Source: Desulfobulbaceae bacterium (GTDB taxonomy: Bacteria; Desulfobacterota; Desulfobulbia; Desulfobulbales; Desulfocapsaceae). Taken from it: DNA of 43,078 nucleotides. Below the pieces are notes generated by a model, which was not told the origin of the DNA, did no database searches, and saw only the letters and a list, made by a program, of their open reading frames with translations. The stretch is taken from positions 1 through 43,078 of the forward strand of contig JALSMA010000054.1 of the NCBI GenBank assembly GCA_026988015.1, written 5' to 3'. Below, one piece after another: positions 1-43,078 of the stretch. The first letter of the stretch is position 1, and each line of letters starts with the position of its first letter. A program made the translations under genes and the position numbers.

Positions 1-105
1 GATGTAGCACTTGCTATTGTTGATTCAGTCATGAGTACTGCAATTGATTTCCTTCAAACGAGTCGGAGATTATTGCCAGATAATAACCTTTTAACAGTAG
101 AATAG
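1..105 (+). CDS. 3' end of an unidentified gene (partial)
   Basis: The first frame is open from the window edge to a TAG at 103-105 and gives 34 residues ending LLPDNNLLTVE. I do not recognise the family from so short a piece. It lies on the same strand as the transglycosylase gene, and its stop is followed by about 120 bases carrying the right half of a dispersed repeat. The real gene starts outside the window. It could also be a chance open frame. Confidence 0.4.
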   Translation, partial: DVALAIVDSVMSTAIDFLQTSRRLLPDNNLLTVE

Positions 106-119
106 ATCAAGTCAGAAAC

Positions 120-178
120 TTGAGTAAAAATGCATCTCAATATGTTATAAAAAAAACAATAACGAAGGCGTCACGGAT
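120..178 (+). repeat. Dispersed intergenic repeat, copy A (right half)
   Basis: The right part, CAATAACGAAGGCGTCACGG at 157-176, matches the right end of the copies at 30421-30446, 32405-32430 and 38751-38776. The A-rich block before it resembles the same block in the copy ending at 38776. No matching left inverted end is visible, so this copy looks truncated. It ends 47 bases before the transglycosylase start. Confidence 0.55.
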
Positions 179-225
179 AAGGTAATAGATACAAAAAGAT
201 CTCTTTATATTGTAAACAGGTATCC

Positions 226-1455
226 ATGAGAAATTATAATATATTTTCAGTATTGTTGTTGTGCCTTTTTAGTTTTTTTTCTGTTGCACTCACACAGACA
301 GTTCAGGCTGTACCCGTTGACAGTCAGAGTTTTCAAGAGTTCCTTGACTCTTTTTATATAGAGGCTGCAAAAAAAGGAATCCAGAAAAAGACCTATGACA
401 AGGCCTTTGCTACAGTGACAGCCCCTGATAAAACAGTTTTGAAAAAAGCACAATACCAGCCGGAGTTTACCACTGAGATCTGGGATTACCTTGATGCCCG
501 GGTAAATCGCAGAAGTGTTGATGATGGCAGGATCATGGCTCGCGTGTATGGTGACCTGCTGTCTCGGATCGAGTCTAAATTCGAAGTAGAACCGGAGGTG
601 ATACTGGCTATCTGGTCCATGGAAACCAGTTATGGGGCAGCACTTCTGCGGACATCGCGCCTTTACTATGTGCCACGATCTCTTGCCACCCTGGCCTACG
701 CCGACAAACGCCGCCAGAAATTTGCCCGCTCTCAGCTTCTGGCTGTGCTGGAAATCGTTCAGGCAGGGGATGTGGAATTGGATCAGCTAACCGGTTCCTG
801 GGCCGGTGCTATGGGACATACACAGTTTATCCCTACCAGTTTTCTAGCTTATGGGGTGGATATGGATGGCGATGGTCATCGTGATATCTGGAACTCCATA
901 CCTGATGCTCTGGCAACTGCCGCAAACCTTCTTGCGAGCAATAAGTGGCAGTCGGGAAAACCCTGGGGCTATGAGGTGGTTGTTCCGGACAGAGGTGGAC
1001 AACTTGAAGGCCAGACAAAAACAGTGGCTCAGTGGCAGCAACTCGGTTTTGTAAGGCCGGGGACTGCCGTTTTTGAGTTCCCTGAAGAGAAAGCTGAGTT
1101 GAAGATGATAGGTGGCGACAAGGGGCCCGGGTTTCTCATGCTGCACAACTTTTTTGTGCTCAAACGTTACAATAATTCCGACTTCTACGCACTCGCAGTT
1201 GGGCTTCTCGCAGACAGGATAGCAGGCAGAGCCGGCATGTCTCAAACATGGCCAAGGCCCAAAGGTGCTCTCAGCGTAGAGGAAAAATTTGATCTTCAGG
1301 AGCTATTGAAGGAAAAAGGTTTTTATTCCGGTGAGATAGATGGGAGTATTGGCAGTAACAGCAGAAAGGGAATACGAGAATTTCAGATTCAGAATAATTT
1401 AGAAGTGACTGGTCAGGCCTCCAAGGATGTCTTGAAAATACTCCGCAAGAAATAA
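226..1455 (+). CDS. Lytic murein transglycosylase, MltB-type with peptidoglycan-binding domain
   Basis: A periplasmic enzyme that cleaves the MurNAc-GlcNAc bond of peptidoglycan to leave 1,6-anhydro ends. The 409-aa product has a hydrophobic N-terminal signal (about residues 5-28). A SLT_2/MltB catalytic domain follows at about 35-325, with the likely catalytic Glu133 in the motif METSYG, then GSWAGAMGHTQFIPTS and a DMDGDGHRDIW stretch typical of the family. A C-terminal PG_binding_1 domain (about 345-405) carries GFYSGEIDGSIG and a repeated-helix pattern. The signal shows no lipobox, so it is probably soluble or loosely bound, unlike lipoprotein MltB. The ATG at 226 is preceded by an AGG about 6 bases upstream. 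LysE follows after about 60 bases on the same strand, but no functional link is evident. Confidence 0.9.
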   Translation: MRNYNIFSVLLLCLFSFFSVALTQTVQAVPVDSQSFQEFLDSFYIEAAKKGIQKKTYDKAFATVTAPDKTVLKKAQYQPEFTTEIWDYLDARVNRRSVDDGRIMARVYGDLLSRIESKFEVEPEVILAIWSMETSYGAALLRTSRLYYVPRSLATLAYADKRRQKFARSQLLAVLEIVQAGDVELDQLTGSWAGAMGHTQFIPTSFLAYGVDMDGDGHRDIWNSIPDALATAANLLASNKWQSGKPWGYEVVVPDRGGQLEGQTKTVAQWQQLGFVRPGTAVFEFPEEKAELKMIGGDKGPGFLMLHNFFVLKRYNNSDFYALAVGLLADRIAGRAGMSQTWPRPKGALSVEEKFDLQELLKEKGFYSGEIDGSIGSNSRKGIREFQIQNNLEVTGQASKDVLKILRKK

Positions 1456-1517
1456 TAGATGGTGGGGAAGATATATAAAGAAAACTGCCTTGCAGGATGT
1501 CGCATGGGGGGGATGTC

Positions 1518-2138
1518 ATGACTCTTACAGCCTGGTTTTCTCTTGCATCCATCTGCATTTTAGGAGCCATGTCGCCGGGGCCAAGTCTCGCTGTTGTTTT
1601 AAAGAACACCCTGGCTGGTGGTCGTGCTGAGGGAGTGAAAACTGCTGTTGCTCACGGACTTGGGGTCGGTTTGTATGCTTTTGCTACAGCGGCTGGACTT
1701 GCAGTCTTGATCACCGGGAGTCCCGCTTTATTTCAAGGGGTACAGTGGCTGGGTGCTTTTTTTCTGGCATATCTCGGGGTAAAGGCGCTGCTTGGAAACA
1801 CCGGTATTGCAGAGGCTGCCAAGACTGAAGTAGATTTTGGACACAAGGGGCATGGCTTTCGGGTCGGTTTTCTGGCCGCCTTTCTTAATCCCAAGCTGGC
1901 TCTGTTTTTTGCTGCTCTCTTCAGCCAGTTTGTTTCAGCAGATGCCCAGCTACCTGAAAAAATGCTAATGGCCCTGATTGCTGCTTTGATTGATGCCGGA
2001 TGGTATCTGCTGGTGGTGCTTGTCCTTTCCCAGTCACAGGTACTTGGGGCATTGCGCCACAGGGCAAATGTCCTGGATAAAACCTTTGGGGTCCTCCTCA
2101 TCCTGCTGGCTGTACGACTCTTTGCTACGGTTTCGTAA
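1518..2138 (+). CDS. LysE/RhtB-family amino-acid exporter
   Basis: An inner-membrane exporter of the LysE/RhtB superfamily, 206 aa, the usual size. Five or six hydrophobic segments are visible, along with the N-terminal family signature SPGPSLAVVLKNTLAGGRAEG (given here only as its position, about residues 20-40) and the FLNPKLALFF motif after the central hydrophilic loop. The substrate (lysine, threonine, homoserine lactone or other) cannot be told from sequence. I chose the ATG at 1518 rather than the in-frame ATG at 1497, because a G-run (1506-1511) forms a ribosome-binding site 6 bases before it and the sequence MTLTAWFSLA is a normal LysE start. Confidence 0.85.
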   Translation: MTLTAWFSLASICILGAMSPGPSLAVVLKNTLAGGRAEGVKTAVAHGLGVGLYAFATAAGLAVLITGSPALFQGVQWLGAFFLAYLGVKALLGNTGIAEAAKTEVDFGHKGHGFRVGFLAAFLNPKLALFFAALFSQFVSADAQLPEKMLMALIAALIDAGWYLLVVLVLSQSQVLGALRHRANVLDKTFGVLLILLAVRLFATVS

Positions 2139-2514
2139 ATAGCAAAAGAATAATCAGGGATAGTCACTCATCTCGAGTTTGAGAACTGGCCTCCTTTTTG
2201 TTGTTCTGTCCAGTTGGTTGGGATGCCGGGGTCTTTTCCCTACGCAGAGCCACTGACTGTACACAACTGTAAGATAAAAAACAAAGAAACTGATTACGCA
2301 TTAAAAAGACTCCGCGATCTGATTTGAATTACTACCGCTTTGCCGCAATAGCTGCTTCTTCAAAACTTCCACCAAGAAGGATATGAATAAACGCAGGTAA
2401 AGAGCGTATAATACCGGTAAAAAAGCACATGGGGCCAACCAGATCCTGGATCGTCTTCTCCTGGAACTACTTACTGAAATTTGCTGTAAAGCGACGGACA
2501 GAGAATTCTGCAAG
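2139..2514. other. Gene-free stretch after the LysE gene
   Basis: No credible gene is seen. Both strands carry short, frequently interrupted frames. The minus-strand frame immediately downstream of the hypothetical ORF at 2515-2817 stays loosely coding-like, but with stops, which suggests decayed sequence. No clear terminator hairpin follows the LysE stop. Confidence 0.4.
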
Positions 2515-2817
2515 CTAGGCCAAAAAAAAGAGGGTAGCGAACCGAACATGGCCAATGTCACGGAAAATTCCCTCCAGGGAGCCATTTCCCACTTTTCTTT
2601 CCATTTCAATATAGTCAAAGGGAACACGAATGGTTGAGGACCGGAAGCTCTCTTGATCCTGAGTCTTGGTCTCATCTTTATTCAGTAGTTGGAGTATGTT
2701 CCTGGCTTTGCCTGCCAATCCTCCAGATGCCTCTCCCTGAACTGTCCCGCTCGAAAGGTCTTTGCCTAGTTCTTCAAGGAGCAGACTACGAACCTGTTCA
2801 TTCATCTTTATTTTCAT
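2515..2817 (-). CDS. Hypothetical protein, possibly a gene remnant
   Basis: A 100-codon minus-strand frame starting ATG at 2817, with AGGAAC about 6 bases upstream acting as a plausible ribosome-binding site. The product begins MKIKMNEQVRSLLLEELGKD, is fairly charged, and ends in the hydrophobic run RFATLFFLA. I do not recognise any family. The composition looks more coding-like than its shadows, but the frame sits in a decayed region beside an antiporter pseudogene, so it may be a truncated gene or chance. Confidence 0.3.
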   Translation of the reverse strand: MKIKMNEQVRSLLLEELGKDLSSGTVQGEASGGLAGKARNILQLLNKDETKTQDQESFRSSTIRVPFDYIEMERKVGNGSLEGIFRDIGHVRFATLFFLA

Positions 2818-3157
2818 TAATGTTCCTGGAAGTTGTATGTTGCCGGGTTCCTGTCTTATGCTCATCTATGATACTTCATGGGCATTTCTTTTTATGGCTA
2901 CCGCTAAAGCTTAGGTAACAAATTGCCATTGTAGAAGTCCACTCGCCGTGGGAGGTAACTGTGGAGAATGTAAGAATTTTTCGCTATATGGCGTGGTCTT
3001 CCATACCCAATGCCGGTAAAAACTGAGATTCGGTGGTAATCAGGTTTCTTTTTGTCCAGTGAATAAGTTGAAGCAAAATAAAACCTACGAACCCTAACAA
3101 CCTCTCCCAATTGACAATTTCTTGCTACTGGGGGCATGAGGTGTGGGACAGAGTCGC
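2818..3157. other. Gene-free stretch between hypothetical ORF and antiporter remnant
   Basis: No supported gene. An 85-codon minus-strand frame (2904-3161) is open but shows no ribosome-binding site and no recognisable motif. Its start overlaps the end of the antiporter remnant in another frame, so I treat it as decayed or non-coding DNA. Confidence 0.35.
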
Positions 3158-3435
3158 TCATGATTGTGATCCAGCCCGAATTCTTTTGGCAAGCTGTGAA
3201 ACAAGAGGATTTACACAGAGTCCATGGCCAGAAACGCTGAACGAATTAGTGCAGCAGCGGTTATCGAGAGCACCTCTCCGTCGGGCAAGTGTTCATCAAA
3301 TACAATAACGGAAAAACGATACTGGCCAGTCCGCTGAGACCAAACCAGCTGATAAAAAGTTTTTCATCGGTACGTGAATTCATATTGGAGGTGTCGGTGA
3401 AGAGGACAAGTGCAAGGGGCAACTCGAATTGAGTT
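3158..3435 (-). pseudogene. C-terminal remnant of a CPA1 (NhaP-type) Na+/H+ antiporter
   Basis: Read on the minus strand in shifting frames, this stretch gives the order seen at the C-terminal end of CPA1 cation/proton antiporters. It reads LPLALVLF, then LFISWFGLSGLASIVF (family pattern LFIGWFGPRGLASIVF), then after a frame change HLPDGEVLSITAAALIRSAF, then after another change VNPLVSQLAKRI and a TGA at 3158-3160. At least two frameshifts are needed, and the N-terminal ten or so membrane segments are absent. The fragment is therefore non-functional. It ends just upstream of the RND efflux promoter, which suggests that the efflux operon or a deletion replaced the rest. The family call rests on the WFG-RGLASIVF signature and the order of three matching blocks. 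Confidence 0.7.
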
Positions 3436-3469
3436 AGTGTGTCATTCTTAATTCGTGGTGCCATCTTTC

Positions 3470-3498
3470 TTGACAAAACTGTTTTTTTATCATATGAA
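3470..3498 (+). promoter_or_regulatory. Sigma-70-type promoter of the RND efflux operon
   Basis: TTGACA at 3470-3475 and TATGAA at 3493-3498 are separated by 17 bases. The predicted transcription start falls near 3505, immediately before or inside the palindrome at 3507-3520. Confidence 0.65.
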
Positions 3499-3506
3499 AA
3501 ATCTAT

Positions 3507-3520
3507 CTAACGTTCGTTAG
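3507..3520. promoter_or_regulatory. Probable TetR-family operator
   Basis: CTAACGTTCGTTAG is an inverted repeat of two 6-base arms (CTAACG/CGTTAG) around a 2-base centre. It sits at the predicted transcription start of the efflux operon, where binding would block transcription. Palindromes with these arms are common operators of TetR-type efflux regulators, and the operon's last gene encodes a TetR protein. The pairing of that regulator with this site is inferred. Confidence 0.65.
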
Positions 3521-3554
3521 GGTGACTGTTGCCATTATCATTGATGAGAGAATC

Positions 3555-4610
3555 ATGTTTAAAAGAAAATTTCATATGGGTATTGTTTTTATTGCTGTCA
3601 TGCTTTGTATAAACAGTTTGGCTGAATCGGGTAATCATGTCCCAGTGACGGTGAGCACTGTGATTCATGACACGGTGATTGTCACCGAAGAATCCATGGG
3701 GTGGATCGAGAGTAAGGTGAACCCGGAAGTGTCCGCTGAAGTCTCTGGGCGTGTGCAGAAGATTGTGGTTGATACAGGCCAGATAGTTAAAGCTGGCAGT
3801 GCCATGCTCACTATTGATAGTGAAGGACAGAGTCTTGAGGTAAAGGTATTACAGTCAGAAGTAGACCGTTTGCAAGCGTTAATTAACAACCAGAAACGAA
3901 CAGTCGTTCGGTACAGGAATCTGCTGGCCAAAAAGTCAATTTCCCGGGAACGATTTGACAATGCCGAGGTGAAACTTCTTACTCTTCGGCAACAATTAGC
4001 AGGTGCAGTATCACGGTTGGCTGATAATCAACGGCTTATGAATAAAACTTCCGTGTTTTCCCCTGTAAGTGGCTGGATTGAGAAAAGATTTGTTTCTGAA
4101 GGTGATTTTGTGAGAGAAGGCACACCGCTTTTCCTGCTGGTAACAGATAAGTATTTGCGTATTGTCCTGCCCTTTCCTGAGAGTATTGCCACCAGCCTTG
4201 CAATCGGGCAACAGGTCCGGCTCACCTCTCCACTGTCCCATGACATGGTGATCGAAGCCACAATCAACCAAATCAGACCGGCGGTAAACATTCACAGCCG
4301 TGCCATTGAAGTAATCATCTATCTCAAGAATCCTGGAACATGGCGCCCTGGCGGAACCATCAACGCTACGGTTATCATTGACCAGCACGAAAATGCTATG
4401 CTGGTTCCAGCCAGATCCATCATCAGACGACCGGCCGGGGATGTTGTTTACCAAATCGAAAAGGGAACAGCCCACCAGAGGATAGTGACCACTGGCAGTC
4501 GCCAGGGTGATCTTGTTGAGATCGTAGACGGCTTGTCTGGTGATGAAAAAATCATTGTCGATGGAGCCGGATTTCTCTCTGATGGCGCAAAAGTCGTGGA
4601 GAAGCGGTAA
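3555..4610 (+). CDS. RND efflux periplasmic adaptor (membrane fusion protein)
   Basis: Links the inner-membrane RND pump to the outer-membrane channel. The 351-aa product has an N-terminal hydrophobic signal (about residues 6-25). A lipoyl/biotinyl-like half-motif (VSAEVSGRVQKIVVDTGQIVKAG) precedes an alpha-hairpin (about 95-155, KVLQSEVDRLQALINNQ), then the second lipoyl half (FSPVSGWIEKRFVSEGDFV), a beta-barrel, and a membrane-proximal domain ending DGAKVVEKR. I chose the ATG at 3555 with GAGAG upstream. The longer GTG start at 3522 would lie on top of the operator and predicted transcript start. The stop overlaps the pump start by one base (TAATG), showing translational coupling. No lipobox cysteine is seen. 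Confidence 0.88.
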   Translation: MFKRKFHMGIVFIAVMLCINSLAESGNHVPVTVSTVIHDTVIVTEESMGWIESKVNPEVSAEVSGRVQKIVVDTGQIVKAGSAMLTIDSEGQSLEVKVLQSEVDRLQALINNQKRTVVRYRNLLAKKSISRERFDNAEVKLLTLRQQLAGAVSRLADNQRLMNKTSVFSPVSGWIEKRFVSEGDFVREGTPLFLLVTDKYLRIVLPFPESIATSLAIGQQVRLTSPLSHDMVIEATINQIRPAVNIHSRAIEVIIYLKNPGTWRPGGTINATVIIDQHENAMLVPARSIIRRPAGDVVYQIEKGTAHQRIVTTGSRQGDLVEIVDGLSGDEKIIVDGAGFLSDGAKVVEKR

Positions 4611-7600
4611 TGAATCTTCCCGAACTCTCCATACGACGGCACGTTCTTGCCATTATGCTCAGCGCAGTCATTATTCTTTTTGGCCTGGTCAGCTATAACC
4701 GTATTGGAGTTGATGAGTTTCCAGAAATTGATTTTCCAATGATTTCCATTACCACCACTCTCATTGGTGCCGATCCGGATATTGTCGATACCACGGTCAC
4801 CAATGTTATCGAAACAGCTGTGAATTCAACGCCTGGTATTGAGCATATTACTTCCAGGTCGGCTCCTGGCGTCTCTGTGGTTGTTATAAATTTCCAACTC
4901 AGCCGTGATGTGGATGTAGCCTTTAACGAGGTTCAGGCCAAAGTGAATCAAGCCCTGCGTGATCTGCCCAGTGAGGCTGATCCACCAGTGGTTGCTAAAG
5001 TGGAAATTGGTGCGGCACCTGTGATGTGGATGAGTCTCCTTGGGGATAGAACCTTGCAACAGCTCAATCTCTACGCCAGAAATACTATTAAAAAAAGGCT
5101 GGAATCCATTGAGGGTGTAGGTGAGGTCAAACTTGGCGGTGAGCGTGAAAGAACCATTCGTATCAACCTGCAACCGGAGGCCATGGCAGGCTTGTCAATT
5201 ACCATTGCTGATGTTATTCGTGCCTTCCAAACTAATCATGTACAATTGCCGGGCGGTTATCTGGTAGACGGCATGACGGAAGAACTCATTAAACTGAACC
5301 TTGAATTTCACAATGTCGATGATATTGCCAACCTGATCATTGCCCATCAGGGAGAGACTGCTATTCGTTTAAAACAGGTAGCCACGGTTGTCGATGGTCT
5401 GGAGGACAACCGTAAGCTGGCACGATACAATGATAAACAATGTGTAAGTATCGGTATTGTCAAAGTAACGGGATCAAATACGGTGGCCATTGTTGAGGCT
5501 GTGAAAGAAAAGCTGGCCCACGAGATTATCCCCGCTCTTCCTCCGGGCCTACGCATTGAGATTGCCTCAAATGACGCTGATTTTATAGAATCGTCTGTGG
5601 AGGCGCTCAAAGAACACATTATCCTTGGAACCTTATTTGCGGCAATCATCGTTTTTGCCTTTTTGAAGTCCTTTCGATCCACCCTTATCATTGCCACTGC
5701 CATTCCTGTTTCCCTGCTGGGAGCAGTAACTGTGATGTATTTTGCAGGTTACACCTTTAACAAGATGACCATGCTGGCACTCCTTTTGTTAATTGGAGTG
5801 GTGGTTGATGACGCCATTGTGGTTTTAGAAAATATCTTCAGATACCGTGAGAAAAATCCGGATATGGATGCCCACGAGGCTACTCTTGCCGGGACCAACC
5901 AGGTGGTTTTCGCTGTACTTGCAGCCACCTTCTCGTTAGCCTGTATCTTTGCGTCGGTAATCTTTATGGAGGGGGTTATCGGCCGATTCTTTACTGCCTT
6001 TGCCGTGGTGGTGACCGTGGGTGTGATCACCTCACTCTTTATTTCCATCAGCCTGACGCCCATGCTCTGTTCCCGTTTTCTTAAAGTAGAAACGAAACAC
6101 GGTAAGTTCTATGCTTTCTGGGAATACTGGTTTCAACTTATGGATCGTATATATAGAAAGGCTCTGCACTTTGCCCTGCGTCACCGTTTGACAATGGTTT
6201 TTCTTACCATTGTTGTGGTTTCGGTGCTGATGCCCCTTGTGGGACAGATCGGTAAAGGATTTATGCCGGATGAAGATAAAGGCCATTTTCTTATTACCCT
6301 GAAAACGCCCCTGGGGTCGTCCATTGAATATACCAGTGAGCGGATGGCGAAGATTGAAGCAGTTTTGAAATCTCATCCGAACGAAATTGCATCATATCTG
6401 TCTTCCATTGGCACCGATGCAACTGGACAGGTATCCCGAGGGGAAATCTCCGTGCGTATGACTCCGCTAACTGAGCGCTCAATGAAACAGTATGAACTTC
6501 TTCCAATTTTACGGAAGGAACTTGCTGAGATCCCAGGTGTTCTTGCTTTTCCTGCACCTACTTCCGTTGTCGGCGGGCAGCGTGGAGAACCGTTGCAATT
6601 TAACCTGAGTGGTCCGGAACTTGGTCAGGTCGCAAAGTATGCCCATGTGCTGAACGAAAAACTGGCTGAAGATCCAAGCCTAGGTCGGGTTGATCTTGAT
6701 CTGCAACTTAATCTGCCACAGGTTAAGCTGGTAATTGATCGTTTGCGGGTGGCGGACCTGGAGCTGTCAGCACTGGATGTTGCCATGGCTGTTAATGGTA
6801 TTGCCGGTGGCCTTGACGTAGCAAAGTACAATGATGATCCGGGTGATGGTGAACGCTATGAAGTTCGCTTGAAAGCTGCAGATGGAATAATTTCACAGCC
6901 ACAGGATTTAAGGCGCATCTATCTGCGGGCAAGAAGTGGTGATCTTGTTCGTCTTGACACTGTGGCTCATTTTGAAAAGATACTGGGGCCAGCCGTTATT
7001 TCCCGATATGACCTGCAATACTCTGCCGAATTCTTTGCCACCCCGGAAGTTGCCTTAGGCACAGCAGTTGAAAAGGTGAGGGCGGCGGCAAAAGAGATAT
7101 TACCCCTTGGCTATAGTATCAAAATGACGGGTCGTGCTGAAGAGTTTGGCAAGACAATCCATTACATTGGTTTCACCTTTATGATGGCAATTATTCTGGT
7201 GTATATGGTGCTGGCAAGTCAGTTCAACTCCTTTATTCAACCACTGATTATAATGGTGGCCCAGCCACTGGCCATTGTCGGAGGAATTGGGGCCTTATGG
7301 CTCTTTAATCATGGACTCAATATTTTTTCCATGGTGGGTCTGGTGTTGCTGATGGGGCTGGTGGCTAAGAACTCTATTCTACTTGTTGATCTTACCAATC
7401 AACTTCGGGCAGAGGGCCAAGGTATTTATGAAGCTCTCACCACAGCCTGTCCCAACAGGCTGCGTCCGGTGCTGATGACATCTTTTACAGTTATTCTAGC
7501 CATGTTACCAGCAGCACTCGGATATGGAGCTGGATCTGATACCAATGGGCCTCTGGCTGTTGCTGTTATTGGCGGAATGCTCAGTTCCACAATGCTGACC

Positions 7601-7687
7601 CTGCTTGTGGTACCAGCGGTATATTCTCTGGTGGAGAACGGTATTGAACGATTCAACCTGTGGCGAACAAAAGGAGAACAATCATGA
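4610..7687 (+). CDS. RND-family multidrug efflux pump, inner-membrane subunit (HAE1 type)
   Basis: A proton-driven exporter of the AcrB/MexB type, 1025 aa, the normal full length. It has TM1 at about residues 11-29, a first periplasmic loop, TM2-6 from about 335, a second large loop, and a last TM bundle from about 850. The proton-relay pair Asp400-Asp401 is present in LLIGVVVDDAIVVLENIFR. The signature VDEFPEIDFP near the N-terminus and GLVAKNSILLVDLTNQLR near the C-terminus are typical of the HAE1 group. Substrates cannot be predicted. The gene overlaps its neighbours at both ends (TAATG upstream, ATGA downstream), so adaptor, pump and channel are one translationally coupled unit. Confidence 0.95.
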   Translation: MNLPELSIRRHVLAIMLSAVIILFGLVSYNRIGVDEFPEIDFPMISITTTLIGADPDIVDTTVTNVIETAVNSTPGIEHITSRSAPGVSVVVINFQLSRDVDVAFNEVQAKVNQALRDLPSEADPPVVAKVEIGAAPVMWMSLLGDRTLQQLNLYARNTIKKRLESIEGVGEVKLGGERERTIRINLQPEAMAGLSITIADVIRAFQTNHVQLPGGYLVDGMTEELIKLNLEFHNVDDIANLIIAHQGETAIRLKQVATVVDGLEDNRKLARYNDKQCVSIGIVKVTGSNTVAIVEAVKEKLAHEIIPALPPGLRIEIASNDADFIESSVEALKEHIILGTLFAAIIVFAFLKSFRSTLIIATAIPVSLLGAVTVMYFAGYTFNKMTMLALLLLIGVVVDDAIVVLENIFRYREKNPDMDAHEATLAGTNQVVFAVLAATFSLACIFASVIFMEGVIGRFFTAFAVVVTVGVITSLFISISLTPMLCSRFLKVETKHGKFYAFWEYWFQLMDRIYRKALHFALRHRLTMVFLTIVVVSVLMPLVGQIGKGFMPDEDKGHFLITLKTPLGSSIEYTSERMAKIEAVLKSHPNEIASYLSSIGTDATGQVSRGEISVRMTPLTERSMKQYELLPILRKELAEIPGVLAFPAPTSVVGGQRGEPLQFNLSGPELGQVAKYAHVLNEKLAEDPSLGRVDLDLQLNLPQVKLVIDRLRVADLELSALDVAMAVNGIAGGLDVAKYNDDPGDGERYEVRLKAADGIISQPQDLRRIYLRARSGDLVRLDTVAHFEKILGPAVISRYDLQYSAEFFATPEVALGTAVEKVRAAAKEILPLGYSIKMTGRAEEFGKTIHYIGFTFMMAIILVYMVLASQFNSFIQPLIIMVAQPLAIVGGIGALWLFNHGLNIFSMVGLVLLMGLVAKNSILLVDLTNQLRAEGQGIYEALTTACPNRLRPVLMTSFTVILAMLPAALGYGAGSDTNGPLAVAVIGGMLSSTMLTLLVVPAVYSLVENGIERFNLWRTKGEQS

Positions 7688-8961
7688 AAAATTCATATTT
7701 GTTGTCAGTATGTCATGGTGTTCTGTTGTCTTTGGCCATCGTGAGCTCAGGGGGTGCTGAAACGCTGGATGATGCCTGGAAAATTGGTTTGGAGACGAAT
7801 CACCTCCTTAAGGCGGCTACTGAAAATACCTTTGCCAGCCAGGCAGAACTTGATGCAGCCAAAGGTGGACGACTGCCCACCCTGAACATTGGCGCAGGAT
7901 ATTCCATACTGGATAATAATCCTGTATCCATGGCGGGTGATGTCCAGTTCGCCACCGCAGATGCTCAGTCTCTGTCCTATAAGGCCATGGTTTCCCTACC
8001 TCTCTATACCCATTTTCAGCTGAGTTCATTGATTGATTCGGCAACGGCAAACCTTGCAGCCAGTAGATTTTCGGAACAAAGTGCCCGTCAAAAGGTGAAA
8101 TTGCAAATTGCGCAGGCCTATGTTTCCGTATTGCTCAGGAGCAAACAGACAGAAGTGGCAACCAGCCAGGAACAGAGTTTGGCTGCTCATGCCGCTGATG
8201 TACAAAATTTGCACGATGAGGGTATGGTGCCGGTAAATGATCTTCTGGCTGCCAAAGTCGCACTGGCCAATGCCAGACAGGTTCAGTTGCAGGTGGAGAA
8301 TCAACTGGATATAGCCAAAGCTGCCTATAACCGCTTATTAAACCGTGCTCTGGATTATAAAGTGGATCTCCAGGCAATTCATCCATCCTTCCCAGAGGTT
8401 GATTTAGACACAGTCAGTGAGGATGCTCTCATAAGCCGTCCTGAACTTGCGGCACTCTCGGAACAGATTAATGCTCTTCAGTTGCAGGCTGAGGCAGCAA
8501 AAACTGCAAGTGGCCCCAAGGTCTTTCTGACCAGTGGTTATGATTACCGGGAAAACTCGTACCAACTCCACGAAGGAGTTTGGCAGGCAACGGTCATGGC
8601 CTCATGGGATATCTTTGATGGCAATGTGGCTAAAAATAAGGGATTGGCAATTCAAGCGAGATCAAGGTCAGTGGCCGAACAACGCCGGGATTTGGAAACC
8701 CTGGTTTTACTCCAGGTCCGTCAGGCATGGCTTGATATGGAGGAGAGCAGAAAAAGAATTGAGGTTACCCGCAAAACCCTTGCCCAGGCAGAAGAAAATC
8801 TTGAAGTAACCCGTAATCGGTACAAGGAGGGTATGGGCACGAACACTGAAGTGCTTGACGCTGAATCGTTAAGAACAGTGAATTATGTGAGCTATGACAG
8901 GGCAAATAACGATGCTGTCCTTGCTGTTCTTCGACTGCGCTACGCCATCGGGAAATTGTAA
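7684..8961 (+). CDS. TolC-family outer-membrane efflux protein
   Basis: The outer-membrane channel completing the tripartite efflux system, 425 aa. It has an N-terminal signal peptide ending near SSGGAET, then two tandem OEP repeats of long amphipathic helices. Conserved pieces include TLDDAWKIGLETNH at the start, ASWDIFDGNVAKNKG in the second repeat, and RYKEGMGTNTEVLDAE near the end, which matches the family's RYxxGxxxxxEVLDA pattern. I chose the ATG at 7684, which overlaps the pump stop as ATGA and has AGGAGA just upstream. An upstream in-frame TTG or similar at 7660 would lie inside the pump gene. Confidence 0.92.
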   Translation: MKNSYLLSVCHGVLLSLAIVSSGGAETLDDAWKIGLETNHLLKAATENTFASQAELDAAKGGRLPTLNIGAGYSILDNNPVSMAGDVQFATADAQSLSYKAMVSLPLYTHFQLSSLIDSATANLAASRFSEQSARQKVKLQIAQAYVSVLLRSKQTEVATSQEQSLAAHAADVQNLHDEGMVPVNDLLAAKVALANARQVQLQVENQLDIAKAAYNRLLNRALDYKVDLQAIHPSFPEVDLDTVSEDALISRPELAALSEQINALQLQAEAAKTASGPKVFLTSGYDYRENSYQLHEGVWQATVMASWDIFDGNVAKNKGLAIQARSRSVAEQRRDLETLVLLQVRQAWLDMEESRKRIEVTRKTLAQAEENLEVTRNRYKEGMGTNTEVLDAESLRTVNYVSYDRANNDAVLAVLRLRYAIGKL

Positions 8962-8963
8962 CG

Positions 8964-9548
8964 ATGAGTAAGACGAAACAAACAACAAAAACAGATATTC
9001 TGAAGCGTACTATCCCTCTCTTTGCACAATATGGTTACGACAAGGTCAGTATGCGCCAGATAGCAGAAGCTGTGGGAATAAAAGCAGCCTCCCTCTACCA
9101 TCATTTCCCTGACAAACAGGCGCTCTACATCGAGGCTCTCTCCCTGGCATTCAGTAACCACGCCGATTTCATGGACGAGTCTTTTGTTCTACAGGCAAGT
9201 CCTGAACGGCGTTTGCGGCAGTTGATTTTGGGACTTTGTACTCTGGTAAATGAAGATCCGGATTTCAGCAGACTCATGCAGAGAGAGATTATGGATGGGG
9301 ATGAAAAGCGACTGCAGTTCCTGGCGGATCACGTTTTTGGCGATTTTTTCAGGGATATGAGCGAATTATGCCTTTCGATGGCTCCTGACAAAGATCCTCA
9401 CCTGATGAGTATATCTGTCCTGGGTCTGGTTATTTACCATTTTCAGATTAGCCCCATTCGTTTTTTTCTACCTGGTTTCCAAGATTCACATAACGACTCG
9501 CAAGTTGTTGCTGAGCATATATTCTCTTTGTTAAAAAATACACACTGA
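8964..9548 (+). CDS. TetR/AcrR-family transcriptional regulator, probable operon autorepressor
   Basis: A 194-aa one-component regulator. The N-terminal helix-turn-helix (about residues 10-55) reads FAQYGYDKVSMRQIAEAVGI and SLYHHFPDKQALY, the classic TetR pattern. The C-terminal two-thirds is a variable ligand-binding and dimerisation domain. The start lies 2 bases after the stop of the channel gene, so it is the last cistron of the efflux operon. The likely role is repression of the operon through the palindrome at 3507-3520, with release when a pump substrate binds. Its position at the 3' end of its own target operon makes it autoregulated. Ligand unknown. Confidence 0.9.
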   Translation: MSKTKQTTKTDILKRTIPLFAQYGYDKVSMRQIAEAVGIKAASLYHHFPDKQALYIEALSLAFSNHADFMDESFVLQASPERRLRQLILGLCTLVNEDPDFSRLMQREIMDGDEKRLQFLADHVFGDFFRDMSELCLSMAPDKDPHLMSISVLGLVIYHFQISPIRFFLPGFQDSHNDSQVVAEHIFSLLKNTH

Positions 9549-9696
9549 TGAAGGGAATCGGTGCTGTATCTGCAAAGCTACTAATAAATTGGTAGAATAA
9601 TCCCCGCCAGGAATAACTGAGAAAATCTCATCTGCTGTTTTTACGATCTATCCTGGTAAAATCTGATAGATTAGAGTTTCGCATAATAATCCATTG

Positions 9697-10080
9697 TCAT
9701 GGCGGAGGCGGATGATTTTCTGCTACATTGTTCTCTGACATGAAACCATAACGGTTTTCCATCGTATTTTTATCTTTTGGCGGTGGCTTTTGCTCAACTG
9801 GTGGTCTGAATATTCGACACTTCGGCTTCCACTATGTCCTGATCCGAACATTGCTTAAAATCATTTGCAGGCCGAGACGTACATGACCTGCGGTAACGCA
9901 TAAGCGACTGACAATATCTGCGTCCAACAATGCAGAACCTGCCTGGATTGTTTTCATGAGCCTTTCCAACCTCATCTCTTTGCGTAGTAGATGAATATTT
10001 GCTGGGGCATTAGGCTGCTCCCCCTGTGTCAGGATCACATGTTGCTTGCTTAAATTGCAAATTTTATCTTCGAACCGCAA
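9697..10080 (-). pseudogene. Unrecognised coding-like frame broken by an amber codon
   Basis: A minus-strand frame from ATG at 10080 runs 82 codons to TAG (9832-9834). It then continues in the same frame for 44 more codons to TGA (9697-9699), ending in the proline-rich segments FRPPVEQKPPPKDK and ENHPPPP. I recognise no family. A third open piece in another frame (10107 to about 10239), ending ENGNGFVIEVQFALPDS, lies just upstream. It vaguely resembles the last strand of a histidine-kinase ATPase domain. The stretch most simply reads as a decayed gene downstream of glgX. The rest of the 9549-10233 interval holds nothing I can support. Confidence 0.3.
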
Positions 10081-10233
10081 CCAGACGACTCTAATCTTGC
10101 TCCCTTTTATGAATCTGGCAAGGCAAATTGTACCTCGATAACGAACCCATTACCATTTTCCCATGTCAATGTGAAACCCCAATCTCCAGGAATAATTGTT
10201 AAAATGGCATTTATACTATTGTCCCCTTTTTGT

Positions 10234-12321
10234 TTATCTGCCTTCACAGACAATAATCGTATTAGATGATACTTGAATATTCGTTACAGTAACGATTTCT
10301 TGCTGCTTCGGCTTAATAATATCTTCTGAAATGGTGCGACTGGTATCAATGGCAAAATGCCATTTTCCCTGTGTCAGTGGCGGTAGATCCATGAAAATTT
10401 CCTCAGATGACATATTGATCATGATATGTAGATCTTCTTCATCAGGTTCAATACGGCCCAGAGTAAAGGCCAGAACTCGGGATTCCGAATCTTCCCACTT
10501 TGGATTTCCCAGGACAGCACCATGCCAGCTGATATCAGGCATTGTTGCGGCGGCAGGTTGTTTCCCCTGGAGAAACTGCGGCTGCATCAGGCACGGATGG
10601 CGTTTGCGAAAATTGATCATGCCTTTGGTGAAGCAGAACATTTCCTTGTTTTTTTCAAGTAATTCCCAGTTAAACCAGCTCAGGGCATTGTCTTGGCAGT
10701 AGCAGTTATTGTTTCCCTGCTGTGTCCGTAGAATTTCGTCTCCTGCCAGGATCATAGGGACTCCCTGGCTGAGAAGGAGTATTGCCATGAAGTTTTTGGC
10801 CTGTTTTAATCTGAGTGCATTAATTCCAGGGTCATCAGTGACTCCTTCTATACCGTAATTCCTGCTATGATTCTGATTATCACCGTCACGGTTCCCTTCG
10901 CCATTGGCCTCATTATGTTTTTCGTTATAACTGACCAGATCATGGAGGGTGAACCCGTCATGACAGGTGATGAAATTAACTGAATTGGCAGGCAGGCGCC
11001 CGGAATGCTGATACAGATCACTGGAACCGGTCATCCGGGTGGCAAGTTCCGGAACCAAGCCTGGGTCACCCTTGATATACTGTCGTACTAGGTCACGGTA
11101 GCGTCCGTTCCATTCTGCCCAGCGAAAGCCCGGGAATCCACCAACCTGGTATAGCCCACCGGCATCCCAAGCCTCTGCAATAAGCCGGGTATGGGATAAA
11201 ATATCAGAAAATTCGATATTCCAGACCACAGGGGCATGGTACATTGGGGCACCATCTTCTCCGCGTGACAGGATCGAAGCCAAGTCAAACCGGAAGCCGT
11301 CCACGTGGAATTCCCTGACCCAGTATTCAAGTGCCTGAATTATAAAATGGGCCACCAGTGGATGATTGCAGTTCACAGTGTTCCCGCAACCACTGTAATT
11401 TTTGTACAATAGGGCATCATGATCTTCCAGGTGGTAAAAACCACGATTCATTATTCCTTTGAAATTAATGGTAGGGCCATCTTCTCCCCCTTCTGCAGTG
11501 TGATTAAAGGCCACATCCAGAATAACACTGATCCCGGCCTGGTGCAGTGCTTTCACCATATCGCGAAATTCATCTCGATGACTGCCGGAAAGCGGGTCTC
11601 TGCAGTATCCGGGGTGGGGACAGAAAAAGGAATGGGTGGCATACCCCCAGTAATTGTGCAGACCAAGATCCCTGGCATTATCTGGCAAATCCTGTTCGTC
11701 AAAGGCCATTACCGGCAGAAGTTCCACGGCAGTGATGCCAAGATCCTGCAGGTAGGGTATCTTCTCTATAAGCCCGGAAAACGTACCCGGGTGAGCGGCA
11801 TTTGCGGAAGGATGACGGGTGAATCCTCCTACGTGTAACTCATAGATAATGTCTTTCTCACAGGCACGCTGCAGGGGTTCGTCACCTTCCCAGTTGTAGT
11901 TGTTTTCTGGCAGGACCATGGCTCGCATAGATGGTCTGGAGGACACTTCATAGGGGTCGCGGTTGTATTTCCTCTGCCACAGGATATCCGTGACCGCTTT
12001 TGCCCATGGATCCAGCAATTCCACAGTGGGATTAAAGCGGTGTCCAGGGTCGTCATTATCCGGCCCATCCACTTTCCAGGTGTAGGAAATTCTTTCCTGC
12101 CCAGTCATTCCCTGCACACCAACATGCCAGAAGAAAAAGGTTCGATTTTGTACGGGATCAAGATCAATTATCTGAAAAGGAGTATTGGAGTCCGGTTTTC
12201 TATAAAGAAGCAGTTGCACAGCGGTGGCATGCCTGGAAAATATACAGAAGTTGGTGCCATCGGGACTAACGGTGGCACCTGTGGGATAACGATGTCCGGG
12301 AGTTATGGGAAATGATTTCAT
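10234..12321 (-). CDS. glgX: Glycogen debranching enzyme (GlgX/isoamylase type)
   Basis: A cytoplasmic GH13 enzyme that hydrolyses alpha-1,6 branches of glycogen after phosphorylase has shortened the outer chains. At 695 aa it is the usual GlgX length. An N-terminal CBM48 domain (about 8-130, with HRYPTGATVSPDGTNFCIFS) is followed by the catalytic barrel. The catalytic triad is visible: nucleophile Asp346 in DGFRFDLAS, acid Glu383 in LIAEAWDAGG, and Asp455 in ITCHDG. YWGYATHSFF is the isoamylase-group signature. It is the last gene of the - strand carbon cluster, with 240 bases separating it from ackA. The ATG at 12321 has only a weak ribosome-binding site. Confidence 0.93.
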   Translation of the reverse strand: MKSFPITPGHRYPTGATVSPDGTNFCIFSRHATAVQLLLYRKPDSNTPFQIIDLDPVQNRTFFFWHVGVQGMTGQERISYTWKVDGPDNDDPGHRFNPTVELLDPWAKAVTDILWQRKYNRDPYEVSSRPSMRAMVLPENNYNWEGDEPLQRACEKDIIYELHVGGFTRHPSANAAHPGTFSGLIEKIPYLQDLGITAVELLPVMAFDEQDLPDNARDLGLHNYWGYATHSFFCPHPGYCRDPLSGSHRDEFRDMVKALHQAGISVILDVAFNHTAEGGEDGPTINFKGIMNRGFYHLEDHDALLYKNYSGCGNTVNCNHPLVAHFIIQALEYWVREFHVDGFRFDLASILSRGEDGAPMYHAPVVWNIEFSDILSHTRLIAEAWDAGGLYQVGGFPGFRWAEWNGRYRDLVRQYIKGDPGLVPELATRMTGSSDLYQHSGRLPANSVNFITCHDGFTLHDLVSYNEKHNEANGEGNRDGDNQNHSRNYGIEGVTDDPGINALRLKQAKNFMAILLLSQGVPMILAGDEILRTQQGNNNCYCQDNALSWFNWELLEKNKEMFCFTKGMINFRKRHPCLMQPQFLQGKQPAAATMPDISWHGAVLGNPKWEDSESRVLAFTLGRIEPDEEDLHIMINMSSEEIFMDLPPLTQGKWHFAIDTSRTISEDIIKPKQQEIVTVTNIQVSSNTIIVCEGR

Positions 12322-12429
12322 AGTAGAGCACGATTTTAGGTAAAGCAGATTTTGCTGGACACGTAAAAACTCATCATCCCCTGGAGTGCGCGCCCTTTAG
12401 GAAGTGCAGCATTTTAAGGGAAGATGTAA

Positions 12430-12449
12430 GGAAGCTATCACGGATTCAG
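12430..12449 (+). repeat. Dispersed intergenic repeat, partial copy (right end only)
   Basis: GGAAGCTATCACGGATTCAG matches the right end of the repeat family (GAAGCCGTCACGGATTCA in the copy ending at 30446) with two changes. No convincing left inverted end is found upstream. It lies between ackA and glgX, and the remainder of that 240-base gap shows only a small GGCCA/TGGCC palindrome at about 12469. Confidence 0.45.
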
Positions 12450-12561
12450 GTTTTTTATAGAAGTCAGGCCACCATGGCCCTTGCCTCATCCTGGGTACTC
12501 ATTGTCTTGTCCTTTGTATTAGAGCTGCCATTGTGTCACGATGTGAACGTAAATACTCATT

Positions 12562-13779
12562 TTACAAGGCGCCATTATTATCACTGATCACCTGCAATGT
12601 TTGGCTGGCAATCTCATATTCTTCGTCGGTGGGAATGACCAGAAGGCTTATCTGGCTCCCTTTCTTCTGAATTTCACGAATATCATTTTGTTGAAGAGAG
12701 TTTTTTCTGCTATCCAGACTGATACCAAGCCGTTCCATACCCAGACAACACTTCCAGCGCACTGTCCCGGAATTTTCACCAATACCGCCAGTGAATACAA
12801 TACAATCTACCCCGCCAAGGGCTGCCATGTAGGAGCCGATATACTTTTTGAGGCGATAACAGAATACGTTAAGAGCAAATTTGGCATGCCGGTTCTCCTG
12901 AGCCGCTGATTCACAAATACGGCGCATATCATTGTCACCGCATATACCCTTGAGGCCGCTCTTTTTGTTGAGCAGTGTATCAAGTTCATCAATGCCCAGT
13001 CCACTTTCACGAGCAAGATAAAAGAGAATGGCAGGATCAATGTCCCCACTTCGGGTTCCCATCACAAGCCCTTCAAGGGGAGTCATACCCATGGAGGTGT
13101 CGATGCACCTGCCACCTTGAATGGCAGCCGCGCTGGCACCGTTACCCAGATGAAGGGTAATGATGTTTAACTCTTCAATGGGTGTGTCGAGGTACTGTGC
13201 GGCCTGGCGTGCTACATATGCGTGGGAGGTTCCATGAAACCCGTAGCGCCGGATCTTCTTTTTTTTATACAGGTAATAGGGTAATGCGTAGAGGTATGCG
13301 TGAGCAGGTATTGACTGGTGAAAAGCGGTATCGAAAACTGCTACCTGGGGAATGCGGGGTGCATGTTCCGCTGCTACTTCTATCCCAATAAGGTTTGCAG
13401 GATTATGAAGGGGGGCGAGGGGGATCAGCTTTTTAATTGCAGCAATAACATTTTCATCTATGCGCACGGGTTGTTGAAAAGACTCGCCACCGTGAACAAC
13501 CCTGTGTCCGATTCCTGTCAGTTCTTTCAAATCTGTAAGCATACCGCTTTCCCGCAGCATTACAGTCATAACCTTGATAGCCTTACGGTGATCGGGGATG
13601 GGGGAATTTAGCTGTAATTTTTTATTGTTCCCCAAATCATCAATAAAGGTGAGCAGGGCCGAACTTTCTTCATCTCCTATTTGCTCTATCAGGCCGGAGG
13701 CAGAAGCAAGAAGTTTCTTTTGCATAAAGAGCTTAAATTTGAGCGATGATGAACCGGAGTTAAGTACTAATATTTTCAT
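12562..13779 (-). CDS. ackA: Acetate kinase
   Basis: Catalyses acetyl phosphate + ADP to acetate + ATP in the cytoplasm. The product has 405 aa, typical length. The ASKHA-fold phosphate-binding start NSGSSSLKFKLF is present, as are GHRVVHGG, the catalytic and substrate stretch VFDTAFHQ, RRYGFHGTSHAYV, HLGNGAS, and VFTGGIGENSG. No phosphotransacetylase gene is adjacent, so acetyl phosphate must be supplied from a pta elsewhere. Placement among glycogen-breakdown and Entner-Doudoroff genes suggests the energy-conserving end step of sugar fermentation or of stored-glycogen use. The ATG at 13779 is clear. Confidence 0.96.
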   Translation of the reverse strand: MKILVLNSGSSSLKFKLFMQKKLLASASGLIEQIGDEESSALLTFIDDLGNNKKLQLNSPIPDHRKAIKVMTVMLRESGMLTDLKELTGIGHRVVHGGESFQQPVRIDENVIAAIKKLIPLAPLHNPANLIGIEVAAEHAPRIPQVAVFDTAFHQSIPAHAYLYALPYYLYKKKKIRRYGFHGTSHAYVARQAAQYLDTPIEELNIITLHLGNGASAAAIQGGRCIDTSMGMTPLEGLVMGTRSGDIDPAILFYLARESGLGIDELDTLLNKKSGLKGICGDNDMRRICESAAQENRHAKFALNVFCYRLKKYIGSYMAALGGVDCIVFTGGIGENSGTVRWKCCLGMERLGISLDSRKNSLQQNDIREIQKKGSQISLLVIPTDEEYEIASQTLQVISDNNGAL

Positions 13780-13897
13780 TATCGTAGGTTAGTATGCTAT
13801 AAATTTTAAATGAAACCTGGATTTTTGAAATCCATTGATTATACGAATTATAGCAATCGGTTCAAGGATACCATAATGCGTCTGCAGTGTACGGACT

Positions 13898-14737
13898 TTA
13901 AATGTCCGGGTTGTTCTCAAGTAACCTGGCACCAGCAATTCCGGGCTGCTGCAGGCTTGACTGCACGATCTGCAGGTTTCGCATTGACGGTGCAAATGCA
14001 AATTCCGGCAGCCGGGTTTGGAGAAGAGTGACCAGATAGTCATTATGATTCACAACACCGCCACCCAGCACCAGTATCTCGGGGTTGCTAAGAGTTACTA
14101 GGGTCGCGGCCGCAAAAAACAGGGCTTCCTCAAACTGCTTTTTGATCTCTCTTCCTGCTTCACTTCGCTCAAGCAGGGGGAAGCTGAGGTCCCCCTCAAT
14201 ATGATGATACCGCATCCATCTCTCAAGGCCTGATCCTGACGCATAGAGTTCCAGGCAGTTGTTTTTTCCGCAACCGCAGGTGAATGGTGTCTGACGGTGA
14301 GGGATATGACCAATTTCAAATGCCTGGTTCCCTGCTCCCCGGATGAGTTTCCCATGATCAACAACAGCACTGCCGGTCCCGGTTCCGATATAGAGAGCGG
14401 CTATGTTTTTACAGTTGCAGAAATCGGCTTCGGCCATTATCGCGCAGTTCAGGTCGTTGTCGATTTCAAGACGAAGGTCATAGCGTGATTCGAAATGTTC
14501 TTTGATGTTCCTGGTGCTGACCTTGATGTTCGGTGCCGACAATATGATACCATCATGTACCTGACCCGCATAGGATATGCCGATAAATCCTATCTCGGGA
14601 TGCTCTCTCAGTAGTGACTCGATATAGTCAACAAGATCATACATTTTAGAACTTCGCACATCTTCCAGGATGATCTCACCGTCATGCAGTTCGCTGCGAA
14701 GTTGGGTGCCACCAATGTCTATACAAAGTTTCTTCAT
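13898..14737 (-). CDS. ROK-family sugar kinase, probable glucokinase
   Basis: Phosphorylates glucose (probable) with ATP to glucose-6-phosphate. The 279-aa product has an N-terminal phosphate-binding motif CIDIGGTQLR, a catalytic Asp95 in IDNDLNCA, and ALYIGTGTGSAVV. The ROK signature around EIGHIPH is followed by the zinc site CGCGKNNC (Cys154, 156, 161 with His144/147). The ATG at 14737 lies 13 bases after the malQ stop and puts the DIGGT motif at residue 7. An earlier ATG at 14788 would overlap malQ. With malQ next door releasing free glucose, glucokinase is the best reading, but other hexoses remain possible. The gene ends with the stop codon inside a small hairpin (CGGAC/GTCCG). Confidence 0.85.
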   Translation of the reverse strand: MKKLCIDIGGTQLRSELHDGEIILEDVRSSKMYDLVDYIESLLREHPEIGFIGISYAGQVHDGIILSAPNIKVSTRNIKEHFESRYDLRLEIDNDLNCAIMAEADFCNCKNIAALYIGTGTGSAVVDHGKLIRGAGNQAFEIGHIPHRQTPFTCGCGKNNCLELYASGSGLERWMRYHHIEGDLSFPLLERSEAGREIKKQFEEALFFAAATLVTLSNPEILVLGGGVVNHNDYLVTLLQTRLPEFAFAPSMRNLQIVQSSLQQPGIAGARLLENNPDI

Positions 14738-14750
14738 ACAGTCGTCGCTG

Positions 14751-16289
14751 CTATTTGGTTTCGTCGGTGTCATTTTTACCTTCAGCACCTGTCCGGCCGT
14801 AGAGCTGTGTCATTTGCAACAGATCCTCTGTAAGGGTCGGGGAAAGATCCCTTTCTGAAAATCGGTACTGCCAGTTGCCGTCGGGTTTTCCCGGCTGGTT
14901 CATCCGTCCTTCATTGCCAAGACCAAACAGATCCTGCAGGGGAAAGATTGCTAGATGGGCAACGGAGGCCAGGGCTGTACGAATCATGTCTCTGTGGATC
15001 ATAACTCCATCTGTATTGAGATAGCGTCGTGTGAAATCCCTTACCTCTTCCGGCTGTTTATCCCACCATCCCCTGATGGTATCGTTGTCATGGGTACCAG
15101 TGTAAACAACCTGATTGTTAATGTGGTGTTGGGGCAGGAAGGAAGAACTGTTCAACCCGCCCTGAACGGCCTCAAAACCAAACTGGAGGATCGCCATACC
15201 AGGAAAGCCAAGTTCTTCCAGCATCTTGGTGACATCAGGTGTTATAATACCAAGATCCTCGGCAATAATCGGTACTTCAGTGCCTATTGCCAGTGCTATG
15301 GCCTTGAAAAGATCGACCCCCGGACCTTTCTTCCAGATGCCGTTGATGGCCGTCTCTTCATCTCCGGGAATTTCCCAGTTGCTGGCAAAACCTCTAAAGT
15401 GATCTATACGAATCAGGTCAAACATATGAGCAAGCAATTTGAAACGTTTGACCCAGAATGAATAGTTTTCTTTCTTGAGCTGTTTCCAGTTAAACAGAGG
15501 ATTGCCCCAACGCTGTCCGGTTTCACTGAAATAATCAGGGGGGACACCTGATACGACTGTGGGATTACCTTTTGTGTCCAGGTAAAACCATTCAGGATGA
15601 CTCCAGACATCGCTGGAATCATGGGCAACAAAAATTGGGATATCACCAATGATCCTGACGTCTCTGGAGGATGCATAGCTGTGTAGCTTCTCCCATTGGT
15701 CAAAGAACAGAAATTGCACAAAATGACTTCTCTCGATTTCGTTTTTGAGTTTTCTGGACCAGTCTGCAAGTGCCTTCGGCTTTCGCTGAACCAGCTCACG
15801 AGGCCAGCTTGTCCAGGATTGCCATTGATGAGCCCCTTTCAGTGCAGCAAACAAGCAGAAATCATTCAGCCAGTACTTATGTTTGTTACAAAACTGTTTG
15901 TAGCGTTTAGTAAGGGCTAGAGGTCTGTTGGTCAGAAAATTTGCATAGGCTTTTTGCAGAAGCTGGATTTTAAAAGGGATAACATTTTCAAAATCCACAT
16001 GGGTATCTGGAAAGGATGGTTTTACAATGTCCTTATTGTCTAATAATCCTTCATCAAGGAGGAGGTCTGGACTGATAAGCATGGGGTTGCCGGCAAAGGC
16101 AGAGAGGGCCTGGTAGGGAGAGTCGCCATATCCAGTAGGTCCAAGTGGAAGTATTTGCCAGATACTTTGCCCGGAAGCATGGAGGAAATCGATAAATCGA
16201 TAGGCGCCCGGACCAAAATCGCCGATTCCCCACTCTGACGGCAGGGAGGTTGGGTGCAATAAAATTCCGCTGGTTCTTGGTCTTGTCAT
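14751..16289 (-). CDS. malQ: 4-alpha-glucanotransferase (amylomaltase)
   Basis: A GH77 enzyme that disproportionates maltodextrins, giving glucose and longer chains that phosphorylase can use. The product has 512 aa, as usual for bacterial MalQ. The nucleophile Asp296 lies in LIRIDHFRGF, the acid Glu344 in IIAEDLG, and the third acid Asp401 in YTGTHDNDT. The N-terminus GILLHPTSLPSEWGIGDFG and YGDSPYQALSAFAGNPML are family hallmarks. It lies 28 bases downstream of the zwf fragment and 13 bases upstream of the ROK kinase, on the same strand. It is thus probably part of one transcript that mobilises glycogen. Confidence 0.95.
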   Translation of the reverse strand: MTRPRTSGILLHPTSLPSEWGIGDFGPGAYRFIDFLHASGQSIWQILPLGPTGYGDSPYQALSAFAGNPMLISPDLLLDEGLLDNKDIVKPSFPDTHVDFENVIPFKIQLLQKAYANFLTNRPLALTKRYKQFCNKHKYWLNDFCLFAALKGAHQWQSWTSWPRELVQRKPKALADWSRKLKNEIERSHFVQFLFFDQWEKLHSYASSRDVRIIGDIPIFVAHDSSDVWSHPEWFYLDTKGNPTVVSGVPPDYFSETGQRWGNPLFNWKQLKKENYSFWVKRFKLLAHMFDLIRIDHFRGFASNWEIPGDEETAINGIWKKGPGVDLFKAIALAIGTEVPIIAEDLGIITPDVTKMLEELGFPGMAILQFGFEAVQGGLNSSSFLPQHHINNQVVYTGTHDNDTIRGWWDKQPEEVRDFTRRYLNTDGVMIHRDMIRTALASVAHLAIFPLQDLFGLGNEGRMNQPGKPDGNWQYRFSERDLSPTLTEDLLQMTQLYGRTGAEGKNDTDETK

Positions 16290-16317
16290 CTGTTTGAATT
16301 CTCAATAAGTAATGATT

Positions 16318-16482
16318 TTATCCTTCCCATTTCCGACCGTCACGGGCCAGCAGAGACACCGAAGCTGCTGACCCCCAACTTCTCGCTGGATAGGACTTTG
16401 CCGGTTCGTTACACTGAGCCCATGCCTCCTGAATGGAATCGATCCATTTCCAGGATCGCTCCCCCTCGTCCACGGTCAATGG
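16318..16482 (-). pseudogene. zwf: C-terminal fragment of glucose-6-phosphate dehydrogenase (zwf)
   Basis: Directly after the glgP stop codon, and in the same frame, 54 codons read through to TAA at 16318-16320. The predicted residues include RSWKWIDSIQEAW, then YPARSWGSAASVSLLARDG and a final KWEG. This is the extreme C-terminus of Zwf: compare the family pattern WkWiDpIleaW...YpaGSWGPaaadaLlaRDGr.W. Everything upstream, including the NADP-binding and catalytic domains, is missing. The piece cannot be functional. Its place between glgP and malQ, in a cluster that also holds edd and eda, indicates that a complete zwf once stood here and was lost by deletion. The last residues of GlgP (DGVLFTPREP) could themselves derive from the zwf side of the junction. 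Confidence 0.82.
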
Positions 16483-18996
16483 TTACGGTTCGCGCGGAGT
16501 AAAGAGGACACCATCCTCTGGAAGTTGTTTCCATTTTAATTCCACCGGGAAGGGTTTCACATCCCATATTTTCCTGGAATAATCCATGATAGAACGATCT
16601 GATGAAAACTTTCCCATGCGGACTGCATTCAAAATAGACACCCGGGTCCAGTTCTTTGTGTCCTGAAAGGCTTTTCCCACAAGGTCCTGACAGTCAATAT
16701 AAGCTCTGTAGTCGGCAAAGAGAGTGTACTGATCGTCAAAGAGCAGTGAATCAACAATGGGTCTGAACAGTTCCTGATCACCGTGTGAAAAATGGCCAGA
16801 GGCAATCAGGTCAATGGCGCTTTTCAATTCAGCATCGCCCTGATAATAATCTTTGGGGTTATATCCGCGGGATTGGAGCTCCATAACCTCTTCAACGCTC
16901 AACCCAAAGAGAAAGAAATTTTCTGGACCGACTTCTTCACGGATCTCCACGTTTGCGCCATCCAGAGTGCCAATGGTTAAGGCACCATTCATGGAAAATT
17001 TCATGTTGCCGGTACCTGATGCTTCCATGCCCGCCTGAGATATCTGTTCGGACAGATCGGTCATGGGATACACTGAATGACCTATTTTGACGTTGTAGTT
17101 GGGAACAAAAAAGACTTTCAGACGATCTGCGACGTCGGGATCATTATTGACTACGCCCGCGACGGAAGTAATCAGTTTAATCATCCGCTTAGCCATAAAG
17201 TAACCGGGTGCAGCTTTGCCGCCAAAGATGAAGAGGCGAGGAGTTATTTCGATTTCGGGGTTGGCTTTAATCCGATTATAGAGAGTAATGATATGCAAGA
17301 CATTGAGGTGTTGTCGTTTATACTCATGAATTCGTTTCACCTGCACATCGAACATGGCCCTAGGGTCAACCACCAGATCCATATGTTTTTTTATTTTATC
17401 AGCGGCATCCTGTTTGTTATCTTCTTTGACCTTGAGCCAGGCATCCTGGAAAGAAGAATCATCAGCCATCTTTTCCAGTTTCTTCAGGTCGTCAAGGTCG
17501 GTGAGCCACTTCTCACCAATGGCCTCTGTGATAAGTGTTGTTAACCTGGGATTACTCACCGCAATCCACCGTCGCGGGGTGACTCCGTTGGTCACATTAC
17601 GAATTTTTCCGGGGTACATTTCATTGAAATCTGCCAGGGTATGTTTGCGCAGCAAGTCGGTATGCATGGCTGCTACTCCGTTGATGGCCTTGGAACCGAC
17701 ACAGGCCATGTTCGCCATTCGTATATAGCGGGGACCCGATTCATCAATAATAGACATACGGCTTAATCGCTCATTGTCACCAGGATATTTCATGCGGACT
17801 TCGTCCATAAATCGGCTGTTGATCTCAAAGATTATTTCTAAATGTCTGGGCAGAAGGCTGCCGAAGAGATCGATCTGCCACTTTTCCATGGCCTCGGGAA
17901 GAAGGGTATGGTTGGTGTAGCACAGGGTTTTTGTGGTAATCTTCCAGGCGCTGTCCCAGTCGTACAGATGGACATCCATCAGAAGGTGCATCAGCTCAGG
18001 TATAGCAACTGACGGATGTGTGTCGTTGAGTTGGCCCTGAAAACAATCATGGAGATTATCAAGGTTGTCGTAAGAGAACAGGTGAATACGGATCATATCC
18101 TGTAGAGAACAGGAGACGAAAAAATACTGCTGTTCCAGGCGTAGCTTTTTTCCCTTAAACTGCTCATCGTTGGGATAGAGAACTTTTGTGATAGTCTCCG
18201 CGTGGATTTTTTCTTCTACGGCGCCGTAATAATCACCAGTGTTAAAGTCTGCAAAATCGAAGGAACTATGGGCCTCAGCGCTCCACAAACGAAGCAGATT
18301 GACATTGTTGACCTTAAATCCAGGAATCGGCGTGTCATAGGGAATGCCGATAACTACCCTTCCGGGAACCCAGCGAGAGCGGCGATTACCTCTTTCACTA
18401 TGATATATTTCCGTGTAGCCTCCAAACCCAACGTTACAGGTTAGATCTGATTTTTTGATCTCCCAGGGATTTCCAGGGCGCAGCCAGCGATCGCTGATTT
18501 CTTTCTGCCAGCCGCCCACAATTTCCTGATCAAACATGCCATACTCATAGCGAATACCATAACCAATAGCAGGAATCTGCAGAGAAGCAAGGGAATCCAG
18601 ATAACAGGCAGCAAGCCTTCCCAGGCCGCCATTGCCTAACCCAGGCTCCTCTTCATGGTCAATAAGTTCCTGTAAATCAAGACCACTTTCTTTAGCAGCT
18701 TGAGCAAAATCATCATAGAGACCAAGGTTAACGAGGTTGTTATGGAGATGCGGACCCATAAGAAATTCTGCTGACAGATAGCAGACAATTTTTGAGTCCT
18801 TATCAAGCAGTGCCTCCACCGAATTCACAAAGAGATGCTGCATGCGATCCCGAAGGGTGCTGGATACAGCAAGGAAGCAATCATTAAGGCTTGCTGTGCG
18901 TGTGGTTGTTCCCTGTTTGTAGAAGATATTGTAGGCAAAGGCTCTTTTGAGTTTTGCTATGCGATCTTTTTGCTTGTTATTTGATTTTGTACTCAT
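16483..18996 (-). CDS. glgP: Glycogen/starch/alpha-glucan phosphorylase
   Basis: A GT35 enzyme releasing glucose-1-phosphate from the non-reducing ends of glycogen. The product has 837 aa. The pyridoxal-phosphate lysine is Lys666 in EASGTGNMKFSMNGALTIGTLDG, and N-terminal GNGGLGRLAACYLDSLA and GYGIRYEYGMF are the family glucan-site motifs. The ATG at 18996 has AAGGAGA six bases upstream. The C-terminal tail after WDVKPFPVELK is about 15 residues longer than I expect for the family. It runs straight into the zwf fragment with only one TAA between, so the deletion that destroyed zwf may have replaced the native GlgP end. The eda gene ends 60 bases upstream. Confidence 0.95.
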   Translation of the reverse strand: MSTKSNNKQKDRIAKLKRAFAYNIFYKQGTTTRTASLNDCFLAVSSTLRDRMQHLFVNSVEALLDKDSKIVCYLSAEFLMGPHLHNNLVNLGLYDDFAQAAKESGLDLQELIDHEEEPGLGNGGLGRLAACYLDSLASLQIPAIGYGIRYEYGMFDQEIVGGWQKEISDRWLRPGNPWEIKKSDLTCNVGFGGYTEIYHSERGNRRSRWVPGRVVIGIPYDTPIPGFKVNNVNLLRLWSAEAHSSFDFADFNTGDYYGAVEEKIHAETITKVLYPNDEQFKGKKLRLEQQYFFVSCSLQDMIRIHLFSYDNLDNLHDCFQGQLNDTHPSVAIPELMHLLMDVHLYDWDSAWKITTKTLCYTNHTLLPEAMEKWQIDLFGSLLPRHLEIIFEINSRFMDEVRMKYPGDNERLSRMSIIDESGPRYIRMANMACVGSKAINGVAAMHTDLLRKHTLADFNEMYPGKIRNVTNGVTPRRWIAVSNPRLTTLITEAIGEKWLTDLDDLKKLEKMADDSSFQDAWLKVKEDNKQDAADKIKKHMDLVVDPRAMFDVQVKRIHEYKRQHLNVLHIITLYNRIKANPEIEITPRLFIFGGKAAPGYFMAKRMIKLITSVAGVVNNDPDVADRLKVFFVPNYNVKIGHSVYPMTDLSEQISQAGMEASGTGNMKFSMNGALTIGTLDGANVEIREEVGPENFFLFGLSVEEVMELQSRGYNPKDYYQGDAELKSAIDLIASGHFSHGDQELFRPIVDSLLFDDQYTLFADYRAYIDCQDLVGKAFQDTKNWTRVSILNAVRMGKFSSDRSIMDYSRKIWDVKPFPVELKWKQLPEDGVLFTPREP

Positions 18997-19056
18997 GCTG
19001 TCTCCTTGACGGGTGGGGCCAGTTTTCTTGGTTGAAAATAGGGGGAATGTTTTCTG

Positions 19057-19695
19057 CTACGCACCGACAGACCGAGCCAGATTGGTTATTTTTTGCCAGT
19101 CACCCTGTTCAAGAGCATTAGTTGGTGCAAGCCATGAACCGCCAACACATGCAACATTTTTCAGTTTCAAGTAATCCCTGTAGTTGTTAGGTGATATGCC
19201 GCCGGTGGGACAGAAAGTTGCCTGTGGAAAGGGGCCGCCAATGGACTTTATCATCTTGATACCACCTACAGCTTCCGCAGGGTAAAATTTGAATTCCCGG
19301 AAATCATACTCTATGCCGAGCATCAGTTCAGAGGCAGTTGAGATACCGGGAATCAGGGCGATAGAGCCGTTCAGGGCAGCTGTAAGAAGGGTCGGCGTCA
19401 GTCCCGGACTGATGGCAAAAACACCACCAGCTTTGGTAACTGCGTCTAAATCAGCTCGTGTGGTCACAGTTCCGGCACCGACAACGGCACCTTGGACTTC
19501 TGCTGCAATCCTTCTGATAGCCTCAATGGCCACCGGGGTACGAAGAGTCACTTCCAATACTTTCACCCCGCCGGCAACAAGTGCCTTGGCAAGGGGAACG
19601 GCATGCTCAATATTGTTGATGACAATCACCGGAACAACGGGGCCGGTTTGCAAGACATCCAGGGCGCTCAGTTTCCAGTTTGTTCTCTTTGACAT
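19057..19695 (-). CDS. eda: 2-keto-3-deoxy-6-phosphogluconate aldolase
   Basis: Splits KDPG into pyruvate and glyceraldehyde-3-phosphate, the second step of the Entner-Doudoroff route. The product has 212 aa. The Schiff-base lysine is Lys136 in FKFYPAE, the general base is Glu48 in LEVTLRTP, and the phosphate-binding region is [10 protein letters not shown] followed by [15 protein letters not shown]. It starts 21 bases after the edd stop, so the two are clearly an operon. The upstream ribosome-binding site is poor, so translation may be coupled to edd. Confidence 0.95.
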
Positions 19696-19716
19696 GATAA
19701 TATCCAGGGTTGAAGA

Positions 19717-21546
19717 TTAGTTTTCATCAGTATAGGTGAAGATTGAGCTTGCCCCTTCTTCAGCGCCCGATAGGTCTTTACGCAAAGGGGCAAAAATCTG
19801 TCTGCCCAGTCCGTAACGGTTGGTGTCAAGATCATATTTACAGGGCCCGCGCTGCTCCAGTTCCAGCTTATCTACTTTCAGTTCTAAAATACTGTTATGG
19901 GCATCCATAAGGATAATATCCCCATCCTGCACCTTGGCTAGTAAGCCACCAGTAACGGCCTCAGGAGTACAGTGGATGGCAAAGGGTACCTTGCCGGAAG
20001 CACCTGAAAGTCTCCCATCAGTGACAAGGCCTACAGTATACCCCCGATCCATGGTGATGGAAAGATGAGTGATTAATTTATGCAGCTCCGGCATCCCGTT
20101 ACCACGTGGGCCCTGAAAGCGGACAACCGCCACCATGTCTCGATTTAATTTACCTGCCTTGAAGGCATCTTCGAGCTCCTGCTGGCTGTTGAAAACCATG
20201 GCAGGTGCTTTAACAAAAGTCTTCTCCCCATTAGCAAGGGCCGATATTTTCATAATTGCCCGGCCAAGATTACCGGACAGCACTTTAATTCCGCCCATTG
20301 TCTCGAATGGGTCTGTCACCGTTGAAATAATTGTTGGATCTCCTGTCTGCTGCGGGCCTTTCTTCCATGTTGCTTTGTTATCTTTAAGTGCTGGTTTTTC
20401 AGTGTATCTTGCAAATCCTTTTCCAGCTACGGTTTGCACATCTTCGTGAATTAGTCCGCCTTCCAGTAATTCCTTAATAAGAAGGGCCATTCCTCCGGCC
20501 TGCTGAAAAGAATTAATATCACCAGAACCGTTAGGATAGATACGCACCAGTAGGGGGGTGATATCCGATATTTCTGCAAAATCATTCCAGTCAATACGTA
20601 TTCCGGCAGCATGGGCAATGGCCACCAAGTGCATTGTTTCATTGGTCGATCCGCCTGTAGCCATAAGACCGACAATGGCGTTGATAATCGATTTTTCACT
20701 GATGACCTGAGACAGTGGGGTGTAGTCTGTGCCAAGGTGAGTCAGTGAGGTGATTTGTTCGGCAGCGGATCTGGTGAGCGCGTCACGCAATTTGGTTCCG
20801 GCATTGACAAATGAACTGCCCGGCAGATGCATCCCCAGCATTTCCGCCATAAGCTGATTGGAGTTAGCCGTTCCGTAAAAGGTACAGGTTCCTGGACTGT
20901 GGTAGGCTTTGGTCTCTGAGGAGAGGAGTTCGTCATGTCCGATCTCTCCTTTGGCAAAAGCCTCCCGAACCTTGTTTTTATCTTTATTGGTAATGCCGGA
21001 AGTCATGGGCCCTGCAGGAATAAGGATCATGGGGAGATAGCCAAATTGCAGGCCGCCCATCAGTAAACCTGGTAAGATTTTGTCACATACGCCAAGAAGG
21101 ATGGCACCGTCGAAGACATTATGGGAAAGTCCGATAACCGTGGACATGGCAATAACATCACGGCTCATCAGGCTCATGTCCATTCCGGGTTCTCCTTGGG
21201 TGACTCCGTCACACATGGCTGGAACTCCGCCGGCAAACTGAGCATTGCCTCCTGCCCTTGCAACGGATGCTTTGATGAGAGCAGGGTATGCACCGTATGG
21301 CTGATGCGCCGAGACCATATCATTGTATGCTGATATGATACCAATGTTGGGCGTCTGGTCATTTAGAAGCGCACTGCGACAGGTACCGACACACCCTGCG
21401 AGATCGTGAGCCAAGTTGGAACAGGGGAGATTATTACGAAAAACCCCATTGCTTTTGGCAGATTCCATCCGCTGCAGGTACAGTTGACGATGCGGTTTGC
21501 TCCGTTCTATGATACGCTCGGTGACTTGTTGGACTGTTCTATGCAC
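19717..21546 (-). CDS. edd: 6-phosphogluconate dehydratase
   Basis: Converts 6-phosphogluconate to KDPG, the first committed Entner-Doudoroff step. It is a 4Fe-4S enzyme of the IlvD/Edd family. The 609 aa match the Edd subgroup in length. Characteristic pieces are SAYNDMVSAHQPYGAYP, CDGVTQGEPGMDMSLMSRD, GVCDKILPGLLMG, GTCTFYGTANSNQL (a cluster cysteine) and DGRLSGASGKVPFAIH. The start is GTG at 21546 with GGGAGAG about 6 bases upstream. The resulting N-terminus aligns with the known start pattern VTxRIIERS. The aldehyde oxidoreductase gene ends 92 bases upstream on the same strand. Confidence 0.95.
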   Translation of the reverse strand: MHRTVQQVTERIIERSKPHRQLYLQRMESAKSNGVFRNNLPCSNLAHDLAGCVGTCRSALLNDQTPNIGIISAYNDMVSAHQPYGAYPALIKASVARAGGNAQFAGGVPAMCDGVTQGEPGMDMSLMSRDVIAMSTVIGLSHNVFDGAILLGVCDKILPGLLMGGLQFGYLPMILIPAGPMTSGITNKDKNKVREAFAKGEIGHDELLSSETKAYHSPGTCTFYGTANSNQLMAEMLGMHLPGSSFVNAGTKLRDALTRSAAEQITSLTHLGTDYTPLSQVISEKSIINAIVGLMATGGSTNETMHLVAIAHAAGIRIDWNDFAEISDITPLLVRIYPNGSGDINSFQQAGGMALLIKELLEGGLIHEDVQTVAGKGFARYTEKPALKDNKATWKKGPQQTGDPTIISTVTDPFETMGGIKVLSGNLGRAIMKISALANGEKTFVKAPAMVFNSQQELEDAFKAGKLNRDMVAVVRFQGPRGNGMPELHKLITHLSITMDRGYTVGLVTDGRLSGASGKVPFAIHCTPEAVTGGLLAKVQDGDIILMDAHNSILELKVDKLELEQRGPCKYDLDTNRYGLGRQIFAPLRKDLSGAEEGASSIFTYTDEN

Positions 21547-21638
21547 AAAATCTCTCCCTGGTCTGTCATGTAATAGCTAGGTTAGTACTCATTGTGTCGT
21601 GATAGGGGACAGAGCTGTTACCATTGTTGGGTTGGCAG

Positions 21639-23378
21639 TCATGCTCCTGCAAGGCCCATGATGGCTTTTCCATATTCACTTTTTAAGTTGTTAAGATAGT
21701 CCGGATCTATGGGACCTTTCCAGGTTTTGATCTTAAAAAATCGTTTTGGAATGGTAGTTCCTTCAGGGGAGAATCCGGTTGCAATTCGAGTCTGCCAGCG
21801 CAGTTTCTGGATGTGTTTGCCAAGAGGATCAATACTTGCGGCCAGTTCCGGATATCCTATAGAATGAAGGCAGTCAGCAAGGAGTTCCTCCTTGTATACG
21901 CCTCTGGCAAAAAGGCAGGCAACCATGGAGGTCATAAAGGCACGCCCTGCCTCATCATTGATCAGGAAATCTACAGCTCCCCTGATGTCTTGATCTGAAT
22001 GTTTCTGGTCGTAGGAGTAGGCTCCGCTATCAAGGTGCGAATGCCTGAAGCCCAGTGACTGGGCAGCAAAAAAGACCTCACCTGTGGCGTATCCCGCCAT
22101 TTCCTGACCTAGTACACATGCGAAATCAACACCGCCGTATTCTCGAGCTGCTTTGAGGCTTCCCTGGCCAAGCAGTCTGTAAAAATCGTTTACCCCGTTT
22201 CCAAGCATCTCTGTTGCCAACTGGTAGCCCTCAGCATCTCCAAAGGAGAGTCTCACCCCGCTCTCTTTCTCTGAGATAAACCCTTTCTCAGTGGCTTCTG
22301 TGGCCCAGGCCAGGGCAACTCCACCTGACATGGCATCCAGGCCGGCCTTTTCCATAAGGTCAAGAATGTTGAGAATGGCACGGGTCTCTGTTACCCCTAA
22401 CATGGTACCCAGTGAGAATATCATCTCATAATCATAGGCGACCTGTTTAAACGTGTAACGATGATTAGCATCAAACATTTCCCGTACGAAGCCGACATGA
22501 ATACAGCCTACAGGACATCCAGAGCAGGCGGAGTTGCGGAGCAGGTTGTCCGTGGCAAATCGCTCACCATTAATTTTATCAATGGCCGGATCACTGGTGG
22601 CCTGCAGGTTGCGCCAAGGCAGGGACTTGATATCATTTAATCCCTGCAGGTTTGCCGGGGTACCAAGGTTATGATATTTCTTCATCATATCAGTGGCTGT
22701 GACTTGTTGATAAACTTTTTCAAAGAGCTTGTTGTACTCTTTATTCTTAATTCCAGGAAAAATGGCATCGCCATGAATGAGAATGGCTTTGCAGTTCTTG
22801 GCACCGAGTGCTGCACCGCCGCCAAGTCGACCAAAGTGCCGGTAAGTGTCCACATTTATATTGGCCATGGCAGAACCATTTTCACCGGCAGGGCCAATGC
22901 GGAGAGTGGTTCGGTGTCCGGAGCCTTTAGAAATAGTCCGTAAAATTTTGCCACTTTCATCCACAGTCATTCCCTTCATAAAGGAAACATCTTTGATTTC
23001 AAGGGATCTGGAACTTATACTCACACAGCAGAGTCGTTTCGCCTTTCCGATAATGACCAATGCGTCAAGGTTTGCAAAGAAGAGAGATAGTGCAGACCGT
23101 CCTCCGGCATGGCTCTCGGTGTACTGGTCATGATAGGGAGATTTAAAGCTGCAGACCGTTTTACTCATCAGCGGGAAATATCCGGTGAGGGGCCCAATGG
23201 CAAAGATGACTGGTTGGCGGGGGTCATTCCAGGGATGTTCCGGCAAGCCATATTTATTAAACAGCAGTGCGGCAAGTCCACTTCCCCCAGCTTCACTGTT
23301 GCGGCCGTCAAGATGGACAATTTCTCCTTTTCTGGAGGACAGGTTCACTGCTAAAACTCTAAAATGATCACGAATCAT
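21639..23378 (-). CDS. Aldehyde ferredoxin oxidoreductase family, tungsten/molybdenum catalytic subunit
   Basis: A tungstopterin (or molybdopterin) enzyme oxidising an aldehyde to an acid with ferredoxin as acceptor. The product has 579 aa. The N-terminal AOR domain carries the pterin-binding stretch ESHAGGRSALSLFFANLDALVI. The 4Fe-4S ligands are Cys285, Cys288 and Cys292 in CSGCPVGC, plus a distal Cys488. The ATG at 23378 overlaps the stop of the four-cluster Fe-S gene (TGATG) and has GGAGG eight bases upstream. The two-subunit arrangement matches bacterial AorAB and the GorSL/XorSL enzymes of Caldicellulosiruptor, one of which oxidises glyceraldehyde-3-phosphate. Sitting directly before edd-eda, this enzyme may oxidise the glyceraldehyde-3-phosphate they produce. 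That substrate is inference, and acetaldehyde or other aldehydes are alternatives. Confidence 0.9.
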   Translation of the reverse strand: MIRDHFRVLAVNLSSRKGEIVHLDGRNSEAGGSGLAALLFNKYGLPEHPWNDPRQPVIFAIGPLTGYFPLMSKTVCSFKSPYHDQYTESHAGGRSALSLFFANLDALVIIGKAKRLCCVSISSRSLEIKDVSFMKGMTVDESGKILRTISKGSGHRTTLRIGPAGENGSAMANINVDTYRHFGRLGGGAALGAKNCKAILIHGDAIFPGIKNKEYNKLFEKVYQQVTATDMMKKYHNLGTPANLQGLNDIKSLPWRNLQATSDPAIDKINGERFATDNLLRNSACSGCPVGCIHVGFVREMFDANHRYTFKQVAYDYEMIFSLGTMLGVTETRAILNILDLMEKAGLDAMSGGVALAWATEATEKGFISEKESGVRLSFGDAEGYQLATEMLGNGVNDFYRLLGQGSLKAAREYGGVDFACVLGQEMAGYATGEVFFAAQSLGFRHSHLDSGAYSYDQKHSDQDIRGAVDFLINDEAGRAFMTSMVACLFARGVYKEELLADCLHSIGYPELAASIDPLGKHIQKLRWQTRIATGFSPEGTTIPKRFFKIKTWKGPIDPDYLNNLKSEYGKAIMGLAGA

Positions 23379-23803
23379 CAATTTTCCTCCGCAGTTGCAG
23401 CCGTCTTCACTTCTTCCATTTCAAGACAGTTGTGGGGACAGAAATCAACACAGCGTCCACAATGGATGCAGACATAAACCGCCCCGCTGTGATCTTGAGA
23501 AACAGCACCAATGGGGCAGGCGGTAACGCACTCGCCACAGTCGATGCAGAGTTTTTTCTTTACAATTACCCCTCCGCCTTTGCGTTGAGAAAAGGCGCCA
23601 GTAGGGCAGGCAGTGGCACAGGGTGCAGGATTACAGGCAAGGCAGTAAATTGCCTGGAATCCTGTAGTGAGCCCTCCGGAGGACTTGATGCGAATTCCGG
23701 CTGTGTCCCAGGATATCTGTTTGTGAACCAGCCTTGCGCATGTCAGGGAACAGGAATGACATCCGATACAACGATCAATCCTGGGTGCGGTTAATTTTTT
23801 CAT
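23378..23803 (-). CDS. Four-cluster [4Fe-4S] ferredoxin-like electron-transfer subunit of the AOR
   Basis: A 141-aa protein with sixteen cysteines arranged as four 4Fe-4S sites: Cys12/15/18/22, Cys54/57/62/66, Cys86/89/92/96 and Cys112/115/118/122. The last two are standard CxxCxxCxxxCP motifs, and the second has the CxxCxxxxCxxxCP spacing of DmsB/HycB-type subunits. It would pass electrons from the AOR active site to ferredoxin or another partner. The gene overlaps the AOR start by one base, so the two subunits are coupled and probably form a complex, as with the small subunit of AorAB and GorSL. No FAD/NAD subunit (AorC type) is adjacent. It is the first gene of the - strand carbon cluster. 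Confidence 0.88.
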   Translation of the reverse strand: MKKLTAPRIDRCIGCHSCSLTCARLVHKQISWDTAGIRIKSSGGLTTGFQAIYCLACNPAPCATACPTGAFSQRKGGGVIVKKKLCIDCGECVTACPIGAVSQDHSGAVYVCIHCGRCVDFCPHNCLEMEEVKTAATAEEN

Positions 23804-24265
23804 AATGAGTTCTGTATTTCCTGGTTTGACTGTCGGGAATAACCAACACAGTTCAATAGAGTTAGTACCGGAGACGAAAAATCTCGGGGAACAGTTTAGG
23901 CGATTATCGACCCTCCTTGTTAGGATAGGTTGTATAATTGTAAACCCTGAATACAGGCATGTTTGAAAAAATCATTTGCCTTCCTTCAGGGCAGTCACTG
24001 TCGGTACATTCTTTTGTCTCTTAAGATAATGATATTACAAATCATAATTGGTGTGTGTGGAGGAGCCAGGCTGCTTCATCGTCAAACGTTTCCGGATCCC
24101 GATAAACGAAAAAGAAAAGCAAACGATTTTCTTCGAACTTAGTAAGAAATTATCTTATATAATAGAGAAACACAATGAAATATAAGTTGCAAGGAACGAA
24201 TTTCAAGAAACAGAGAAAGGGATCACTATATAAATTATAGTTTACTTCCTGGGAGCTTTTACTTT
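23804..24265. other. Intergenic region upstream of the AOR/ED cluster
   Basis: A 462-base gap between the 45-aa ORF and the Fe-S gene, both on the minus strand, so it should contain the cluster's promoter. I see no clear sigma-70 or sigma-54 promoter on the minus strand. It holds a CCCTGAA/TTCAGGG inverted repeat (23945-23951 and 23985-23991), a perfect 9-base inverted pair TAAGATAAT/ATTATCTTA (24022-24030 and 24149-24157), and AT-rich sequence. No gene is supported. Confidence 0.4.
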
Positions 24266-24403
24266 TCAGGAATACTCTTTTGGTGTGTCAGGCTGAATGC
24301 CAGATCTCTCGGCAGCACGAACTAATCCGGCCAGCGAATCGACATCCACCTTTCGCATAGGGCGTGCCCTGTGCATTCTATCTGTTTTTTGAGGCTGCAT
24401 CAT
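24266..24403 (-). CDS. Small 45-aa hypothetical protein
   Basis: A short minus-strand ORF, ATG at 24403 to TGA at 24266-24268. GGTGG about 8 bases upstream could serve as a ribosome-binding site. A second ATG follows directly (MMQPQK). The product is basic at the N-terminus (RMHRARPMRKVD) and then predicted helical (SLAGLVRAAERSGI). It starts 15 bases after the HD-protein stop, as expected for a last operon gene. I recognise no family. The amino-acid pattern looks like real coding sequence, but the length makes it uncertain. Confidence 0.45.
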   Translation of the reverse strand: MMQPQKTDRMHRARPMRKVDVDSLAGLVRAAERSGIQPDTPKEYS

Positions 24404-24418
24404 CAAACGACCACCGAC

Positions 24419-25015
24419 TCAGGATTCATGAAAAACCGGTAGTTCTGTGTTGTTCGCAGCCTCAGTTATTATGTCCGGTGTTGAGGTGATTGTCGAGAAG
24501 AGAAAACTCTCAAGTTCTTGGCATTTCGTAAAGTTTTCTCTGATGAGTGCGTGTCGTGCGGGGTCATTGTTACCATAATACTCAATGATATAATCAAGGC
24601 GCTGCTCAAGAGAGACTATCTCATCATGGAGTACCCGCTTGTCGGCATAGTAGACGATTTCCTTGGCAAGAAAATGCCCTTTTGTATAGCGGTCCGGTGA
24701 GAATTCAGTGAGCATCACATGCTCACGAACGACTTCCGCCACTTCGGCATAGCCGTGTTGCTGGCAGATGTCTCTGCCTTTTTTGGCGTGGTCACAGCGT
24801 TCTTTGAGGCATGGTGTCTTGGCAATGTCATGGAGCAAAGCTCCCGCCAGAACCAGTTCTTTTGAGGGAACTCGGGGGGATGAGCTGGAGATGGTAAGTT
24901 CAAGAAGAAGAACCTGGGACACCCGGGCCACCATTATGGAGTGTGCCCGGATGTTGTCAAGCATGTCATACTCGTCCATGAGCGAGTAGCAGGTATGTGA
25001 AGATGGAATAGACAT
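24419..25015 (-). CDS. HD-domain phosphohydrolase-like protein
   Basis: A 198-aa HD/HDIG-superfamily protein. The metal-binding residues are visible: His25 in NIRAHSIMVARV, His62-Asp63 in GALLHDIAKT, further His residues in CDHAKKG and REHVM, and Asp124 in YYADKRV. Such proteins hydrolyse phosphoesters, often of nucleotides, and the substrate cannot be told here. The sequence PRVPSKELVLAGALLHDIAKT followed by HGYAEVAEVVREH is typical of stand-alone HD hydrolases. The start ATG lies 11 bases after the hemE stop, so it belongs to the heme-related operon. A link to heme metabolism is only contextual. Confidence 0.8.
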   Translation of the reverse strand: MSIPSSHTCYSLMDEYDMLDNIRAHSIMVARVSQVLLLELTISSSSPRVPSKELVLAGALLHDIAKTPCLKERCDHAKKGRDICQQHGYAEVAEVVREHVMLTEFSPDRYTKGHFLAKEIVYYADKRVLHDEIVSLEQRLDYIIEYYGNNDPARHALIRENFTKCQELESFLFSTITSTPDIITEAANNTELPVFHES

Positions 25016-25026
25016 GACATCTACTG

Positions 25027-26046
25027 CTATTTCCGGCTCAGCTCATGTACATATTCCACAGCTGCAATTGCTTGTTCGGGCGGAGTAAACTGGTGGATAC
25101 CATGACCAAGATTGAAAATATGACCTTTTACATCCTTTGCATCGTCAAGTATGGCAGCGATACGTTTCTTGAGCTCATTCTTGGGAAGCAACAGGGAAAA
25201 TGGATCCAGATTACCCTGTAGAGCTACATCACCAACCCGTTGAGCTGCATCACCAATATTGATACGCCAGTCGAGGCCGAGCACGTCTGCACCGGAGGAT
25301 TCTGAGAGTTCAAGAAGGGTGGCACCATTGTTGGCAAAGTAAATGATGGGGAGTCCTGTGTCTTTGAGATCACGGATAATTTCTTTTACGTAGGGCAGGG
25401 CAAAGGTTTTAAAATCCCGGGGAGCAAGAATTCCGGCCCAGGAGTCAAATATCTGCAGTGCTTGAGCGCCTGCTTTTGCCTGGGCTTTAAGGTAGAGAGT
25501 AGTGGTGTCTGTAATCTTGCGCATCATATTATGAAAGAGATCGGGGGCTGTGTACATCATCTTTTTGGTTTCCCAGAATACCTTGGATGATCCACCCTCA
25601 ATGAGATAGGTGGCACAGGTGAATGGGGCTCCTGAAAATCCGATAAGTGGAACTTTGAGCTCTTTACGCAACAGTTTAATGGTCTCCATGACGAAGCCGG
25701 TGTGTTCTTCAGGGTCGGGGATGATCAGCTTGTCGAGATCAGTCTGGCTTTTAATGGGTTCTGGAAAAACCGGACCGCGTCCCTCATGAAACTCCAGCGG
25801 AGTACCCATGGCCTCTAGAGGAATAAGGATGTCCGAAAAGAGGATGGCCGCATCCACCTTTAGTATATCAATGGGCTGCAAGGTTACTTCCACGCAGAGT
25901 TCCGGGGTTTTGCATAACTCGAGAAAAGTAACGTTGCCGCGTACCTTCTGATATTCTGGCAGATAGCGCCCGGCTTGACGCATGATCCAGATGGGGGTGT
26001 AGTCAGTTTTTTGGCCTCGGCAGGCCTTTAAAAAGGTGTCATTCAT
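25027..26046 (-). CDS. hemE: Uroporphyrinogen decarboxylase
   Basis: Decarboxylates uroporphyrinogen III to coproporphyrinogen III in the coproporphyrin-type heme routes. The product has 339 aa. The true HemE signature PIWIMRQAGRYLPEYQ near the N-terminus carries the substrate-binding arginines and separates it from methyltransferase-like UroD homologues. FSDILIPLEAMG, GFSGAPFTCATYLIEGG and the C-terminal FNLGHGIHQFTPPE are also present. It starts 36 bases after the radical-SAM gene ends and is followed closely by the HD gene. Presence next to an AhbD-like gene is odd, because the siroheme-dependent heme pathway that uses AhbD does not need HemE. Confidence 0.96.
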   Translation of the reverse strand: MNDTFLKACRGQKTDYTPIWIMRQAGRYLPEYQKVRGNVTFLELCKTPELCVEVTLQPIDILKVDAAILFSDILIPLEAMGTPLEFHEGRGPVFPEPIKSQTDLDKLIIPDPEEHTGFVMETIKLLRKELKVPLIGFSGAPFTCATYLIEGGSSKVFWETKKMMYTAPDLFHNMMRKITDTTTLYLKAQAKAGAQALQIFDSWAGILAPRDFKTFALPYVKEIIRDLKDTGLPIIYFANNGATLLELSESSGADVLGLDWRINIGDAAQRVGDVALQGNLDPFSLLLPKNELKKRIAAILDDAKDVKGHIFNLGHGIHQFTPPEQAIAAVEYVHELSRK

Positions 26047-26082
26047 AAATTCAATAAAATGGTTCAGCGGGCAGTGGTTCTA

Positions 26083-27222
26083 TCAGAAATTGGAGGTGCC
26101 CGGGCCATTTCTCCTTGGTTGAGTTATTTTTTTCTTGTTGTGATGGTCATTATTTACCGTTTTTTTCTGAATACTGCGTGGTATATAATTGCAGAATGGC
26201 TCCTGGGCCAGGTAGTCGCCAGTCATGGCGAAGGCTCTGGCCCGACAGCCACCACAAACATTTACATATTCACAGGATCCGCAGTTGTCCTTGTATCCCT
26301 TGAAGTCCCTCATTTCGGAAAAGAGCTTGGAGTCTTCCCACACTTCTTTAAAGGACTGCTCGTGGAGATTACCTGCTGATTTTGGAAAATAGCTGCAGGG
26401 TAAGACGTCAAGGTCCACGTCAATAAGACAGATGAGCTGGCCTGCGAGACATCCTTTGGATCCACCCGTGGAGAACTTCAGGTTCCTGCGTTTAAAGGAG
26501 CTGTTTTCTTTCTTGGCCTTCTGCCGCACTATCCGGTAATAGTGCGGGGCGCAGGTGGGGCGGGTGAGAAGTTCATCATCATTCTTCTCTATCTCGTAAT
26601 GCCATTCTAGAATTTCATCATAAATGTCTATGGGAATCAGCTCTTCCATGATGTCTTCACCTCGTCCGGTGGGGACAATCATGAACATATACCAGGCTGT
26701 GGCCCCAAGGCCCTTGACCAATTTATATATTTCCGGAATTTCATCTCTGTTCCGCACAGTAAAGGATGAATTTATAAGAAAGGGGATTCCATGTTCGTTA
26801 AAGAGCCTTATGGCGTTCATGGTGCCATCAAATGCACCCTCCTGATTACGAAAATTGTCATGGGTCTCCGCCTTTGCACCGTCAAGACTCAAGGAGACCA
26901 TCTTGATCCCGGCATCTTTTATCTTTTTGCAGATATCTGTGGTGACCAGAGTGCCGTTGGTTGCAAGGCACATCCGTAATCCTTTAGAATCTCCATAACT
27001 GGCAATGTCAAAGACATCTTCACGTAACAGCGGTTCGCCACCTGAGAGGACTATTACAGGAGAGGCGTATGAAGCAATATCGTTGAGGACCCGTTTGGCT
27101 TCATCAAAAGAAAAATCCGGGTGGCCCTTTATGGCAAGTTCTGATGAGGACCTGCAGTGGACACATTTTAAATTGCAGCGCCTAGTGATTTCCCAGGCAA
27201 TCCATTTTGGTTCAAAATCCAT
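26083..27222 (-). CDS. Radical SAM/SPASM protein, probable heme b synthase (AhbD-like)
   Basis: The likely last enzyme of the siroheme-dependent heme pathway of sulfate reducers and archaea, decarboxylating two propionates of Fe-coproporphyrin III to vinyls. The radical-SAM cluster ligands are Cys16, Cys20 and Cys23 in [11 protein letters not shown]. The SAM-binding GGEP follows in [12 protein letters not shown]-terminal auxiliary-cluster region holds [17 protein letters not shown] and a final [18 protein letters not shown] and [10 protein letters not shown] fit my memory of AhbD proteins. The start ATG at 27222 (GGAG upstream) gives 379 aa. The longer frame adds 35 unrelated residues. AhbC, NirJ or another SPASM protein are alternatives. 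It leads an operon with hemE, the HD protein and the small ORF. Confidence 0.68.
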
Positions 27223-27320
27223 TGGGTAAGGTTCTCCGTACAAGAAAAATGGGAAATAATACCGGCTACTATATTGTGTTTTTTTACAAGATGAAAGGCA
27301 AAAAGACGCCATGCCACCAC

Positions 27321-27349
27321 TTGACAAGGAAAATAGGGCTACTTATTGT
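27321..27349 (+). promoter_or_regulatory. Candidate promoter for grpE
   Basis: TTGACA at 27321-27326 and TATTGT at 27344-27349 are 17 bases apart, about 100 bases upstream of the grpE start. No CIRCE operator (TTAGCACTC-N9-GAGTGCTAA) and no clear heat-shock sigma-32 promoter are visible here. The region is also the divergent upstream of the ahbD-like gene. Confidence 0.4.
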
Positions 27350-27448
27350 TGATGGCGTCACAGGGAGGAAGGAAATTTCATTTGCTTTGAAAAGCAGTCG
27401 GCTGTTTTCAGCCGGATTTTTGCTTATGTTTATATACGGAGGAACTGA

Positions 27449-28024
27449 GTGAGCGAGAAAAAAAACCAGGAAGAGATTCTGGAAAACATTGATGCGACCG
27501 ATGAGGAGATTTCTGAAGTTGAGGAAACTGCACCAGAGGATAGCCTTGAAAAACAGCTGGCCGATGCACAGGCTGATGCGGCCGAACAGAAAGATCAGGT
27601 GCTGCGTATAGCCGCTGAGTTTGAAAATTACAAAAAACGAATGATGCGAGAGAAGAGTACGGCCATGAAATATGCCGGTGAACCCATCTTTCGTGAAATT
27701 CTGGCCACAGTGGATAATCTGGAACGTGCCATTGCCCAAGGGGAGGCAGAAGGTGTTGATCCGGAGCAGGGACTGAAGGCTCTTCTTGAAGGTGTGAAAC
27801 TGACGCTGAAAAGTCTCGTTACGGCACTCAAAAAATTTGAGGTGACACCCATTGAGAGTGTCGGTGAACCGTTTGATCCTGCAAATCATGAAGCCTTGAC
27901 CATGGAGCCGAGCGAGACGGTTCCCGCCAATCATGTTATGAACGAGTTTGAAAAAGGCTATCAATATAAGGATCGTCTCCTTCGTGCTGCGAAGGTGATC
28001 GTATCTGCGGGTGAGGAAAAGTAG
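27449..28024 (+). CDS. grpE: Nucleotide exchange factor GrpE
   Basis: A co-chaperone that releases ADP from DnaK. The 191 aa comprise an acidic, disordered N-terminus (about 1-35) and a long coiled-coil helix (about 35-95, with RIAAEFENYKKRMMREKS). The C-terminal beta-wing domain holds the family signature PFDPANHEAL and NEFEKGYQYKDRLLRAAKVIVS. The start is GTG at 27449, with a strong GGAGG 5 bases upstream. dnaK follows on the same strand after 267 bases, but neither hrcA nor dnaJ is adjacent. Confidence 0.96.
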   Translation: MSEKKNQEEILENIDATDEEISEVEETAPEDSLEKQLADAQADAAEQKDQVLRIAAEFENYKKRMMREKSTAMKYAGEPIFREILATVDNLERAIAQGEAEGVDPEQGLKALLEGVKLTLKSLVTALKKFEVTPIESVGEPFDPANHEALTMEPSETVPANHVMNEFEKGYQYKDRLLRAAKVIVSAGEEK

Positions 28025-28291
28025 TTATCCTTGGAAATGGCGATGTGGAAGGGGTGCAAGAGGTGGCTTTTGACGCTACTCGGGCAGGTGAAAATTATTT
28101 TTTGTGGAAAATAGAAGAATAATGGCTGATGCTCAAATCAGTGACTTGACAAAAGCAGGATGATGAGCACTGTAGCAAGTGTTATTACGAGTAAAAAATA
28201 ATTTTTTGCATATTAAAAAAACAGGGAAAGTAAAGATGTCGCCTGATTGAAATGTCGGCGATCTCAAGATTCGATATAAGGAGAGAATGTC

Positions 28292-30211
28292 ATGGGAAAG
28301 ATAATAGGAATTGACTTAGGAACTACAAATTCATGTGTGGCTGTGATGGAAGGTGGTGATCCCACTGTTATTGCGAATGTGGAAGGTAATCGTACCACTC
28401 CATCCATCGTGGCCTTTGCAGACAACGACGAGCGACTGGTTGGACAGGTTGCCAAACGTCAGGCAGTGACCAATCCGGAGCGTACACTGTATGCTATTAA
28501 ACGACTGATTGGCCGTAATTTTAAAGATGCTGAGGTTCAGAAGTCGATAGAGATCAGCCCTTTTAAGATTATTGAGGGAAAAGGAGGGAGTGCAGCTATT
28601 GAGGTGGAAGGTAAGAATTACACCCCGGCTGAGGTTTCCGCCATGATCCTTGGCAAGATGAAACAGACTGCTGAAGAGTATCTCGGTGAGGAAGTGACGG
28701 ATGCAGTTGTTACCGTCCCTGCCTACTTCAATGATGCTCAACGTCAGGCTACCAAAGATGCGGGCAAGATTGCAGGATTGAATGTACAGCGCATTATTAA
28801 CGAGCCGACTGCTGCGTCTCTGGCCTACGGACTTGACAAGAAAGGTGAAGAAAAGATTGCCGTATTTGATCTTGGTGGCGGAACATTTGATGTGTCCATT
28901 CTTGAAATCGGCGATGGTGTCTTTGAGGTGAAATCCACTAACGGTGATACTTTCCTCGGTGGTGAAGACTTCGATATGCGGATTGTGAACTGGCTGGCCG
29001 ATGAGTTCAAGCGGGAACAGGGAATAGACCTGCGCAGTGACAAGATGGCTCTGCAACGTCTCAAGGAAGAGGGTGAAAAGGCTAAAATGGAACTTTCCAC
29101 TACTAATGAGACTGAGATTAACCTGCCATTTATCACCGCAGACGCATCTGGTCCCAAACATCTGAACATCAAATTGAGTCGTGCCAAGTATGAGGCTTTG
29201 GTTGAAGATTTGGTTGAACGTACCGTGGGGCCTTGTGAGACTGCTTTAAAAGATGCTGGGCTTTCCGCCGCTGACATTGATGAAGTAATCCTTGTTGGTG
29301 GTATGAGTCGTATGCCCAAGGTTCAGGAAAAAGTAAAAGAGATTTTTGGAAAAGAACCTCACAAGGGTGTGAATCCTGATGAAGTTGTGGCCATTGGCGC
29401 AGCTATTCAGGGTGGGGTTTTACAGGGCGATGTAAAAGATGTGCTGCTCCTTGACGTTACTCCGTTGTCTCTTGGTATTGAAACACTTGGTGGGGTAACC
29501 ACAAAATTGATTGAAAAGAACACCACGGTTCCAACGAAAAAGAGTCAGGTGTTCTCAACGGCTGCAGACAACCAACCGGCAGTTTCTATCCACGTCCTTC
29601 AGGGTGAACGTGAGATGGCCCAGGATAACAAAACCATTGGTCGGTTTGAGTTGACAGATATTCCACCTTCACCTCGCGGTGTGCCGCAGATTGAAGTCTC
29701 TTTTGACCTCGATGCCAACGGTATCTTGAATGTATCGGCTAAGGATCTTGGGACAAACAAGGAGCAATCCATCCGCATCACTGCCTCTTCCGGACTGTCT
29801 GAGGAAGAAATAGAGAAGATGAAACGTGATGCTGAAGAACATGCTGAAGAGGATAAAAAGCGTAAAGAGCTTGTGGATGCTCGTAACAACGCAGATGGCT
29901 TGATACATGCTTCTGAAAAATCACTGAAAGATCTTGGTGACAAGGTTGATGCTGAGACCAAGGCCAATGTAGAAAAAGAGATTGAAAATGTGAAGAAGGT
30001 GGCTGAGGGCGACGATACTGATGCAATTAACACTGCCATCGAAGAGCTTACCAAAGCATCTCACAAGTTGGCGGAGCTTATGTATGCCCAGGCGTCTCAG
30101 GAAAATCCTGATGCGGCTGCAGGAGCGGCTGGTGCTGATGCTGGAGCGACACAGCAGGATGATGATGTTGTTGATGCAGACTTTGAAGAAGTCAAAGATG
30201 AGAAGAAGTAA
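28292..30211 (+). CDS. dnaK: Molecular chaperone DnaK (Hsp70)
   Basis: An ATP-dependent cytoplasmic chaperone, 639 aa. The N-terminal ATPase domain (1-385) begins [20 protein letters not shown] and contains [16 protein letters not shown] and [14 protein letters not shown]. The interdomain linker is [13 protein letters not shown], followed by the substrate-binding domain and helical lid. The C-terminal tail is Ala/Gly-rich, then ends in the conserved acidic [15 protein letters not shown] type tail. AGGAGA lies just before the ATG at 28292. A 267-base gap separates it from grpE, so dnaK may have its own promoter as well. It is followed by a good rho-independent terminator. Confidence 0.98.
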
Positions 30212-30251
30212 TCTCAATAGTATGTAGTCTTGTTGTAGCAGTAGAGCAGAG

Positions 30252-30293
30252 AAAAGGGGGATCCGATGTATTTCGGGTGCCCCCTTTTTTTTT
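30252..30293 (+). terminator. Rho-independent terminator of dnaK
   Basis: AAAAGGGGG ... CCGA ... TCGG ... CCCCCTTTT forms a long stem followed by a T-run (30285 onward), about 40 bases after the dnaK stop. Confidence 0.88.
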
Positions 30294-30345
30294 CGTTTTT
30301 TTTTATTATCTGGAGTACTATGCACCAGCTTTTTAATCTAAACCC

Positions 30346-30446
30346 TGAATACGTGAGCGTTCGATTTTGTCAAACATAGCTGGTCGTGGACTTTATGTCT
30401 GTCGTTCTGTGTTACAGAAAACAATCACGAAGCCGTCACGGATTCA
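30346..30446 (+). repeat. Dispersed intergenic repeat, copy B (101 bp)
   Basis: The left end TGAATACGTGAGCGTTC and right end GAAGCCGTCACGGATTCA are imperfect inverted repeats of each other. The centre holds AAACATAGCTGG, shared in form with copies C (AAACATACTTG) and D (ACATACCTG). The copy fills most of the dnaK-trpS gap, ending 37 bases before trpS. Confidence 0.72.
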
Positions 30447-30483
30447 TGTAAACTGTTAATTATTGAAAACAGAGCAATATATT

Positions 30484-31449
30484 ATGAAAATCCTATCAGG
30501 CATTCAGCCCTCTGGGCAGTTGCATATCGGTAATTATTTCGGAATGATGAAGACCATGATTTCCAATATGGAGAAATCAGACCTCTACGTTTTTATCGTT
30601 GACCTCCACGCTCTCACTTCTGTTCACGACAGGGATAAACTTGCCACCGGAACTCTTGAGGCAGCTGCTGATTTTCTGGCACTTGGTCTTGATCCTGATA
30701 AATGCACCTTCTGGGTGCAGTCCGACGTGCCGGAGGTCTGTGAGCTGGCCTGGATACTTTCAACACTGACTCCAATGGGACTGATGGAACGTTGTCATTC
30801 CTATAAAGAGAAGGTTGCCAAAGGCATTGATGCAAGTCACGGACTTTTTTCCTATCCGGTACTTATGGCAGCTGACATCCTCCTTTATCAGGCAGACCGG
30901 GTGCCTGTGGGGAAAGATCAGAAACAGCATCTTGAGGTTGCACGCGATATTGCACAGAAGTTCAACAATAACTTTGGAGAGACTTTTGTGGTACCGGAAC
31001 CGGCTATCAGCGAGAAAACAGCTACGGTTCCCGGTCTTGATGGTCAGAAGATGTCCAAGTCCTATGGTAATACCATCCCCATTTTTCTTGAAGGCAAGCC
31101 ACTAAAGAAAAAAGTGATGGCCATTGCCACAGATGCAACACCTGTGGAAGACCCGAAGGATCCTGAGCATTGCAATCTCTTTGCAATGTTTAAGCTCTTT
31201 GCAGATGCTCAAAGAGTGCAGGAGGTTCGTGAACTCTATGTAAATGGGGGGGCTGCTTATGGATATATCAAACTTGAACTCCTGGATCTGATTAGTGACT
31301 ACTATGCTGGTGCGCGCCAGAAAAAGGCCGAATACCTCTCAGATCCGGATATGTTGAGGGGTATTTTGAGAAAAGGTGCTGACCGGGCCCGTGAGAAAGC
31401 CACGGTCACCCTTGATCTTGTGCGGGACCGGGTGGGCTTGAAGTACTGA
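30484..31449 (+). CDS. trpS: Tryptophanyl-tRNA synthetase
   Basis: A class I aminoacyl-tRNA synthetase charging tRNA-Trp. The 321 aa contain the two class I signatures HIGN at residues 14-17 (in PSGQLHIGNYFG) and KMSKS at 189-193 (in GQKMSKSYGN). YPVLMAADILLYQ and GKDQKQHLEVARDIA are typical of bacterial TrpRS. I chose the ATG at 30484 because MKILSGIQPSG is the standard N-terminus. The longer frame begins at a TTG and adds seven unrelated residues. It follows the repeat copy B and is probably transcribed from within or just after it. Confidence 0.97.
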   Translation: MKILSGIQPSGQLHIGNYFGMMKTMISNMEKSDLYVFIVDLHALTSVHDRDKLATGTLEAAADFLALGLDPDKCTFWVQSDVPEVCELAWILSTLTPMGLMERCHSYKEKVAKGIDASHGLFSYPVLMAADILLYQADRVPVGKDQKQHLEVARDIAQKFNNNFGETFVVPEPAISEKTATVPGLDGQKMSKSYGNTIPIFLEGKPLKKKVMAIATDATPVEDPKDPEHCNLFAMFKLFADAQRVQEVRELYVNGGAAYGYIKLELLDLISDYYAGARQKKAEYLSDPDMLRGILRKGADRAREKATVTLDLVRDRVGLKY

Positions 31450-31507
31450 TTTTATTCGCGGGGTATGCGTATTAGGGAGTGTCTTGTTCTGTGCACAGGG
31501 AGCTGAA

Positions 31508-32299
31508 TTGAATACTATAGGAACTGTGGTCAGGTTGTTGTTGCTGTACTCTGTTTTTGTCCTTCTGCCATCATCTGTGTTGGCAGGAGAACAGCCCATG
31601 AACCCCTTTTTGCTGGTTGAAGATCCCTGGCCGCCTTACACTTTTGGGGAGAGTGGTTCAGTCGTGGAAAAGGGGCTCATGGTTGAGGTCCTGGCTGAAC
31701 TATCTCGACGGGTTGATCTGACTTTTCGACTGGAGTTGTATCCCTGGAAACGTTGCATATATATGGTGCAGAATCAGAAGGCTGATGCTTTAATGCTTAC
31801 TGTGAAAACGGCTGAGCGCGAGAAGTTTGCATACTTTACGAAACCCTTTTTTGTTAATAAAATACAGTTTTATTATAAGAAGGGCGGCTCTTTTTCCTGG
31901 AATGAATTTACAGATTTAAAGGGGCTGGTCATCGGGGTTGTGGATGGTTCAAAGTATTCCCAGGCTTTTCAGGATGCTATTGTGCGTCACGACCTTACGG
32001 TAGAAGTGGTGCATTCCATTGAAATCAACCTTCAGAAATTAAAGACCGGTCGTATAGATATCAGCCCTGTACTTGATGTGGTCGCAGCAGAAACAATTGC
32101 TGCCAATGCGGAATTTGGAGGTGAGTTTTCTGTGGCGGAAAAACCTCTGAGGATTGCTCCCCTGCAGATGGCCATTGGCCGTTCGTCTCCTCTGATGGAT
32201 TACAAAGATGATATAAATGGTGCCATTGATGAGATGAAAAAGGATGGTACCTTGGGGGCTATGTATCTGAAATACATCCGTCCTGTATCCGGCATCTGA
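31508..32299 (+). CDS. Periplasmic solute-binding protein, family 3 (amino-acid type)
   Basis: A SBP_bac_3 domain protein of about 263 aa with an N-terminal signal (RLLLLYSVFVLLPSSVLAG). The ligand-binding fold has two lobes: MVEVLAELSRRVDLTF and LYPWKRCIYMVQNQKADALM in lobe 1, then FTDLKGLVIGVVDGSKYS in lobe 2. No ABC permease or ATPase is adjacent, so it is an orphan binding protein that may serve a distant transporter or a sensor. The start is uncertain: TTG at 31508 has GGGAG 7 bases upstream, while a TTG at 31484 and a GTG at 31526 are also in frame. No ATG precedes the signal sequence. It lies 58 bases after trpS. Confidence 0.82.
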   Translation: MNTIGTVVRLLLLYSVFVLLPSSVLAGEQPMNPFLLVEDPWPPYTFGESGSVVEKGLMVEVLAELSRRVDLTFRLELYPWKRCIYMVQNQKADALMLTVKTAEREKFAYFTKPFFVNKIQFYYKKGGSFSWNEFTDLKGLVIGVVDGSKYSQAFQDAIVRHDLTVEVVHSIEINLQKLKTGRIDISPVLDVVAAETIAANAEFGGEFSVAEKPLRIAPLQMAIGRSSPLMDYKDDINGAIDEMKKDGTLGAMYLKYIRPVSGI

Positions 32300-32314
32300 T
32301 TTTGTTGCAGTGTA

Positions 32315-32433
32315 CCCGAATCCGTGAGCGTTCTATGGTGGTGTGTCTGGTTTTTTAAACATACTTGACTACCGATGTTAAATTTGAATTTCAGTGTAAA
32401 AAAAACAGTCACTGAGCCGTCACGGGTTCAGGG
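32315..32433 (+). repeat. Dispersed intergenic repeat, copy C (119 bp)
   Basis: The left end CCCGAATCCGTGA and right end TCACGGGTTCAGGG form an imperfect inverted repeat. The interior shares TTTTTTAAACATACTTGA and an A-run before CAGTCACTGAGCCGTCACGG with the other copies. It starts 15 bases after the stop of the solute-binding protein and is followed at once by the convergent terminator. Confidence 0.75.
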
Positions 32434-32435
32434 TA

Positions 32436-32478
32436 TAAAAAAAATGCCTGATCGGGGAACCCCAGTCAGGCATTTTTG
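32436..32478. terminator. Bidirectional rho-independent terminator
   Basis: ATGCCTGA ... TCAGGCAT arms enclose a GGGG/CCCC inner stem, with A-run and T-run on the two sides. It separates convergent genes: the + strand solute-binding protein and the - strand immunophilin, whose stop lies at 32515. Confidence 0.88.
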
Positions 32479-32514
32479 AGTATTACTACAGGACGAGCTG
32501 GGTAGATCGTCAGT

Positions 32515-33546
32515 CTAGAAGTCGACCAGCTCCACGTCAAAGACCATGGTCGCATTGGGTGGGATGGGGCCGCGTCCTGAAGGGCCATATCCAAGGTTTG
32601 CCGGAATAATAAGGACTCGTTTCTCACCTTTTTTCATGGAGAGCAGAGCCTCGTCCCATCCCTTAATGACCCGTCCCTCACCAACAGGGAAGTCGATAGG
32701 CTGACCGCGATCCACTGAGGAATCAAACTTTGTTCCATCGAGTAATTTTCCGGTGTAATGGACTTTGACCATGGTTCCAGATGCTGGAGTGTCACCAGTT
32801 CCTTCTACAACAACAACATACTTGAGCCCTGAGTCTGTGGTGATGGCATCAGGCCACTGACCTTTAATCTGTTCCATGGATTCTTCCATGGCTGCAAGTT
32901 CTTTTTCTCTGTCATGTTCTTCCTGGTTGGACAGTAGCTCGTCAAATGCAGCCTGGTCGCTCTTGAATGCTTTTGCATCATCGCCTATACGGAGAATTTC
33001 AACTTTCTTGAGTTCGTCTCCTTTGGCAATGGCGTTTACCACATCCTGGCCTGAGACAACATGGCCGAAAACAGTATGTTTGCCGTCAAGATGGGGCGTC
33101 GCAACATGGGTGATGAAAAACTGACTGCCATTTGTTCCGGGCCCTGCATTTGCCATGGAGAGAGTGCCGGGACCACTGTGCCGCAGGGTGGGGTCAATTT
33201 CATCAGGGAAGGTGTATCCGGGGCCTCCCGTTCCTGTTCCCAGGGGGCAACCACCCTGAATCATGAAGTCGTCAATGACGCGGTGAAAGGTGAGCCCATC
33301 ATAAAAGGGAGTGCCTTCGGTTCCGGCTCCACCGCCCAGTTGTTTAGTGCCTTCTGCAAGACCAACAAAGTTGGCCACGGTAATCGGGGTTTTCTGATAT
33401 TCAAGTTCACAGATGATGTCGCCTTTATCAGTGATAAATTTGGCGTACAGGCCATCTGCCAGTTTGCTTTCTGCCATTACAGTGTCTCCAAATGAAATAA
33501 GTAAAAGAAAAAATGATACGATCAATGAAATGCTTATTTTATGCAT
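32515..33546 (-). CDS. Secreted cyclophilin-FKBP fusion peptidyl-prolyl isomerase
   Basis: A 343-aa periplasmic protein-folding helper with two different PPIase domains. After a signal peptide (about 1-25, [19 protein letters not shown]) comes a cyclophilin domain (about 30-190) with [45 protein letters not shown] charged helical linker (about 200-235, [21 protein letters not shown]) follows, then a C-terminal FKBP domain (about 243-343) with [32 protein letters not shown] and [15 protein letters not shown]. The ATG at 33546 has AAGGAAC upstream; the longer frame adds 14 residues before the signal. It is a single-gene unit ending at the bidirectional terminator. Confidence 0.9.
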
Positions 33547-33640
33547 GATTGTTCCTTCTGGAAAGGGGGAGCTATTAAAAAGATTCAATGGTTTTTATCA
33601 ATAGCGATATAAAAACTCTTCACCTGCTTCGTCGCAGCAT

Positions 33641-33723
33641 TTTGATTTAATTGTAACGTACCCTGGTAGGCCGAAATCAAACAAAAATGCACGCCTCGCA
33701 TCTGAAGTCCTTCGGGGCTTGCA
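33641..33723. ncRNA. Structured intergenic element, two adjacent stem-loops
   Basis: TTTGATTT (33641-33648) pairs perfectly with AAATCAAA (33674-33681). Just after it, TGCACGCCTCG (33688-33698) pairs with the end at 33713-33723 (CGGGGCTTGCA) with symmetrical mismatches. The arrangement suggests a structured RNA or a mobile repeat, in the 737-base gap between the immunophilin and carA. It resembles, from memory, intergenic elements in other Desulfobacterota, which I cannot check. The rest of the gap (33724-34029 and 34079-34283) holds no supported gene; small hairpins occur at about 34170 (CCCTT/AAGGG) and 34234 (AGCTC/GAGCT). Confidence 0.4.
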
Positions 33724-34029
33724 CCTTCCTGCAATCCCATCCTGTTGTTGACCTTTTTGCGAGTTTATCATTATTACTCAATCAGCAGGAAGAAAAAAAG
33801 GGAAAACAGGAATAAAAGGGAGAATAAATCCGGTTTTGTCATAACATGTATGGATTCCTGTTGACTCATTTCCTTATCTTGAGTCTAATAATACGATTTT
33901 GTCTGTACTGTTTACTTGTGTGGAAAGCTTGTTCATTTAAATTGTTTGCAGGAAGGGTTGTTTTCTGGTCAGGATATCGGTTGCACGCTCTTTCTTCATG
34001 GTTTCCGGTCAATATTCGTTACGCCGATA

Positions 34030-34078
34030 TCTCAGTGAGATAAGCAGGAAACAATCGCTTTCACTGTTTTCACTGAGA
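34030..34078. repeat. Inverted repeat upstream of carA
   Basis: TCTCAGTGA (34030-34038) and TCACTGAGA (34070-34078) are perfect 9-base complements 31 bases apart, about 205 bases before carA. It could be a regulator site or a transcript hairpin. No known pyrimidine or arginine control motif was recognised. Confidence 0.4.
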
Positions 34079-34283
34079 AAAATATCTTCAGTGTCCTGCT
34101 GCTGTGGGTAAATCCCAGGGATCCCGGGTAAGCACAGAGTTTTATCAACTTTGCAGGCGTAATGATGGCTCCCTTAAGGAAGGGTGGTGGATGGTTTGTT
34201 TTGTGTACAAAAAAAATGATACTGAAAAAATAAAGCTCTGCTGCGGAGCTGTTTACTCAAGAAGCAAAAGATAAGGGAAATAT

Positions 34284-35405
34284 ATGAAAGCATTGATTGC
34301 CCTGGAAGATGGTACCCTGTTTGAAGGGCGTTCCTTCACCGGATCTGGCGAGGCCATTGGTGAGATCGTTTTTAATACCTCCATGAGTGGTTATCAGGAG
34401 ATCCTGACTGACCCCTCCTATACTGGTCAGATTGTAACTATGACCTATCCTCTTATTGGGAATTATGGTGTCAACAGCGCCGATATGGAATCCGCATCCG
34501 TACATCCCAAGACATTTCTCATCAAAGAGTACAATGGCTTTCCGTCTAATTACAGATCCGAACAGACCCTTGCAGAGTTTTTGAAGGATTATGGCGTACT
34601 AGGTGTGGAGGGCTTTGATACCCGTGCTCTGGTTCGTCATATTCGTACCAAAGGGGCAATGAAGGGTGTCGTTTCCACCGAAGATCTTGAACCGGAGTCC
34701 CTGGTTTCCCGCGCCCGTGCCTGGACAGGGATTGTTGGTCAGGACATGGTGAGTAAAGTGACGTGTAAAGAACCGTATGGCTGGGCGGATAACAGTGTGG
34801 TGCCTGGAACAGATTTCAAGACATCCCAGACTGGCATGGACAATCCATTGAGAATAGTGGCCTTTGATTTTGGCCTGAAATTTAATCAGTCCAGGATATT
34901 CACGGAAAAAGGTTGTCAGGTTCAGGTGGTTCCTGCTTCAACTGATGCAGAAACGGTACTTGCCATGAATCCAGATGGTATCTTTCTCTCCAATGGCCCT
35001 GGGGATCCTGAAGGGGTGCCGGGGGTGGTTGAGACCATTCGGGCACTCTTGGGAAAGAGGCCCATGTTTGGTATCTGTCTTGGACATCAGATCCTTGCCC
35101 TTGCTTATGGCGGAAAGACCTTTAAACTGAAGTTCGGTCACCGTGGTGGTAATCAGCCGGTAAAGGACCTTAGCACTGGGAAGGTCGAAATTACCTCTCA
35201 GAATCATGGGTTCTGTGTGGATATGGACAGTCTGAGCAAAGATGATGTTGAGCTCACCCATATAAATTTAAATGATGGCTCCGTTGAAGGAATGCGTCAT
35301 AAAAAATATACCGCATTTTCGGTGCAGTACCATCCTGAGCATGCACCGGGACCCCACGATGCAATGTATCTTTTTGACAGATTTATTGAAATGATGCGTA
35401 AATAA
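34284..35405 (+). CDS. carA: Carbamoyl-phosphate synthase, small (glutaminase) subunit
   Basis: Hydrolyses glutamine and feeds ammonia to CarB for carbamoyl phosphate, used in pyrimidine and arginine synthesis. The product has 373 aa. The N-terminal CPSase_sm_chain domain starts KALIALEDGTLFEGRSF. The C-terminal class I amidotransferase domain has the triad Cys265 (FGICLGHQ), His350 and Glu352 (QYHPEHAPGP). The ATG at 34284 is preceded by AAGGGA. carB follows after 33 bases. Confidence 0.98.
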   Translation: MKALIALEDGTLFEGRSFTGSGEAIGEIVFNTSMSGYQEILTDPSYTGQIVTMTYPLIGNYGVNSADMESASVHPKTFLIKEYNGFPSNYRSEQTLAEFLKDYGVLGVEGFDTRALVRHIRTKGAMKGVVSTEDLEPESLVSRARAWTGIVGQDMVSKVTCKEPYGWADNSVVPGTDFKTSQTGMDNPLRIVAFDFGLKFNQSRIFTEKGCQVQVVPASTDAETVLAMNPDGIFLSNGPGDPEGVPGVVETIRALLGKRPMFGICLGHQILALAYGGKTFKLKFGHRGGNQPVKDLSTGKVEITSQNHGFCVDMDSLSKDDVELTHINLNDGSVEGMRHKKYTAFSVQYHPEHAPGPHDAMYLFDRFIEMMRK

Positions 35406-35438
35406 GCTGTAACAGAAATCAACGTATAAAATATTCTC

Positions 35439-38400
35439 ATGCCAAAACGAACAGACATAAAAAAGATTCTCATCATAGGTTCCGGTCCCATTATCATCAG
35501 TCAGGCCTGTGAGTTTGATTACTCAGGTGCCCAGGCAGTGAAGGCTCTAAAGGAAGAGGGCTACGAGGTTGTACTCATCAACTCGAACCCGGCAACCATC
35601 ATGACGGATCCGGAGCTTGCTGATTTTACCTATATAGAACCAATTACCCCCGAAATGGTGATCAAGGTAATAGAGAAGGAGCGTCCGGATGCACTGCTTC
35701 CTACCCTGGGTGGACAGACTGCCCTGAATACTGCTATTAAGGTTGCTGAGACGGGTGCCCTTGAAAAGTATAACGTTGAGATGCTTGCGGCCAAAATTGA
35801 TGTCATCAAAAAGGCTGAAGGTAGAGAAGAGTTCAAAGAGGCCATGGAAAGTATCGGTCTTAATGTCCCGAAATCGTTTATCGTACACACCCTTGAAGAT
35901 GCGATGAAGGCCGGGGATGATATTGGCTTTCCTATCATTGTACGCCCCAGTTTTACTCTTGGTGGTACTGGTGGAGGAGTTGCGTATAATCGGCAGGAGC
36001 TGGAAGAACTATCTACCTCGGGCCTCGATCTTTCCATGACCACTGAAATCATGCTTGAACGGAGTCTTCTGGGGTGGAAGGAGTACGAGCTTGAGCTGAT
36101 GCGTGATTCCAAGGACAACGTGGTCATTATCTGTTCCATCGAAAATATTGATGCCATGGGGGTTCATACTGGCGACTCCATCACCGTTGCTCCTGCTCAG
36201 ACTCTGACTGATCGTGAGTATCAGAATATGCGGGATGCCTCCATAGCCATCATTCGTGAGATCGGTGTTGAGACTGGTGGGTCAAATGTACAGTTTGCAG
36301 TGAATCCTGCCGACGGCGAGCTGATGGTCATTGAGATGAATCCCCGTGTTTCCAGAAGTTCTGCCCTTGCATCAAAGGCAACAGGGTTCCCCATTGCAAA
36401 AATTGCGGCAAAACTTGCGGTTGGTTATACCCTTGATGAGATTAAAAATGATATAACCCGTGAGACTTACGCCTCCTTTGAACCTACAATCGATTACTGT
36501 GTTGTGAAGATTCCACGGTGGACCTTTGAAAAATTCCCAGAAGCCGAAGATGTGCTTTCCACTGCCATGAAGTCAGTTGGAGAAACTATGGCCATGGGAA
36601 GAACCTTTAAAGAGGCATTTCAAAAGGGAATGAGATCCCTTGAAACTGGAAGATTTGGTTTTGGTGGAGACGGTAAGGAGGATCTCGGGTCCCTCGAGCG
36701 GGAAGATCTTGAAGCCGGGTTGCGCAAACCCAACTCCAAACGAGTTGGATTTATCCATGAGGCACTCAAACGAGGCTTCTCGATAGAGGAGCTCTTTGAA
36801 CTGACCTTCATTGACCCATGGTTTCTGCATAACTTTCAGCAGATTGTTGCCAGGGAAAAAGAAATCCGTGATAACGGCTTTCAGGGGTTAGATAAAGATT
36901 TTCTCCAGGGGTGCAAAGAGTATGGTTTTTCAGACCATCAACTTGCCCATCTTACCGGCACTTCCCCAAGGGATGTGCGAGAGCTCAGAAAGAAGCTGGG
37001 TGTTGAGCCTGTGTATAAACTGGTGGATACCTGTGCCGCTGAGTTTGAGTCTTATACTCCTTACTACTACTCTACTTATGAACAGGAGAATGAGGCATCA
37101 GCTTCCGGTAATACAAAGATCATGATTCTCGGTGGGGGACCAAACCGCATCGGCCAGGGAATAGAATTTGATTACTGCTGTGTTCACGCCTCCTTTGCTC
37201 TGGCTGAAATAGGAGTGGAATCCATCATGGTTAATTCCAATCCTGAGACTGTCTCCACTGATTATGACACTTCGGATAAACTCTATTTTGAGCCACTGAC
37301 TTTTGAGGATGTGCTGAATATTATTGATCTTGAGAAACCGGATGGCGTTATCGTACAGTTTGGCGGGCAGACCCCGTTGAATCTGGCTGTGGCTCTTGAA
37401 GAGGAAGGGGTCAGCATCATCGGTACTCCCCCGGATTCCATTGATCGAGCTGAGGATAGAAAACGTTTTCAGCAGTTTCTTCAGAAACTGGGGTTGCGAC
37501 AACCCGATAACGATACAGTCCACACCCTGGAAGAGGCAATTCAGGTTGCAAACACCATAGGATATCCTGTTGTGGTTCGCCCCTCTTATGTTCTTGGCGG
37601 CCGGGACATGCGAATTGTCTACAACGATAAAGAAATACGGGATTTTATGACCATTCCCGGGATTGCCGGTGCAGATCACCCTGTGCTCATTGATAAGTTC
37701 CTGAAAGATGCCATTGAGGTGGATGTTGATGCTCTCTGTGATGGAAAGGATACTATTATCGGTGGTATCATGCAGCACATTGAGGAGGCTGGGATTCACT
37801 CCGGTGATTCTGCCTGTGTACTCCCTCCCCACACCCTTTCCGCTGACATGAAAGCTGAGATTAAAGCGGCCAGCTGCGCAATGGCCATCGAGCTTGGGGT
37901 TATTGGCCTTATGAATGTTCAGTATGCCGTCAAGGGTGATGATTTGTATATTCTTGAGGTGAATCCGAGGGCATCGCGGACAGTGCCCTTTGTTTCCAAG
38001 GCAACAGGGGTTCCTCTTGCCAAGATGGCCACCAAGATAATGATGGGTAAGACACTTAAGGAGCTTGGGCTTACCAAAGAGGTGGAGATTGATCACTGGG
38101 CAGTGAAAGAGGCCGTTTTTCCATTTGATCGTTTTGATAATGTGGATACTTTACTCGGTCCTGAAATGAAATCCACAGGTGAGGTTATGGGTATTGATGA
38201 TGATCTTGGACTTGCTCTGGCTAAGGGGCAGCTGGCGGCAGGTTCCACTCTGCCAGTTTCCGGGACAGTTTTTATCAGTGTCCGTGATAGTGACAAAAAT
38301 ACCATCCTGGATCCTGCCAGGACGCTTGTCGAGATGGATTTTGATATTATTGCCACCCGTGGTACTGCAGAGTTTCTTGCAAAACATGAGATCCCCTGTG

Positions 38401-38666
38401 AAGCTGTGAATAAGATTTCTCAGGGAAGACCGCATATCCTGGATAAAATGCAGGATCAGCAGGTGGCCTGGGTGGTGAATACTTCCATGGGAAAACGCAC
38501 CACTGAAGATTCGTATACCATTCGGCGTGCTGCACTTGAGCTTCATGTCCCCTATACCACCACAGCCACCGGTGCTGTTGCCGTGGTTATGGCCATGAAG
38601 GCCATGCGAGAAAAAGAGATGGGAGTACAGCCTGTGCAGTATTTTACCAGAAATCTAAATCTGTGA
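35439..38666 (+). CDS. carB: Carbamoyl-phosphate synthase, large subunit
   Basis: A synthetase of 1075 aa with two homologous ATP-grasp halves. The first (about 1-400) begins [23 protein letters not shown] and makes carboxyphosphate and carbamate. An oligomerisation domain (about 400-550) follows. The second half begins [21 protein letters not shown] and phosphorylates carbamate. A C-terminal MGS-like allosteric domain (about 940-1075, [31 protein letters not shown]) ends the protein. It forms an operon with carA. The TGA stop lies inside the left end of dispersed repeat copy D, so the repeat's terminus overlaps the last carB codons. Confidence 0.98.
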
Positions 38667-38776
38667 GTGTTTGCTTTAAGGACGAAGAGTATTTTTTTAC
38701 ATACCTGATCTTGAATTTTGTATTGATATCTCAAAATGTTATTAAAAAGGTCAATCGCGGCGTTGTCACGGATTCA
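38657..38776 (+). repeat. Dispersed intergenic repeat, copy D (120 bp)
   Basis: The left end AAATCTGTGAGTGTTTG (including the carB TGA) and the right end CAATCGCGGCGTTGTCACGG with ATTCA are inverted relatives of each other. They match the ends of copies B and C. The interior has TTTTTTTACATACCTGATC and ATCTCAAAATGTTATTAAAA, the latter also seen in copy A. The rest of the gap before ftsH (38777-38915) is AT-rich, with a TTGACC at 38857 but no matching -10. Confidence 0.7.
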
Positions 38777-38915
38777 GTGGAAATATAAAAGCTGCTGTAT
38801 AAAAGAATTAATGTGGGAAAACTTTTTTATTTGTGATATTTGAATAAAAAGTGATGTTGACCCTCGACAGAGTGCATGAGCACCCTTAATATAAAATATT
38901 GTTATTAGGAAAATA

Positions 38916-38934
38916 TAACGCAAGTAGTGCGTTA
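38916..38934. promoter_or_regulatory. Perfect palindrome in the ftsH leader
   Basis: TAACGCA-AGTAG-TGCGTTA is a perfect 7-base inverted repeat with a 5-base loop, ending 32 bases before the ftsH start. It could be a regulator's operator or a hairpin in the mRNA leader near the ribosome-binding site. The owner is unknown. Confidence 0.45.
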
Positions 38935-38966
38935 CCTTTGTTTAATACGGAGTTGCGGAGGACTCT

Positions 38967-40967
38967 TTGAATACTTTTTATAAAAATCTATCCATGTGGC
39001 TGGTGATTGGTCTCAGCATGATCCTGCTTTTTAATATGTTCAACAAGCCTCAGGGGCAGATGACTTCACTGACCTACAGCCAGTTTGTGGCGGCTGTTGA
39101 GGGGCAGGATATTACCCAGGTACAGATTTCGGGTGACACTGTCTCGGGGGTCATGCGGGATGGAAAGCCTTTTCGGGCGGTTTATCCGGCAAATGATACA
39201 GAAATGATTACCATACTGCGGAACAGCGGTGTTGATATTTCGGTCAAAGAAGTGGCGAAGGAATCCTGGCTGATGACCATCTTTGTGTCATGGTTTCCCA
39301 TGCTGCTGCTTATTGGTGTATGGGTGTTTTTCATGCGTCAGATGCAGATGGGTGGCGGAAAGGGTGGCGCCTTGTCATTCGGGAAGACCCGTGCCAAGTT
39401 GATGGAACAGGGTGAGAACAAGGTAACATTTGAAGATGTTGCCGGAATTGACGAGTCCAAGGAAGAGCTTGAGGAGATAATCGATTTTTTGAAAGATCCT
39501 CAGAAGTTTACAAAGCTTGGGGGTCGTATTCCAAAAGGGGTGCTGCTTGCCGGTGCGCCGGGAACAGGAAAGACTCTGCTGGCTAAGGCCATTGCCGGTG
39601 AAGCGGATGTGCCGTTTTTCACCATCTCTGGCTCGGATTTTGTGGAAATGTTTGTTGGCGTCGGTGCTTCACGAGTACGTGATCTCTTTATCCAGGGGAA
39701 GAAAAATGCGCCCTGTATTATCTTTATCGATGAAATTGATGCCGTTGGACGGCATCGTGGTGCTGGGCTTGGTGGTGGTCATGACGAACGGGAACAGACC
39801 CTGAATCAGCTCCTTGTCGAGATGGATGGCTTTGAGGCAAATGAGGGTGTTATAATCGTTGCTGCCACGAACAGACCTGATGTACTTGATCCTGCACTGC
39901 TTCGTCCCGGTCGTTTTGATCGCCAGGTGATTGTACCAGTTCCTGATGTACTTGGACGTCAGAAGATTCTGGAGATTTATGCCAGAAAGACCAAGATGCG
40001 TGATGATGTGGATATGGCTATCGTCGCCCGAGGAACTCCAGGGTTTTCCGGTGCTGACCTTGAGAACCTGGTCAATGAAGCTGCACTCATGGCTGCTCGT
40101 GAGGGTGCGGATAAGATTGATAAAGACATGATAGACCGGGCTAAGGACAAGATAATGATGGGTGCTGAGCGCAGATCTATGATTATCACGGATAAGGAAA
40201 AGGAGGTTACAGCCTACCATGAAGCTGGCCATGCCGTTGTTGCAAGACTTCTTCCAGATACGGATCCCATCCACAAGGTGTCCATAATTCCACGTGGCAG
40301 AGCTCTTGGAGTGACCATGCAGTTGCCCACCGACGAACGCTACACTCACTCAAAGCAGTTTCTGGAACATACACTCTGTATCCTTTTTGGTGGCCGTGTT
40401 GCAGAAAAACTTATATTTAACGAGATCACTACTGGTGCCGGTAATGACATAGAACGTGCCTCAGAAATGGCGCGGAAAATGGTTTGTGAGTGGGGGATGA
40501 GCGATGAGCTGGGCCCCTTGGCTTTTGGTAAGAAGGAAGAGCAGATTTTCCTTGGTCGCGAGATTGCTCAACACCGTGACTTCAGCGAAGAAACCGCCAG
40601 GAAAATAGATCAGGAAGTCTCTAAGATTGTTAGGGCTGCCAATGAGACAGTCATTGAAATGCTTACCGAAAATATGGATATTTTGAAACGGGTGGCAGAA
40701 GAGTTGCTTGAACAGGAGACCATTGTTCTGGATGATATTGAAGATATTCTCGATGAACTGCGGCCCGGTAAGTATAAACGTACAGAAAAGGACCAGAAAA
40801 CAAAGACAAAATGCTCTGGTGCAGCTGGTGACAAGAAGACTGACGAAACGGTTTCTGATGATGGCGAAGGTAAAAAAGATCCTGCGGAGAGTGTTTCTGA
40901 AACCGGAGAAGAAGCTACTGCAACTGAGGGAGATACTGTTTTGCAGGAAGAAAAGAAAAAGGACTGA
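38967..40967 (+). CDS. ftsH: ATP-dependent zinc metalloprotease FtsH
   Basis: A membrane-anchored AAA+ protease that degrades misfolded membrane and short-lived regulatory proteins. The product has 666 aa. TM1 lies at about 10-25, a periplasmic domain at 26-100 and TM2 at 104-122. The AAA domain has Walker A GAPGTGKT (196-203), Walker B IIFIDEID (251-258) and the SRH arginines. The zinc site HEAGH is at 418-422. The start is TTG at 38967, with GGAGG five bases upstream; [16 protein letters not shown] is the standard FtsH start, so the later ATG (codon 10) is wrong. The last 60 residues are a charged, low-complexity tail rich in Lys, Asp, Glu and Thr, variable in this family. folP follows after 2 bases. 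Confidence 0.98.
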
Positions 40968-40969
40968 AA

Positions 40970-41767
40970 ATGGCTTTGCCAAAGATAATGGGTATCTTAA
41001 ATGTGACACCAGACTCATTTTCTGATGGTGGCCAATTTGATTCTGCGGCCGCTGCCTGTTCTCAGGCAGCGGCCCTTGTTGCTTCAGGGGCAGAGATCAT
41101 AGATGTTGGTGGAGAATCAACCCGTCCTTTTGCTGAACCTGTGACAGAGCAGGAAGAACTGCAACGTGTTATTCCAGCCATTCATGCCATACGTAGCAGT
41201 TATTCTGTGCCAATCTCCATTGATACCACAAAAGCTGAAGTTGCCCGTCAGGCACTTCTGGCCGGTGCTGATATGATAAATGATATTTCAGCACTGCAAA
41301 AAGACCCTGGTATGCTTGCATTGGTTCAGAAAACTTCAGTACCGGTGATTATCATGCATATGCAGGGAACACCCGGTGATATGCAACTGCAGCCTCAGTA
41401 TGGAAATGTGGTTACAGATATCCTGAATTTCTTTAAAAAACGTCTGGCATGGCTTGCGGATAACGGGGTTGATGTCAGGAGAATAATCCTTGATCCTGGT
41501 ATTGGTTTTGGTAAGACTCTGCAACACAATTTATCCCTCCTGAAACATCTTTCAGAGTTTAAAATCCTTGGCTGCCCTCTGCTACTTGGGCATTCCCGCA
41601 AACGTTTTATTGGTGATATAACCGGGCTTGAGGTGATGGATCGTGACTTGCCCACCGCAGTTGTTGCAGCACTTACATCATCTGCTGTGGATATTGTCCG
41701 TGTCCACAATGTGGCTGCCATCAAGTCTGCTCTTCAGATGGTATCAGCCATGGAGCAGGCTGTCTGA
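40970..41767 (+). CDS. folP: Dihydropteroate synthase
   Basis: Condenses p-aminobenzoate with hydroxymethyl-dihydropterin pyrophosphate in folate synthesis, and is the sulfonamide target. The product has 265 aa. The two pterin-binding signatures are MGILNVTPDSFSDGG at the N-terminus and VGGESTRPFAEPV. PISIDTTKAEVA, DPGIGFGKT and LGHSRKRFIGDITG with a final RVHNV complete the barrel. Its ATG lies 2 bases after the ftsH stop, a conserved ftsH-folP arrangement in many bacteria, so they share a transcript. Confidence 0.97.
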   Translation: MALPKIMGILNVTPDSFSDGGQFDSAAAACSQAAALVASGAEIIDVGGESTRPFAEPVTEQEELQRVIPAIHAIRSSYSVPISIDTTKAEVARQALLAGADMINDISALQKDPGMLALVQKTSVPVIIMHMQGTPGDMQLQPQYGNVVTDILNFFKKRLAWLADNGVDVRRIILDPGIGFGKTLQHNLSLLKHLSEFKILGCPLLLGHSRKRFIGDITGLEVMDRDLPTAVVAALTSSAVDIVRVHNVAAIKSALQMVSAMEQAV

Positions 41768-42057
41768 AAAACAATTTCTGCGGTATTATCCTGGTTTCGA
41801 GTACTGATTCATAACGATATATTTTCCGTGATGCATTACCTCTTTAAGGACCAACTTGGTATTCGGAAATGGTTGCTTGTACATCCTCTGAATTCCTCCA
41901 CCACCCAATACCCAATATGGATGAGCCCTGTGCTGTCTCACCGCTACGGTCTTTTTGTAATGCTTTTTTAAGGCCGGTAATTATAGGTGATGCATGAGGG
42001 GAGGTTTCCCTGCGGTACGTCCACAAAACCGATCTGATACGCTCAGGAGATGAAAAC

Positions 42058-42822
42058 ATGCTGATGATTATTGCGCCTTCCAAGACCCAGGAGCTTACGG
42101 CAACTCTACCGGTTTCTGTAAGTCAACCTGCACTGCTTAATGATACTGTGCTTCTTATTCAAGAATTGCGGAAGATGTCTCCTCCAGAGCTTGGCAGTTT
42201 GATGAAGATGAGTGGGCGTCTTGCAGATGAGACCGCACTGCGTATTGGTTCCTTTACATTGCCATTTACCAAAGAAAATTCAGCCTGTGCCATCTCCGTT
42301 TTCCAGGGGGATGTCTATTCACGGATCAAAGTGGATCGCTATGGTGAAGATGATCTCTTATATATGCAGGATCATCTCCGTATCCTCTCTGGCCTTTATG
42401 GGGTGTTGCGGCCACTGGATCTGATGCAGAGATATCGTTTGGAGATGGGCTGCCGTCTGCCAAATACAAGGGGGAAAAACCTCTATGATTTCTGGGGGAA
42501 TAAGGTGACGGAGGAACTAAACAATACCCTCTCTAAGCAAGAGGATGCCGTGGTCGTCAACTTGGCTTCAGCGGAATACAGCAGAGTGTTAAAAAAGAAA
42601 ACACTTCATGGCAGCATGCTGGATGTTGATTTTAAGGAGCGCAAAGGTGATGGCTACCGTACAGTTGCCATCCATGCGAAACGGGCCCGTGGAATGATGG
42701 TAGATTTTGCAGTGAGAAGCAGGGTGGTGAACGTGCTGCAACTGAAAGAATTCCAGGATGAATCGTATCGGTTCAGACCAGATCTCTCAAAAGAAGACAG
42801 ATATTGTTTCACCAGAGAATAG
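42058..42822 (+). CDS. yaaA: YaaA-family (DUF328) peroxide-stress protein
   Basis: A UPF0246/YaaA family protein of 254 aa. In E. coli this protein limits free iron and oxidative DNA damage under peroxide stress, and its fold binds DNA. The N-terminus MLMIIAPSKTQ fits the family start M.IliSPAKtld. Conserved later pieces are FQGDVYSRI, RILSGLYGVLRPLDLMQRYRLEMG, LYDFWGNKVTEELN, VVNLASAEYSRVL and HAKRARGMMVDFAV. It stands alone: 290 bases from folP with no clear shared promoter, and the insertion sequence at the right edge follows. Confidence 0.9.
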   Translation: MLMIIAPSKTQELTATLPVSVSQPALLNDTVLLIQELRKMSPPELGSLMKMSGRLADETALRIGSFTLPFTKENSACAISVFQGDVYSRIKVDRYGEDDLLYMQDHLRILSGLYGVLRPLDLMQRYRLEMGCRLPNTRGKNLYDFWGNKVTEELNNTLSKQEDAVVVNLASAEYSRVLKKKTLHGSMLDVDFKERKGDGYRTVAIHAKRARGMMVDFAVRSRVVNVLQLKEFQDESYRFRPDLSKEDRYCFTRE

Positions 42823-42995
42823 GATTGTTTTTCTGTGTGAACCCTGCTTCACCAGCGAACGTCCCGAAGAGGTCAAGTAGATTTATTCAGATTGTCCTCA
42901 AAAAGTCACAACCAACTGTTATTGTAGAGTAAAGACTTTAAAAAGGTAGTGCACTATGCAAGCATACAGAGCAATACTCAACAAAAGGCTTGCAC

Positions 42996-43078
42996 ATGAT
43001 ACGTTACAAAAGTAACCGACAACTCAGCCTGGAGGGTTTTCATCTTCCATTTGGCGGCAAACTCAATCCAGAAAATAG
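42996..43078 (+). CDS. Start of an IS transposase (partial, runs off the window)
   Basis: From ATG at 42996 the frame reads MIRYKSNRQLSLEGF and then HLPFGGKLNPEN to the window end. This matches the N-terminus typical of IS5/IS1182-type transposases with a DUF772 (InsH-like) domain, where the pattern is LSL.EF.LPFgGKL...NRW. AAAGG about 10 bases upstream may be the ribosome-binding site. The left end of the element should lie between the yaaA stop (42822) and here, but I cannot identify the terminal inverted repeat without the other end. Confidence 0.7.
   Translation, partial: MIRYKSNRQLSLEGFHLPFGGKLNPEN

Follow-up and report, generated by a model that had tools for sequence, protein, structure and literature searches.

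Positions 16318–16482 of the window, by which we mean the whole 43,078-nucleotide contig (C54 of genome G000, a Desulfobulbaceae bacterium), very probably hold what remains, at the 3' end, of a redundant second zwf once adjoining glgP, while the other zwf of the genome, located on contig C73 in a pta-pyk-zwf cluster, has been kept. Truncated pseudogenes, or gene remnants, are a known kind of sequence in bacteria, and the segment resembles them in its partial deletion, in changes at invariant residues, in the decay seen in a sister genome (G010) and in having a functional homologue elsewhere. No feature that sets it apart from them was found. The remnant frame is still open and in phase with glgP. 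In kind this is an ordinary gene loss. At the level of titles and abstracts, nothing was found in the literature on a glgP-zwf remnant locus. The locus shows, on a small scale but clearly, how operons turn over in relatives of Desulfocapsa and other Desulfobulbaceae, and can be used in reconstructing the loss of redundant central-metabolism genes.

The segment behind glgP

The open frames around the remnant are glgP, malQ, glk, eda and edd, where the names of the last four are our assumption, and the features are as follows.

13898–14788, minus strand: glk-like gene, after malQ in the window and in G010
14751–16289, minus strand: malQ-like gene, at the place of pyk, pgl or glgX after zwf in relatives
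16290–16317, minus strand: 28-bp spacer from the zwf stop to the start of malQ, in part conserved also in G010
16318–16482, minus strand: zwf remnant, 54 codons and a stop, Zwf-homologous at 16321–16470 and with non-homologous leader codons at 16471–16482
16483–18996, minus strand: glgP (glycogen/alpha-glucan phosphorylase, 837 aa), intact, with a C-terminus ordinary for its clade
19057–19695, minus strand: eda-like gene, intact frame
19717–21546, minus strand: edd-like gene, 609 aa, intact frame

The 54 codons at 16321–16482 (minus strand), followed by a stop at 16318, translate as PLTVDEGERSWKWIDSIQEAWAQCNEPAKSYPARSWGSAASVSLLARDGRKWEG* and lie immediately 3' of the glgP stop in the phase of glgP (frame 2). 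The first-pass annotation took this frame for the end of glucose-6-phosphate dehydrogenase, left as a scrap by a deletion, and the profile comparisons confirm the identity and support the deletion. The segment matches positions 249–296 of the 296 in Pfam G6PD_C (PF02781; E 9.5e-9, 35.2 bits with a cut-off of 27) and positions 435–484 of the 486 in TIGR00871 (zwf; E 7.9e-9), and the match is clearly above chance. As a full-length Zwf it fails, with 34.7 bits against an equivalog cut-off of 400.6; its 50 homologous residues correspond to the C-terminus of the family, whereas about 434 N-terminal positions are lacking, hence also the coenzyme-binding domain and the catalytic residues. The first four residues (PLTV) are unlike those of Zwf at that place (FIRR or similar), the likeness starts at DEGERSW, and the stop codon is found at the same place as in the Zwf of G016. 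No other pieces of zwf or pyk were found between window positions 10000 and 24500 at E 0.05 or below, the best being a pyk match at 0.052.

It had also been proposed that an unusual GlgP tail may mark the deletion junction. This is ruled out, as the motif LKxxxLPxxG is common to all 20 readable GlgP ends (of 21), which vary beyond it.

The gene order of the window is fer-aor-edd-eda-glgP-[scrap]-malQ-glk-ackA-glgX, and G010 is identical from aor onward. The malQ type, taken at 74% identity or more, is restricted to G000, G010 (88%) and G014 (74%), with all other matches in the 56 genomes at 51% or below, and the divergent malQ of the window was perhaps acquired. The only other match to edd within the genome is 32% identical. 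Beside edd-eda, at 21639–23803, are genes that we take to be aldehyde-ferredoxin-oxidoreductase-like and ferredoxin-like, and such genes are also found near glgP in G006, G009, G012 and G017; a ferredoxin-linked step in the Entner-Doudoroff pathway is possible.

glgP and zwf in related genomes

The closest holders of the window-type glgP are assigned to Desulfobulbaceae, Desulfocapsa, Desulfobulbus, Desulfofustis or Deltaproteobacteria, and G000 presumably shares its genus with Desulfocapsa. From 80 loci 51 were taken, omitting L171 and L172, which are cut within glgP, and L190–L216, which are 62–65% identical, and as L152 was too short 50 were tested. A zwf on the same strand follows glgP in 19 of the 50 (three of them truncated where the contig ends), one locus (L139, in G046) has a remnant in two pieces, and the other 30 gave no match at E 0.1; among six further glgP regions put through the same test only the window has a zwf match. 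A zwf behind glgP is also present in G004, G005, G006, G009 and G067, where G004, G005 and G067 overlap the 50 loci. The 37 regions that do not have a full zwf include a remnant only in the window, in L139 and, by DNA alignment, in L137 (G010), the rest having been searched at the protein level, and no other short zwf segment behind glgP was found in the 50 loci and the six further regions.

With the remnant as query, 31 matches were obtained in 29 of 115 genomes, and all except those in the window and in G046:C197 are in frames of at least 392 aa. A small gene conserved as such in many relatives, the alternative that the first-pass annotation had named against its own reading, is therefore rejected. 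In G046:C197 (genus g15; L098 3243–3525, the same locus as L139) the N-terminal 37 and the C-terminal 65 codons of Zwf are located behind glgP in different frames, and this loss is a separate, internal deletion.

The same-genus genomes G006 and G009 have the order fer-aor-edd-eda-glgP-zwf-pyk-ackA, G005 has edd-eda-glgP-zwf-pyk-glgX and G004 has glgP-zwf-glgX, the genes presumably being correctly named from their homology to those of the window. In five relatives that were inspected, the start of zwf either overlaps the stop of glgP (L138, L144 and L148) or is located 2 bp behind it (L142 and L143), indicating that zwf is probably translationally coupled to glgP. As zwf is out of phase with glgP in all five, the phase shared by the remnant and glgP in the window is a product of the deletion, with a one-in-three chance of arising. 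A redundant zwf, probably coupled in this way, would once have been located directly 3' of glgP, and a deletion reaching approximately from the stop codon of glgP to profile position 435 of zwf would have taken away the coenzyme domain together with most of the catalytic one, with malQ-glk now standing where pyk, pgl or glgX would follow zwf. In what order zwf was deleted and malQ-glk inserted is inferred, and the redundancy of the gene would be the reason that it was dispensable.

The intact zwf and the source of the second copy

Seen alone, the window suggests a broken Entner-Doudoroff pathway, and the first-pass annotation had held the glucose-6-phosphate dehydrogenase to be missing, or the pathway to be rewired. 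A search of the genome (3.15 Mb) for intact zwf and pgl found both and corrects this false gap. An intact zwf is located at G000:C73:5162–6604 (510 aa and free of internal stops, 620 bits) as the last gene of guaA-pta-pyk-zwf, and a pgl at G000:C45:44964–45605 (181 bits, cut-off 124) directly behind a second glgP. With zwf, pgl, edd and eda all present in the genome, the predicted Entner-Doudoroff route has, on paper, every step from glucose-6-phosphate onward; the dehydrogenase would be supplied by C73, the lactonase by C45 and Edd and Eda by the window. A rewired pathway presupposes a genome lacking zwf and is rejected in view of the C73 gene. No match to gnd (6-phosphogluconate dehydrogenase, PF00393) was found in G000; nine of 14 control genomes gave a match.

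At the amino-acid level the remnant shares 67% identity with the Zwf of C73 in its own genome and 82% with that of G016, with 118 of 153 nucleotides shared with the zwf of G016, a gene that adjoins pgl and not glgP. Support for grouping the remnant with G016 is 86 in the protein tree and 96 in the nucleotide tree of one data set, and 89 in a larger tree. In the larger tree the remnant belongs to a 14-member clade, with a support of 96, that also includes zwf located beside glgP in other genera, for example L159 (Electronema) and L162, a placement based on 50 residues on a long branch and with a support within the clade of only 46–61. The C73 zwf is found within a clade of 12 pta-linked zwf of the genus, with a support of 100 in all three trees and the remnant outside. 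Five divergent Zwf (G028, G066, G069, G106 and G113) were left out of the trees, the zwf of G067 (L138 in the larger tree) is cut before the region covered by the remnant, and the GlgP tree of the larger data set takes in only pieces longer than 1500 nt. Because the scrap and the C73 gene differ in lineage, both by identity and in the trees, the phylogeny indicates that the scrap is what is left of another zwf, since lost, and not the former site of the present gene. A recent duplicate of the C73 zwf is rejected on the same evidence.

In the genus (G000–G019), 18 genomes have one zwf besides the stub (in G010 it is truncated where the contig ends), while two are present in G007 and none in G019, which is 72% complete. 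The gene is near pta in G000, G002, G003, G007, G008, G010, G011, G012, G013, G015, G017 and G018, it is behind glgP or a remnant of glgP in G001, G004, G005, G006 and G009, and it is located behind eda in G014 and behind pgl in G016. In G001:C234 (L116 5847–11090) the last 32 codons of glgP are followed by an intact zwf, one pyk and two ackA fragments, and then by glgX in two matched pieces.

How one genome came to have two zwf can be explained in more than one way, each compatible with the loss of a redundant copy. The glgP-zwf pair may well, with a probability a little short of even, have been exchanged horizontally between the lineage of G000 and G010 and genus g15 (G067 and G046), placing a second zwf in a genome with the pta-linked copy. 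The GlgP of these four genomes form one clade (support 89), and the GlgP of the window is 86–87% identical to those of G067 and G046 in spite of their belonging to another genus, for which CarB is only 79–80% identical, whereas the GlgP of the same-genus genomes G011, G018, G017, G004 and G005 are at 82–84%. However, the next GlgP branch is the same-genus G017 (88), so that g15 may have been the receiver, in which case the exchange does not explain two zwf in G000, and the nearest relative of the scrap is the zwf of the same-genus G016, next to pgl and not glgP.

Old paralogues are nearly as likely as transfer; here the ancestor of the genus would have had one zwf beside glgP and another beside pta-pyk, and each lineage would have kept one. 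This is in line with the 12 of 20 genus genomes in which zwf is near pta, forming a single clade at a support of 100, with the five in which it is directly behind glgP or its remnant, with the single intact zwf in 18 of the 20, and with G001 as a mirror case, where the 32-codon tail of glgP precedes an intact zwf. The GlgP identities across genera as compared with CarB speak against it, as does the finding that no genus genome examined has both kinds of zwf intact, the second zwf of G007 being only 37% identical.

More tentatively, the Entner-Doudoroff/glycogen cluster might in this genus have been exchanged repeatedly between lineages, with each genome purging the duplicate it did not need and leaving mirror-image scraps, so that zwf would alternate in single copy between two chromosomal homes. 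The scraps in question are the zwf tail behind glgP in the window and in G010, the two ends of zwf left in G046 of a neighbouring genus, and, around the zwf of G001, the glgP tail with pieces of pyk and ackA.

The first-pass annotation had also considered that zwf moved elsewhere, that is, that a single ancestral zwf was transferred from behind glgP to the pta-pyk cluster with its tail left in place. An intact zwf is indeed located elsewhere, and such a move would give the single intact copy that 18 of the 20 genus genomes have, but the scrap and the C73 gene are only 67% identical at their shared end and belong to separate clades, which makes a move very improbable.

Decay of the remnant

Although the remnant passes the Pfam cut-off for the conserved C-terminal region, it breaks seven of 33 residues at which 18 Zwf of the same genus do not vary, while intact Zwf in a leave-one-out control break 0 to 2 of 33–35. 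Its dN/dS to intact relatives is 0.11–0.12, computable in three of the 12 printed pairs as synonymous sites are saturated in most, and is thereby close to the median among intact genes, 0.09 (131 pairs). Compared with G016, eight non-synonymous and 14 synonymous changes are placed on the side of the scrap, and three and 10, respectively, on the side of G016. The remnant thus does not look unconstrained overall and most of its divergence probably predates the loss of the gene, having arisen while it was functional, and a relaxation of selection may be seen in a few residues.

In the sister genome glgP and malQ are 173 bp apart, compared to 193 bp in the window, and the last 42 bp of zwf can be recognized, with 31 of 42 positions identical and one of 2000 shuffles as good; with the C-terminus of G016 as query the match is weaker (56 of 2000). 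The 14 recognizable codons keep the zwf frame and its stop, but are out of phase with glgP and preceded by three in-frame stops. Protein searches gave no match in G010 at E 0.001, nor, for the same locus as L137, at E 0.1, and its remnant is therefore identified by the DNA alignment and the shared position. Together with the loss of most of the gene and the intact homologue at the same place in relatives, this further decay indicates that the remnant of the window is a decaying pseudogene and not a gene, presumably with no function.

That the scrap has been kept for a purpose, as a small peptide coupled to glgP translation or as a part of the malQ leader, is very unlikely. In its favour are the open, in-phase frame, in which TTG and GTG codons come soon after the stop of glgP, and the stretch adjoining malQ, which is the part still alike in G010; nevertheless, most of the G010 spacer has no matching frame, invariant residues have been substituted, no ribosome site is seen by eye in the leader, and except for G046 no relative has a separate small gene of this kind. 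An assembly or binning artefact can practically be dismissed even with the genome in 91 contigs, as completeness is 99.82% and contamination 0.46%, and a separate genome, G010, has the same order glgP-spacer-malQ-glk-ackA-glgX with a homologous remnant.

Some other interrupted frames were seen among the genomes compared. A second glgP in G010 (C82:4973–7464) is in two overlapping pieces in different frames, perhaps due to a frameshift or an assembly error. In G111:C252 (25266–29214) the neighbouring glgP and zwf matches have one in-frame TAG each, and TAG read-through is possible. The carB matches in several genomes of family f1 (for example G053, G060, G029, G040 and G024) contain one or two in-frame TGA, where either alignment past the stop or recoding is possible.
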